This document shows positions 1 to 64,000 of a stretch of DNA of 64,000 nt, piece by piece (positions within the stretch are counted from its first letter, which is position 1; each line of letters opens with the position of its first letter). The translations under genes were made by a program, and so were the position numbers. Origin of the DNA: Rhodanobacteraceae bacterium. GTDB taxonomy: Bacteria; Pseudomonadota; Gammaproteobacteria; Xanthomonadales; Rhodanobacteraceae. The notes under the pieces are model-generated. The model worked only from the letters and a program-made list of their open reading frames with translations. It was not told the DNA's origin and searched no databases. The DNA is taken from NCBI GenBank assembly GCA_027019085.1, contig JALUXG010000008.1, positions 33,759 to 97,758 of the forward strand, read 5' to 3'.

Positions 1-1060
1 CCTGGAAAAGCGCTGCCAGCGCGGCCGTCGCGATCACCAACCCCTTCCACGCCGGCGAGGCCGGGCGATGCTCCCGGATCAGCACCGGCAACACGGCCAG
101 CAGCGGCAGGTAACCGGGCAACGGCCAGTGCACGCGAAAATGGGTGTCGTCGGCGAACAGGCCGAACAGGAAATATCCACCCAGGAATGTCCAGGCAAGG
201 ACAGCCACCAGATCCCAGTCTCCTGCTGCGCCCTCGCGGGCACGAAGCATGCTCCGCCAAGCCGCCCAGAGCAGTAGCCCATACAGCAGCGGTGTACAGA
301 CCAGCGCCTGCTCCAGCGGCTGAACCAGTGCGTCGGCGTGGAAGCGCCAGGGATTGCGCTGCACCAACTGGAACTCGAGTCCCGCACCGTGCATGGACAG
401 GTTCGACGCCAGCATCGGCAGCATGCCCGCCAGCATCATGCCGAAGGCCAACCACAGTCCCGGTCGGCGCCAGAGCGTGCGGCCGCGCGGGGTGGCCACC
501 AGCAGCACGGCGCCTGCCAGCACCAGCATGCCCGCCCGGTAATGGGTCATCCAGGCCAGTGCCAAAGCCAGGCCCAGCAGCAGCCAGTCTCGCCAACGGT
601 CCCGTGCCATGGCTGCAGACAGGCCCAATACCGCGAGCATGAACGCGAAGGTCAACGGCACGTCGGGCAGGGCCAGCAGCCCCAGTGTTCCCGCCAGCGG
701 CAACGCCAGGCACCACAAACCGGCCTGCCATCCGGCGCGCGCCCCGAACAGACTGCGTGCATACACCACCACCAGCCACGGCAACGCCGCACCCAGCAGC
801 AGGAACGGCCAACGCATGGCCAGCACGCCGTGCTGGCCGGTTACGGTTTCGCCCAGACGGATGAGCCAGGCCGTCAGGGGCGGCAGATCGCTGTAGCCCC
901 AGGCAAGGTGACGGCTTTCCTGCCAGTAGAACGCCTCGTCGACGAACGGCGCCAGGCGCATGGCCAGCCCCAGCTTGACCGACTGCAGCAAGGTGAAGGC
1001 GAGGACGAATCCGACTCGCCAGCGCGCCGACTCGCTCGCTACACTGGACTCAACGCGCAT
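1..1060 (-). CDS. ArnT/PMT-like glycosyltransferase family 39 membrane protein (C-terminus beyond window edge)
   Basis: Own reverse-strand translation from ATG at 1060 is open to the window edge: MRVESSVASESARWRVGFVLAFTLLQSVKLGLAMRLAPFVDEAFYWQESRHLAWGYSDLPPLTAWLIRLGE..., with GT39-like DEAFYW..DLPPLTAW motif and hydrophobic segments. Absent from the ORF track because no stop lies in the window. Confidence 0.75.
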   Translation of the reverse strand, partial: MRVESSVASESARWRVGFVLAFTLLQSVKLGLAMRLAPFVDEAFYWQESRHLAWGYSDLPPLTAWLIRLGETVTGQHGVLAMRWPFLLLGAALPWLVVVYARSLFGARAGWQAGLWCLALPLAGTLGLLALPDVPLTFAFMLAVLGLSAAMARDRWRDWLLLGLALALAWMTHYRAGMLVLAGAVLLVATPRGRTLWRRPGLWLAFGMMLAGMLPMLASNLSMHGAGLEFQLVQRNPWRFHADALVQPLEQALVCTPLLYGLLLWAAWRSMLRAREGAAGDWDLVAVLAWTFLGGYFLFGLFADDTHFRVHWPLPGYLPLLAVLPVLIREHRPASPAWKGLVIATAALAALFQ

Positions 1061-1101
1061 GGACACATCCGTCCATGGCTCGCCCGGATCGGAACCCGAA
1101 G

Positions 1102-2034
1102 ATGGACGCCAACCCTTCCCTCCCACACCACGGATCGCTGCTTGCGGCCCTGGCACAGGTCAACCGGGTTGTGCTCGGCAAGCCCCGGCAGGTAAACATG
1201 GGGGTGGCTGCCCTGCTGGCAGGCGGGCACCTGTTGATCGAGGACGTGCCCGGTGTCGGCAAGACCACGCTTGCCCATGCTCTTGCCGCGACTTTTGACC
1301 TGGCATTCCAGCGCATCCAGTTCACCAGTGACCTGCTTCCTTCCGATATTACCGGGGTCAACGTCTACGAGCGCGAGAAGGACCGTTTTCGCTTCCATCC
1401 CGGCCCTATCTTTACCCAGATGCTGCTGGCCGACGAGATCAACCGCGCCACCCCGAAAACCCAGAGCGCGCTGCTTGAGGCCATGGCCGAGGGACAGGTG
1501 ACGCTTGATGGCCGGGCCCACGCACTGCAACACCCCTTCTTCGTCGTTGCCACGCAGAATCCGCTCGATCTTGCCGGCACGTTCCCACTGCCCGATTCGC
1601 AACTGGACCGTTTCATGCTGCGTATCAGTCTCGACTACCCCGATGCCCGGGCCGAACGCGACCTGCTGGCCGGTGAAAGCCGTACTGACGTGCTCGCGCG
1701 CCTGCAGCCGCAGATTGATGCAGCCGGCATCCTGGCCTTGCGCGATGCGGCACGTGCCGTGACCGCCTCGCCGGCCTTGCTCGACTACCTGCAACGCCTG
1801 CTGGCGGCCAGCCGCAGTCATCCGGATATCCGCATGGGCCTGTCGCCACGCGCCGGCCTGGCGTTGCTCGCCTGCGCACGTGCCTGGGCCCTGATGGACG
1901 CTCGCAACTACGTGATTCCCGAAGACCTGCAGGCGCTGTTCGTAGCCGTCGCCGCCCACCGGCTGGTGCCCGGCAAGGGTGCGACCCGGGAAAGCCTGGC
2001 GCGCAAGCTGCTCGACGAGGTCGCGGTGGAATGA
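1102..2034 (+). CDS. MoxR-family AAA+ ATPase
   Basis: Walker A EDVPGVGKTT, LLADEINRATPKTQSALLEAM; followed by DUF58 and transglutaminase genes. ORF extends to 1075. Confidence 0.9.
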   Translation: MDANPSLPHHGSLLAALAQVNRVVLGKPRQVNMGVAALLAGGHLLIEDVPGVGKTTLAHALAATFDLAFQRIQFTSDLLPSDITGVNVYEREKDRFRFHPGPIFTQMLLADEINRATPKTQSALLEAMAEGQVTLDGRAHALQHPFFVVATQNPLDLAGTFPLPDSQLDRFMLRISLDYPDARAERDLLAGESRTDVLARLQPQIDAAGILALRDAARAVTASPALLDYLQRLLAASRSHPDIRMGLSPRAGLALLACARAWALMDARNYVIPEDLQALFVAVAAHRLVPGKGATRESLARKLLDEVAVE

Positions 2035-3014
2035 AACCGCGGCAAGAGGAACCGGCTGCCCGCACAACCATGGCCTCGCGCCTGCACCGCAGGCTGGAAC
2101 GACGCCTGCCGGCCCTGACCCGACACAAATCACCCGAATCCCTCCCGGTCACGCTGTCGAGGCGACGCATCTATATCCTCCCCACCCGCTTCGGACTGGG
2201 CTTTGCCGCCGTACTCGGCGTGATGCTGGTCGGGGCGCTCAACTACGCCAACAACGCCGCCCTGCTGCTGACCTGCCTGCTGGGCGGTATCGGCATCCAC
2301 GCCATGCTCGGTGCATTCCGCAACCTCGACGGCCTGGTGGCCGGGGCTCTGCACGGCGACAGTGCGTTTGCCGGCGAATCCCTGCGTGTGCGCCTGATCC
2401 TCGACGCCGCGGGTCGCGAGCGACCGGGGTTGCGACTGGACGGCTACGGCGGTGCGACCGTGACCCGTGTCGAAACGGCGGAACACGGAGTCGACCTGCA
2501 CGTACCCACGCTGCAGCGCGGATGGATGCCGATGCCGCGCATCCGGATCCACACCACCTGGCCACTGGGCCTGTTCCGGGCATGGAGCTGGATCCATCCC
2601 GATCATGCGCTGCTGGTTTATCCGGCCGCCGAGGCCTCGGGGCCACCCGCGCGCGATCAGGGCATGGATCCGCAAATGCGACTGGCGCTTGACGGCGACG
2701 AACCGGCCGGCTTCCGTGAATACCGGGCCGGCGACCCGGTACATCGCATCGCATGGAAACTCTCGGCGCGACATCGTGACCTGCTGGTCAGCGAGCGCGA
2801 TCGTCCGGACACCCGCAATGCGCGCATCCTGGACTGGGAACATGCCCCGGGCCTGGCACCCGAACAGCGCATCGCACGGCTGGCCCGGTGGGTCAACGAG
2901 GCTCATGCCTCGGGGCAGCCCTGGACACTGCAGTTGCCTGGCCAGGTTCTGGAACCAGCAAGTGGCAACGAGCACTATCACCGCTGCATGACTGCGCTTG
3001 CGGAGCTTCCATGA
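2031..3014 (+). CDS. DUF58 domain-containing membrane protein
   Basis: Two N-terminal TM segments, FREYRAGDPVHRIAWKLSARHRDLLVSE motif; 4-nt overlap with moxR. Confidence 0.88.
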   Translation: MKPRQEEPAARTTMASRLHRRLERRLPALTRHKSPESLPVTLSRRRIYILPTRFGLGFAAVLGVMLVGALNYANNAALLLTCLLGGIGIHAMLGAFRNLDGLVAGALHGDSAFAGESLRVRLILDAAGRERPGLRLDGYGGATVTRVETAEHGVDLHVPTLQRGWMPMPRIRIHTTWPLGLFRAWSWIHPDHALLVYPAAEASGPPARDQGMDPQMRLALDGDEPAGFREYRAGDPVHRIAWKLSARHRDLLVSERDRPDTRNARILDWEHAPGLAPEQRIARLARWVNEAHASGQPWTLQLPGQVLEPASGNEHYHRCMTALAELP

Positions 3015-5023
3015 AGTTGCGCTGGCCAGGCCGCAGGACGGCAGCAGCCGGGGAACGGCGCCGACTCGGTCGCCAGGCCTTCGACCTGCTTGCCCTGACC
3101 ATGGCGATGGTGCTTGTCGTGCATGCAGGCCACCTTCCCGGATGGCTGAGCGGATCGCTTGCCGTGCTGCTCGCCGCACGCTGGTACCAGCGCCGCTATC
3201 GCGGTGGGCGGGTACCACTGTGGCTACGCTTGCCGCTGACCCTGGGACTGCCCGTCGCCGTGATCGCTCAGTACGGCACGCTGTTCGGCCAGGAACCGGG
3301 AAGCGCCCTGGTGACGGGCATGCTGGTACTCAAGCTGCTCGAAGCCGAACACTCCAGGGACGCACGCACTGGCGTGGCATTCGCCTGTTTCGGCCTGATG
3401 AGTGCGCTGCTGTTCGGCCAGGGCATGCTCGCCACCCAGATCGTGGGCCTGGGGCTGATTCCTGCGATCGCCACACTCAATGCGCTGGAACCTGCACGTC
3501 CGCCATGGCGCTGGCGCAATGCCCCCGGCCCGGTCCTGCGCATGCTTGCGCTGGCCCTGCCACTTGCCCTGCTGGGCTTTTTCTTCATTCCCCGGTTGAG
3601 TGCCCCACTATGGGGCGCACCGGGTGATGCCACGGCCCGCACCGGCATCTCCGCCAGTATGTCCCCGGGGGACATCGGACAGTTGCTGATCGACGACTCG
3701 CCGGCCTTTCGCGTCAGTTTCGATGGGCACCGTCCACCGCGCGTCGAACGGTATTTCCGCGGCCCCGTGCTGTGGCATTTCGATGGCAGGACGTGGACCC
3801 GGGGACACACCTCCGCCCAGCACCGTGCGCGTTCACGATCCTCGCGCATCGAACCGCTCACCCCGATGGGCGGTTTCCATGACTACCAGATCACACTGCA
3901 ACCCACCCGGCGCCACTGGATGTTCGCTCTCGACATGCCTGTGTCGCCTCCCGCAGACGGTCATTTCACACCGGCCCGTACCTTGCTGCACGGCAAACGC
4001 ATCGATACGATCCTGAGCTACCGCATGCGCTCGAGCACACGTTATGTGCTCGAACCGACCCTGGATGCCACCACCCGTGAACGGGCGCTGCAGCTGCCGG
4101 CCGGCTTCGACCCGCGTGCACGCGTGCTGGCAGAACAGTGGCAACGGCAATTCCATGGCGATCCGAAGTCCATCGTCGATGCTGCACTGCGGCTGTTCCA
4201 TCAGGGCGGTTTTGGTTACACCCTTGCTCCGCCCCCGCTGGGGCGCAACAGCGTCGACGACTTCCTTTTCTCGACCCGCGAGGGATTTTGCGAGCACTAC
4301 GCATCGGCTTTCACATTCCTGATGCGCGCCGCCGGCGTTCCCGCGCGGGTGGTCACCGGGTACCAGGGCGGATACTGGAACACCATGGGCGCCTACCTGC
4401 TGATCCGGCAATCGGATGCGCATGCCTGGAGTGAAGTCTGGGTCAAGGGGCGCGGCTGGATCCGTGTGGACCCGACCGCCGCCGTTCAGCCCGCACGGGT
4501 CGATATCGGCGCGATGGCCGCGGCCGGGGCTTCGCGTGAGTGGTACCAGGCCGCATGGCTGCAGAACCTGCGCAACCGCTGGGACATCGTCAACCGCTGG
4601 TGGAACCAGGCCGTGACCGGCTTCGATGCCCTGCGGCAACGCGGACTGCTGAAACCATTCGGCATCCGCCACGCCGGCGCAAGGCAACTGGGCCTGGCCT
4701 TCGCCATCGGCCTGTCCCTGCTGCTTGTCATCGCCGCATCCCTGGCGCTCTGGCGACGCCCCCATGTCGACCCGGCACGCAGGGCGATGCAACGGCTCGA
4801 ACGTCGTCTTGCGCGACTGGGCATCGTTCGCGAACGCAGCGAAGGACCCCGCAACTACCTGATGCGCGCCGCTGATGAACTGCAACATGAACGTGCGGCA
4901 CTGCTGGCATTGCTGGATGCCTATCTGCACTTGCGCTACGCCAGCGAAGGGGAGGAAACTGAATCAGTGCGCAATTTCGTGCGTCAGGTTCGGGAATTCA
5001 GGCCACGACGCGCTGTCCAATGA
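3011..5023 (+). CDS. TgpA-like transmembrane transglutaminase (DUF3488/transglutaminase core)
   Basis: Multi-TM N-terminus, REGFCEHYASAFTFLMRAAGVPARVVTGYQGG and DAHAWSEVWV transglutaminase motifs; start chosen at ATG 3011. Confidence 0.9.
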   Translation: MKLRWPGRRTAAAGERRRLGRQAFDLLALTMAMVLVVHAGHLPGWLSGSLAVLLAARWYQRRYRGGRVPLWLRLPLTLGLPVAVIAQYGTLFGQEPGSALVTGMLVLKLLEAEHSRDARTGVAFACFGLMSALLFGQGMLATQIVGLGLIPAIATLNALEPARPPWRWRNAPGPVLRMLALALPLALLGFFFIPRLSAPLWGAPGDATARTGISASMSPGDIGQLLIDDSPAFRVSFDGHRPPRVERYFRGPVLWHFDGRTWTRGHTSAQHRARSRSSRIEPLTPMGGFHDYQITLQPTRRHWMFALDMPVSPPADGHFTPARTLLHGKRIDTILSYRMRSSTRYVLEPTLDATTRERALQLPAGFDPRARVLAEQWQRQFHGDPKSIVDAALRLFHQGGFGYTLAPPPLGRNSVDDFLFSTREGFCEHYASAFTFLMRAAGVPARVVTGYQGGYWNTMGAYLLIRQSDAHAWSEVWVKGRGWIRVDPTAAVQPARVDIGAMAAAGASREWYQAAWLQNLRNRWDIVNRWWNQAVTGFDALRQRGLLKPFGIRHAGARQLGLAFAIGLSLLLVIAASLALWRRPHVDPARRAMQRLERRLARLGIVRERSEGPRNYLMRAADELQHERAALLALLDAYLHLRYASEGEETESVRNFVRQVREFRPRRAVQ

Positions 5024-5081
5024 TCGCCGGTGCCCGGGATTTAGGCATCCTGCCCACAACCTGCATGGAGATGTTTCCGTC

Positions 5082-5690
5082 ATGTCCCGCCTGAAACTTG
5101 CCTTGGTCATACTGGGCGCCCTGTCTCTCGGAGCCTGTGCAACGATTCCCACGCCGCTCAAAGGCAGCTACACGAACGTGACGCCCAGGGCCGCAAGTGG
5201 CGGCACGGCCAACCAGGCGCTGGTGCGCTGGGGTGGACAGATCATCCGCACTGAACCGGAAAGCGGCCAGACCTGCTTCTTCGTGCTGTCCTATCCGCTC
5301 GATGCCAGCGCACGACCGCGCACCGACAACGACAGCGAAGGCCGTTTCGTGGCCTGCCACAGCGGTTTCTACGACCCGGCCATTTTCGTCCCCGGACGCG
5401 ATGTCACCTTCACCGGCACCGTGCACGGCGTGGTGTCGCGCAAGGTCGGCAAGTACGACTATCCCTATCCGCGTCTGGAAGCGACCACGGTCTATCTGTG
5501 GCCCAAGCGTCCCAGGTACCGGGTCTACCGCGACCCCTGGGCCGACCCGTGGTACAGCCCCTGGCCATACTGGGGTGCTCCCGGATTCTGGGGCCCCTAT
5601 TACGGGCCGTACTGGTACCAGCCCGGCGTGATCCTGGTGCCGCAGCAGAGGCGCCTGGCGCCGGCTGTCAAGAAGCAGGCCGGCTATTGA
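5082..5690 (+). CDS. Slp-family outer-membrane lipoprotein
   Basis: Lipobox LGACAT after signal peptide; Slp-like body (PLKGSYTNVTP...VRWGGQII); W/Y/P-rich C-terminal tail. Confidence 0.8.
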   Translation: MSRLKLALVILGALSLGACATIPTPLKGSYTNVTPRAASGGTANQALVRWGGQIIRTEPESGQTCFFVLSYPLDASARPRTDNDSEGRFVACHSGFYDPAIFVPGRDVTFTGTVHGVVSRKVGKYDYPYPRLEATTVYLWPKRPRYRVYRDPWADPWYSPWPYWGAPGFWGPYYGPYWYQPGVILVPQQRRLAPAVKKQAGY

Positions 5691-5721
5691 TGCGCGGTCT
5701 CCCGGTCGTCTGAAGACGCTA

Positions 5722-5764
5722 CCGGCCTGCCGTTCGGTGTCTTGGCACCAAACCGGCAGGCCGG
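5722..5764. terminator. Hairpin between convergent slp and E1 genes
   Basis: Inverted repeat ccggcctgccg ... cggcaggccgg (11 bp) between convergent stops; no strong U-tract. Confidence 0.6.
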
Positions 5765-5781
5765 CTGCTTTCCATGGCGCG

Positions 5782-8049
5782 TCAAGCCAGCGATAGCGCC
5801 GCCCTGACGACATCCGCTTCGGACGGCAACACGCGCAAGGCCGCGCCGGCCAGCGGTGTGAAGGTGTCGGCACCGGTCACGCGGCGGATCGGCACAGCGC
5901 CGAAACCGGCCTCGACCAGCGCGGTGACGATGCCCTCGCCCACCCCAGCGCTGCGCCGACCCTCATCCAGAACCAGGATGCGTCCGGCATCGCCGGCCTG
6001 TGCTGCAATGAAGTCCGCGTTCAACGGCACCAGCCAACGCAGATCGACCACACGCACTTTCCAGCCTTGCGCCTGCTCGATGGCCTTCGCAGCGCGAAGA
6101 GCCATCGGCACACCATTGCCGTAGGTGTAGATCACCAGATCCCTGGCGTTCGTGTCATACACGCGCCCCTCGCCCAGCGCCATGGCCTGACCTGGCGCCG
6201 GGTAGTCGAACTGCCAGCCACCATCGCCGGCATCATGGAGGTCCTTGGTCATGTACAGCGCGATGGGCTCGAGGAACATGCACACCCGCCCGTCGACCTT
6301 GGCCAGCGCCATCAGGGTGCGCAGCATGGTCACCGCATCGTCGCCGCGCGAGGGACAGCCCACCACCAGGCCGGGAATGTCGCGCAGCGCGGTGATCGAG
6401 TTGTCGTTGTGGAAGTGCCCGCCGAACCCCTTCTGGTAGCCCAGGCTGGCAACCCGCACGACCATCGGATTGCGGTACTGGTCGTTGGAGAAGAACTGCA
6501 GGCTGGCGGCTTCGCCACGGATCTGGTCGATGGCATTGTGCAGGTAGGCCAGGTACTGGATTTCCGGGATCGGCAGGAACCCGAGGTTGGCATAGCCCTG
6601 CGCCAGGCCCAGGATGGTGGTCTCGTCCAGCAGCGTATTGAACACGCGGGCGCCGCGGAAGGCCTTGTACAGCCCCTTGGTCACGGTGTACACGCCGCCC
6701 TTCTGCGCCACGTCCTCGCCGAAGATCAGGGCCTGGTCGTACTTGGCCATCATTTCGAACAGCGCCTGGTTGATCTGGATCGCCAGGTGACGCGGCGGCT
6801 GGTTCTCCGGCAGCTTGTCGACACCGCCGTACGCTTCAGCCCGTCGTGCTTCGAAATCGGTGCGCTCGGCCTCGCTGCGTACCGCCCCGGGCGTGCAGGG
6901 CGCCAGCGGGCGCACGATGTCGTCCAGGGCATCCAGCTTGGGCAACCCATCGGCGGCCTCGGCGGCCGCGAAGCAGCGTTTGCGGGTGCGTTCGTAGAGG
7001 TCCAGCACCTGCTCGCGGCTGTACAGGCCCGACGCCAGCGCGATCGCCGCCGAACGCAGCAATGGATCGTTCGCTTCCAGCGCCACCAGCTCCTCGATCG
7101 AACGCCACTCGATCTCGAAGTCGGTGCCGGCATGTCCCATCACGCGACAGGTATTGAGATGCAGGAAGGTCGGCCGCCGCGTACGCCGGCTGTGCTCGAC
7201 CGCGCGCGCCACGCCGGCGTAGCCGTGCGCCAGGTCCAGGCCATCGGCGTAGAAATAATCCAGGTTGGAACGACGCTGGAAGTTGCTGGCAATCCAGCCT
7301 CCCGGTGTCTTTACCGAAATGCCGATGCCATTGTCCTCACACACGAACAATACCGGCCCGGGCAGTTTCTGGTAGGCCGCCCAGGCCGCGGCGTTGAACG
7401 CCGTCTGTGCGGTGGCGTGGTTGGTGGACGCGTCGCCGAACGAGCAGATGGTGATCGAATCATCGGGAATCGGCAGGTCGTGCTTCAGGCGCACGGCCTG
7501 GTCGATGGCCATGGCGGTGCCGAAGGCCTTGGGCAGGTGCGAGGCGATGGTCGAGGTCTGCGGCAGCACCCACAGCGGCTTGCTGCCCCATACCTTGTGC
7601 CGCCCGCCCGAAGCCGGATCGTCCTTGCTGGCCGCAAAGGACAGCGCCGAATCGCGCACCGGATCGATGCCCGGCACCTTGCGCGAGCGCTCGGCCATGA
7701 ACGCGCCGGAGCGGTAATGCAGGAAGGCCGGATCGGTGTGGCGCGTCAATCGCGCCACCATAGCATTGCCTTCGTGGCCGGAGGAACCGATGGTGTAAAA
7801 GACTTTGTTCTTCACGCGCAAGACGCGCGCCATCAGATCCAGATGGCGGCTGATCAGCTGCGATTCGAAAAGCTCGCGGAAACCTCGCGCATCCAGCTCA
7901 CTGCCTGGCAGCACCGGTGCATCGTCCGCGGGCGGCGAACCCACCTGGCCTTGCCAGTGCTGTACGAACTCGGTGAAGTTCTGGTCGACGATCTCTGCGC
8001 GATTGAAGCCCTTCTGGCGGGCGGGGATGGAATGCTGGCTGGAATTCAT
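5782..8049 (-). CDS. Fused alpha/beta thiamine-dependent 2-oxo acid dehydrogenase E1 (branched-chain type)
   Basis: E1-alpha TPP motif (FGDASTNHATAQTAFNAAAW) followed in one ORF by E1-beta (MAKYDQALIFGEDVAQKGGVYTVTKGL). Start at MNSSQHS. Confidence 0.88.
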   Translation of the reverse strand: MNSSQHSIPARQKGFNRAEIVDQNFTEFVQHWQGQVGSPPADDAPVLPGSELDARGFRELFESQLISRHLDLMARVLRVKNKVFYTIGSSGHEGNAMVARLTRHTDPAFLHYRSGAFMAERSRKVPGIDPVRDSALSFAASKDDPASGGRHKVWGSKPLWVLPQTSTIASHLPKAFGTAMAIDQAVRLKHDLPIPDDSITICSFGDASTNHATAQTAFNAAAWAAYQKLPGPVLFVCEDNGIGISVKTPGGWIASNFQRRSNLDYFYADGLDLAHGYAGVARAVEHSRRTRRPTFLHLNTCRVMGHAGTDFEIEWRSIEELVALEANDPLLRSAAIALASGLYSREQVLDLYERTRKRCFAAAEAADGLPKLDALDDIVRPLAPCTPGAVRSEAERTDFEARRAEAYGGVDKLPENQPPRHLAIQINQALFEMMAKYDQALIFGEDVAQKGGVYTVTKGLYKAFRGARVFNTLLDETTILGLAQGYANLGFLPIPEIQYLAYLHNAIDQIRGEAASLQFFSNDQYRNPMVVRVASLGYQKGFGGHFHNDNSITALRDIPGLVVGCPSRGDDAVTMLRTLMALAKVDGRVCMFLEPIALYMTKDLHDAGDGGWQFDYPAPGQAMALGEGRVYDTNARDLVIYTYGNGVPMALRAAKAIEQAQGWKVRVVDLRWLVPLNADFIAAQAGDAGRILVLDEGRRSAGVGEGIVTALVEAGFGAVPIRRVTGADTFTPLAGAALRVLPSEADVVRAALSLA

Positions 8050-8084
8050 GTTGCCTCGCGCGAATGACAGAAGTTGGGATCGGG

Positions 8085-8630
8085 TCAGCCCGTCCGCCGC
8101 TGGCGATCGAACCATTGCTCGCGGGTCTGGCCCCAGAGGTCGGCCACCTTGTCCTGATACGGCTCAGGCAGGCTTACCTTCCGGATCACGCTCGACCCCA
8201 GGCGCCGCGCCAGATCGGCCGAGGCGATGTTGTCCGGGTCGATGCAATGGATCATGCAATCCCAGCCCAGGTGTTCAAAGGCCCAGTCGATGGCGGCGCA
8301 GGCGCCCTCGGTGGCATAGCCCTTACCCCATGCGGCGCGCGCCAGCCCCCAGCCGACCTCGTTGCCTGGCCAGCCCTCGGGTTTCCATGGGCCCAGACGT
8401 CCGACCCAGCGGCCGCCGGATCTCTCGATCACCGAAAACATGGAAAATCCCTGGATCGACCAGGCCCCTGCCAGTTGCAGAAAACCGCGCCAGGCCACTG
8501 CGCGGCCCTGCGGGCCACCGATGAATTTCGAGGCTTCCTCGTCGGCCATGTTGGCCGCGTAGGCGTCGAAGTCCTCGATCCGTGGCGGGCGCAGGATCAG
8601 GCGTTCGGTCTCGATGCGCGGGCCGTTCAT
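8085..8630 (-). CDS. GNAT-family N-acetyltransferase (RimJ-like)
   Basis: IETERLILRPPRIEDFDAYA...WGKGYATEG motif. Confidence 0.88.
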   Translation of the reverse strand: MNGPRIETERLILRPPRIEDFDAYAANMADEEASKFIGGPQGRAVAWRGFLQLAGAWSIQGFSMFSVIERSGGRWVGRLGPWKPEGWPGNEVGWGLARAAWGKGYATEGACAAIDWAFEHLGWDCMIHCIDPDNIASADLARRLGSSVIRKVSLPEPYQDKVADLWGQTREQWFDRQRRTG

Positions 8631-8637
8631 GTGCGGC

Positions 8638-9807
8638 TCAGAATGCGTTGATGCCGGTCAGTTCGCGACCGACCACCAGCTTATGCACGGTCTCGGTGCC
8701 CTCGTAGGTGATCACCGATTCCAGATTCAGCGCATGGCGGATGGCGGCATGCTCGGTGGTAATGCCGGCGCCACCCAGCACGTCGCGGCACTCGCGCGCG
8801 ATGTCGATGGCCATGCGCACGTTGTTCCACTTGGCCAGCGAGACCTGGGTCGGCTGCATGAGGCCGGCATCCTTCAGGCGGCCCAGCTGCAGGGACAGCA
8901 GCTGCGCCGTGGTAATGCGGCGCGCCATGTCGGCAAGCTTGAGCTGGACGGCCTGGTTGGAGTTGACCGAACGACCGAACAGCACGCGCTCGGCGGTGTA
9001 GTCCAGGGCTTCCTTCAGGCACGCCTGGGCGGCACCGATCGGGCCCCAGGTGATCCCGTAGCGGGCCTGGGTCAGGCAACCCAGCGGTCCCTTCAGGCCC
9101 TTTACGTTGGGCAGGATGGCATCGCCCGGCAGGCGCACGTCGTCGAGGAACAGGGCCGAGGTGACCGAAGCGCGCAGGCTCATCTTCTTGTGCACTTCCT
9201 GCGCGGTGAAGCCTTTCGTGTCGGTAGGCACGATGAAACCACGGATGCCGTCGTCGGTCTGCGCCCAGACGATGGCGATGTGCGCCAGGTTGCCGTTGGT
9301 AATCCACATCTTGGCGCCGTTGAGCACCCAGTCGTCGCCGTCCCGCTTCGCCACCGTCTTCATGTTGGCCGGGTCGGAACCGCCGTGCGGTTCGGTCAGG
9401 CCGAAGCAGCCGATGATCTGGCCGGCGGCCATCTTCGGCAGGTAGCGCTGTTTCTGCTCCTCGCTGCCGTAAGCGAAGATCGGGTACATGCACAGTGAAC
9501 TTTGCACCGAGGCGAAGCTGCGCAGGCCCGAATCGCCACGCTCCAGTTCCTGGCAGATCAACCCGTAGCACACGCTGCTCATGCCCGCGCCGCCGTACTG
9601 CTCGGGAATCGTCGCACCCAGCAGGCCCAGACCGGCAATCCCGGGTATCAGTTCGGTCGGGAAACGCCCCTGGTCGAAGCAGTCGCCGATGATCGGCAGC
9701 ACTTTCTCGTCAGTGAAGCGGGCGACGCTGTCCTGCACCATGCGCTCCTCGTCGGAGAGCAGCGAACGGACATCGTACAGATCGAGCGGATTGAGGCGAG
9801 CAGCCAT
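8638..9807 (-). CDS. Acyl-CoA dehydrogenase, glutaryl-CoA dehydrogenase-like
   Basis: GCDH-like sequence (YGGAGMSSVCYGLICQELERGDSGLRS, GCFGLTEPHGGSDP, NLESVITYEGTETVHKLVVGRELTG). Confidence 0.88.
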   Translation of the reverse strand: MAARLNPLDLYDVRSLLSDEERMVQDSVARFTDEKVLPIIGDCFDQGRFPTELIPGIAGLGLLGATIPEQYGGAGMSSVCYGLICQELERGDSGLRSFASVQSSLCMYPIFAYGSEEQKQRYLPKMAAGQIIGCFGLTEPHGGSDPANMKTVAKRDGDDWVLNGAKMWITNGNLAHIAIVWAQTDDGIRGFIVPTDTKGFTAQEVHKKMSLRASVTSALFLDDVRLPGDAILPNVKGLKGPLGCLTQARYGITWGPIGAAQACLKEALDYTAERVLFGRSVNSNQAVQLKLADMARRITTAQLLSLQLGRLKDAGLMQPTQVSLAKWNNVRMAIDIARECRDVLGGAGITTEHAAIRHALNLESVITYEGTETVHKLVVGRELTGINAF

Positions 9808-9878
9808 GCGGGCTCCGGTAGCAGACGATGAAACCACCATTGTACCGCCGCCGGTGCCCGGCGTCCGGATGCACAAGC

Positions 9879-10835
9879 TCAGCCGTCGAACGCAGCCGCG
9901 CGGTAACCGCCTTCCACACCCTTGCTCGCATGGGCCACGGCATCATGGGGATGCAGGCTTTCATGGTGCGACACTCGCACGGCGTAATCGAGGATGCGCT
10001 CGTCGGCATCCAGCGCAGCCTGGATACGCCTTGATGCGTCCTCGCAGAACATCAAGTTGCGACCGTTGGCAAGGGCGAATGCCTGCTCGTCCTCGCGTTT
10101 GACCGCGGTCTGCACCGGGGTACCCAGCGCATCTTCTACCTGGTCAATCAGCGATTCGATGTCGAATCCGAACGATGGCGCCATGCGCAGTCGAAGCGTG
10201 GCGGTGCTGCGTTGCGCATGCGGTGTGGCCACCATGCCTTCCTCGCTTTCCAGCCATGCCAGCACCTGTTCGCGCTCGACAGGCGCATCGGCAGGAAACT
10301 GTTCCGCGAACTGACGGCGGACCAACTGACGCGCCAGCGCGGCCGAAGCCGGACAGGTCGAGGAATAGACGACTTCGGTCGCCAGTTCGATTTCGACACG
10401 GCCCTTGTGCATCAGGGCAGTCACGGTCACTGGGTAACTGCGCCAGCCGCTGTGCTCGCTGCGCAGCGCCTTGCGCCGCACCAGGTGTTCGTAACGGATG
10501 CGCAAGCGTGCGCGATCGGAAAGATCGGCGTGCGATTCGAGAAACCCGTGCAGCAGCCTGCGCAGCATGCACGGAGCCAGCGGCTCGGCACCCAGCGCCT
10601 GCTCGACCAGCAGATACAGGCGGGACATGTGAATCCCGCGAACCTGGGGACGATACAGATTGACATGGGCATCGACGCGCGCGCTTACACGCTGCACCTC
10701 ACCCGTGGCGTCGGTCACCAGCAATGGCGCCTGGATGCCGTCCATGCCGACCCAGTCCAGCGTACCGGCATGCTGGGTACGCGCCTGACCGGCCACATCC
10801 GGCAATGAACGTGCGGTGCTGTCATCGGGTGCCAT
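9879..10835 (-). CDS. folE2: GTP cyclohydrolase FolE2
   Basis: FolE2 features: DWVGMDGIQAPLLV, VDLYRPQ-like region (VNLYRPQVRGIHMSRLY), CPASAALARQ. Confidence 0.9.
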   Translation of the reverse strand: MAPDDSTARSLPDVAGQARTQHAGTLDWVGMDGIQAPLLVTDATGEVQRVSARVDAHVNLYRPQVRGIHMSRLYLLVEQALGAEPLAPCMLRRLLHGFLESHADLSDRARLRIRYEHLVRRKALRSEHSGWRSYPVTVTALMHKGRVEIELATEVVYSSTCPASAALARQLVRRQFAEQFPADAPVEREQVLAWLESEEGMVATPHAQRSTATLRLRMAPSFGFDIESLIDQVEDALGTPVQTAVKREDEQAFALANGRNLMFCEDASRRIQAALDADERILDYAVRVSHHESLHPHDAVAHASKGVEGGYRAAAFDG

Positions 10836-10951
10836 CACGGGTTTCCTGAACAATCAGCGGGGAACGGCGGCAAGCCGCCCAAGAGACTACCTTATGCCAA
10901 ATGGGGGCGACGCGCCCGAGTGCAATGCCGTGCAGCAACGAACACTGTGTT

Positions 10952-11794
10952 TCAGTCCCGGACCTGGCGCCGGCTGGCCCGCGCGGCCGACCAGGCACGC
11001 CATGCGCTGCCCACGGTCATGCCGTTGGCGCGCGCCTGCAGCACCGCCAAGGGGTCGCGAGCGCGCAGCGCCCGATCCAGTCGCCTGGCATTTTCTCGCA
11101 ACTGCAGGTCACGGAACACGCTGAGCGGCCCCCCCTGGCCTTGCGCCTGCCGCACGAGATGGCGTATGACTTGGAGATGTTCACGCACCGCTGCACGGCG
11201 TGCGGGGCTGTCCGATTCGAGTGCATCGCGGTCCAGCCCATGCCGCGCCAGGCACGACATCGGCAGGGCCAGGCTGTCGCGATCGCGATGTTCGGCAAGC
11301 GCGATCGTGGCTTGCAGCAAGTGATCGGCCACGGCACTGCTCTGCGCACGCTCGGGCGAGGCCTGAGCGCCAAACCACCATTGTGTTTCCAGCCGCCCCA
11401 GGGCCCCGTGAAAGGCCCGGGCCCGGGACACAAGGGCGGCATGGTCCGGCGGCGTCGGCGATCCGGCCTGGGCCAGCGCAGCCTGTACTGGTGCCAGCAG
11501 GCAGGTCCGCTCGATACGTTCGGACCCGGGGCTGGCGAAGAGTGCCCGGGTAAGCGGATGCCTGCCCCCGCCCGGCGCCGCAGCGGCAAGTTCCTCCACC
11601 CACCAGTTCAGTTTCACCCGGACCACATCGGGTTCGCGAATGTCGTATGCGGCCTCGATCCATGCGTGTTCCAGTGCGGCTAGGGCGAGATGCCCACGTT
11701 GCGTGGTCCGGTCCACATAAGGCATGGCCAGCCGCTGGACCGGCCGTGCGAGAAGCCACTTTTCCAGGTAACTGTCGAGTACCTCGTCCTTCAT
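10952..11794 (-). CDS. Squalene/phytoene synthase-family protein
   Basis: Divergent SQS_PSY-like sequence (LALAALEHAWIEAAYDIREPDVVRVKLNWWVEEL); 4-nt overlap with gph. Confidence 0.72.
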   Translation of the reverse strand: MKDEVLDSYLEKWLLARPVQRLAMPYVDRTTQRGHLALAALEHAWIEAAYDIREPDVVRVKLNWWVEELAAAAPGGGRHPLTRALFASPGSERIERTCLLAPVQAALAQAGSPTPPDHAALVSRARAFHGALGRLETQWWFGAQASPERAQSSAVADHLLQATIALAEHRDRDSLALPMSCLARHGLDRDALESDSPARRAAVREHLQVIRHLVRQAQGQGGPLSVFRDLQLRENARRLDRALRARDPLAVLQARANGMTVGSAWRAWSAARASRRQVRD

Positions 11795-12468
11795 GCCTGA
11801 TTCCCGACGCCAAGCCAGGCCGCCAGGGCCGGGACCTGATCGACCACGATATCGGCGCCCCACGCATGCGGATCGCCACCATCGAGATAGCCCCAGGACA
11901 CGGCCACCGTGGACAGCCCGGCCGAGCGACCTGCCTGCACATCGCGCAGGTCATCGCCAACATACACAGCGCTGGCGGGATCCATGCCTGCGCGCGTGCA
12001 GGCCAGCCGGACCGGCGCAGGGTCGGGTTTGCGCTGTTCGAGCGTATCGCCGCAGACGATGGCCGCGGCGCGCGCTGCCAGACCCAGGCGTTCGAGGAGC
12101 GGCAGGGCCAGGAATCCGGCCTTGTTGGTGACGATGCCCCATGGCACACCTGATCGTTCCAGGGTCACGAGCAGGTCCGGGATGCCGGGAAACGGCTGCG
12201 AATCGTTGCCCATGATGTCCGCGTAGAGCACGAGGAAACGCGGCATGAGCTGCTCGATGAGCGTTGCCTCGGCCTGTGGCATGCCTGCACGCAACACGGC
12301 CCGCGCGCCTCGCGACACCACGGCACGAACCGTTTCGTAAGCCGGCCTGGGAAGCTTTCGTTCATCACACAGCCGGCACAGCGCCAGGTACAGGTCGGGC
12401 GCACTGTCGAGAAGAGTGCCATCGAGGTCGAACAGCACCCCGGACAACGGAGCCGGGCCCTGATTCAT
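11791..12468 (-). CDS. gph: Phosphoglycolate phosphatase (HAD family)
   Basis: GVLFDLDGTLLDSAPDL, GIVTNKAGFLALPLL, YVGDDLRDVQAGRSAG; overlaps ubiG. Confidence 0.9.
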   Translation of the reverse strand: MNQGPAPLSGVLFDLDGTLLDSAPDLYLALCRLCDERKLPRPAYETVRAVVSRGARAVLRAGMPQAEATLIEQLMPRFLVLYADIMGNDSQPFPGIPDLLVTLERSGVPWGIVTNKAGFLALPLLERLGLAARAAAIVCGDTLEQRKPDPAPVRLACTRAGMDPASAVYVGDDLRDVQAGRSAGLSTVAVSWGYLDGGDPHAWGADIVVDQVPALAAWLGVGNQA

Positions 12469-13169
12469 ACCGGCCTGTGCGCACAAATCACGTAATTCAC
12501 GGCCATGGAACCACCGAGACAAGCTTTTCTTGTCAATGGGTTGTACTTCAAACCTTGCGCGTCTTCGAGCTCCAGGCCTGCATCGCGCATCCATCGCGCA
12601 AGCTCGGAGGGGCGCAGGAAATTCTCGTAATGGTGGGTACCCCGAGGCAGCAGGCCAAGCAGGTATTCGGCGCCGAAAATGGCCGCAGAGAAGGCCTGAA
12701 CCGTGCGGTTGAGCGTGGACACGAACAGGCGTCCCTGCGGCTTGAGCATGACCGCAAGATCCCTGATCAGCGCTGCGGGGTCCGGCACATGCTCGATCAG
12801 TTCCATGCAGCATACGGCGTCGAAGGCGCCCGGTTCGGCGGCGGCCAGGTCGGCCGAGGACTGCACGCGGTAATCGACATCAAGCCGTGATTCGTGCAGA
12901 TGCATGCGCGCCACGTCGATCACCTGATCGCCGAGGTCGACGCCCACGACCTCGGCGCCGGCACGTGCCAGCGATTCACTGAGCAGACCACCGCCACAAC
13001 CGACATCGGCCACGCGTGCGCCCTGCAGCGCGACGCGACCTGCCACATAGGCCGTACGTACCGGATTGAGGTCGTGCAGAGGCCGCGACTCGCCATCCGG
13101 ATCCCACCAGCGCGCGGCAAGCCGCGCGAAACGATCGATTTCCTCGGCGCTGACATTGACTGCAGACAT
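12465..13169 (-). CDS. ubiG: Ubiquinone biosynthesis O-methyltransferase UbiG
   Basis: WWDPDGESRPLHDLNPVR, VADVGCGGGLLSESLARAGAEVVGVD, MELIEHVPDP. Confidence 0.94.
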   Translation of the reverse strand: MSAVNVSAEEIDRFARLAARWWDPDGESRPLHDLNPVRTAYVAGRVALQGARVADVGCGGGLLSESLARAGAEVVGVDLGDQVIDVARMHLHESRLDVDYRVQSSADLAAAEPGAFDAVCCMELIEHVPDPAALIRDLAVMLKPQGRLFVSTLNRTVQAFSAAIFGAEYLLGLLPRGTHHYENFLRPSELARWMRDAGLELEDAQGLKYNPLTRKACLGGSMAVNYVICAHRPV

Positions 13170-13247
13170 GAACGGCAATCTCGATTGGGTGGCCTGCGCA
13201 TTCTATCCGCTACTGCAGTAGCGCATTGCGCAGGGTCGGTGCCAGCG

Positions 13248-14576
13248 TCAACCGATGGCGGCAATCCGCGCGCGCCAGGCTCGCACGCGTTCCAGCAGGC
13301 CGGGCACGTCCATGTCGCACAACGTGCGTGCATCCAGCCTGCGCCGCCCGGCGATCCAAACATCGGTGACCTGATGGCGGCCTGTCGCATACACCAGTTG
13401 CGAGGTCACATCGTAGAGCGGCTGTGCTTCGAGCACGTCCAGGCGCACGGCGGCCAGGTCGGCCTGCTTGCCCGGTTCGATCGACCCGATGCGATCCTCC
13501 AGGCCCATGGCGCGAGCGCCGTTGAATGTGGCCGCACGCAGGGCCGACGCGGCATCGAAGGCATCGGCCTTGTGCGCCACGGCCTTGGCCAGCTGCGCCG
13601 CGGTACGCATTTCCCCGAACATGTCCAGGTCGTTGTTGGAGGCGCAGCCGTCCGTGCCTATGGCCAGATTCACCCCTGCGGCGCGGAACCGTTCCGCCGG
13701 ACAGAATCCGGACGCCAGCTTCAGGTTCGATTCCGGACAATACACCACCGAAACGCCGGCTTCGGCGCAGGCCTCGATTTCGGCATCGCTGACGGCGGTC
13801 ATGTGCACGGCAATCAGCCGGTCATTGACCAGGCCAAGCTTCTGCATCCTCTGAAAAGGCCGCAATCCGCTTTCACGCCGGGCATCGTCAACCTCTTTTT
13901 GCGTCTCGTGCAGGTGCAGATGCACGGGAATGTCGAGCTGGTCGGCCAACAGGCGGATGCGCTCGAAACTGTCGTCGGATACCGTGTACGGCGCGTGCGG
14001 AACGAAGGCGGTCGTCAGGAGCTTTTCGCCATGCAGGCTGTCGTGCACCGCAATCGCACGCTCGAAGTACTCATCGCGTGTTTTCGCCCAGGGACTGGGG
14101 AACTCGATCACCGGCAGGCCGACAACGGCACGAAAACCGTGACGCTTGTAGGTAGCCGCAATCACATCGGGAAAGAAGTAGTTCTCGTTGGCGCAGGTGG
14201 TGCCGCCACGCAGCATTTCGGCAATCGCCAGTTCGACCCCGTCACGGATGAACTCCGGCCCCATCACCTTGCCCTCGACCGGCCAGATGTGTTCCTCCAG
14301 CCAGGTCATCAACGGCAGGTCATCGGCCAGGCCGCGCAACAGGGTCATCGGGTTGTGCGTGTGCGCGTTGACCAGGCCGGGTATCAGCGCGTGCTCCGGA
14401 AGGCGGACCGTGTGCTCCGGCTGGAATGCGGCGCGTGCATCGGACACCGGCATCACGGCCACGATTCCACCATCACGCACGGCGACGGCATGATCGTCCA
14501 GCACCACGCCGTGGGGCTCGACCGGCACGACCCAGCGCGCCTCGATCAGCAGATCAACGCAGACGGGCGTACTCAT
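13248..14576 (-). CDS. mtaD: TRZ/ATZ-family amidohydrolase, MTA/SAH deaminase-like
   Basis: ALIPGLVNAHTHNPMTLLRG metal motif, HLHLHETQKEVDD, GTDGCASNNDLDMF. Confidence 0.85.
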   Translation of the reverse strand: MSTPVCVDLLIEARWVVPVEPHGVVLDDHAVAVRDGGIVAVMPVSDARAAFQPEHTVRLPEHALIPGLVNAHTHNPMTLLRGLADDLPLMTWLEEHIWPVEGKVMGPEFIRDGVELAIAEMLRGGTTCANENYFFPDVIAATYKRHGFRAVVGLPVIEFPSPWAKTRDEYFERAIAVHDSLHGEKLLTTAFVPHAPYTVSDDSFERIRLLADQLDIPVHLHLHETQKEVDDARRESGLRPFQRMQKLGLVNDRLIAVHMTAVSDAEIEACAEAGVSVVYCPESNLKLASGFCPAERFRAAGVNLAIGTDGCASNNDLDMFGEMRTAAQLAKAVAHKADAFDAASALRAATFNGARAMGLEDRIGSIEPGKQADLAAVRLDVLEAQPLYDVTSQLVYATGRHQVTDVWIAGRRRLDARTLCDMDVPGLLERVRAWRARIAAIG

Positions 14577-14620
14577 GCGTGTCCCGCTACGGCAACGGAT
14601 GCCATGTCGTCTTGCATGCC

Positions 14621-15187
14621 TTACTTCACCCGACCGACATATTCGCCACTGCGTGTGTCGACCTTGATCATTTCGTCCTGTCCGACAAACAGCGGGACTC
14701 GGACCACGGCACCGGTTTCCAGGGTTGCCGGCTTGCCGCCGCCACCCGATGTATCACCGCGCACGCCCGGGTCGGTCTCGACGATTTTCAATTCGACGAA
14801 ATTGGGTGGCGTCACCGACAACGGTGCACCATTCCACAACGTGACCACACACGCCTCCTCCCCCTTGAGCCATTGTGCTGCATTCCCGACCGCCGTCTTG
14901 TCGGCCTGGTGCTGCTCGAAGGTGGTCGGTTCCATGAAATGCCAGAATTCGCCATCTGTGTAGAGAAACTGCATGTCGGTGTCGACCACATCGGCACCCT
15001 CGACGGACTCGTTGGCTTTCAGCGTCTTCTCGACCACACGCCCGTTGCGCAGATTGCGAATCTTGATGCGGGTGAAAGCCTGGCCCTTTCCGGGCTTGAT
15101 GAAATCGGCATCCACGATGGCGTAGGGATCGCCATCGACCAGAATCTTCAACCCATTCTTGACATCATTCAGACCATAGCTGGCCAT
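14621..15187 (-). CDS. efp: Translation elongation factor P
   Basis: EF-P signature: [57 protein letters not shown]. Confidence 0.96.
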
Positions 15188-15277
15188 GCGGTTGCTCCGA
15201 TACGAAAAAGCCGCGCAGCGCGGCTACAATGGACGCTCTTTCGAGCGGCGTACTGTCCGCCGCCCACGGATCCCCCC

Positions 15278-16294
15278 ATGATAACCGCAAGCCCCCTGTC
15301 CGCGCAGCCTTCATCGACGACTGAGGACTGGCGCCAGCATTGGCGCGAGGCGGTGACCGATGCGCGCGAGCTCCTTTCCCTGCTCAAGCTCGAAGGCCTG
15401 GCCGCGCAGCTTCCCGAGGGTGATGCCGGATTTCCTGTTCGCGTCCCGCGCGGCTTCATTCGCCGTATGCGAACGGGCGATCCGCACGATCCGCTTTTGC
15501 TGCAGGTCCTGCCGCAACTGGCTGAAAACCGGCACGTGGAGGGCTTCCAGCATGATGCTGTTGGCGACATCCCCGCACGCGCGGCGCACGGCGTGCTGCA
15601 CAAGTACCGTGGGCGGGCGCTGCTGATCGCCAGCGGCGCGTGTGCCGTCCATTGCCGGTACTGCTTCCGGCGTCATTTTCCCTATGGCGAGGAAATCGCT
15701 GCGGCCCACGGATGGCGCGAGGCGCTGGACTACCTCCAGTCGCACCCGGACATCGACGAACTGATCCTGTCCGGGGGCGACCCGCTGGCACTTTCGACAC
15801 GCAAGCTCGACGAGCTTTCATCGCAGCTGGGGGGCGTTCCGCAACTGCGTCGCCTGCGGCTGCATACACGCCTTCCGGTCATGATCCCCGAACGCATCGA
15901 CGCCGAGCTGCTGGCCTGGCTGGACGGCATCGAGCTGCAGAAGATCGTGGTCCTGCACGCCAACCATGCCAGGGAACTGGATGCGGACGTGGCCGCGGCC
16001 TGCGCCCGCCTGCGCGCGCACGGCATCACCCTGTTGAACCAGTCGGTGCTGCTGCGACAGGTCAACGATGACGTCGGGAGCCTGTGCGCACTTTCCGAAC
16101 GGCTGTTCGAATGCGGAATCGTGCCCTACTACCTGCACCAGCTCGACCACGTGCAGGGCACGGCGCATTACGAGGTATCCGACGCACAGGCCATGGCCCT
16201 CATGGACCAGGTTCGCGCATGTCTGCCGGGATACCTGGTCCCCAGATTGGTCCGCGAAGTCCAGGACGAACCGAGCAAACGTCCACTGGGTTAG
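15278..16294 (+). CDS. epmB: EF-P lysine 2,3-aminomutase EpmB (radical SAM)
   Basis: CAVHCRYCFRRHFPY radical-SAM motif, HPDIDELILSGGDPL; divergent from efp. Confidence 0.93.
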   Translation: MITASPLSAQPSSTTEDWRQHWREAVTDARELLSLLKLEGLAAQLPEGDAGFPVRVPRGFIRRMRTGDPHDPLLLQVLPQLAENRHVEGFQHDAVGDIPARAAHGVLHKYRGRALLIASGACAVHCRYCFRRHFPYGEEIAAAHGWREALDYLQSHPDIDELILSGGDPLALSTRKLDELSSQLGGVPQLRRLRLHTRLPVMIPERIDAELLAWLDGIELQKIVVLHANHARELDADVAAACARLRAHGITLLNQSVLLRQVNDDVGSLCALSERLFECGIVPYYLHQLDHVQGTAHYEVSDAQAMALMDQVRACLPGYLVPRLVREVQDEPSKRPLG

Positions 16295-16445
16295 AGCCAG
16301 CCCATGGCAAATGCATCCATGCACCTGCGCACAACGTAGTCAATTTGACCATTGGTGGACTGGCCAAGCCGGAACGAATGGAGTACAACCGACCCTGGTG
16401 ACGCCCTGCTGCGCGCAGGCCAACGCATGGACATCTATTTCACGC

Positions 16446-18503
16446 ATGAAGCAGAACAACGTCATCCGTATCCTGTTCATCGAGGACTCGGCGGACCATG
16501 CCGAGCAGGTCATCAGCCTCCTGCGCAATCACGGCATCGCCGTGCGCCCCGCGCAAGCCACCAATGAGGCGGAACTCGAACACGCCCTGCAGGAATTGTC
16601 CCCGGACCTGGTGCTGATCAATCCGGCTGTGTGTGACCTCGACATTGCCGGCATCAGCCGTCAGATGCAGGCTACCGGCAAGGATTTCGCCCTTACCGGC
16701 ATCGTCGAGGAATTTTCCAACGACACGGTATCTGCCCTGTTTTCGGCCAAGGTCCGCAGCATTGCCCTGCGCTCGGAACCCGAACAGGTACTGATGGTGA
16801 TCCAGCGCGAATACGAGGCCCTGAGCACACGTCGCTCGGTACGTCAGCTCGAGGCTTCCTTGCGCGAATCCGAACGCCGCTGCGACGCGTTGCTGGAATC
16901 GTCCCGGGACGCCATCGCCTACGTGCATGAAGGCATGCACGTGCGGGCCAACCGTGCCTATCTGGAAATGTTCGGATATGAAAGTTTCGACGAGATCGAG
17001 GGGCTGACCCTGCTCGACATGGTCTCCAGCGACAACGCCGACGACTTCAAGGCACTGCTGAAACGCCTTTCGCGCGGCGAGAAACCGCCCAAGCGCGTCG
17101 ATCTCAATGCCGTCAGCGGCACCGGGGAAAGCTTCGAGGCCACGGCCGAGTTTGCGCAGGCCACCTTCGAGGGTGAACCGTGCCTGCAGATCATCTTCCA
17201 CCGCAAGGCCGTCAGCGCCGAGCTGGTCGAGCAATTGCAGCGCGATGGTGCGACCGGCTGGTACAACAGGTCGCGCATGCTGGAGTGGATCGAGGATGCC
17301 GTCGGTGCGGCCGCGCAGGGAACACGCAACCAGGCACTTATGCTGATCGAACCGGACAACTGGAGCTCGATCATCGAAGGCATCGGGCTGGCCAACACCG
17401 ACATGCTGATGTCCTCCCTTGCCGCGAGCATCGCCGAACAGCTCGGTGAAGACCCGGTGGCCGGCAGACTTGGCGACCACACCCTTGGGGTCCTGCTCAA
17501 GGACTTCGACGATGCCGCCGTGCTGGCGCTTGCGGACAAGTGGATCGGGACTGTCAACGACCGCATCTTCGAGGTCGATTCCAATTCAATCAGCATGACT
17601 GTCAGTGTGGGTGGCACTTTGCTGGAGGAGCGTAATGCCAACACCCGCGAGCTGCTCGAACAGGCCGGCATTGCGTTGCAGAGCGCCCAGAGCCAGGGTG
17701 GCAACCGCAGCGAGATCCACGACCCGGGTGCCAGCGACAAAGAAGAAGCCGCACGTCAGCAACACTGGCTGGACCTGGTGCACAAGGCACTCGACAGCGA
17801 TGGCTTCGCCCTCTATCAGCAGCAGATCATCAGCCTGCAGGACATCGAAGGCGAATTCACCGAGATACTGCTGCGCATGCATGGCCCCAGCGGCGAAGTG
17901 TTGCCGCGTCACTTCCTTCCGGTGGCCGAACGGGCCGAACTGATGCCGCGCATCGATCGCTGGGTGTTCGATCATGTCGTCGACATGCTGGCCGAAAGCC
18001 AGCGCGAGCAACGTACACTCACTCATTTCGTCAAGCTCACGCCGCAGTCGCTGCAGGATGAAACCTTCCTCCCGTGGCTTGTCAACCGTCTGCAGACGGC
18101 CGAAATCAGGCCGGGATCACTGGTCGTGGAAATGCCCGAAAGCAAGGTGCTTACAACCCTCAAACCCGCCCAGACCTTCGTCAATGCCTTGCGTGAGACG
18201 GGCGCCCGGTTTGCACTGGAGCAGTTCGGGTCGGGCCTCAATTCCTTCCAGATCCTGCAGCACGTCGATGCCGATTACCTGAAGATCGACCGCAGCTTCA
18301 TGAACAACCTGCCGCAGAATCCGGAAAACCGCGACAAGATCGCCGAGATCTGCAACAAGGCCAGGGAAGCGGGCAAGCTGACGGTGGCCGAGTGGGTCGA
18401 GGATGCGGCAAGCACCTCGCTGCTGTTCGCCTGCGGCGTGGATTTCGTGCAGGGCAACTTCCTGCAGGAACCGGAAAAGATCATCGCCTACGACATGGCC
18501 TGA
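16446..18503 (+). CDS. fimX: FimX-like REC-PAS-GGDEF-EAL protein with degenerate motifs
   Basis: Four-domain layout; GGDEF position reads GDHTL, EAL reads EIL, DDFGTG reads EQFGSG; FimX-like ADYLKIDRSFMNNLPQNPENRDKI. Confidence 0.8.
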   Translation: MKQNNVIRILFIEDSADHAEQVISLLRNHGIAVRPAQATNEAELEHALQELSPDLVLINPAVCDLDIAGISRQMQATGKDFALTGIVEEFSNDTVSALFSAKVRSIALRSEPEQVLMVIQREYEALSTRRSVRQLEASLRESERRCDALLESSRDAIAYVHEGMHVRANRAYLEMFGYESFDEIEGLTLLDMVSSDNADDFKALLKRLSRGEKPPKRVDLNAVSGTGESFEATAEFAQATFEGEPCLQIIFHRKAVSAELVEQLQRDGATGWYNRSRMLEWIEDAVGAAAQGTRNQALMLIEPDNWSSIIEGIGLANTDMLMSSLAASIAEQLGEDPVAGRLGDHTLGVLLKDFDDAAVLALADKWIGTVNDRIFEVDSNSISMTVSVGGTLLEERNANTRELLEQAGIALQSAQSQGGNRSEIHDPGASDKEEAARQQHWLDLVHKALDSDGFALYQQQIISLQDIEGEFTEILLRMHGPSGEVLPRHFLPVAERAELMPRIDRWVFDHVVDMLAESQREQRTLTHFVKLTPQSLQDETFLPWLVNRLQTAEIRPGSLVVEMPESKVLTTLKPAQTFVNALRETGARFALEQFGSGLNSFQILQHVDADYLKIDRSFMNNLPQNPENRDKIAEICNKAREAGKLTVAEWVEDAASTSLLFACGVDFVQGNFLQEPEKIIAYDMA

Positions 18504-18755
18504 GTTTCCGGATTACTGGCTTCCGGGCGATCAATCCACAAGCCTGACTTTGCCAATCAGACGTGTAAGCCACTGCCGGTCGAACCCGTGCCGGGAAAGA
18601 CCGACCCGGTGCTGGTCGAGGCCGCGATCAAGACCGTGCGTCAATGGCGATTCAACCCGGCGACAAATGCCGAGGGGCATCCGAGGACCGCCTGGGCCAA
18701 GGTTCCCATCCGCTTCGATCTGGGCAATTACAAAAACAAGACCAAGGAAAAATAG
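18504..18755 (+). pseudogene. TonB C-terminal-domain-like fragment without a start codon, in frame with the preceding stop
   Basis: Own translation after TGA: VSGLLASGRSIHKPDFANQTCKPLPVEPVPGKTDPVLVEAAIKTVRQWRFNPATNAEGHPRTAWAKVPIRFDLGNYKNKTKEK*. AAIKTVRQWRFNPA...VPIRF is TonB-C-like; no ATG in the segment. Confidence 0.6.
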
Positions 18756-18785
18756 CTTTACGGTCTTGCATCAACAACAGGAAAA

Positions 18786-18812
18786 GGCCGCGCAGAGTGA
18801 ACCTGCGCGGCC
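18786..18812 (-). terminator. Intrinsic terminator downstream of rplS
   Basis: Minus strand: GGCCGCGCAGGTTCACTCTGCGCGGCC followed by TTTTC. Confidence 0.8.
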
Positions 18813-18839
18813 TGTTTGCATGCTGATGCGTAGCGCGGA

Positions 18840-19298
18840 TTACGCTGCGCTGTCGCCCTCGGGCCGGGCCTCTTCCGCAACCGGCTTGGCGGCAGCTTCG
18901 GCCCTTGCTGCCTCGGCGGCGAGCTTGGCGGAGGCCTTGGAAGCTTGGGCGGCGGCGATGTCTTCCTTGATGCGGGCGGCCTTGCCTTCCAGACCACGCA
19001 GGTGATACAGCTTGGCGCCGCGCACCTTGCCCTTGCGCTTGACCTCGACCGAGTCGATCTGCGGGCTGTGGGCCTGGAACACGCGCTCCACGCCGGTGCC
19101 ATGCGACATCTTGCGCACGGTGAAGGCCGAATGCAGGCCGCGGTTGCGCTTGGCGATGACGACGCCCTCGAACGCCTGCACGCGCTCGCGGTTGCCTTCC
19201 TTCACCTTCACGTTGACCACGACGGTGTCGCCGGGGCCGAACTCCGGCAGCTTGCGGGTCATCTGCTCGGTTTCGAACTGTTCAATGATCTTGTTCAT
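18840..19298 (-). CDS. rplS: 50S ribosomal protein L19 with Ala/Glu-rich C-terminal extension
   Basis: L19 core [60 protein letters not shown]. Confidence 0.95.
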
Positions 19299-19316
19299 GG
19301 CACACCACCAGAGTTT

Positions 19317-20090
19317 TCAGTCCTGCGGCCCAGCCCCAGGTGCTTGTTGAGCCGCCAGGTATTCGCGGCGAAATTCATCCAGCAATGCGCGGGACTGATC
19401 GTCCAGCGCGCATTGCGCCAGCAGGTCCGGCCGACGCAGCCAGGTCCGCCCCAGTGACTGCTTGCGGCGCCAGCGGCGTATGGCCGCATGGTCTCCGCCC
19501 AGCAGCACCGGCGGTACCACCCCCCATGCGTCCCTTTCCGGACGCGTGTAATGAGGGCAGTCCAGCAGGCCGTCCGAGAACGAGTCCTGCTGCGCCGACT
19601 GTGCATCGTTCAATGCACCGTCCTGCAACCGGCCCACGGCGTCGATCAGGACCGCCGCGGCCAGCTCGCCGCCGGACAACACGAAGTCGCCGACGGACAG
19701 TTCCTCGTCCACCTCGTGCGCCAGCAGGCGTTCGTCCACGCCCTCATAGCGCCCGCAGAGCAGGGCCAGTCGCGGCAACCGGGCCAGCGTCTGGACCTTG
19801 TCCTGCGTCAGCCGCGCTCCCTGCGGGCTGAGGTAGACCACATGCGTCGGCTCGTCCGACGCCTGCCGCAACGCGCCAAACAGCGCGCGCAACGGCTCGA
19901 TCATCATCACCATGCCCGGACCACCACCGAAGGTGCGTCCGTCCACGGTACGGTAGTTGTCGCTGGCGTAATCACGCGGGTTCCAGGTCTGCACCTGCAA
20001 CAGTCCACGTGTTTGCGCACGTCCGACTACACCGACTTCGCCACACTGCCTGACGAAATCGGGAAACAGCGTGATGACGTCGATCCGCAT
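19317..20090 (-). CDS. trmD: tRNA (guanine-N1-)-methyltransferase TrmD
   Basis: [50 protein letters not shown]. Confidence 0.95.
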
Positions 20091-20176
20091 GTTGTCCCAC
20101 CGTCCGGCAGCCACCAGCCGCCTTGCTACCGCCAGCTCCGATCGTTCCCGACCGAAACGTTCAAAACCTCGTCGCG

Positions 20177-20692
20177 CTAGAACTCCGGATCCCAGTCGAC
20201 CTCGATGCGATCGTTGTCGAGATCAACGCAAACCACGTAGGTTTCCAGCACGAACGGAACCAGATGTTCCCTGCCTTCACCACGCACCACCATCACGTCG
20301 TTGGCGCCGGTGGCAAACAGATTCTTCACGCGCCCGAGGCGGACACCTTGCCTGGTCACCACCTCGAGCCCTTCCAGGTCGCACCAGTAATAATGGCCAG
20401 GCTCCGGATCCGGCAATGCCTCGCGCGCAACGAAGATCGCACTGCCGATCCATGCTGCAGCCTGGTCGCGGTCCTCGATACCGGGCATGGTGGCGATGAC
20501 GCCCTTGCCCTGCTCGCGACCCTCGACCCCATGCATCTCGGTTTCCTCACCCGGCGCTTTGACAAGCAGCCATGGCTGGTAGTCGAAGATGCGCGTGCGC
20601 GGTTCGGTCCAGGATTCCAGCTTGACCGTTCCGCGTACGCCCGACAATCCGACGATGCGCCCCACCGGGACGCGCCGGTCGGCGCCGGCCAT
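20177..20692 (-). CDS. rimM: Ribosome maturation factor RimM
   Basis: [25 protein letters not shown]...[11 protein letters not shown]; lies in rpsP-rimM-trmD-rplS order. Confidence 0.94.
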
Positions 20693-20694
20693 GC

Positions 20695-20949
20695 TCAGGC
20701 AGCGGCCTGCTTGCCGGCTTCCTTGACCAGCGCACGCACCTTGTCGCTCATCTGTGCGCCCTTGTTGACCCATGCCATGGCCTTGTCCACATCCAGCTCC
20801 AGACGCTTGTCGGCGCCGGAGGCCACGGGATTGTAGTAGCCCAGGCGTTCGATGTTGCGACCGTCGCGCTTGTTGCGCTGGTCGGTCACGACGATGTGAT
20901 AGAACGGACGGCCCTTGGCGCCGCCGCGCGCAAGACGAATCTTAACCAT
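20695..20949 (-). CDS. rpsP: 30S ribosomal protein S16
   Basis: [41 protein letters not shown]. Confidence 0.97.
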
Positions 20950-21094
20950 GTGATCTCAACTCCGAAGATGCCGGAAAGCCGGCAGCGCACGCGACGGTGC
21001 GTGGTAAACGATGCATTTTAACGGAAAAACGCGAAAAAGGAAGCCTTGAAGGACATCCCCGCACCATCGGGCTGCAACCCGGGTTTGCAAGGAT

Positions 21095-22468
21095 TCAGCG
21101 CATGGGCGGAATACCGCCGCCCATGCCCTTCATGGCACCGCGCATTTGCCGCATCAGGCCCTTGCCGCCGCCCTTGCCCAGCTTGGACATCATTTTCGAC
21201 ATCTGCATGTACTGCTTCATCAGGCGATTGACATCGGCCGGCTGGGTACCCGATCCGCGCGCCACGCGCGCCTTGCGCGAGCCCTTCAGCAGGTCGGGGT
21301 GTCGTCGCTCCTGCGGAGTCATCGAGTTGATGATGGCGACCATGCGACGAAGCTGTCCGTCGTCGGCCTTCTGCTTTACCGCATCGGGTATCGAGCCCAT
21401 GCCGGGCAATTTGTCCATGAGACCGGCCAGACCACCCATGTTCATCATCTGTTCGAGCTGATCGCGCATGTCGACCAGATCGAAGCGACGGCCCTTGATG
21501 ACCTTTTTCGCAAGCTTCTGCGCCTTTTCGTGATCGACCTTGCGCTCGACTTCCTCGACCAGGCTGAGCACATCGCCCATGCCGAGGATGCGCTGGGCCA
21601 CGCGATCCGGATGGAACGGCTCGAGCGCATCGGTGGTTTCACCGGCGCCGAGGAACTTGATCGGCCGCCCGGTGATCTGGCGCACCGACAACGCCGCCCC
21701 GCCCCGGGCATCACCATCGGTCTTGGTCAGCACCACGCCGGTCAGCGGCAGCGCATCGGCGAAGGCCCTGGCGGTATTGGCCGCGTCCTGGCCGGTCATG
21801 GCATCGACGGTGAACAGGGTTTCCACCGGATCCAGCGCAGCATGCAGGCGCCGGATCTCGTCCATCATCCGCTCATCCACGTGCAGGCGGCCGGCGGTAT
21901 CGACAATCAGCACATCCACCAGCTCGCGGCGCGCTGCGGCCATGGCTGACCGGGCAATGTCCACCGGATCCTGTCCGGCCTCGGAGGGGAAGCACGTTAC
22001 CTGGATCTGTTCGGCCAGGGTCTTCAGTTGCTCGATGGCCGCCGGGCGGTAGACGTCGCAACTGACCACCATGACCTTCTTTTTCTGACGTTCTTTCAGC
22101 AACCGCGCCAGCTTGGCCACCGTGGTGGTCTTGCCCGCGCCCTGCAGACCCGCCATGAGCACGACTGCGGGAGGCTGCACGGCCAGGTCCAGGGCTTCAT
22201 TGGACTGCCCCATCAGCGCCGTCAGTTCGTCGCTCACCACCTTGACCAGCGCCTGGCCGGGCGTGAGGCTCTTGAGCACTTCCTGCCCGACGGCGCGCGT
22301 CTTCACCCGCTCGACGAGCGCCTGCACCACAGGCAGCGCCACGTCGGCCTCCAGAAGGGCGATGCGAACCTCGCGCAGGCTTTCCTGGATATTGTCCTCG
22401 GTCAGACGGGCACGCCCGCGCAACCGCTGGACGGTCGAAGAGAGACGCTGGCTTAGAGACTCGAACAT
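21095..22468 (-). CDS. ffh: Signal recognition particle protein Ffh
   Basis: SRP54 GTPase GLQGAGKTTTVAKLA, DTAGRLHVDERMM, C-terminal Met-rich M domain. Confidence 0.97.
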   Translation of the reverse strand: MFESLSQRLSSTVQRLRGRARLTEDNIQESLREVRIALLEADVALPVVQALVERVKTRAVGQEVLKSLTPGQALVKVVSDELTALMGQSNEALDLAVQPPAVVLMAGLQGAGKTTTVAKLARLLKERQKKKVMVVSCDVYRPAAIEQLKTLAEQIQVTCFPSEAGQDPVDIARSAMAAARRELVDVLIVDTAGRLHVDERMMDEIRRLHAALDPVETLFTVDAMTGQDAANTARAFADALPLTGVVLTKTDGDARGGAALSVRQITGRPIKFLGAGETTDALEPFHPDRVAQRILGMGDVLSLVEEVERKVDHEKAQKLAKKVIKGRRFDLVDMRDQLEQMMNMGGLAGLMDKLPGMGSIPDAVKQKADDGQLRRMVAIINSMTPQERRHPDLLKGSRKARVARGSGTQPADVNRLMKQYMQMSKMMSKLGKGGGKGLMRQMRGAMKGMGGGIPPMR

Positions 22469-22560
22469 GAAACCCGTGCCGATGTTGTGGAACGTCCAAG
22501 TATAACCGAGCCTGCACGCAGCCTGCGGCCAACCCAGCACATGCATCCAGCGACGTTACT

Positions 22561-23175
22561 TCAGCGGCGTTTCGAAACCTCTGCCCCACCCGGGATGAAT
22601 GAAGCGGAATCACCAAGGGGGGTATCCACGTCCGGCAAGGCCACGTCGGGGATGGCAGCCATTTCCTCGTCGGTCATGTCCGAAACAGCGGCACTGTCCT
22701 GCATTGAAGCACCGGAGACCTGCAATCTCCCCGCCTGCGCCAGACGGCCGATGCGATCGAACACCTCGGCGCGCCCGAAGGGTTTCTTCATGAAGTCGTC
22801 GGCTCCGAAGCGCTGCACGTAGAACTGTTCGGTAGCCTGCACATTGCCGCTGATCATCACGATCGGGATGTCGCGCGTACGAGGATCCTGCCGCAGGCTC
22901 CGCAATACCTTGAAGCCATTCATCCCCGGCATGACGATATCGAGAAAGATCAGCGTCGGCCGTTCGCCAAAGGCCAATTGCAGTGCCTGCTCGCCATTTT
23001 CGGCCCGCAGCACGGCATAGCCGTTCTGGATCAGCATCTTGGCCAGTACTGCACGAATAGTCGGCGAATCGTCGACCACCAGCGCACTGGCGCCGTCCTG
23101 GACCGGCAATCGCGACCGCTGACGGCGGTCCATGTGGGTACCCAGCAAACGCCGGAAGAAATTTCCTGCTGGCAT
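22561..23175 (-). CDS. Response-regulator receiver protein (PilG/PilH-like)
   Basis: REC: ALVVDDSPTIRAVLAKML, LIFLDIVMPGMNG, IVMISGN, KKPFGRAEVFDRI; Asp/Glu-rich C-terminal tail. Confidence 0.8.
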   Translation of the reverse strand: MPAGNFFRRLLGTHMDRRQRSRLPVQDGASALVVDDSPTIRAVLAKMLIQNGYAVLRAENGEQALQLAFGERPTLIFLDIVMPGMNGFKVLRSLRQDPRTRDIPIVMISGNVQATEQFYVQRFGADDFMKKPFGRAEVFDRIGRLAQAGRLQVSGASMQDSAAVSDMTDEEMAAIPDVALPDVDTPLGDSASFIPGGAEVSKRR

Positions 23176-23262
23176 GCTTCCATCCCGTTCAAGGCAGATG
23201 CAGTGTGCGTCCACACGGCGCATGGCGCAAATCGCCCTTCTGGTCGATCTGTACAGCGCGAG

Positions 23263-23652
23263 TCAACCGCCTTCCTTGAGGCGACGCAATTGCCTGCGGG
23301 CATGCTTGTCGGGGCGCTGCCGCGGCGAGGCCGGCCCGGCAAGACGACGCAACTCGCGCTGCGCCATACGCGCCTGCCGGCTTTCCTCGGTCTCGCTGTA
23401 CAGTTTCTGCGCAACCTCTGCCGAGCCTCGCGTCGACGACAGTCCCAGCACGACGATGTCCAGTCGCTCCCCCGCACGTGTCACCTGCAACCGGTCGCCA
23501 ACACGGATGGGGCGCGCGGGCTTGCACGCCACGCCGTTATGGACGACTTTGCCACCATCGATCGCATCGCGGCTGAGTCGTCGTGTCTTGAAGAATCGTG
23601 CGGCCCATAGCCACTGGTCCGCACGCACCGTGGCGTTGTCATCGGCGCTCAT
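23263..23652 (-). CDS. hslR: S4-domain RNA-binding protein, Hsp15-like
   Basis: VRADQWLWAARFFKTRRLSRDAIDGGKVVHNGVACKPARPIRVGDRLQV; basic C-terminus. Confidence 0.88.
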   Translation of the reverse strand: MSADDNATVRADQWLWAARFFKTRRLSRDAIDGGKVVHNGVACKPARPIRVGDRLQVTRAGERLDIVVLGLSSTRGSAEVAQKLYSETEESRQARMAQRELRRLAGPASPRQRPDKHARRQLRRLKEGG

Positions 23653-23694
23653 GTCTGGATTATGCTGGATCCGGGCGTAATGGAGGACTGCATC

Positions 23695-23970
23695 ATGGCG
23701 CTTGACCTGGATTTCGACCTCAAGGCCCTGGGCATTGCACTGCCCTTTGCCGCCATCGCATGGAAATGGCTGCGCAGCCACAACGACCGCACGCTGTCAC
23801 CACCGGGCGCAGGCACGAACGACGCAGCGATCGAACGCTTGGTACACCAAGGCAAGTCGCTGGAAGCGATCAAGGCGATACGCAGCAAATACAAGTGCAG
23901 CCTTGCCCAGGCCAAGGCGCAATACGATGCGATTCGCGAACGTCAGTCCGGGGACAGCTCACCCCGATAG
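23695..23970 (+). CDS. Small protein with N-terminal hydrophobic segment and L7/L12 C-terminal-like motif
   Basis: MALDLDFDLKALGIALPFAAIAWKWL... then IERLVHQGKSLEAIKAIRSKYKCSLAQAKAQYDAI. Confidence 0.65.
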   Translation: MALDLDFDLKALGIALPFAAIAWKWLRSHNDRTLSPPGAGTNDAAIERLVHQGKSLEAIKAIRSKYKCSLAQAKAQYDAIRERQSGDSSPR

Positions 23971-24861
23971 GATCAGATTGGCCAACGGCACCGTAACCAG
24001 CGAGAGCACGATACCGATGCCGAGCACGCTGTTGGCCAGATCGCGGTCGAGTCCGTACTGTTCAGCGAGGATGGCCGCTGAAATCATCGGCGCCATCGCT
24101 GCCTCGAGCACTCCCACGGTCAACACCAGGCCATGCACGCCCAGGCCGATGCCCAGTCCCCAGGCCAGCAAGGGGCCAGCCAGCAGCTTCCAGCCAAGCC
24201 CCGCCGAGATGATTCCGGCCTGACCGCGCACTCCGCCAAGCCTGAACTGCATGCCCACCGAAAACAGGGCCAGCGGCGTGAGCGTGGCGCCGATCGGCGC
24301 CAGCACGCCATCGACCCATGAAGGCCAACCACCCAGCCTGCCTGCCATGACGCCAATCACGAGGCACACAAAGGCCGGAAACGTGACGATCCGGCGCAGC
24401 ACATGACTCACCCGCGGGCGCCCACCGGCATACATGGCAGCCGCGACCAGGGCAAACGAGGACAGCAGCGGAAACGAACCCAGCTGATCGGCCACCACGG
24501 CGAATTTCAGACCTTCCGCGCCGTGCAGGGCCTCGATCAGGGGAAATCCCATGAAACTCGTGTTGCCCAGCCCACACACCAGCACCAGCGTGCCGATGCG
24601 CGCGCGCGACCAGCCCAGACGATGGCCAATGGCTGCACACAGCGCCCAGGCGCCAAAAAAGACCACCCAGGTGGCGGCAACCGGAAACCACAGGTCCGAC
24701 CGGAACCGGAGTTTCGGTATCAGCTCCAGCACGATGGCCGGCAGCGCCACATACAGCACCCACCAGTTGATCGCACGCGCCATGCCTTTCGGAGGATGGG
24801 CCCATCGCGCGATCAGCTTCCCGAGTACCAGGCAGACAAAGAGCAGCAGCAGGGCTTCCAT
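23959..24861 (-). CDS. AEC-family (auxin efflux carrier-like) transporter
   Basis: Multi-TM, CGLGNTSFMGFPLIEALHG motif, LAEQYGLDRDLANSVLGIGIVLSLVTVPL. Confidence 0.85.
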   Translation of the reverse strand: MEALLLLFVCLVLGKLIARWAHPPKGMARAINWWVLYVALPAIVLELIPKLRFRSDLWFPVAATWVVFFGAWALCAAIGHRLGWSRARIGTLVLVCGLGNTSFMGFPLIEALHGAEGLKFAVVADQLGSFPLLSSFALVAAAMYAGGRPRVSHVLRRIVTFPAFVCLVIGVMAGRLGGWPSWVDGVLAPIGATLTPLALFSVGMQFRLGGVRGQAGIISAGLGWKLLAGPLLAWGLGIGLGVHGLVLTVGVLEAAMAPMISAAILAEQYGLDRDLANSVLGIGIVLSLVTVPLANLILSG

Positions 24862-24961
24862 GAACGATGCAACCCTCGGCAAAGCGGCTATTGAACACCA
24901 TGCAGCCACCCGCACGCACCCTCGGCGATAATGCATGTACGAATATTTCCTGCGAGCCTGC

Positions 24962-26077
24962 ATGTCCCATCGCGTACACGGATTGACCGGAGAGTCAGCA
25001 CAAGCTGACTGGCCTCCGCTGACAGCGGGCGAACTCGTCACCGTGCTTGCCTGCTATGGCCTCGACGCACCGCAAGGTTCGCCGTGGATCAGTCCCCGCC
25101 CGCTCTCTTCCGCTGCCTGCGTGCAGGCCGGAACACGTCAGGTCTTCGTCAAACGCCACCCGCGGGATGTTCGCAACGCACCGGCCTTGCGAGAGGAACA
25201 CCGTTTCATCGCCCACCTGCGCGCACGCGGCATCCCTGTACCCCAGGTACTGACACGACCCGATGGCGACAGCGTGTTCGATACCGGGACATGGACCTAC
25301 GAACTGCATGCCCTTGCCGCGGGCGACGACCGCTATCGCCAGGCCCATTCGTGGACACCGCCGCGTTCGCTTTCCGACGCGCGTGCCGCGGGCAGCATGC
25401 TGGCCAGGCTGCATCAGGCCTCGCAGGGATACGCCGCGCCGCAACGCTCCACGCACATCCTGGTCGCCCGCGACGAACTGCTGCGCGACGCGGATGTGAT
25501 CGGCGCGCTGGAAGCACAACTGGCTTCACGGCCGGCACTGGCCAGTTTCCTCGCCACGCGCCGCTGGCAGAACGACCTGCAAGCCGATGTGCTGCCCCTG
25601 CATGCACTTGCGCAACCGGAGCTGGCCGGCGAGCCGCGCCTGTGGACCCACAACGACTGGCATGTGTCGAACCTGTTCTGGCACGACGATCACCGTGTTG
25701 CCGCGGTGGTGGATTTCGGACTGGCCTCGCCGAACTTCGCGCTTTACGACCTGGCAACCGCCATCGAGCGCAATGCCATTGCATGGCTGGACCTGGTACG
25801 CGGGGATGAGTCCGTGCACGCCCGTGTCGCCGAAGCGCTGATCACCGGCTACCGTGACGAGACCCCCCTGCATGCACGGGACCTGCATGTGCTGGCACGC
25901 TTGCTGCCTGTGGTGCACCTGGATTTCGCGCTCTCGGAGATCGAGTACTTCCACGGCATTCTTGCTTCGCGCGAGCGCGCCGAACTGGCCTATGCACAGT
26001 TCCTCCTGGGCCACGCCCGCTGGTTCAGGCAGGCCTCCGGACAGCGTCTGCTGGAATGCATCGAGGCACTCGCCTGA
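24962..26077 (+). CDS. APH/SrkA(YihE)-family phosphotransferase
   Basis: RLWTHNDWHVSNLFW catalytic-loop motif, VVDFGLASPNFALYDLATAIERN. Confidence 0.78.
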   Translation: MSHRVHGLTGESAQADWPPLTAGELVTVLACYGLDAPQGSPWISPRPLSSAACVQAGTRQVFVKRHPRDVRNAPALREEHRFIAHLRARGIPVPQVLTRPDGDSVFDTGTWTYELHALAAGDDRYRQAHSWTPPRSLSDARAAGSMLARLHQASQGYAAPQRSTHILVARDELLRDADVIGALEAQLASRPALASFLATRRWQNDLQADVLPLHALAQPELAGEPRLWTHNDWHVSNLFWHDDHRVAAVVDFGLASPNFALYDLATAIERNAIAWLDLVRGDESVHARVAEALITGYRDETPLHARDLHVLARLLPVVHLDFALSEIEYFHGILASRERAELAYAQFLLGHARWFRQASGQRLLECIEALA

Positions 26078-26140
26078 CCGTATCGCTCGCAAAAACCGGC
26101 TGGCGTTCGGACACAAAACATGCTGCAATGCATGCCTGAG

Positions 26141-26221
26141 AAGCGGGGGTGCCTGGCTGGAACCAGGCTGAGAATCACCCTTCGAACCTGATCCGGCTCG
26201 TACCGGCGTAGGGAGCTTCGA
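26141..26221 (+). promoter_or_regulatory. TPP (THI-box) riboswitch
   Basis: gcgggggtgcctggctggaaccaggctgagaatcacccttcgaacctgatccggctcgtaccggcgtagggagc: carries GGGGTGCC, GGCTGAGA, ACCC, GAACCTGATC and TACCGGCGTAGGGA. Confidence 0.95.
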
Positions 26222-26289
26222 CATGATCCGCCTGCCTGGCGGGTCAGGTCGCCGTCGCTTCGTGGCATCCACCAACCGACGTGCAGACC

Positions 26290-28464
26290 ATGAACCGTAC
26301 CCTCTTCAGCATCGCCCTCCTCCTCGTGCCTGTATACGCCGTCTCCGGCATGGCGTCGGCCCGTGACACACAGCCGGCCTCTGCGGCATCGTCCGCCACG
26401 CCCCTGGCCCCGGTTACCGTGCGCTCGCCATCCGCACCTCGACAAGGCGGGATCGCCAATCTGGATGGTGCATCCCTCAAGGACACCCCGGTCAGTATCA
26501 CCATCATGTCGCGCCGTGAACTGGACCTGCGCCAACCGCGCACCATCAGCGACCTGGCCAGTTATGACGCTTCGATGGGCGATGATTACGCGCCTGTCGG
26601 TTACTACCAGGACACCACTATCCGCGGCTACATCCTCGACCTGGCCACCGGATTTCGCATCAACGACCTGACGGTGGTCGGGGCCCAGCGCTTTGCCTTC
26701 GAGAACGTGCAGCGGGTGGAGGTTCTCAAGGGCCTGGCAGGTATCGACGCCGGCGTGATCGCACCCGCCGGCGTGATCGATTTCATCACCAAGCGCCCAG
26801 CCGATGTGCACAGCCTCACCTTCGGCACCGACTCGCACGGGTCACGCTATGCCGCGGCCGACATTGGCACCTGGCTGACACCGGATTTCGGCATCCGACT
26901 CAACACGGCCTGGGAAGGCATCCACAGCTACGTCGAGCATGCCAACGGCCGACGCAATTTCTATGCCCTGGCTGCGGACTGGAAGATCGGGGAGCGCGCC
27001 GTATTGCGCCTGGACAGCAGCTACCAGACCAGCGCGCAACGTTCGGTGTCGGGCTACCAGCTACTGGGCGGCACCACCGTGCCTGCGCATGCCAGCCGCA
27101 CGCAGATGCTCGGCTACGAGCCCTGGCAACTGCCCGTGATCATGGGCACCAGCAACACCAGCGCACGCCTGGACCTCGCACTGAGCAAGCACTGGAAACT
27201 GCGGCTCGATGCCGGGCACAGCCGCAGCGTCATCAACGACAACGTGGCCTACGCCTACGGCTGCTTCTATACCGCCGCCTGCGCAAGCGGCGCCACACCG
27301 GGCAATTTCTTCGCTCCCAACGGCGAGTACGACATCTACGACTACCGCAGCCCGGACGACACGCGGGCCAACGACGAGATCAAGGCCATCGTGAACGGTC
27401 AGTTCGATACCGGTTTCCTGCACCACACCGTGAGCCTGGGCGCGGATTTTTTCCGCCGTATCGTGCATCAGCGTCCTTATGTGTATGACTATGTCGGCAG
27501 CGCCAACATCAGCCAGCGCAACCCGCCCTACTACCCCCCCTCGCCGAATCAGCCCGGCCCACCGGCCCGACGACTGGACAGCTGGCAGCGCGCACTCATG
27601 GCGCAGGACCGCATCCGCTTTGGCGGGCACTGGCAGGGTGTTGTCGGCGCGCGTTTCGTGCGTCTGGACGAAAGCGCCTTTGACGACCGCGGCCTGCTCC
27701 AGCGTCATACCCGCCTGCACCGCGCCCTGCCCCAGGCCGCTTTGTTATGGATGCCCGACGCTGCCATCACCGGATATCTCAGTTACAGCGAAAGCCTGTC
27801 ACTGGGCGCGGAGGCACCGTGGTGGGCCAGCAACGGAGGCACCATCCTTGCGCCCCTGCTCTCGCGGCAAACCGAGCTGGGTGCCAGATACGATTCAGAC
27901 GGTGGCCCGCAACTGAGCCTGGCCGTGTTCCGCATCCGTCGCCCCGATCAGTACGCCATGCCCGATGCCAGTCCGGCGGGATACACCTTCGTGCAGCGCG
28001 GTCAGAACGTGCATCAGGGTATCGAACTGGGCGCGCATGGCCCGCTGGGGGCAGATCTGCGCCTCGATGCCAGCGTGGCCTGGCTGCGGACACGCGCCGA
28101 GGGCATCGGCACGCCCGCCTACGAGGGGCATCAGCTCGTGAACACGCCAGCCTGGCGCACTTCGGTTTTCGCCGAGTACCGGTTGCCGGTGTTCCCCGCA
28201 CTGAGCCTGCTGGGCGGCTGGCGCTACAGCAGCGAGAAGAATGCGCTGCCAGACGGCCTGACGCGCGTGGGCGCCTACAACGTCTTCGATACCGGGCTGG
28301 TCTACCGCACCCGCCCCGGCGGGCATACCATCACCTGGCGCCTGATCGTCAACAACGTGTTCAACCGTTTCTACTGGCGCGATACCGGAACCGCCTATGG
28401 CGACGCCTTCCTGTTCCCGGGCGCACCGCGTCTGGCCCGCCTTACCGTGACCGTGGACCTGTAA
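26290..28464 (+). CDS. TonB-dependent receptor, predicted thiamine-related uptake
   Basis: Signal peptide, plug (DTPVSITIMSRRELDLRQPRTISDL...VQRVEVLKGLAGIDAG), beta-barrel C-terminus VNNVFNRFYWRDTG...RLTVTVDL; TPP riboswitch upstream. Confidence 0.9.
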   Translation: MNRTLFSIALLLVPVYAVSGMASARDTQPASAASSATPLAPVTVRSPSAPRQGGIANLDGASLKDTPVSITIMSRRELDLRQPRTISDLASYDASMGDDYAPVGYYQDTTIRGYILDLATGFRINDLTVVGAQRFAFENVQRVEVLKGLAGIDAGVIAPAGVIDFITKRPADVHSLTFGTDSHGSRYAAADIGTWLTPDFGIRLNTAWEGIHSYVEHANGRRNFYALAADWKIGERAVLRLDSSYQTSAQRSVSGYQLLGGTTVPAHASRTQMLGYEPWQLPVIMGTSNTSARLDLALSKHWKLRLDAGHSRSVINDNVAYAYGCFYTAACASGATPGNFFAPNGEYDIYDYRSPDDTRANDEIKAIVNGQFDTGFLHHTVSLGADFFRRIVHQRPYVYDYVGSANISQRNPPYYPPSPNQPGPPARRLDSWQRALMAQDRIRFGGHWQGVVGARFVRLDESAFDDRGLLQRHTRLHRALPQAALLWMPDAAITGYLSYSESLSLGAEAPWWASNGGTILAPLLSRQTELGARYDSDGGPQLSLAVFRIRRPDQYAMPDASPAGYTFVQRGQNVHQGIELGAHGPLGADLRLDASVAWLRTRAEGIGTPAYEGHQLVNTPAWRTSVFAEYRLPVFPALSLLGGWRYSSEKNALPDGLTRVGAYNVFDTGLVYRTRPGGHTITWRLIVNNVFNRFYWRDTGTAYGDAFLFPGAPRLARLTVTVDL

Positions 28465-28468
28465 GCCC

Positions 28469-29056
28469 ATGGGCTGGCTGGAGCTGACCGGTTCGGTACT
28501 GAGCATCTACGCCGTCTGGCTGACAGCCCGGCGGCGCATGCTCAACTTTCCCGTGGGCCTGGCCTCGGTGATCGTGTACGGGTGGATCTTCTACTCTGCG
28601 CACCTGTATTCGGACGCCCTGCTGCAGATCGTTTTCGCCGGTTTCATCGTCTACGGATGGCTGCGCTGGATCGGCAACCTCGACACCAGCGGACGCGTGC
28701 GGATCGCGCCGCTGCCCCGCCGGCGCGCCATGCTCAGCGTGCTGGCAGGCGTGCTCGGCGCGCTGGCACTGGGCTGGACGATGCATCGCTACACCGATGC
28801 CGCCCTGCCCTGGCTGGATGCCGCACTCACTGCGTTCAGCCTGGTCGCCCAGTTCTGGCAGGATCGTCGCCACCTCGCCGCCTGGTGGCTGTGGATCATG
28901 CTCGATGTGATCTACATCGGGGAATACCTGTACAAGGACCTGCGCATCACCGCCGTGCTGTATGCCATTTTCGTCGGGCTGGCGGTAATGGGGCTGCGCG
29001 CGTGGCAGCACGCCGCCACAGGGGAGGCATCATGCGCCGACCCTGCCACAGGTTGA
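28469..29056 (+). CDS. pnuT: PnuC/PnuT-family transporter (predicted thiamine)
   Basis: WLELTGSVLSIYAVWLTARRRMLNFPVG, WLWIMLDVIYIGEYLYKDLRITAVLYAIF; 4 nt after the receptor stop. Confidence 0.88.
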   Translation: MGWLELTGSVLSIYAVWLTARRRMLNFPVGLASVIVYGWIFYSAHLYSDALLQIVFAGFIVYGWLRWIGNLDTSGRVRIAPLPRRRAMLSVLAGVLGALALGWTMHRYTDAALPWLDAALTAFSLVAQFWQDRRHLAAWWLWIMLDVIYIGEYLYKDLRITAVLYAIFVGLAVMGLRAWQHAATGEASCADPATG

Positions 29057-29057
29057 A

Positions 29058-29606
29058 TCAGCCGCGGGTCTCGAGCCAGCGCCGCGCCATGCGCCGCAGC
29101 GATGCATCCATCGAAACGTCGTCGGCAATCGAGGTCACCTCGCGCCAGGCCAGCGCATGCGATTCGTTGCTGACGACGAAACGTTCGTCCTCGCCGGCAC
29201 GCACGACATAACGAACGTCGTAGTGCCAGTGTTCGGGTTCGTTACCCCTTGCCGGGATGCGATGACGATCAAGGTCGAAGATGTCGCCCTCGACCCTCAA
29301 TCCGGCCACACCGGTCTCCTCTTGCGCCTCCCGCAGGGCCACATGCGACAGGTTCATGTCGCCATCGGCATGACCGCCCGGCTGCAGCCAGCGATCGAGC
29401 TTGCGGTGATGCGTGAGCAGGGTACGCCGTCCGTCGGCACTGACCAGCCAGGCCGAGGCAGTGAAATGCCCAGCAAGACGCGTGCGCAGGAAAGCAGGCC
29501 TGCCTTCCCCGGCAAGACTCGTGAAAAGATCGGCGGTGGGTGCATCGTTCATTGCCTGCGCATAGCTGTCGAGATGCTCGCGCAGGCGGGCCAGGGCTGG
29601 GTTCAT
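29058..29606 (-). CDS. NUDIX hydrolase
   Basis: Nudix-like box ALREAQEETGVAGL with LQPGGHADGDMNL. Confidence 0.87.
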   Translation of the reverse strand: MNPALARLREHLDSYAQAMNDAPTADLFTSLAGEGRPAFLRTRLAGHFTASAWLVSADGRRTLLTHHRKLDRWLQPGGHADGDMNLSHVALREAQEETGVAGLRVEGDIFDLDRHRIPARGNEPEHWHYDVRYVVRAGEDERFVVSNESHALAWREVTSIADDVSMDASLRRMARRWLETRG

Positions 29607-29815
29607 GCGTCCTTGGGTCCTTGCGGGAAAAGTGCGCTGCCACACGGGGCAGACCGGCTGCGCAGCTTAACCCATGACTTTTCTCCTTGTACGGCATCGG
29701 GGAGTTTGGCATGGTACGGCGACCGCGACCCGCCAGACACGGGCCGCCGCATTCGCAGTGGCGGGGAACGACTACATCCGCGCCAACATCGCTGCATCAT
29801 CCGGGGAGACATTGC

Positions 29816-31273
29816 ATGAACGATCTTTTCATCACCAAGCCGGTGCACGCCGAGGCTCACGTGGTCGCGGGCGAGGAGGTCGAGGAATACTCGCTGACCC
29901 GGACGTTAAGCTGGCCGCATCTGGTCATGCTGGGCATCGGCGCCGTGATCGGTGCAGGTATCTTCGTGATCACCGGCACCGCGGCCGCCGATCACGCCGG
30001 ACCTGCCATCATCCTCAGTTTCGTTTTCGCCGGCATCGCCTGCGCCTTCGCTGCACTCTCCTATGCCGAGCTCTCGGCCATGATCCCGGTCTCCGGCAGC
30101 GCCTACAGTTACACCTATTCGACCATGGGTGAAGCTGCCGCATGGTTTGTCGGCTGGAGCCTGGTCCTCGAATACCTGTTCGCCGCCTCGACAGTCGCGG
30201 TCGGCTGGGCCGGATACACCATGAGCTTCCTGGATCAATTCGGCCTGCATGTACCGACAGTCATGCGCGAGGCACCCTTTACCTTCAAGCACGAACAACT
30301 GGTCTGGACCGGCTCCTGGTTCAACCTGCCCGCCGTGCTGATCATTGGCGCCATCGCCATGCTCTGCTATCGCGGCATCAGGGAATCGGCAACCGTCAAT
30401 GCCGTCATTGTCACGCTCAAGGTGCTGGTGGTGTTGCTGGTGGTGATCTTCGGCGCGAAGTATGTGGCGCCGGCCAACTGGCATCCGTTCATTCCGCCGA
30501 ACGAAGGCCCGGGCATCTACGGCTGGTCCGGCGTGTTCCGCGGCGCCTCGATCGTGTTCTTCGCCTACATCGGCTTTGATGCGGTATCGACCGCCGCTCA
30601 GGAAGTGAAGAACCCGCAGCGCGACATGCCGATCGGCATTCTCGGTTCGCTGTTCATCTGCACCCTTCTTTACATCGCCATGGCTGCGGTCCTGACCGGC
30701 ATGCTGCCCTATTCCCAGCTCGGCACGCCGGAGCCGGTCGCGACCGCACTGGCTGCGCATCCGCAGCTGAGCTGGCTGAAAACCCTGGCCGAACTGGCTG
30801 CCATTGCCGGTCTCAGCACGGTGATCCTGGTCATGATGATGGGCCAGCCGCGCATCTTCTACGCCATGTCGCATGACGGATTGCTGCCGAATACGCTGGG
30901 CAGGGTGCATCCGAAGTTCCGCACCCCGCATCGCGCCACGGTGATCGTTGCCGTGATCGCCGCCATCATGGCCGCCTTCCTGCCGATCAGCCTGCTCGGT
31001 GACGTCGTGTCCATGGGCACCCTGATCGCCTTCGCTACCGTGTCCGCCGGCGTCCTGATCCTGCGCTACACCCAGCCGGACCTGAAGCGCTCGTTCCGTG
31101 TGCCTCTGGCCATTCTCGTCTGCCCTCTCGGGGTGCTTGCGTGCCTGTCGCTGATCTGGATCATGCCGGTGCGCAACTGGCTGCTGCTGCTCGGCTGGAC
31201 CGTGATCGGGTTCATCGTGTACTTCAGCTACGGATACAAGCACAGCAAGCTGCGCAAGGCACAGCAGTCGTAA
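29816..31273 (+). CDS. APC-superfamily amino acid permease
   Basis: LGIGAVIGAGIFVITGTAAADHAGPAI, FFAYIGFDAVSTAAQEVKNPQRDMPIGI. Confidence 0.92.
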   Translation: MNDLFITKPVHAEAHVVAGEEVEEYSLTRTLSWPHLVMLGIGAVIGAGIFVITGTAAADHAGPAIILSFVFAGIACAFAALSYAELSAMIPVSGSAYSYTYSTMGEAAAWFVGWSLVLEYLFAASTVAVGWAGYTMSFLDQFGLHVPTVMREAPFTFKHEQLVWTGSWFNLPAVLIIGAIAMLCYRGIRESATVNAVIVTLKVLVVLLVVIFGAKYVAPANWHPFIPPNEGPGIYGWSGVFRGASIVFFAYIGFDAVSTAAQEVKNPQRDMPIGILGSLFICTLLYIAMAAVLTGMLPYSQLGTPEPVATALAAHPQLSWLKTLAELAAIAGLSTVILVMMMGQPRIFYAMSHDGLLPNTLGRVHPKFRTPHRATVIVAVIAAIMAAFLPISLLGDVVSMGTLIAFATVSAGVLILRYTQPDLKRSFRVPLAILVCPLGVLACLSLIWIMPVRNWLLLLGWTVIGFIVYFSYGYKHSKLRKAQQS

Positions 31274-31317
31274 GCCCTGGCCACGCCGGCACCCCATTCC
31301 GACCGAGCGGTATTTCC

Positions 31318-32784
31318 ATGTCCATGCTGCACCAGCTGTTCGCCCGCAAGACCTCGTTCCGCAACGACGACGATACGCACGGCCCGGGTCTGCGACGCAC
31401 GCTGGGGCCGTGGGGCATCACCGCGCTGGGCATCGGCGCGGTCATCGGCACCGGCATCTTCGTGGTCACTGGCACCGCCGCGGCCGAACACGCCGGCCCT
31501 GCGGTGCTGATTTCCTTCGTGCTGGCGGCCATCGTCAGCGGCTTCTCGGCGCTGTGCTATGCCGAATTCGCCACCCTGATCCCGATTTCCGGAAGTTCGT
31601 ATTCCTATGCCTATGCCACGCTCGGCGAACTGACGGCCTGGTTCATCGGCTGGAACATGGTGCTCGAATACGGCATCTCCGCCTCGGCGGTCGCCGCAAG
31701 CTGGACCGGCTATTTCGGTAGCCTGCTACGGGACGTGTTCGGCATTCACCTGCCCGTTGCACTGTCCAACGCGCCATTGGCGTTTACCGACGGCCACCTG
31801 GTGCATACCGGCGCGCTGTTCAACCTGCCCGCCGTGGCCATCGTGCTGGCCTTGACCTGGCTTTGCTACATAGGCATTCGCGAGTCTTCGGGCATGAACG
31901 CGCTGATGGTATTGCTCAAGGTCGGACTGATCGTGGTCATCATCGTCGCCGGTGCACGTTACGTGAATGTCGACAACTGGCATCCGTTCATTCCTGCGCA
32001 GCAAGGGCCGGACAAGTACGGCTGGTCCGGCATCTTCCGCGGTGCGGCCATGGTCTTCTTCGCCTACATCGGCTTCGAGGCCACATCGACTGCGGCACAG
32101 GAATGCAAGAATCCGCAACGCGACCTTCCCTTCGGCATCATGGTCTCGCTGTTCCTGTGCACGGTGCTGTACCTGGGCATGGCGGCGGTCATGACCGGAC
32201 TGGTACCTGCGGCCATGCTGGACACGGCCGACCCGGTCATCACCGCCATGCGCGGCCATCCGCAGCTTGACTGGCTGCGACCACTGGTCGAGATCGGCGC
32301 CCTGATCGGCCTGTCCTCGGTGATCCTGGTGATGATCATCGCGCAACCGCGCATCTTCATGATCATGGCCCGCGACGGCATGCTGCCCAAGGTATTCGCC
32401 CGGGTGCATCCGCGTCATCGCACGCCGCACATCAACACCCTGATCACCGGCTTCGGGATCGCGTTGCTGGCGGCAATCTTCCCGTTGGACCTGCTGGCCG
32501 ACCTGACCTCGATGGGCACCCTGATCGCATTCGCCGCAGTCTGCGCGGGCGTGCTGATCCTGCGCTACACCCAACCGGACCTGCCGCGCACCTTCCGCGT
32601 GCCGGCGGCATGGTTCACCTGCACGGCAGGCGTACTGAGCTGCAGCTTCCTGCTGTCGCAGATGAACTGGTTCAACTGGACCCTGATGGGTGTCTGGACG
32701 GTATTCGGGCTGGCCATCTATTTCCTCTACGGTTACCGCAACAGCCTGCTCAGGCAGCGGGCCCGGCCCGGCGGAAACATCTGA
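31318..32784 (+). CDS. APC-superfamily amino acid permease (tandem paralog)
   Basis: LGIGAVIGTGIFVVTGTAAAEHAGPAV, FFAYIGFEATSTAAQECKNPQRDLPFGI; close homology to the preceding gene. Confidence 0.92.
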   Translation: MSMLHQLFARKTSFRNDDDTHGPGLRRTLGPWGITALGIGAVIGTGIFVVTGTAAAEHAGPAVLISFVLAAIVSGFSALCYAEFATLIPISGSSYSYAYATLGELTAWFIGWNMVLEYGISASAVAASWTGYFGSLLRDVFGIHLPVALSNAPLAFTDGHLVHTGALFNLPAVAIVLALTWLCYIGIRESSGMNALMVLLKVGLIVVIIVAGARYVNVDNWHPFIPAQQGPDKYGWSGIFRGAAMVFFAYIGFEATSTAAQECKNPQRDLPFGIMVSLFLCTVLYLGMAAVMTGLVPAAMLDTADPVITAMRGHPQLDWLRPLVEIGALIGLSSVILVMIIAQPRIFMIMARDGMLPKVFARVHPRHRTPHINTLITGFGIALLAAIFPLDLLADLTSMGTLIAFAAVCAGVLILRYTQPDLPRTFRVPAAWFTCTAGVLSCSFLLSQMNWFNWTLMGVWTVFGLAIYFLYGYRNSLLRQRARPGGNI

Positions 32785-32785
32785 A

Positions 32786-32801
32786 CATACGCTCACGTAT
32801 G
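32786..32801 (+). terminator. Small hairpin immediately after the second APC permease
   Basis: catacg-ctca-cgtatg inverted repeat overlapping the region just after the stop; no U-tract. Confidence 0.3.
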
Positions 32802-32831
32802 CTCAAATTATCCTCGATATAACATTAGATA

Positions 32832-32859
32832 TTGCATATATTTTATTGTTTAATATAGG
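32832..32859 (+). promoter_or_regulatory. Promoter-like motif in AT-rich intergenic region
   Basis: TTGCAT - 16 nt - TATAGG inside a strongly AT-rich tract of an otherwise GC-rich window. Confidence 0.35.
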
Positions 32860-32970
32860 TTATTCTTTTTTTATTCCAGCCGGACTGCAAAACATCTGGA
32901 TGCCGACTGGGCGGGGGAGTATCATGCTTGGTCCGCGGGTTTTTCACTTGGCAGTGGGCCCCGGAATGCC

Positions 32971-33018
32971 GCCCGGGCGCACCGGATGGGTCAGCTCCTC
33001 AATCCGGTGTGCTCGGGC
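32971..33018 (+). ncRNA. Candidate structured RNA hairpin
   Basis: gcccgggcgcaccggat - 14 nt - atccggtgtgctcgggc: 17 consecutive pairs with two G-U wobbles valid only as + strand RNA. Confidence 0.35.
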
Positions 33019-33140
33019 AGCACCTCTCCTGCAGCACCCATTCCCGGCAACCCATGCCATCCCCGCACCCTGCCGCAAAAGCTTGCGCATGCGGGCGGAC
33101 ACGTGCACAGGCCCTGAAGGCAAGCTCCAGACATGACAAA

Positions 33141-33157
33141 GGCCGGACATGCCGGCC
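33141..33157 (-). terminator. Intrinsic terminator downstream of HiPIP gene
   Basis: Minus strand ggccggcatgtccggcc followed by TTTG. Confidence 0.55.
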
Positions 33158-33207
33158 TCCGTTCATGTGTATTTGCCGGGGTGCCGGGCTCTGCGCCCGG
33201 CGGATCC

Positions 33208-33543
33208 TCAGGCCTTGTTCTGATGCGATACGCACCATCCCTTGGCAGCCACATCCTTGCCCGGGAAGATCTTGCACGGCCCCCAGGCCTCACCGGCCTT
33301 GCCCTCGTAGAACAGGCAGTTGCTGCAATCAGCTCCGGGCTTGTACGCCGGATTCTTGGTCTTCGTGTGGTCCTCGACGTAACCCAGCGCCTTGGCCGTT
33401 GGGTCCGATGGGGACAGATGTGGCAAGCCACCTGCACGCGCCACACGCGGCAGGATGCCGGCTACTGCGGCAACCGCCGCCGTACCTGCGGCAAGTTTCA
33501 GGAAACTGCGCCGTGATTCGTTCATGGAACCTTTGCTGCTCAT
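33208..33543 (-). CDS. High-potential iron-sulfur protein (HiPIP) with Tat signal
   Basis: Tat motif SRRSFLKLAAGTAAVAAVAG; C-x2-C...C...C pattern (CSNCLFYEGKAGEAWGPCKIFPGKDVAAKGWC). Alternative start 33525. Confidence 0.92.
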   Translation of the reverse strand: MSSKGSMNESRRSFLKLAAGTAAVAAVAGILPRVARAGGLPHLSPSDPTAKALGYVEDHTKTKNPAYKPGADCSNCLFYEGKAGEAWGPCKIFPGKDVAAKGWCVSHQNKA

Positions 33544-33721
33544 GGACTGGATACCTCCTACAGTATGCCCAGGGACTCTTGAATCATGCCATTTTATCAG
33601 CCCGCGACCAGACACCCCGCGCAAAAAATCCAATGGTGAGAATGGCTTTCATTACCTGTTTGCCAACTGAAGCCGCGTGATATGATTGCACGACTTTGGA
33701 CGTCCAAATTCGTGGCCATGA

Positions 33722-34363
33722 ATGCATGCTGACGCATCCAATGCCGATGACCTCAAGTGCTGCGCGCGTGCCATAGCAGAAGCGGCCGCCGAATGTGCCG
33801 CGCTGGGCTGGACACCGGCCACCAGCAGCAACTTTTCGATGCGCATGGCCAACGGCAGGCATGTGGCCATCACTGTATCGGGCCGCGACAAGGGCCGACT
33901 CCGCGACGAGGACATCATGGTCGTCGATCTGGCGGGAAAGCCGGTCGACAGCGATCATCGCCCGTCGGCGGAAACCACACTGCACACCCAGATCTACCGT
34001 CGCATGACGGATGCACACGCCGTGCTGCATACCCACTCGCGCAACCAGAGCGTGGCCTCGCGGCTGTTCGCCGGTCAGGGCCTGTTGCGACTGCAGGGCT
34101 GGGAGCTGCAAAAAGCCATCGGCGGCCAGGACACGCACGAAGACGCACTGGACGTACCCGTCTTTCCCAACACCCAGCACATGCCCGACCTGGAAGCGCA
34201 CGTCGATGCCTGGCTGGATGCCGGCAAGCCCCTGCACGCCTACCTTATCGACGGCCACGGCTTGTACGTGTGGGGCCGTGACATGACGGAGGCGCGACGC
34301 CACCTCGAAGCCCTGGAATTCCTGCTTGGTTGCGAACTTGACCTGAGGAGACTCGCACCGTGA
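33722..34363 (+). CDS. mtnB: Methylthioribulose-1-phosphate dehydratase
   Basis: Class II aldolase fold: [25 protein letters not shown]; followed by mtnD, mtnC. Confidence 0.93.
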
Positions 34364-34908
34364 GCCGACTTCGCATATACAACGATTCCGACGGCAGCCG
34401 CTGCCTGACCAGCCACCACGATCACGACGCCATCGCCCACCAACTCCATGCCGTCGGTGTACGCTTCGAACGTTGGGAAACGGCACATCCGATCGCGCCC
34501 GGCGCTGAGCCCGAGGCGGTGATCGCCGCCTACCGCAATGACATCGATCGCCTGATGGCGAACGAAGGGTACACAACGGTCGACGTGATCAGCATCCACC
34601 CCCAGCATCCCGACCGTGCCGCATTGCGCCGGAAGTTCCTCGAGGAACATACCCACAGCGAGGACGAAGTACGCTTCTTCGTTGCCGGTGCTGGTCAGTT
34701 CACCCTGCACATCGACGACAAGGTCTACGAGATATTGTGCGAAGCGGGCGATCTGATCGGTGTCCCAGACGGCACCCGGCACTGGTTTGACATGAGCGAA
34801 GCGCCCTCGTTCGTGGCCATCCGCCTGTTCACCAATCCCGAAGGCTGGGTAGCCACATTCACCGGTGACGACATCGCCGGTCGCTTTCCACGCATGCAGG
34901 CGATGTAA
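34360..34908 (+). CDS. mtnD: Acireductone dioxygenase (ARD)
   Basis: [25 protein letters not shown] cupin motif; 4-nt overlap with mtnB. Confidence 0.95.
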
Positions 34909-34997
34909 GGGCTGCCTGGATCGCCTGCAACGCCTCCGGTATTTCCTGCCAGCGCCCGATGAACGCCCCTGGGAAGCAAAAAGCAGCCTGACGCCAT

Positions 34998-35024
34998 GCC
35001 CGGAAGTCGCATCTCGACCCGGGC
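34998..35024. terminator. Hairpin in mtnD-mtnC gap
   Basis: gcccgg ... ccgggc inverted repeat with 15-nt loop; no U-tract. Confidence 0.3.
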
Positions 35025-35102
35025 AGCGTCGCTGCGCAGAGCCCGGTTACCGGCTATCCTGAAACATGCCCCTGTCCTTCCGATCCGGTTCGCCATCACG
35101 CC

Positions 35103-35786
35103 ATGAACATCCGCGCCATCGTTACCGACATCGAAGGCACCACCAGCTCGATCGATTTCGTGCACAAGGTGCTGTTTCCGTACGCGCGAGAGCATCTTCC
35201 GGCATTCGTCCGTGCCCACGCCGGCGAGCCTGCGGTACGTGCACGGCTGCTTGAAACGGCGCGGGAAGCAGGTGTACAGCCAGACGACCCTGAAGCCGTC
35301 ATCGCCGTGCTGCTTGAGTGGATCGATGCCGACCGCAAGGCCACGCCGCTCAAGGCGCTGCAAGGCATGATCTGGAAGCACGGCTACGCCAGCGGCGCCT
35401 TTCGCGCGCATGTCTATCCGGAAGTCCCCGCCCGCCTTCGCACGTGGCATGACGCCGGCATCGCGCTGTACGTGTATTCCTCCGGCTCGGTCGCGGCGCA
35501 GAAGCTGTTTTTCGCACACACCGAGGCAGGCGACCTCACAGCGCTGTTCCAGGGTTATTTCGACACCGAGACCGGACCCAAGCGCGACACGGCATCCTAT
35601 CGCCGCATCGCGGCACAGGTGGGCCTGCCAGCAGCTGCCATCCTGTTCCTCTCCGATGTCACCGGGGAACTGGATGCTGCGCGTGCGGCCGGTCTCGGCA
35701 CCACGCTGATTTGCCGACCGCCCCGTCCTTGTCCGCCTGAAGCCGCGCACCGCTGCGTGGCGGATTTCGAACACATCGATGCCTGA
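35103..35786 (+). CDS. mtnC: Enolase-phosphatase E1
   Basis: [70 protein letters not shown]. Confidence 0.95.
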
Positions 35787-36750
35787 GATGAACAGCCGCA
35801 AAGCCAGCCGAACCGGTGCCGTCCTGTCCTCCATGGCGATGTTTGTCCTGGCCGCATGGTTCATGCCGTATGCCGGGGCATCGCCGACGCAGGATCCGGG
35901 CACGCGCTGGCCTGCCCACGCGCCGACGCCGGAACAGGTGATGTACGCGCAACCGGAGCTGATGGCACAGGCCCTGGACCGCCTTGCGCCTCAGGATCCG
36001 AAGCGGATCGATCTGTACCTCATCGCCTTCGCCGGCGACGGCGGTGAAAACGTGTTCCGCAACGAAGTCGAGTACGCAGCGCGCCTGTTTGCCCGCCGTT
36101 TCGGCGCACGCGGTCACACCCTGGTGCTGGAAAACAACCCGGCCACGCTCGCCACCGCGCCGCTTGCCGACTGGACCAACCTGGAAACGGCACTGGCCGC
36201 GGTGCATCAGGTGATGGATCCGCGGCAGGACATCCTGGTGCTCTACCTGACCAGCCACGGCAGCGAGGATCACGCCCTGTGGGTGAACATGCCACCCCTG
36301 CCACTGGATCCGATCGGCGCCAGGGACCTGGCCGGGATCCTCGCCGAAAACGACTTCCGATGGAAAGTGGTGATCGTCAACGCGTGCTATTCAGGCGGTT
36401 TCATCGCGCCGCTGCGCAACGCCAACACGCTGATCATCAGCTCGGCGAGCGCGGACCGCACTTCGTTCGGCTGCGGGAGCGAATCGCAGATCACCTATTT
36501 CGCCGATGCCTTCCTGGTGCATGCACTCAATCGCACGGCCGATTTCGTGGCCGCATTCGGACAGGCAGGCAAGCTGGTCCGGCAGTGGGAGCGTCGCGAA
36601 AAGCTGCCTGCATCGGATCCTGGCATCAGCGCCGGCAAGGCCGTGCTGGCTCAACTGGTGAAATGGCGAGCCAGCCACCGACCGGGACCGCCAGTGCCCT
36701 TCCTGCCTGCATCGCAGAACACGACCGCGAGCCCGGGCGCGCTACCATGA
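35779..36750 (+). CDS. C13 (legumain-like) family cysteine peptidase, predicted exported
   Basis: Hydrophobic N-terminus, catalytic His motif [14 protein letters not shown] and Cys motif [14 protein letters not shown]; 8-nt overlap with mtnC. Confidence 0.85.
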
Positions 36751-36779
36751 CCCGATGCACCCAATGCCGAGGATGAAGC

Positions 36780-37184
36780 ATGCCATCAGAACCTGTGGAC
36801 ACTGCACTGGAACTGTCGCGCAAACTGGTCTACCTGGCTGCCGAACGCACCTTGACGTCCTGGATCCGCACAGCGCTTTCGCTCATGGCCCTGGGTTTCG
36901 TCATCGATCGCTTCGGGTTGATCCTGCACCAGATCCCCGCCCCATCCGGGCATGCCCAGCTCTACCCGCGCATGCTCTCAACCTGGGGCGGCGCCATCCT
37001 CATCGGCATGGGTGTGCTGATGGCGCTTGCTGCCGGCATCCGCTACATGCATTTCGCCCTGTCCTATCACCGCAACCGCAGCACACGGCTGGGCACGAGC
37101 CTGCATCTTGGCGCACTGTTCGCGTTGTTCCTGGCGCTGTTCGGCAGTGCACTCATCGTGCTCCTGGTCAGCGTCCTGCCCTGA
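36780..37184 (+). CDS. DUF202 / YidH-like inner membrane protein
   Basis: LVYLAAERTLTSWIRTALSLMALGFVIDRFG; three predicted TM segments. Confidence 0.83.
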   Translation: MPSEPVDTALELSRKLVYLAAERTLTSWIRTALSLMALGFVIDRFGLILHQIPAPSGHAQLYPRMLSTWGGAILIGMGVLMALAAGIRYMHFALSYHRNRSTRLGTSLHLGALFALFLALFGSALIVLLVSVLP

Positions 37185-37196
37185 GGAGAGTACCCC

Positions 37197-37799
37197 ATGC
37201 AACTCTACATAAGCCTGACTTCCCCGTTCGCCCGCAAGGTCCGTGTTGCCGTGGCGGAAAAGGGACTGGGCGACCGCATTGCCGAGCACGTGGTCGACCC
37301 CTGGAACGATGATCCGGCACTGGCCGCGGCCAACCCGCTGATGCAGGTACCCGCACTCACCCTTGACGAGGGTCTCGCGCTGACCGACAGCGACACCATC
37401 CTCGGCTGGCTGGACCGGGCGTTCCCGAAGACCCCACTGTGGCCGCACGATCCTGCCGCGCGGACCCGCGCCGAGGCCGTGGCGGCACTCGCGCAGACCA
37501 TGATCGAGTACACCGTGTTCCTGGTGCTGGAAGGGCGCCGCCCGGAACCGTCGCGCAGTTCCGTCATGATCGAGCGTCGCACCCAGGCCCTGCTGCGCGG
37601 TGCGCAGGCGCTGGAAACCCGCTTCCATGCCAGCAAGGGTCCCTTCAATCTCGACAGTATCGGCGTGGCCTGCGCGCTGGCCTACATGGACTTTCGCCAG
37701 CCGCAGATCGACTGGCGCGCGAAGGCCCCCGGCTTGGGCGCCTGGATGCTATGGGCTGCCGAACGCCCTTCCATGCGCCAGACCGCACCGCCAGCCTGA
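37197..37799 (+). CDS. Glutathione S-transferase family protein
   Basis: Thioredoxin-like N-terminus LYISLTSPFARKVRVAVAEKGL..ANPLMQVPAL; GST C-terminal domain. Confidence 0.88.
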   Translation: MQLYISLTSPFARKVRVAVAEKGLGDRIAEHVVDPWNDDPALAAANPLMQVPALTLDEGLALTDSDTILGWLDRAFPKTPLWPHDPAARTRAEAVAALAQTMIEYTVFLVLEGRRPEPSRSSVMIERRTQALLRGAQALETRFHASKGPFNLDSIGVACALAYMDFRQPQIDWRAKAPGLGAWMLWAAERPSMRQTAPPA

Positions 37800-37911
37800 A
37801 CGGGGACCAAAAGACAGACGGCATCAGCGCGCGAGTGCTGCCGAACGTGAACACCAGCCCGGAAGACGACAGGACCCTTCCAGGCGGGCACGCTGCCCCG
37901 GAGTGACGCGC

Positions 37912-38541
37912 TCAGCCCGCGTGCCGCTCGCGCAGGCAGGCTTCCACATCGGACAGGCCCAGGTTGCGCGCACGCAGCAATACCAGCAGATGGTAGAACA
38001 GGTCCGCCGCCTCGCCGACCAGGGCACCGTCTTCTTCAGCAACCGCTGCCAGCGCGGTCTCCACACCCTCCTCGCCGACTTTCTGCGCGATGCGGCGCAC
38101 GCCGGCATCGAACAGGCGGGTGGTGTAGCTGTCTTCGGGCAGTTCGGCGTGACGCCGTGCAACCAGTGCGTCGAGTTGGCCGAGGAAGGCCAGCGCATGA
38201 CTGGAGTCGTCACCGAAACAACTGTCCGTGCCCAGGTGGCAAGTCGGCCCGTTGGGCGCGGCCTGCACCAGCAATGCATCGTTGTCGCAGTCGGCATGGA
38301 TGGACTTCAGTTCCAGGGTGTTGCCGGAAGTCTCGCCCTTGGTCCACAGGCGCTGCTTGCTGCGGCTGTAGAACGTGACCTTGCCGCTGCTCAACGTGGC
38401 CTGGAGGGACTCGCGATTCATGTAGCCGAGCATCAGCACGCGGCCGTCGCGCCAGTGCTGCACGATGGCGCTGATCAGGCCGTCGCCCTTGCTCCAGTCC
38501 AGGCGTTCGGGGTCGAAAGCGGAAGTTGCGTGTTCTGACAT
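37912..38541 (-). CDS. hisI: Phosphoribosyl-AMP cyclohydrolase/phosphoribosyl-ATP pyrophosphatase HisIE
   Basis: [64 protein letters not shown]. Confidence 0.96.
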
Positions 38542-38553
38542 GTGCTGGACCCT

Positions 38554-39339
38554 TCAGTCAGTGTTCCAGGTGTAGCGCACCGGCACGCCGGCACGGCCCA
38601 GGTGTTTCTTGAGGTCGGGGATGGCGATATCACCGCCATGGAACACGCTGGCGGCCAACGCGGCATCGACATGGGCCTCGCGGAATACCTCGACGAAGTG
38701 ATCCGGTGTGCCGGCACCGCCCGATGCCACCAGCGGCACCTCGCAGATCGCACGCACCCGGGACAACTGCTCGATATCGTATCCGGCACGCACGCCGTCG
38801 GTACCCATGCAGTTCAGCACGATTTCGCCGGCACCCAGGCGCTGCGCCTCCCCGACCCAGTCGAGCGTGCGGCGAGTCAGCGCACGGGTCTTGTCCGGAT
38901 TGCCGGTGTACTGGCGCACCCGCCACTCCCCGTCTGCATCGCGCATGCTGTCCACGCCGACCACCACGCACTGCACGCCGAAGGCTTCGGCCAGCTCTGC
39001 AATCAGTCCGGGCCTCTCCAGTGCAGGCGAATTCACCGACACCTTGTCGGCGCCCGCATGCAGCACATCGCGCGCGTCTTCCACGCTGCGGATGCCGCCG
39101 GCGACGCAGAACGGGATGTCGATCCCGCGCGCCACGCGTTCGACCCAGGCGCGCTCCACGCGCCGTCCCTCGGGACTGGCGGTGATGTCGTAGAACACCA
39201 GTTCATCGGCGCCCGCGTCACGGTAGCGCAGGGCCAGATCGACGATGTCGCCCATCACCACGTGATCGCGGAAACGCACGCCCTTGACGACCTTGCCGTC
39301 GCGCACGTCCAGGCAGGGAATCAGGCGCCGCTTCAGCAT
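38554..39339 (-). CDS. hisF: Imidazole glycerol phosphate synthase subunit HisF
   Basis: [45 protein letters not shown]. Confidence 0.97.
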
Positions 39340-40064
39340 GCCAGCGCCTCGCCCAGGGTGAAACGGCCTTCCAGCAGCGACCGTCCCAGCACGATGCCGG
39401 CGGCGCCAAGCTCTCGCGCGGCGCGCACGTCGTCCAGGGTACGCACCCCGCCCGAAACCTGCACGTGAAGATCCGGTGCGAGCACGCGCAGGTACGACAA
39501 CAACGTCAGGTTGGAGCCGGCCAACGTGCCATCTCTGTCAATGTCGGTGCACAGCAGGTGGCGTGCGCCGACCGCGGCATAATACGGTGCCAGCTCGTCA
39601 AGCGTGGCGCGTTCGTCCTTGATCCACCCTGCGCTGGGCAGACGCCAGGCGCCATCGCGCCAGCGGGTATCCAGGGCCAGGGTCAGGTGATCGGCGCCGA
39701 AGTCTCCGAGCCAGGCTTTCACGCGTTCGGGCTCGCGCACGGCCAGGCTGCCCACCACCACGCGCTCCACCCCGGTGTCCAGCAGACGCCGGACGTCCTC
39801 AGCATCGCGCACCCCGCCACCGGCCTGCAGGCGCATGCCGGCGTGTGCCAGATCCCCGAGCACGCGCAGATTGTCCAGTTGCCCGCTGCGCGCACCGTCC
39901 AGGTCGACCACGTGTAGCCATCGAGCGCCTTGCGCCGCGTAGCTGCGGGCCAGCGCCAGCGGTTCGACCGGATAGGCCGTCTGCCTGTCGTAATCACCCT
40001 GATACAGGCGCACCACACGACCTTCACGCAGGTCGATGGCGGGAATCACGCTGAAACCGTTCAT
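39333..40064 (-). CDS. hisA: ProFAR isomerase HisA
   Basis: [41 protein letters not shown]. Confidence 0.96.
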
Positions 40065-40699
40065 GCCACGACCTCGCCAGTGCTTGGGGCGCTCGCGCTG
40101 CCAAGCGCCAGGAAATTGCCCAGCAGCCGCGCGCCGACCGCAGCAGAACGCTCCGGGTGGAACTGCATGCCGCAGAAATTGCCTTGCCTCACCACGGCGC
40201 TGAAGGGCGCGCCATATTCGCTGCTGGCCAGCGTGTACGGCCCCACCGGAGCCGCATAGCCATGCACGAAATAGGCATGGCGGTCGCCGGCATCCAGCCC
40301 GGCCAGCAACGGGTCCTCGCGTACCGTATCAAGCGTGTTCCAGCCCATGTGCGGCACCCGCAGTCCTGTGTCGCGCGGAAAACCCAGCACCCTGCCAGGC
40401 ACCACGCCCAGGCAAGGGGTATCGCCCTCCTGCGAATGTTCGAACAGCAATTGCATCCCCAGGCACACGCCCAGTACAGGCTGCGTGAGTGCGCGGATGA
40501 CCGCATCCAGGCCACGCTCGCGCAGTCGCGCCATGCCCGGTCCTGCGGCACCCACCCCGGGCAGGATCACGTGACTGGCGGCGCGGATGCGCCCGGGATC
40601 GTCACTCATCACCGCCTCGACGCCGAGACGTTCCAGGGCGTAACGCACGGAACCGATATTGGTGCCGCCGGCATCGACCAGTACCACCTCGCCGCTCAT
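40061..40699 (-). CDS. hisH: Imidazole glycerol phosphate synthase subunit HisH
   Basis: [59 protein letters not shown]. Confidence 0.96.
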
Positions 40700-41760
40700 A
40701 GCGCCCCCTTGGTGCTGGGCAGCACATCACCTTCGCGGCGGATCGCCTGGCGCAGGGTACGCGCGACGACCTTGAAGCAGCCTTCGACCATATGGTGCGT
40801 GTTCTCGCCCTCGATGGCGAGATGCAGGTTGGCACCAAGTGCCTCGCACAGCGAACGGAAAAAGTGCGGCACCATCTCCGTGGACAGTTCTCCGACACGC
40901 TCGCGCGCAAATGCACCCTCGAACACGAAACAGGGACGCCCGGAAAGATCCAGTGCCGCACGGGCTAGGCTTTCATCCATGGGCAAGGTGAAACCGTAGC
41001 GGGCAATACCGCGCTTGTCTCCCAGCGCCTCGCGCAGGGCCTGTCCCAGCGCCAGTGCGCAGTCTTCCACGGTATGGTGTTCGTCCACGTGCAGATCGCC
41101 TTCACAGACCAGGCTCAGGGCAAAGCCGCCGTGCTTGCCGATCTGCTCCAGCATGTGGTCGAAATAGCCGATGCCGGTACGGATCTCCGGCTCCCCCGGT
41201 GCGTCCAGGTCCACCGCCACCCGGATGCGAGTCTCGCGGGTTTCACGCACGACCCGGGCCGTGCGCGGTGCATCGCACAGCAGGTGCGCGATGTCCATCC
41301 ACGCCATGCCACCCGAACCCACGCGCAGACCGCGCACGCCCAGGTTGGCCGCAAACTCGATGTCACTGTCGCGGTCACCCACCATCGCCGACTGCGCGCG
41401 ACTCCAGCCATCGTCGGCCAGGTAATGACGCACCAGTCCCGTGCCCGGCTTGCGCGTGTCCTTGCCGTCCGCAGGAAAACTGCGATCGATCAGCACTTCG
41501 CGAAACACGATGCCCTGCGAGGCCAGGATGCCAAGCAGCAAGCCATGCGGGCCGTCGAAGTCTTCCTGGGGAAACGCCTCGGTACCCAGACCGTCCTGGT
41601 TGGTCACCATCACCAGCTCGTACCCGCAGGCAACGCAACGACGCAGGGCGGGGATCACGTCCGGCAGCAGGGCGAGCTTCTCGTAACGGTCGATCTGTTC
41701 GTCGGCCGGCTCCTCGATCAGGCAGCCGTCGCGGTCCACGAACAACAGCTTGCGGCTCAT
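40696..41760 (-). CDS. hisB: Bifunctional histidinol-phosphatase/imidazoleglycerol-phosphate dehydratase HisB
   Basis: HAD N-terminus [15 protein letters not shown] plus IGPD domain [14 protein letters not shown]...[12 protein letters not shown]. Confidence 0.96.
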
Positions 41761-42824
41761 GCGACCTCTCCTGAATGCGCCATCGCTTCGAGTACAAGCG
41801 TGTTCTCCTCAGGCGTACCGATGCTCAGGCGGAGGCAGCCCTGCAGGCCCGGATAACGCCCCACGTCGCGAACCACGATGCCCTGCTTGAGCAGGTTGCG
41901 ATAGGTCGCCCCGGCATCATCCATCGCCACGGTCAGGAAATTCGCGCGCGAGGGATAGACCCTGCGAACGCCCGGCATGTCACCCAGTGCAACGGCCATG
42001 CGGGCACGCTCGGCCAGTACCTCGGACACGTGCGCTTGCATCCATGCCGCGCCTTCGCTGTCCAGTGCCCGGAGCGCCGCCTCGACACTCGGCGTGGGGA
42101 TCGGATACGGGGCCATGATCCGGCGCAGCAGCGCGATCACCTCGGCATCGGCCAGCAAGGCACCGATGCGTGCACCGGCAAGCGCCCAGGCCTTGGACAG
42201 AGTGCGCAGCACGCCCAGATTCGGATACTGGTCAAGCAGCCGCGATGCACTGCCGGCTTCGGCATATTCCAGATACGCCTCGTCGACGATGACCATCGCG
42301 CGCCCTCCAAGCGCCTGCGCCAGACGCTCGATGGAAGCCAGGGGCACCAGGCCGCCGGTGGGGTTGTTGGGCGAACACACGAAAAGCAACTTCACCGCGG
42401 GGGAAAGCCCGGCGAGCACCGCCTCCACATTCAACGCAAAATCGGCGTCCAGGGCAAAACGTTCCACGGCGGCCCCCTGCACACCGGCGCACACCGCGTA
42501 CATGCCGAATGTCGGCGGACTGATCGCGATGGCGTCGCGCCCGGGCCGGCAGAAGGCGCGCAGCAACAGGTCGATCGCCTCGTCACTGCCGCGCGCGACC
42601 AGCACCTGTTCCTCGCGTACTTCGTAGAGTTGCGCCAACCGCTTGCGCAGGGCCACGGGCTGCGGATCCGGATAGCGATTCAGCGCGCAAGCCCCATCAC
42701 CGCGCGGTGGCCACGGCGACTCGTTGGCATTGAGCATGATCGCGGCACTGCCAGCTTCCATGCGCGCCGAGGAATACGGCGCCAGGGCCCGCACTTCGGG
42801 CCGGGCAAGATCGAGCACGCTCAT
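41757..42824 (-). CDS. hisC: Histidinol-phosphate aminotransferase
   Basis: [43 protein letters not shown]. Confidence 0.95.
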
Positions 42825-44128
42825 GATGCGGCCTCCTGTGCGGACAGCCGTATGCGCACCGCACGCGCATGCGCCTCAAGACCCTCGGCCTCGGCCAGAG
42901 TCACCGCGCACTCGCCGATGCCACGCAGGCCGTCGGCTGTCAGCTCCTGCACGGTGATCTGCTTGAGGAAGCTCGCCACCGACACGCCACTCCATGCCCG
43001 CGCATGGCCATAGGTGGGCAGCACGTGGTTGGTGCCGCTGCAGTAGTCACCCACCGATTCGGGCGACCAGCTTCCCAGGAAGATCGAGCCCGCGCTTTCG
43101 ATGCTCTCGAGCAGGGTCCGCGGTGCGGCGACCTGCAGGATCAGGTGCTCGGGCGCGTAGGCGTTGCTGACCTGGGCCGCCTGGGCCAGCGAATCGACCC
43201 GGATCACGCGGCTCGACGCCAACGCGCGGCGCGCGGTATCGGCACGCGGCAGGGTCGCCAGCTGCTCTTCCAGCGCCCCGATCACGTCACGCGCCAGACG
43301 TTCGGACACGGTCACCAGGAGAACCTGCGAATCGGGTCCGTGTTCGGCCTGGGAAAGCAGGTCGGCGGCGACAAATCGGGGATCGGCCTGCCCGTCGGCG
43401 ATGACCAGCACCTCGGAAGGACCTGCCGGCATGTCGATAGCTGCGCCGCCGGGCCTGGCGGACACCTGCTGCTTGGCCTCGGTCACCCAGCTGTTGCCGG
43501 GTCCGAACAGCTTGTCGCAGCGCGGCACGCTTTGCGTGCCCATCGCCATGGCGGCAATCGCCTGTGCCCCACCGATGCGAAACACCTGTTCTATGCCGCA
43601 CAGGCGTGCGGCGTACAGGACCGCCGGATCGGCGCTCCCGTCGGCGCGCGGCGGCGTGCACAGGACGATCTCGGGACACCCTGCCAGTTGCGCGGGCACA
43701 CCCAGCATCAGGGCCGTGGACGGCAGGGGCGCGCTGCCGGCCGGCACGTACAGGCCGACGCGGCGAATCGGTCGCAGCATGCGCTCGCATACCACACCGG
43801 GAGCGGTTTCCACCCGCACAGTAGTGGGCGCGGCTGCACGATGAAAAGCCTCGATGCGATTGCGCGCCTCGCCAATTGCCTGCTTGAGCGATGTATCGAT
43901 CCGTTCCTGCGCGGCATCGAAGTCGCTCCCGGAAACACGCGCATCAACCAGGTCGCAGCCATCCAGCCGCAGGGTCAGGTCGCGCAGTGCGGCATCCCCG
44001 TCGCGGCGAACGTCCTCGATAATCTGCGCCACCGCGCGGGTCCGATCCGCGCTTTGTGCCTGGGCCGGACGCTGCAGCAGGTCAAGTTGTTCCCTCGCGC
44101 CCAGGGCCATCCAGTCGATGATCTTCAT
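42821..44128 (-). CDS. hisD: Histidinol dehydrogenase
   Basis: [53 protein letters not shown]. Confidence 0.96.
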
Positions 44129-45015
44129 GCCAGCATCATCTCCACCGGCAGCACCAGCATGTTGTGCGCACCGGCCTGCTTCATGGCTTCAAGATCCTGC
44201 CAGCTCAGGTTGCCGCTGCACACGCACTGCAAGGCAATATCGTCCGGCCGTCCTTCGATGGGAGTGACTGTGGGCATCGGTTGCCCAGGAAGCAGCGCGG
44301 TGATGGCCTCCAGTGCTATACGCGGCGCCTTGAGCATGAGCAGACGCGATTCGCGCACGTGCAGCACACCGTCAAGGCGCCGCAGCAGCAGTTCCAGAAG
44401 GTCCCCGCGCTCGTCACGCGGCGCCTCGGCGGCACCGGCCAGAACGGCCTCGCTCTGCATGATCACTGCCGCTTCCTGCAACTGGTTGGCCGCCAGTGTG
44501 GCCCCGCTCGAGACCAGGTCACAGATCAGATCGGCGGTGCCCAGGCGCGGCGCGATCTCGACCGAGCCGGACAGGGTCACGATCTGCGCATCGACGTCAT
44601 GGCGCTTCAGCCAGTCGGCAAGCAGGTGCGGGTAGGTGGTGGCGATGCGCTGCCCTGCAAGCTGCGCGGGGCCCTGCCATTCCTGCTCCTGCGGGATGGC
44701 GATGGACAGTCTGCAACCGCCGAATCCCAGGGCGCGCAATTCGCGGAACGGCGATGCCTCAGTCACGCCAAGCCCCGCCTCTTCAAGCACGTTGCGCCCG
44801 ACCACGCCAAGGTCGCACACCCCGTCCGCGATGAGCCCGGGAATATCGTCGTCGCGCACCAGCAGGAGGTCCACGGCCATGTTCTCGCCGAAACAGAACA
44901 GCTTGTCCCGACTGCTGCGGAATTTCAGCCCGCAACGTGTCAGCAGGTCACGGGACGGGTCGCCCAGGCGCCCGGACTTCTGCACGGCAATGCGCAAACG
45001 GTCGCGTGGAATCAT
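44125..45015 (-). CDS. hisG: ATP phosphoribosyltransferase (long form)
   Basis: [40 protein letters not shown]. Confidence 0.95.
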
Positions 45016-45353
45016 GCGCGTGCCTCCGGGGTCGATCTACGTGAACGGACGGCCTTGCAGGCATTCGCCGCAGCACGGTATCCGCCTTCTCCCTGGCTGA
45101 TGCAACGCGCCACCCGCCCGATCGTGGTGATGCTGACCGCGGTGCGCTCGTGGATGTCGCGATAGGTGTGCCCTTCCAGGACCAGCGGCACCACGCTCCA
45201 GCGGTCGATCAGCGCCTCCAGCTCGGCGGGCGTGCACAGATCACGCAGGAACGCGCGCATGGCTTCCACGCTGTCCAGGGACAGCATGGCCCTGCACAGA
45301 CCGGTTTCGGCCTTGCTGCGCGAGAGCTTGGGTTCGAGTGCGCGTCGTTTCAT
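45012..45353 (-). CDS. TrpR-like protein, YerC/YecD family
   Basis: [57 protein letters not shown]; first gene of the his operon, 4-nt overlap with hisG. Confidence 0.9.
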
Positions 45354-45357
45354 GACA

Positions 45358-45373
45358 TATTAATGCGTTAATA
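45358..45373 (-). promoter_or_regulatory. Candidate operator/core-promoter palindrome upstream of his operon
   Basis: Inverted repeat TATTAA-TGCG-TTAATA lying 5-20 nt upstream of the YerC-like ATG. Confidence 0.45.
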
Positions 45374-45645
45374 CATTGAGCGGCGGATTTTAGACCCACC
45401 TCAGGCTCTTGGCAAGCCCTGCTGCGTGATCCGGAAAACCGGCGAAGTCGAAAGATGCTTCCACACGCGTGATGCGAACGCCCCGGGAGTGCGTCACCTG
45501 CCGTCCCGGGAAGATCCTGACGCAATCGCGCCATGCGACGCGCGTCCAGGCATGGACGCCAAGTTGTCCACAAGACCTGTGCACAGATCCGGGAAAACCC
45601 TGTGGACAACCCGCAAGCCAGCCCGTTCTTCCGACCAAGCCAGCA

Positions 45646-45668
45646 CATTGCGCAAATCTTGCGCAATG
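45646..45668. repeat. 10-bp inverted repeat CATTGCGCAA-ATC-TTGCGCAATG
   Basis: Perfect inverted repeat directly after the hutH stop codon; no U-tract. Confidence 0.5.
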
Positions 45669-45671
45669 CAT

Positions 45672-47564
45672 TCAGTCCAGCAAGCTGCCTTCCGCGACCA
45701 GTTCGCAGATGCGGCGCACATCGCTATCCATCGGCCGGTCGCTGCGCAGGAAGGCCACCTCCTCGCGCAGCCGCTCCAGCGTACGGCGCACGGCATGACC
45801 GGCATGAAACGATTCGGCGTCGGCCAGCACCCGCATCAGGCTCCGCACTTCCTCCACGAACTGCTCATGATGCCTATGGCCCACTGGAGGCGCGCCGGTG
45901 ACCTTGGCAGCCAGGGCCCGCCAATCGCCCTCGCGCGCCAGCGCACGCGCAGCATTGAGCATGTCCTGGCGATACTCCAGAGCCTGGGCGGCAGTAAACA
46001 GTTCCAGCGCGAGCACATGGCTCAGGTCCTCGGTCATGTCCAGCACGTGGCGTGCCTCGTTTGCTCCCATGGACACATGGTCCTCGGCGTTGGCACTGGT
46101 CGGAATCGAATACACCGAGGCCGGATGCGCACGCGTGGCCAGGTCGTTGACCAGCGCCGCAGCGCTGTACTGCACGATCATGAAGCCGGAGTCGGTGGCG
46201 TCCTCATTGCCGGTGAGGAAGGCCGGAAGACCATCGTTGGTCGCCGCATCCACAAGTTTGTTGAGACGCCGCTCGGAAATCGATGCCAGAACCGGGATGG
46301 CCGCCTTCACGTAGCTCATGACCAGCGCCAGCGGCATGCCGTGGAAATGGCCGGCGGAGATCACCTGGTCCTCGATGTACCGGGGGTTCTTCGCCTCGGG
46401 AAACACCAGCGGATTGTCGGTGACCGCATTGAGTTCGATATCGATGACGCGGCAGGCCTGGGCCACGGCATCGCGCACGGCGCCATGCACCTGCGGCACG
46501 CAACGCATGCAATAGGCGTCCTGCGGCTGGTGCTTCTTGCCCCCCCTGAATGGCAGGAAACGGTGATAGAACGCTTCGCGGCCATGGCGCTGGCTGACGG
46601 GCACCCAGTCCCAGCAGATGTCGAAACGCTGCGCCTGCGCCTCGGGTGTATGCCAGGCCTCGACGGTCCAGGGCCGGAACCGGGGCACCAGGTGATAGGG
46701 AATATCGATCAGGGTCGAGCCGTCGAGCAGTTCGCGCATGCGTGCGGCGGTCTCGACCTGCCCCGGATGCGGACGCAAGGCATGCACTTCCTCGCGCATG
46801 GCGCCACTGCGGCCGGCAAAGGCATCCAGTGACATGGCCGCGGCCAAGTCGGCCGTGACCAGCAACTGTTCGAGTCTTTCCAGCGCCAGCACCGCCGTGG
46901 CCAGCATCTGGGTGGTGCCGTTGTTGAGCGCAAGTCCTTCCTTGAAGGACAGTTTCACCGGCGACAAGCCGGCACGCTTCAGGGCCTCGGCACCCGCCAG
47001 GCGCTCGCCTTCGTGGAAGGCCTCGCCACCGCCCAGAAGGACGATGGCCAGGTGCGAGAGCGGAGCGAGATCACCGGAAGCACCGACCGAACCCTTGCGC
47101 GGGATGACGGGCGCGATGCCGCGATTGAGCATGGCGGCCAGCGCCTGGAGGGTTTCCACGCGAATGCCCGAATGCCCGCGCATCAGGGTATTGATGCGGA
47201 TCACCAGCATCGCGCGCACCACCGGCACCGGAAACGGTTCGCCGACGCACACCGCATGCGTGACGATGAGATTGCGCTGCAACTCCTCCATCAGCGAACC
47301 TTCCGGTGCATCCGGATGTCCGCCGGGCAGTTCGTCGCGCGCGCGGTGCGCTCCCAGCAGGCGGTCGGCGTTGCTGCCAAAACCCGTGGTGACGCCATAG
47401 ATCGGCTCGCCGCAATGGACCTTGTCGGCCAGGAAATCGGCGGCCTTGCGCACCTTTTCCAGCTGCCCGCTATCGAGCTCCACCGATGCACCCCGGGCAA
47501 CCCGCGCCACCTCGGCCCGGGTCAGCCGAAGTCCATCGAGGACAATGACATCGCTTTTGCTCAT
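45672..47564 (-). CDS. hutH: HAL/PAL-family aromatic amino acid ammonia-lyase, probable histidine ammonia-lyase with central insertion
   Basis: MIO motif GSVGASGDLAPLSH; QDAYCMRCVPQVHG; 630 aa, with RFRPWTVEAWHTPEAQAQRFDICWDWVPVSQRHGREAFYHRFLPFRGGKKH before QDAYCMRC. Confidence 0.85.
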   Translation of the reverse strand: MSKSDVIVLDGLRLTRAEVARVARGASVELDSGQLEKVRKAADFLADKVHCGEPIYGVTTGFGSNADRLLGAHRARDELPGGHPDAPEGSLMEELQRNLIVTHAVCVGEPFPVPVVRAMLVIRINTLMRGHSGIRVETLQALAAMLNRGIAPVIPRKGSVGASGDLAPLSHLAIVLLGGGEAFHEGERLAGAEALKRAGLSPVKLSFKEGLALNNGTTQMLATAVLALERLEQLLVTADLAAAMSLDAFAGRSGAMREEVHALRPHPGQVETAARMRELLDGSTLIDIPYHLVPRFRPWTVEAWHTPEAQAQRFDICWDWVPVSQRHGREAFYHRFLPFRGGKKHQPQDAYCMRCVPQVHGAVRDAVAQACRVIDIELNAVTDNPLVFPEAKNPRYIEDQVISAGHFHGMPLALVMSYVKAAIPVLASISERRLNKLVDAATNDGLPAFLTGNEDATDSGFMIVQYSAAALVNDLATRAHPASVYSIPTSANAEDHVSMGANEARHVLDMTEDLSHVLALELFTAAQALEYRQDMLNAARALAREGDWRALAAKVTGAPPVGHRHHEQFVEEVRSLMRVLADAESFHAGHAVRRTLERLREEVAFLRSDRPMDSDVRRICELVAEGSLLD

Positions 47565-47575
47565 GGCCGGACGCC

Positions 47576-48964
<1,389 letters not shown>

Positions 48965-49137
48965 GGAATCCTCTTTCAAGGGTATTCGGTGATTCGCAGG
49001 ACACGGGCGCAGCTGGTACGCCGGACCTGTCTGGAAGCGGCCTAGCGTAGCAGACTCCGGCCCCCGTTTAGGCACCCTGGAAGCAACAACAGCAGTTGCC
49101 AGCGGAACAGCGGCGCATTATCATGCGCGGCTCGCGT

Positions 49138-49214
49138 CGGGGTGTAGCTCAGCCTGGTAGAGCGCTACGTTCGGGACGTAGAAGTCGCATGTTCGAATCA
49201 TGTCACCCCGACCA
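49138..49214 (+). tRNA. tRNA-Pro (anticodon CGG), CCA encoded
   Basis: cggggtg/caccccg acceptor, ctacg-ttCGGga-cgtag anticodon arm, T-loop gttcgaatc, ACCA end; 77 nt. Confidence 0.96.
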
Positions 49215-49220
49215 GGTATG

Positions 49221-49260
49221 CAATGAAAAGGCCCCCGCGTTGCCGGGGGCCTTTTCATTG
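49221..49260. terminator. Strong bidirectional intrinsic terminator after tRNA-Pro
   Basis: caatgaaaaggcccccg...cgggggccttttcattg, long perfect inverted repeat with A- and T-tracts. Confidence 0.9.
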
Positions 49261-49344
49261 CAGGCGAAGGCATGGCAATGACAGGAAACCGGCCTTGTCC
49301 AGGCTGCCCCGGCCCTGGAAGTCACCGCAGGCGGGTGCCGCGCG

Positions 49345-49701
49345 TCACATGGTCTGGGTCGGATTGTCCGCGCTGAGCTGTCCCCCGAGGATCGACTCGA
49401 TCTTGGTTCGCGCCGTCTCGCCGTCGCTGGTGTCATTGAACTGGATTCCGATACCGGCGGTCCGGTTGCCCTGCGCACCGACTGGCGTGATCCAGACCAC
49501 CTTCCCGGCCACCGACAGGCGCTCGTTGACCTCCACCAGGGTCAGCAGCAGCACCACCTCGTCGCCGATGTCATAACGCTGCGCTGTGGGCACGAACAGC
49601 CCCCCACCCTTCAGGAACGGCATGTAGGCGTTGTACAACGCCCCGCGATCCTTGATCTTCAACGACAGTATGCCCTGCCGCGATGCACCCGCCACGCTCA
49701 T
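49345..49701 (-). CDS. pilZ: Type IV pilus-type PilZ domain protein
   Basis: YMPFLKGGGLFVPTAQRYDIGDEVVLLLTLVEVNERLSVAGKVVWITPVGAQGNRTAGIGIQF; downstream of holB. Confidence 0.92.
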   Translation of the reverse strand: MSVAGASRQGILSLKIKDRGALYNAYMPFLKGGGLFVPTAQRYDIGDEVVLLLTLVEVNERLSVAGKVVWITPVGAQGNRTAGIGIQFNDTSDGETARTKIESILGGQLSADNPTQTM

Positions 49702-49769
49702 GCTGTCACCTCCATTCTTCAATGAGCTTGTTCCATCGACGAAAGCGGGTCAAGGGCCGCCTACGTCCC

Positions 49770-50708
49770 TCACCGCCATGCCGTCAGCAGTTCCAGCAGC
49801 AGCAGATCCTTGCGCAGGGGGCCGTCGAGTGCCGTACGCGCACGGTTGGCCTGCGTGAACCAGGCGGACAGCCCGCGTGCTGAAAGCCGCGATTGAAGCA
49901 TGCCGCGACCGCCTTCGGCACGCTGTCGCAATTCCTCTGCAACCAGGCTGGCGGCAAACCACAGACGCTGCCCTGCATGCTCGTCGGCCCAGGCTCCGGC
50001 AACCGCCCCGGCATTGCCCTGGCCGGCAGCCAGTGAGCGCAGGTCATCGCCCACGCGCTGCCGCTCGTCGAGCAGACCATCCTCGAACCAGCGCAGCGCC
50101 AGCCCCGGATTGCCTGACGCGGCCTGCAGGGCGTCATCGGCATCGGCCACACCGACCGATTGCAGCCATGCCACGGCCGATTGCGCTTCCGGCAGACGAA
50201 ACTGGACCAGATGGCAGCGACTGCGAATCGTCGCCGGCAGGCGCCACGGTGCATCGGCAACCAGGATCAGCAACCTGCGCTCACCCGGTTCTTCAAGCGT
50301 CTTGAGCAAGGCATTGGCCGCTGCCGCATTCATGGCATCGGCCGGATCGATGACGGCAAGTTGCCAGCCTCCGAACTGGCTGGCCTTGCTCAGGCGTTCG
50401 GCAAGCACACGGATCTGCTGCACCACGATTTCCTTGCGCAGCACCCCGTCGCTGCGTTCCTCGAGACTGACCCGATAACGATCCGGGTGCGTCCCGGCCT
50501 GCAGCAATCGGCAGGCACGACAATGCCCGCAGGCGTTGCCGTCTTCGCAGGCCTCGCATAACAAGGCGTTCTGCAGCCGATCGCTGAAGTCCCGCTTGCC
50601 CAGCCCGGCAGGCCCCTGCAGCATCAAGGCATGCGGCATTGCACCGCGTTCGCGGCGTTGCCTGAGGCGTTGCCAGGGTTCTTCATGCCAGGGCAGCGGA
50701 CGGTTCAT
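49770..50708 (-). CDS. holB: DNA polymerase III subunit delta'
   Basis: MPHALMLQGPAGLGKRDFSDRLQNALLCE, CGHCRACRLLQAGTHPD, MNAAAANALLKTLEEPGERRLLILV. Confidence 0.95.
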   Translation of the reverse strand: MNRPLPWHEEPWQRLRQRRERGAMPHALMLQGPAGLGKRDFSDRLQNALLCEACEDGNACGHCRACRLLQAGTHPDRYRVSLEERSDGVLRKEIVVQQIRVLAERLSKASQFGGWQLAVIDPADAMNAAAANALLKTLEEPGERRLLILVADAPWRLPATIRSRCHLVQFRLPEAQSAVAWLQSVGVADADDALQAASGNPGLALRWFEDGLLDERQRVGDDLRSLAAGQGNAGAVAGAWADEHAGQRLWFAASLVAEELRQRAEGGRGMLQSRLSARGLSAWFTQANRARTALDGPLRKDLLLLELLTAWR

Positions 50709-51343
50709 GGCCCGGCCTCGTCCAACAGGGGCTGCATGGCCCGGACCGCCGTTTCCAGCACGCTTGCAGGCGTGCGGGTGGCATCGAGCACATGGATGCG
50801 CCCGGGTTCGGCCGCTGCGCGCTCGAGATAGGCCGCACGAACACGCTCGAAGAAGCTTGCCTGCTCGCGCTCGATGCGATCGGCCAGTTCACCGCGCCCC
50901 TCGGCACGCCGGCGCCCGGTGGCCACCGGTACGTCCAGCAACAGGGTAAGGTCCGGCTGCAAGCCCGCCGCGGCCCAGCGCTCCAGTGCTGCAATGCGTT
51001 CACGAGGCTGTCCGCGGCCGGCGCCCTGATAGGCATAGCTGGCGTCGGTGAACCGGTCGCTGAGCACCCAGCGCCCGGCGGAAAGCGCGGGAAGGATGCA
51101 GGCATGCACCAGTTGCGCGCGGGCGGCAAACATCATCAGAAGCTCGGCTTCGGCACAGATCTCATCATGCAGGTCAGGATCGAGAAGTGTTTCCCGCACG
51201 CGCTCCCCCAGGCTCGTGCCGCCAGGCTCACGGACCATGAGCGGGTCGATCCCGTGACTGCGCAGATGCACACGCAGGCCGTCCATCAGGGTGCTCTTCC
51301 CGGCACCTTCGCCCCCTTCCAGCGTGATCAGTCTTCCCTTCAT
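50705..51343 (-). CDS. tmk: Thymidylate kinase
   Basis: LITLEGGEGAGKSTLMDGLRVHLRSHGIDPLMVREPGGTSLGERVRETLLD. Confidence 0.96.
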   Translation of the reverse strand: MKGRLITLEGGEGAGKSTLMDGLRVHLRSHGIDPLMVREPGGTSLGERVRETLLDPDLHDEICAEAELLMMFAARAQLVHACILPALSAGRWVLSDRFTDASYAYQGAGRGQPRERIAALERWAAAGLQPDLTLLLDVPVATGRRRAEGRGELADRIEREQASFFERVRAAYLERAAAEPGRIHVLDATRTPASVLETAVRAMQPLLDEAGP

Positions 51344-52383
51344 CGTGAGGCTCCCTTGCATAGCTTGAGCTGATAGCAGCGCACCGCACGATCATGCTCG
51401 GCGAGGGTGTCGGAAAAGACGTGCGTGCCATCTCCCCGCGCCACGAAATACAGCGCCTTGCCTGGCTCAGGATGCAATGCGGCGACTATGGCCGGCTTGC
51501 CGGGCAAGGCAATCGGCGTCGGCGGCAGGCCGGCGTGCATGTAGGTGTTGTAAGGCGTGTCGGTTTGCAGATCCCGCCTGCGGATGTTGCCGTGATAACT
51601 GGCGCCCATGCCGTAGATGACCGCCGGATCGGTCTGCAGGCGCATGCCCTTGCGCAGACGCCGCACGAATACACCAGCAATGCGCGCGCGCTCGTCGGCC
51701 TGCGCCGTCTCCTTTTCCACGATCGAAGCCAGGATCAGCGCCTGGTAGGGGGTCTTGATGGGTAGATCCGTTTCCCGTTCGGGCCATAACTTCGCCAACA
51801 GGTGCTGCATGGCCTGATGGGAGCGCCTCAGGATGTCCAGGTCACTGTCACCGAGGACGTAGGCATAGGTTTCGGGAAGAAAGCGTCCCTCCGGGTTCTT
51901 CCCCGCCATGCCCAGGCGCCGCATGATTTCGGCATTGCTCATGGATGCCGTGGCATGGCGAAGCGCCGGTGCATCGTCCAGCGCCTTGCGCAACTGCTGG
52001 AAGGTCCAGCCGTCCACGATGGTAAAGCGATGCTGGACCACCCGCGAATGTGCCATGTCATCGAGCAGTTGTCGCGGCGTCATGCCGGGTCGCAAGGCGT
52101 ATTCGCCTGCCTGCAGGTCCCGGGTCACATGCATGCGCTCGGCCAGAACGCGCCAGAACCAGCGTGGAGCGGCGCTCAGGTGCCGTGCCTGGAGTTCATC
52201 GACGATCCGGTTGAATCCCGCGCCACGGGGAATGACCACCGATGGCGCATCGGGATGAATCGCCATCGGCGCATCCGCAAAGCGGCTGATTTCCTGCCAC
52301 ACCACGACCGCCGACGCCAGCAACGCCGCCAGCAACACGAGGATCCCAATCCAGACACGCACACCGCCGCGCTGCAGTTTCAT
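51340..52383 (-). CDS. mltG: Endolytic transglycosylase MltG
   Basis: Single N-terminal TM, ILASIVEKETAQADERARIAGVFVRRLRKGMRLQTDPAVIYGMG, ALYFVARGDGTHVFSDTLAEH. Confidence 0.95.
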   Translation of the reverse strand: MKLQRGGVRVWIGILVLLAALLASAVVVWQEISRFADAPMAIHPDAPSVVIPRGAGFNRIVDELQARHLSAAPRWFWRVLAERMHVTRDLQAGEYALRPGMTPRQLLDDMAHSRVVQHRFTIVDGWTFQQLRKALDDAPALRHATASMSNAEIMRRLGMAGKNPEGRFLPETYAYVLGDSDLDILRRSHQAMQHLLAKLWPERETDLPIKTPYQALILASIVEKETAQADERARIAGVFVRRLRKGMRLQTDPAVIYGMGASYHGNIRRRDLQTDTPYNTYMHAGLPPTPIALPGKPAIVAALHPEPGKALYFVARGDGTHVFSDTLAEHDRAVRCYQLKLCKGASR

Positions 52384-53198
52384 GCCTCCGGCTCCAGACA
52401 TGCGCAAAGGTGCTCACGCATGGCCTGCGTGTCCTTCCCGACCGGCAGCCGGCGACCGGCAAGATCGCGTATCGGAAGGATGCCGCGCACACTGGAGCTG
52501 AGGAACATTTCTTCGGCCTGCATCAGGGTTTCCATCTCGATCGGCGCCACCCGCACCCCGGGCCAGCGGTCCAGCACCACGGCGCGGGCCACGCCGGCCA
52601 CCCCGCAGTCATCGAGTGCCGGGGTGTGCCAGACGCCCGCCAGGCGCACGAACAGGTTGGCTGCCGTGGCACACACGACCCGGCCGCGGGTATCGCACAT
52701 CAGGCCCTCGGCCACGTCCGGATCATCCCATTCGCCGCGAGCCAGCACCTGTTCGAGCCGGTTGAGATGCTTGAGCCCCGCCAATGCCGGCTGCAACGCC
52801 AAGCGTGTCCGGCAGAAGCGTACCCGGATTCCGCTCCGGCTCCAATCGGTGTGCAGGGAAGGGGCGGTCCCGGCCGTTATGATGCCGGTGCCCGTCGCGG
52901 GATCGGGGGGCCGATAGCCGCGCACGCCACAACCCCGCGTCCAGGTGATGCGCACCACGGCCTCGTGCATGTCCCGTGTCAGGTCATGGACCTCCCGGGC
53001 CAGCAGCGCGATGTCCGGCAACGGCATGTGCAAACGTTCGCAGCCTCCGGTCAGGCGCTGCATGTGCCGCGACCACAGCGTCGAGCGCCCATGCCGCACA
53101 CGCAAGGTCTCGAACAGTCCGTCGCCGTAGAGCAGACCGCGATCGCATGCCGACACCCATTCGCCTGCTCTGCCCAGGACACGACATCGAGCGGTCAT
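52380..53198 (-). CDS. pabC: Aminodeoxychorismate lyase
   Basis: CDRGLLYGDGLFETLRVRHG, PLP class IV aminotransferase fold; adjacent to pabB and mltG. Confidence 0.9.
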   Translation of the reverse strand: MTARCRVLGRAGEWVSACDRGLLYGDGLFETLRVRHGRSTLWSRHMQRLTGGCERLHMPLPDIALLAREVHDLTRDMHEAVVRITWTRGCGVRGYRPPDPATGTGIITAGTAPSLHTDWSRSGIRVRFCRTRLALQPALAGLKHLNRLEQVLARGEWDDPDVAEGLMCDTRGRVVCATAANLFVRLAGVWHTPALDDCGVAGVARAVVLDRWPGVRVAPIEMETLMQAEEMFLSSSVRGILPIRDLAGRRLPVGKDTQAMREHLCACLEPEA

Positions 53199-54577
53199 GG
53201 CTGCACACCCAGCGCTTTCAGCAGGCCACGTGCCTTGTGGCGGGTCTCTTCCAGTTCCGCCTGTGCCCGGGAATCGACCACGATACCGGCCCCTGCCCGC
53301 AGTTCGATGCCGCCATCGTGCATACTGAGGGTGCGGATGAGAATGTTCAGGTCCATGTCCCCGTTGCGATCCAGATAACCCATGGCTCCGGTGTAGGCAC
53401 CCCGGCCCACACCCTCCAGCGCGGCAATGATCTGCATGCAACGCACCTTGGGGCAGCCGGTGATGGTGCCACCGGGAAACGTCGCCGCGATCACCTGCCC
53501 CGGTGACACGTCCGGGCGCAGGGTGCCACGCACATTGGATACGATGTGATGCACATGGGCATAACTTTCGACGCTCATCAGTTCGTCGACCTCGACACTG
53601 CCCGGCAAGCAGACGCGTCCGAGGTCATTGCGCTCCAGGTCGATGAGCATGATGTGTTCGGCACGCTCCTTGGGGTGACCGACCAGTTCGCCGATGCGCT
53701 CGGCATCGTTTTCGCCGGCCATGCGCGGCCGCGTGCCGGCGATAGGGCGGGTCTGCACGCGCCCGCCACGCACTTCAACCAGGCGTTCCGGCGAGGAACT
53801 GGACACCGCCCACGCACTATCCTGCCACAGGCCTGCGAACGGCGCCGGGTTGGCCTTGCGCAGCGCGGCATGCACCTTCGCCGGCGTCACCGCAACATCG
53901 GGACGGGCATGCCAAGCGCGCGACAGGTTGACCTGGAACACATCGCCGGCAGAAAGGTGCTCCTGCACGCGCGCCACGCCATCGAGGAACGGTGCAGGGG
54001 GATCTTCGCGCACCTGTGTGGCAATCACCGCCGGCGGACCGGGAACCTGCGCCCGCGCCAGGTCGTCCTGCATGCAGGCAATCTTGTCGGCATGGCCCGC
54101 TTCGGCGACCAGCAGGGTGCGCTGCGATGCATGATCGACCAGGACCGCCGCCGGGCAACGCAACGCCAGAGCAACCGGCATCGGTCCCGGGGCCGGCGGC
54201 AGCTGCAAACCGGGCTCGATCTGTGCAACCAGCTCGTAGGCCAGCAGCAGGGCCCAGCCACCATGGAAAGGCAGGGCATCCTCGCCGCGTGCTGTCCGCA
54301 GGCTGTGCCATGCATGATCGAGGCGATCAAGGAAGCTTCCGGTTGCGGCCTGTCCATCGACCCGGGTCACACCGTCCGCACCCAGCTCGAGGCGCGATTG
54401 CGGAAATGCAGGCAGCAGATCCCATCGCGCATGCGCCGGCCCATGGGCAACACTTTCGAGCAGACAGGGATACCGTCCCGGGTACGCCGCGGCAAGCGCC
54501 AGCAGGTCGTGCGTGCCAGGCAGACCCAGCACGCGTGACCCGGTCGCGGAATCCTCGGTGGCGTAAGCGGGATGCAT
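53195..54577 (-). CDS. pabB: Aminodeoxychorismate synthase component I
   Basis: LSAGDVFQVNLSRAW, QTRPIAGTRPR, ERAEHIMLIDLERNDLGRVC, GGTITGCPKVRCMQII. Confidence 0.92.
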   Translation of the reverse strand: MHPAYATEDSATGSRVLGLPGTHDLLALAAAYPGRYPCLLESVAHGPAHARWDLLPAFPQSRLELGADGVTRVDGQAATGSFLDRLDHAWHSLRTARGEDALPFHGGWALLLAYELVAQIEPGLQLPPAPGPMPVALALRCPAAVLVDHASQRTLLVAEAGHADKIACMQDDLARAQVPGPPAVIATQVREDPPAPFLDGVARVQEHLSAGDVFQVNLSRAWHARPDVAVTPAKVHAALRKANPAPFAGLWQDSAWAVSSSSPERLVEVRGGRVQTRPIAGTRPRMAGENDAERIGELVGHPKERAEHIMLIDLERNDLGRVCLPGSVEVDELMSVESYAHVHHIVSNVRGTLRPDVSPGQVIAATFPGGTITGCPKVRCMQIIAALEGVGRGAYTGAMGYLDRNGDMDLNILIRTLSMHDGGIELRAGAGIVVDSRAQAELEETRHKARGLLKALGVQP

Positions 54578-54660
54578 GGGCGGTCGGGAACAACCAGGCG
54601 ATGGGCACCGGCGGACGCGTTCAAGCAACTGCGCGGCCGCGAAAGACGCCTCGGCCCGGA

Positions 54661-55899
54661 TTACAGCCGCTTGAACACCAGCGAGCCGTTGGTGCCGCCA
54701 AAGCCGAATGAATTGGACACCACCACGTCAACCCTGGCCTCGCGCGCGGTGTGCGGCACGAAATCGAGGTCGCAGCCCTCGCCGGGTTCGTCCAGGTTGA
54801 TGGTCGGCGGGATGATGTCGTCGCGCAGGGCCAGGATCGAGAAAATCGCCTCGACACCGCCGGCGGCACCCAGCAGATGACCGGTCATCGACTTGGTCGA
54901 ACTCATCATCAGCTTGTAGGCATGGTCGCCGAACACCGTCTTGGCGGCCTGCACCTCGGCCAGGTCACCCTGCGGCGTGGACGTTCCGTGCGCGTTGATG
55001 TAGTCGACCTGTGCGGGATCGAGACCGGCATCGGCGATGGCGTGCTTCATGCAGCGCGCCGCACCCTCGCCGCCCTCGCTCGGTGCGGTCATGTGGTAGG
55101 CATCCCCGCTCATGCCGAACCCGACCAGTTCGCAGTAGATGTTGGCGCCACGTGCCCTGGCCGACTCGTACTCTTCCAGCATCAGCACGCCGGCACCGTC
55201 GGCCAGCACGAAACCGTCGCGCCCGGCATCCCATGGGCGGCTGGCCTTCTGCGGCTCATCGTTGCGGGTGGACATGGCGCGGGCCGAACAGAATCCGCCC
55301 ACCGCCGTACCGGTGGTGGCGAACTCGGCGCCGCCAGCCAGCATGGCATCGGCTTCGCCGTACTGGATCATGCGCATGGCCAGTCCGATGTTGTGGGTGG
55401 CTGTGGTGCAGGCAGTAACGCAGGCGATGTTGGGGCCTTTCAGGCCCAGCATGATCGACAGCTGCCCCGAGACCATGTTGATGATCGAGCTGGGCACGAA
55501 GAACGGGGAGATCTTGCGCACGCCGCGCTCATGGAAGTCGATCGCGGTACGTTCGATGGTGTGCAGTCCGCCGATGCCCGCGCCCACGGCTGCACCGACG
55601 CGGTCGGCATTGGCCTCGGTCACTTCCAGCCCGGCATCGGCCATGGCCTGCCTGCCCGCTGCCACACCGTAATGGATGAACGGATCCATCTTCTTGATGT
55701 CTTTCGGGGCGATGTACTGCGCGGCATCAAATCCACGCACTTCGCCCGAAATACGGGTCGGGAACGTACTGGCATCGAAATGGGTGATCCCGCCGATGCC
55801 GCTCTTGCCGGCGAGGATGCTGGCCCAGCTGGTGGCCACATCGTTGCCGACGGGGCTGACCATGCCCATGCCTGTCACTACCACGCGTCGCTTGCTCAT
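54661..55899 (-). CDS. fabF: Beta-ketoacyl-ACP synthase II
   Basis: [65 protein letters not shown]. Confidence 0.97.
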
Positions 55900-56054
55900 G
55901 CTCGGTTTCCGTCATGGGTTCACCGGCACACCATACGCCGGAGAACGTTTGCGGTTGCGCAAACACAAACTGCGCCGGCAGGCGCAGTTTGTGGATGTTC
56001 CGTATTCGGCGCCGGACGACACGCACGCAGCGCGACCGCCCGGACCGGACTGCA

Positions 56055-56294
56055 TCAGGACTTGACGTGCGCCTGGATGTAGTCGACGGCCTGCTGCACC
56101 GTGGTGATCTTCTCCGCTTCCTCGTCGGGGATCTCAGTCTCGAACTCTTCTTCGAGCGCCATGACAAGCTCGACGGTGTCCAGGGAATCGGCACCCAGGT
56201 CGTCAACGAACGAGGCGTTTGTGGTGACCTCGTCTTCCTTCACGCCAAGCTGTTCGACAACGATCTTTTTGACGCGCTCTTCGATGGTGCTCAT
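56055..56294 (-). CDS. acpP: Acyl carrier protein
   Basis: [51 protein letters not shown]. Confidence 0.98.
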
Positions 56295-56473
56295 GTGCTA
56301 ATGACCTCCCGCAGGAATGTATCCGGCGCATTGTAGTGGCATTGAGGGCATGCCGCCAGCGTAACCGGACTGGGACAGATCCGCCTTGCGGCGGCGATGG
56401 ACGAAAGGGTTATTTTACCCGAAATGATGCCGCTGGCGACCTTGATGCAGTCGACACAGCACGAATGGACGTT

Positions 56474-57637
<1,164 letters not shown>

Positions 57638-57955
57638 GGATCCTCCTGCGTCGCCCCAGGGCGGCGTGGTGTGGCGGTCGGAACGGAAGAAGGCCGGACC
57701 CATCCGCCCGGCTGCATTCAGCGGGTCATTATACCCTGTCCGTCTTGCGGACTGACCCACCCTGCCGAGGCCTTCGTTGCACCTTGTGCTCAAGGACGTC
57801 TGAAAGGTGCTTGCGCGCGCAGCAGGGCCAGGCAACCCCTCCTGGCGAGGGTGCGCACCATAGCGCCGAGCGAGCCTGCCGCATACCGCTTGACGCCTCG
57901 CAAGACGCAGCATAGGCTAGCATTATCTTTTCATCGCGATACAGGGATGCAGTAC

Positions 57956-58882
57956 ATGGACCTGTCTGCGGCCTCGGGCCTGTTGCGCCTGCTCGCCGAC
58001 CCGACACGGGTGCGCCTGCTGGCCCTGCTCGAACGCGAGGAGCTGACCGTGGCCGAGCTGGCTGCCGTGCTGCAACTGGCCCAGCCCCGCGTGTCCACGC
58101 ACCTGGCCAAACTGAAGGAAGCGGGACTGGTTCGCGACCGCCGTGCCGGCGTCTCGGCCTACTACCGCGCGCAGGAAGCCCCGGACCCGGGCCTGCAGGG
58201 GCTGCTCGGGGCGCTGCGTGAAGGGGTCGACGATGCCTTGCTCGACGCCGATGCCCGCCATCTGCCGGTGGTCCTGGCCCAGCGCGCGCGCGAACAGGGG
58301 TGGGCCGACACGGTCGCCGGAGACATGGAGCGCCACTATTCGCCCGGACGCACCTGGGAAACCCTGGCCCGAGCCCTGCTGCAGCTGCTGGAGACCGGCG
58401 ACGTGCTGGACATCGCCTCCGGCGACGGCGTGACGGCCGAACTGCTGGCCCCGCACGCCAGATCGATCACCTGCATCGACGCCAGCGAGCGGGTCACGGC
58501 CGCCGCACGCAAACGCCTGAAAACCTTCGCGAACGTGGATATGCGCCAGGGCGACATGCATGCACTGGGCCTGGACAGCTCATTCGACCTCGTGCTTTTG
58601 CTGCATGCGCTGACCTATGCCGAGCGGCCGGCAGCGGCCATGAACGAAGCCGCGCGCGCCCTGCGCCCGGGCGGTCGCCTGCTGGCCGTGACCCTTGCCC
58701 GTCACGCCCACAAATCGGCCGTGGCGCCGTTCGGACACTGCAACCTGGGCTGCACCGCCGACGAGCTGGTGCAGTGGACCGAGGATGCCGGACTGGACGT
58801 GGCGCAGTGCGGACACCTCTCGCGTGAACGCAAGCCGCCACACTTCGAGGTGCTCTGCCTGCTGGCACGCAAACCGGACTAG
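57956..58882 (+). CDS. ArsR-family HTH fused to SAM-dependent methyltransferase
   Basis: ArsR w[54 protein letters not shown] plus MTase [17 protein letters not shown]. Alternative start 57947. Confidence 0.9.
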
Positions 58883-58906
58883 CGCCCATGCCATGCACAC
58901 CCCTCG

Positions 58907-58981
58907 CCTCTGTCATCCGGGTACAAGCCGGTACCCAATCCCTCTGTCACTCCGGGAAATCTCCCCGGACCCCGGATTCCA
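58907..58981 (+). repeat. Tandem REP-like palindromic intergenic repeat
   Basis: Two adjacent copies starting cctctgtcatccggg and cctctgtcactccggg, each with an internal palindrome (gggtac-aagccg-gtaccc; tccggg...cccgga). Confidence 0.55.
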
Positions 58982-59042
58982 GCCTGAGCACAGGATTTTC
59001 GCCCCCGATCTCGCCACGCTCACCCACCCGATGTTTCCTGCC

Positions 59043-60121
59043 ATGACCCACGCCCTCCCCTGGCTGCACCCTGACCGCGCCGAAAAGCTCGAAACGGCGC
59101 TCGACTCGCGCATCCTGCTGCTTGACGGTGCCATGGGCACGATGCTGCAGCGTCACGGCCTGGACGAATCCGGGTACCGTGGCGAGCGCTTTGCACATGG
59201 CTGCGATGCGCATCACGAGCACGAACACGACGCATCGTGCACACGCGACCTGAAAGGCAACAACGACCTGCTCAGCCTGTCGCGCCCGGAGATCATCCGC
59301 GACATCCATGCCGCCTACCTGGATGCCGGGGCGGACCTGGTCGAAACCAATACCTTCAATGCCACCCGGGCCAGCCAGTCCGATTACCGCATGGAAGACC
59401 TGGTGCACGAACTGAACGTCGAGGGCGCGCGGCTTGCACGCGCCGCCTGCGCTGCCGCCGAGAAGCGCGACCCGGCGCGCCCACGTTTCGCCGTCGGCGT
59501 GCTGGGACCGACCAGCCGCACCGCGTCCATCTCGCCGGACGTCAACGACCCGGGATTTCGCAACATCGATTTCCAGCAACTGGTGGACAACTACACCGAG
59601 GCCGTGGACGGCCTGATCGAAGGCGGCGCGGACATCTTGATGATCGAGACCGTTTTCGACACGCTCAACGCCAAGGCAGCCCTGTACGCCATCGATGCCG
59701 AGTTCCGTCGCCGCGGCGGCAGGCTGCCGCTGATGGTGTCCGGCACCATCACCGACCGTTCCGGACGCACCCTTTCCGGGCAGACACCGGAAGCCTTCCA
59801 TATCTCCCTGGCCCATGCACGCCCGATGTCGATCGGCCTCAACTGCGCGCTCGGCGCCGAAGAGCTGCGGCCGCACGTGCAGGCGCTGGCAGCCCATGCC
59901 GACTGCCGCATCAGCACCCATCCCAATGCCGGGCTGCCCAATGCCTTCGGCGAATACGAGGAAACCCCCGAACACATGGCGCGTACGCTCGAAAGCTTCG
60001 CCGCTGAAGGCCTGCTGGACATCGTCGGCGGCTGCTGCGGCACCACGCCGGAACACATCGAAACCATCGCCACGGCCGTCCGCGGCCACGCACCCCGTGC
60101 CATGCGCAAGGACGATGCGGC

Positions 60122-60125
<4 letters not shown>
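59043..60125 (+). CDS. metH: Methionine synthase, homocysteine-binding module (split MetH N-terminal part)
   Basis: [48 protein letters not shown]; no pterin or cobalamin domain. Alternative start 59031. Confidence 0.92.
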
Positions 60126-62844
<2,719 letters not shown>

Positions 62845-62860
<16 letters not shown>

Positions 62861-63186
62861 GCCGCGCGGCGCGCGCGCAGGTCGCGCGTGTGCACCACGA
62901 GGTTGTAGACCGACACGAACACCGGCAACAGGTTCGAGAGGATGCCGACCGAATCGTTCTTGCCGAAGATGAAATAGGCCAGCAACAACACGCTGCCACT
63001 GACCGACAGCCACCAGAACGCCATCGGCATCACCACCCGCCTGAACTTGCGCGTGTAGTACATCTGCACGAACCAGCGGCTGGTGAACAGGGCCATGCCG
63101 GCAAATCCCACCAGCTTCCAGGGAGTCAGCTCGAACGCCTTCAGGGCGGCCAGGATATCGGCAAAGTGTTGGTGCAAGCTGTCCAT
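62845..63186 (-). CDS. Lipid-A-disaccharide synthase N-terminal-like (LAB_N) small membrane protein
   Basis: [61 protein letters not shown]; convergent overlap with metH end. Confidence 0.85.
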
Positions 63187-63322
63187 GGCCGGTCGGGTGC
63201 GGGGCAACCGGGAAAGTGTACAACGCCACCCGCACCCCGATGCACCCCGCAAGACGCCTCCCGCCACACTGACCGGCATTGACCCCGGCCCGCCGTCTGC
63301 GTAGACTCTCGCGCTCTCTATC

Positions 63323-63397
63323 GGGCGGTTAGCTCAGCGGTAGAGCACTGCCTTCACACGGCAGGTGTCACAAGTTCGATCCTTGTACCGCCCACCA
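63323..63397 (+). tRNA. tRNA-Val (anticodon CAC), CCA encoded
   Basis: gggcggt/accgccc acceptor, ctgcc-ttCACac-ggcag anticodon arm, gttcgatcc T-loop, ACCA end; 75 nt. Confidence 0.96.
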
Positions 63398-63414
63398 ATG
63401 ATTTCAATGATTCA

Positions 63415-63440
63415 GGCCGCTCGGCAATGAGCGGCCTTTT
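63415..63440 (+). terminator. Intrinsic terminator after tRNA-Val
   Basis: ggccgct-cggcaatg-agcggcc followed by tttt. Confidence 0.85.
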
Positions 63441-63769
63441 CATTGGTAACCGCGCCGTAACCGCGCTTCGGCGTTCGATCCCCTTCCGCCCTTCCGAGCG
63501 CCTAGGAAGCCGCTAGAGCGCATCCGGCTGTCCGGGGTAGCCTCGGTAGTGGGTAGCGGTCTAGGGCGAGTTCCTGCACACGCTCTCTCGTTGATTCGCT
63601 GGGGCATTGTCCCAACCGTTGACATGCCGGGTAGCCAGTGCAATGTTTGCCCTAGCCTGCGCAATGCAGGCGAACTCGTGCGTGGGGGCTAGAAGCGCAC
63701 ATAAGAATGGAAGATGCCGAGCGAGTACATGGGGATTCGGCATGATGGAGCGGTACAGGGAGTTATGAG

Positions 63770-63913
63770 ATGAATATGAAGCAATGGGAAGTTATCTGGC
63801 TGACGATTGCCTTGGCATTCGTCTCGGTGTCTGCATGCGCCGCTGAAAAAACCACATACTACGTGACGAACGCGCACCTGATTAGCCCTCTTCCTCAGCC
63901 CGGAATCGCATGA
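63770..63913 (+). pseudogene. Short signal-peptide ORF, possibly truncated 5' end of an RHS-like gene
   Basis: Own translation MNMKQWEVIWLTIALAFVSVSACAAEKTTYYVTNAHLISPLPQPGIA*; signal peptide then RHS-like TTYYVTNAH; 47 aa, next to a putative IS. Confidence 0.45.
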
Positions 63914-63966
63914 TTTGCGACGTCTCTAGCGCACCATGGCCCCACGATCCAGCGAGGACAACTCCC

Positions 63967-64000
63967 ATGGCTATGAATGCGATCCAATTTCAATCGGGCA
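63967..64000 (+). mobile_element. Start of a putative IS1595-family transposase CDS (runs off window)
   Basis: ATG at 63967 encodes MAMNAIQFQSG..., which resembles remembered IS1595-type transposase N-termini (M-A-x-N-x-[IV]-Q-F-Q). Only 11 codons visible. Confidence 0.5.

Follow-up and report, generated by a model that had tools for sequence, protein, structure and literature searches.

The window, a stretch of 64,000 nucleotides of DNA from a member of the Rhodanobacteraceae (source assembly of 2.8 Mb in 54 contigs), contains a gap between two convergent genes that is occupied by a conserved element with the features of a small RNA (sRNA) gene. The gap is bounded by the stop codon of an APC permease (32782-32784) and by the end of a minus-strand HiPIP gene at 33208, which is where the first-pass annotation had placed this convergent pair. 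The permease belongs to a tandem of two paralogous APC-type amino acid permeases (about 29.8-32.8 kb) that is also found in relatives, and beyond the HiPIP gene lie the methionine-salvage genes mtnB and mtnD. A synteny comparison demonstrated that the order permease > RNA < HiPIP, mtnB, mtnD is conserved alongside the RNA in relatives; in the g14 genome G017, the RNA is present and HiPIP is absent at that place. A small palindrome (CATACG-CTCA-CGTATG, 32786-32801) that follows the permease stop codon immediately, and that occurs in varied forms in several relatives, is perhaps the 3′ end of the permease mRNA. On the minus strand, the hairpin GGCCGGCATGTCCGGCC at 33139-33160, followed by TTT, is likely to be the terminator of the HiPIP gene. 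Elsewhere in the window, a TPP riboswitch is located at 26135-26231 on the + strand (RF00059, 70.2 bits). The features of the locus are collected in Table 1.

Table 1. Features of the sRNA locus and its neighbourhood (positions in the window)
Feature	Position	Strand	Basis or remark
AT-rich upstream tract	32800..32878	+	AT-rich in most relatives; recurrent YAAnTnnTTGATT / TTTAACGA-like motif
Weak -35-like hexamer TGGATG, 17-nt spacer	32897..32902	+	TTGGCA/TTGGCC here in basal genera
-10 hexamer TATCAT (conserved TATSAT)	32920..32925	+	TATGAT/TATCAT/TATGCT in 54/57 homologues
Putative small RNA gene, about 97 nt	32931..33027	+	ends predicted from the -10 and the terminator
5′ hairpin UCCG.GGG...CACUUGGCAGUGGGCCCCGG, sequence nearly invariant	32932..32965	+	alignment, structure
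Invariant segment 1, UUGGCAGUGG	32948..32957	+	exact complement of CCACUGCCAA in metJ mRNA
Terminator hairpin, including the 17-bp stem 32971-32987 / 33002-33018 of the first-pass annotation	32967..33022	+	fold, inverted repeat, covariation
Terminator loop, segment 2, UCAGCUCCUCA	32991..33001	+	exact complement of UGAGGAGCUGA in metJ mRNA
Short pyrimidine/U tract 3′ of the stem	33023..33028	+	CCTCTC, weak, in the window; many relatives have CTTTT/TTTTT
HiPIP gene, convergent neighbour	33208..33531	-	PF01355
mtnB-like methionine-salvage gene, beyond HiPIP	33722..34360	+	Aldolase_II domain; mtnD (ARD) next

Comparison of the gap by blastn with 61 genomes, 37 of which were Rhodanobacteraceae, identified a block of ~110 nt (32914-33025) in 28 of these 37, the source genome included, and the sole match in other families was a stretch of 34 nt that fell outside the conserved block. 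A covariance model of the + strand (32918-33028) found matches in 180 of 234 Rhodanobacteraceae genomes, distributed over 21 of 26 genera. The element is present in essentially one copy per genome, and in exactly one in the source assembly; where a second match was listed, it was this hairpin read on the opposite strand. When the model was run on order- and class-level relatives, several hundred genomes in all, it returned two weak matches and no credible one; both (G437 and G655) lacked the invariant motifs and were judged to be chance. Read from 5′ to 3′, the oriented alignment consists of AT-rich DNA, a GAGTATSATC block, GTCCGnGGGTTnATCACTTGGCAGTGGGCCCCGG, a GC-rich hairpin with the loop tCAGCTCCTC and a short T-tract. 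This plan is kept in the distant genera g24 and g25, where the stems are quite different and the tails are clear (CTTTT/CGTTTAT). Because the indels are not in multiples of three, the element is non-coding. None of the 4227 models of Rfam 15 matched it above the gathering score, and a relaxed search gave sub-threshold matches only, mostly microRNA-precursor noise. A phage or plasmid origin was rejected, as no matches were found. In one genome of the same genus, G003 (loci L034/L065), the copy of the RNA looks degraded and the region upstream of it is much shortened and misses the AT-rich tract. It is near certain that 32918-33028 (+) holds an sRNA gene conserved across the Rhodanobacteraceae.

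The first-pass annotation had pointed to 17 consecutive pairs formed by gcccgggcgcaccggat (32971-32987) and atccggtgtgctcgggc (33002-33018) around 14 intervening nucleotides, two of them being G-U in + strand RNA. The pairs are present, and an inverted repeat search returned the same hairpin as a 21-nt arm pair. Folding of the gap surpassed that of dinucleotide shuffles on the + strand (z -4.2, 0 of 100 as good) and equally on the minus strand (z -4.3), so that folding energy alone cannot choose between them. The choice comes from the homologues, in which G-U outnumbers A-C by 130 cells to 10 over 53 sequences, as fits the + strand only and as the proposal of a strand-specific fold had anticipated. 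An RNA transcribed from the minus strand was rejected on this count and on the placement of the -10 and the T-tract. The compensatory changes for which the first-pass annotation had looked to homologues do exist: double changes were found in 16 of 29 pairs and 97.5% of the cells were paired, values that 0 of 500 shuffles matched. When the partners were slid along the alignment as a control, the paired cells fell to 29-44%. The alignment of the 53 homologues was fitted to the covariance model, which somewhat favours structure, and 13 pairs with double changes were counted in an unfitted MAFFT alignment. The covariation is located in the terminator stem; the support for the 5′ hairpin comes mostly from conservation, because its sequence is almost invariant. 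The 17-bp hairpin is thus real, but its role had to be revised, since it is the 3′ terminator stem, carries a conserved pairing loop and is preceded by a second, 5′ hairpin (32932-32965). The 3′ end has the make-up of an intrinsic terminator, with a GC-rich covarying stem and short T-tracts in most relatives, the U-tract being weak in this genome. Where an Hfq-dependent sRNA would have a U-rich 3′ tail and A/U-rich Hfq sites, short U-tracts are seen in the relatives and CCTCTC in the window.

Transcription of the element would depend on a promoter other than the one proposed at first. The first-pass annotation had combined TTGCAT (32832-32837) and TATAGG (32854-32859), separated by 16 nt, into a promoter with a start near 32865-32870. 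The letters are there, but the hexamers are not conserved even within the genus and lie about 65 nt upstream of the conserved -10; the relatives are mostly AT-rich at that place and do not keep them. A promoter scan missed this pair and reported a single site elsewhere (0.7 expected from shuffles), which is no more than chance. Given the conserved -10 at 32920-32925, we infer instead that the RNA starts near 32931, about 6 nt 3′ of this hexamer. Upstream of it, the match to TTGACA peaks at spacers of 17-19 (mean 1.8-2.2 vs about 0.7-1.3 at other spacings), and divergent genera carry TTGGCA-17-TATGCT. The AT-rich tract had been delimited correctly to within a few nucleotides (about 32800-32875, now about 32800-32878). 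About 75-80 nt before the -10, the recurrent, IHF-like motif of the AT-rich tract was observed in about half of 28 relatives, and it might be a site for IHF or an activator. MetJ boxes upstream of the sRNA were rejected, as the best tandem match reached only 10/16. Taken together, the family-wide conservation in single copy and in synteny, the compensatory changes, the conserved -10 and the terminator strongly support the original idea of a small structured RNA on the + strand.

A candidate target emerged from a search of the source genome and of G002, from the same genus, for the loop complement GAGGAGCT shortly before an ATG. Such sites are at background in the genome (10 vs 9 in the control), and one of them is identical in both genomes and has, in its upstream sequence, CCACTGCCAA, which is complementary to invariant segment 1. 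The gene is metJ (PF01340, E 1.7e-37), and the site lies within its reading frame, where the MetJ domain ends (..FTGQPLPTDEELRR), and immediately before a long Lys/Ala-rich tail that starts with an in-frame ATG. This position inside the metJ frame ruled out an earlier reading, in which the site belonged to the 5′ leader of a free-standing H1-like gene. Two sites of the metJ mRNA, 5 nt apart, are complemented exactly, over 10 and 11 nt, by the segments UUGGCAGUGG and UCAGCUCCUC(A); the predicted partners are UCAGCUCCUC/GAGGAGCUGA and UUGGCAGUGG/CCACUGCCAA. A third-order Markov model of the DNA puts the chance expectation for a co-located pair of exact 10-mers at about 0.003 per genome; as E-E-L is commonly encoded by GAG GAG CTG, this estimate was relaxed tenfold to about 0.03. 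A comparison of the sRNA gap with the metJ stretch gave no further match of at least 8 nt. Matched changes were found on both sides: in g14, the changed loop UUAGCUCCUC meets GAGGAGCUAA in metJ, and in G003, ..GUGGC in the sRNA meets GCCAC.. in metJ, which adds a C-G pair. In g3, g23 and g25, the loop pairing is down to 8 bp. Both sites run in the same order on the sRNA and on the metJ mRNA, so that pairing in full at both sites at once would give a topologically crossed arrangement and require a complex of two kissing contacts. On the strength of this complementarity, metJ is probably a target of the sRNA.

The metJ side is itself unusual. The string ACT GGG CAA CCA CTG CCA ACT GAY GAG GAG CTG AGA CGA is nearly fixed in 56 genomes, with synonymous variation near zero, where most other degenerate codons of metJ show 1-2 bits. 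The sequences behind this result came mostly from a search with a pattern that itself included part of the stretch; ACT, GGG, CAA and AGA lie outside the pattern, however, and the metJ sequences collected through Pfam agree. The pattern was found in 203 of 232 Rhodanobacteraceae genomes, compared with about a dozen for reversed-pattern controls. Judging from these codons, the stretch is under constraint at the RNA or DNA level. As an observation in its own right, a run of about 39 nt in metJ, encoding TGQPLPTDEELRR (loci L141, L146, L170-L246), is almost without synonymous variation across the Rhodanobacteraceae, genera that lack the sRNA included. In G010, the RNA is absent and different, synonymous codons are used throughout the stretch. 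In g5, g9, g16 and g26, no sRNA was detected and the stretch is largely kept, the complementary sites themselves carrying several changes, e.g. CAACTACCAA or GAGGAGTTA. In these four, a pattern search that allowed for divergence and called for the predicted compensations detected no sRNA, and none was present in the syntenic gaps examined in genera without it. Retention of the stretch in these cases indicates that this RNA is not the only cause of the constraint or that an unrecognised RNA exists there. The Rhodanobacteraceae MetJ has a long in-frame, Lys/Ala-rich C-terminal tail resembling histone H1, and the conserved internal ATG is located 11-12 nt 3′ of GAGGAG, making it possible that initiation there yields a free H1-like protein. 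In G000, metJ is found at C27 near 38518-38552 (-), locus L146; other loci are L141 and L200-L231.

The best explanation of these data, and one that we hold to be moderately probable, is that an independent gene, with its own -10 and a GC-rich terminator end, produces a trans-acting sRNA of ~97 nt that pairs at two sites with the metJ mRNA. The first contact, with the GAGGAG stretch of metJ, would most likely be made by the terminator loop, whose sequence UCAGCUCCUC is similar to an anti-Shine-Dalgarno, and the 5′-hairpin segment UUGGCAGUGG would add a second contact on the same mRNA. Such pairing in the cell would cover GAGGAG, about 11-12 nt before an in-frame ATG that could by itself start the tail. 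As for the outcome of regulation, binding may repress metJ or destabilise its mRNA, or it may block the possible internal start of the tail. Repression of metJ would, in turn, tune the methionine regulon, and the methionine-salvage genes next to the RNA lend support to a link with methionine. In a more specific version, which we consider rather unlikely, metJ and the histone-H1-like part form a fused gene with a ribosome-binding site inside its coding sequence, and the two kissing contacts of the family-specific sRNA act on that site. If true, a single mRNA would give rise to the methionine repressor and to a free nucleoid-type protein, in a ratio set by the sRNA.

Other explanations account for part of the evidence. 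The strongest of them, possible if rather less probable than pairing with metJ, accepts a genuine trans-acting sRNA and places its main targets among other mRNAs with GAGGAG-type ribosome-binding sites, its loop serving as a general anti-Shine-Dalgarno as in sRNAs with C-rich loops and the metJ match being coincidental or minor. The loop CUCCUC would be able to pair with many Shine-Dalgarno sequences, GAG GAG CTG is a common codon string and some genera conserve the metJ stretch without the RNA. However, segment 1, which is not Shine-Dalgarno-like, exactly matches the same 30-nt stretch of mRNA, with a joint chance of about 0.003-0.03 per genome. The matched changes in g14 and G003, the methionine-salvage genes adjoining the RNA and a count of GAGGAGCT..ATG sites at background (10 vs 9) also argue for metJ.

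The near invariance of the 5′ hairpin, whose sequence is conserved beyond structural need, could alternatively be that of a protein site in an RNA of the 6S type or one that sequesters CsrA/RsmA. This appears improbable, since the 6S RNA is encoded elsewhere in the genome, repeated GGA loops are absent, there is no Rfam match and the invariant segments coincide with the metJ complements. The convergent setting and the GC-rich hairpin with its short U-tract would also suit a mere transcription terminator, either bidirectional or belonging to the permease 3′ UTR. We give this very little credence: the HiPIP gene has its own hairpin and T-run (33139-33160), and conservation here extends to the -10 and its constant spacing and to the invariant sequences of the 5′ hairpin and of the loop, none of which terminators keep. 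Finally, hairpins are common in GC-rich genomes and a palindrome arisen by chance or a dispersed repeat of the REP type might be suspected, an artefact that is refuted, to near certainty, by the single syntenic copy per genome and the strong covariation.

The analysis yields a well-delimited conserved RNA family with a covariance model, a precise predicted target, metJ, and a mapped site on its mRNA, and it also points to the RNA-level constrained stretch and the histone-like tail in MetJ. In the open-access literature searched, no paper was found on small RNAs of Rhodanobacteraceae, nor on a MetJ with a histone-H1-like tail or an RNA-level constrained metJ stretch. Among known systems, sX13 and other sRNAs with C-rich loops show that a C/U-rich loop can pair with ribosome-binding regions. 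sX13 is an sRNA of Xanthomonas, an order-level relative (PMC3771888); the present RNA, in contrast, was confined to Rhodanobacteraceae in the genomes searched and combines a single CUCCUC loop with the UUGGCAGUGG segment. The 6S RNA (RF00013) is likewise a structured bacterial RNA of the same genome, but it occupies a separate locus (C32:46562-46749) and the present RNA has no sequence or structure match to it. The closest parallel in design is the two-loop kissing interaction of OxyS with fhlA in E. coli. There as here, the terminator loop and a 5′ hairpin would each pair with its own site on a single mRNA, and one of these sites coincides with a ribosome-binding sequence; the two RNAs differ in that they have no sequence relation and in that the predicted target of the present RNA lies inside the metJ coding sequence, with the order of the sites crossed. 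The element is best called a new family within a known kind, the two-site base-pairing sRNAs.
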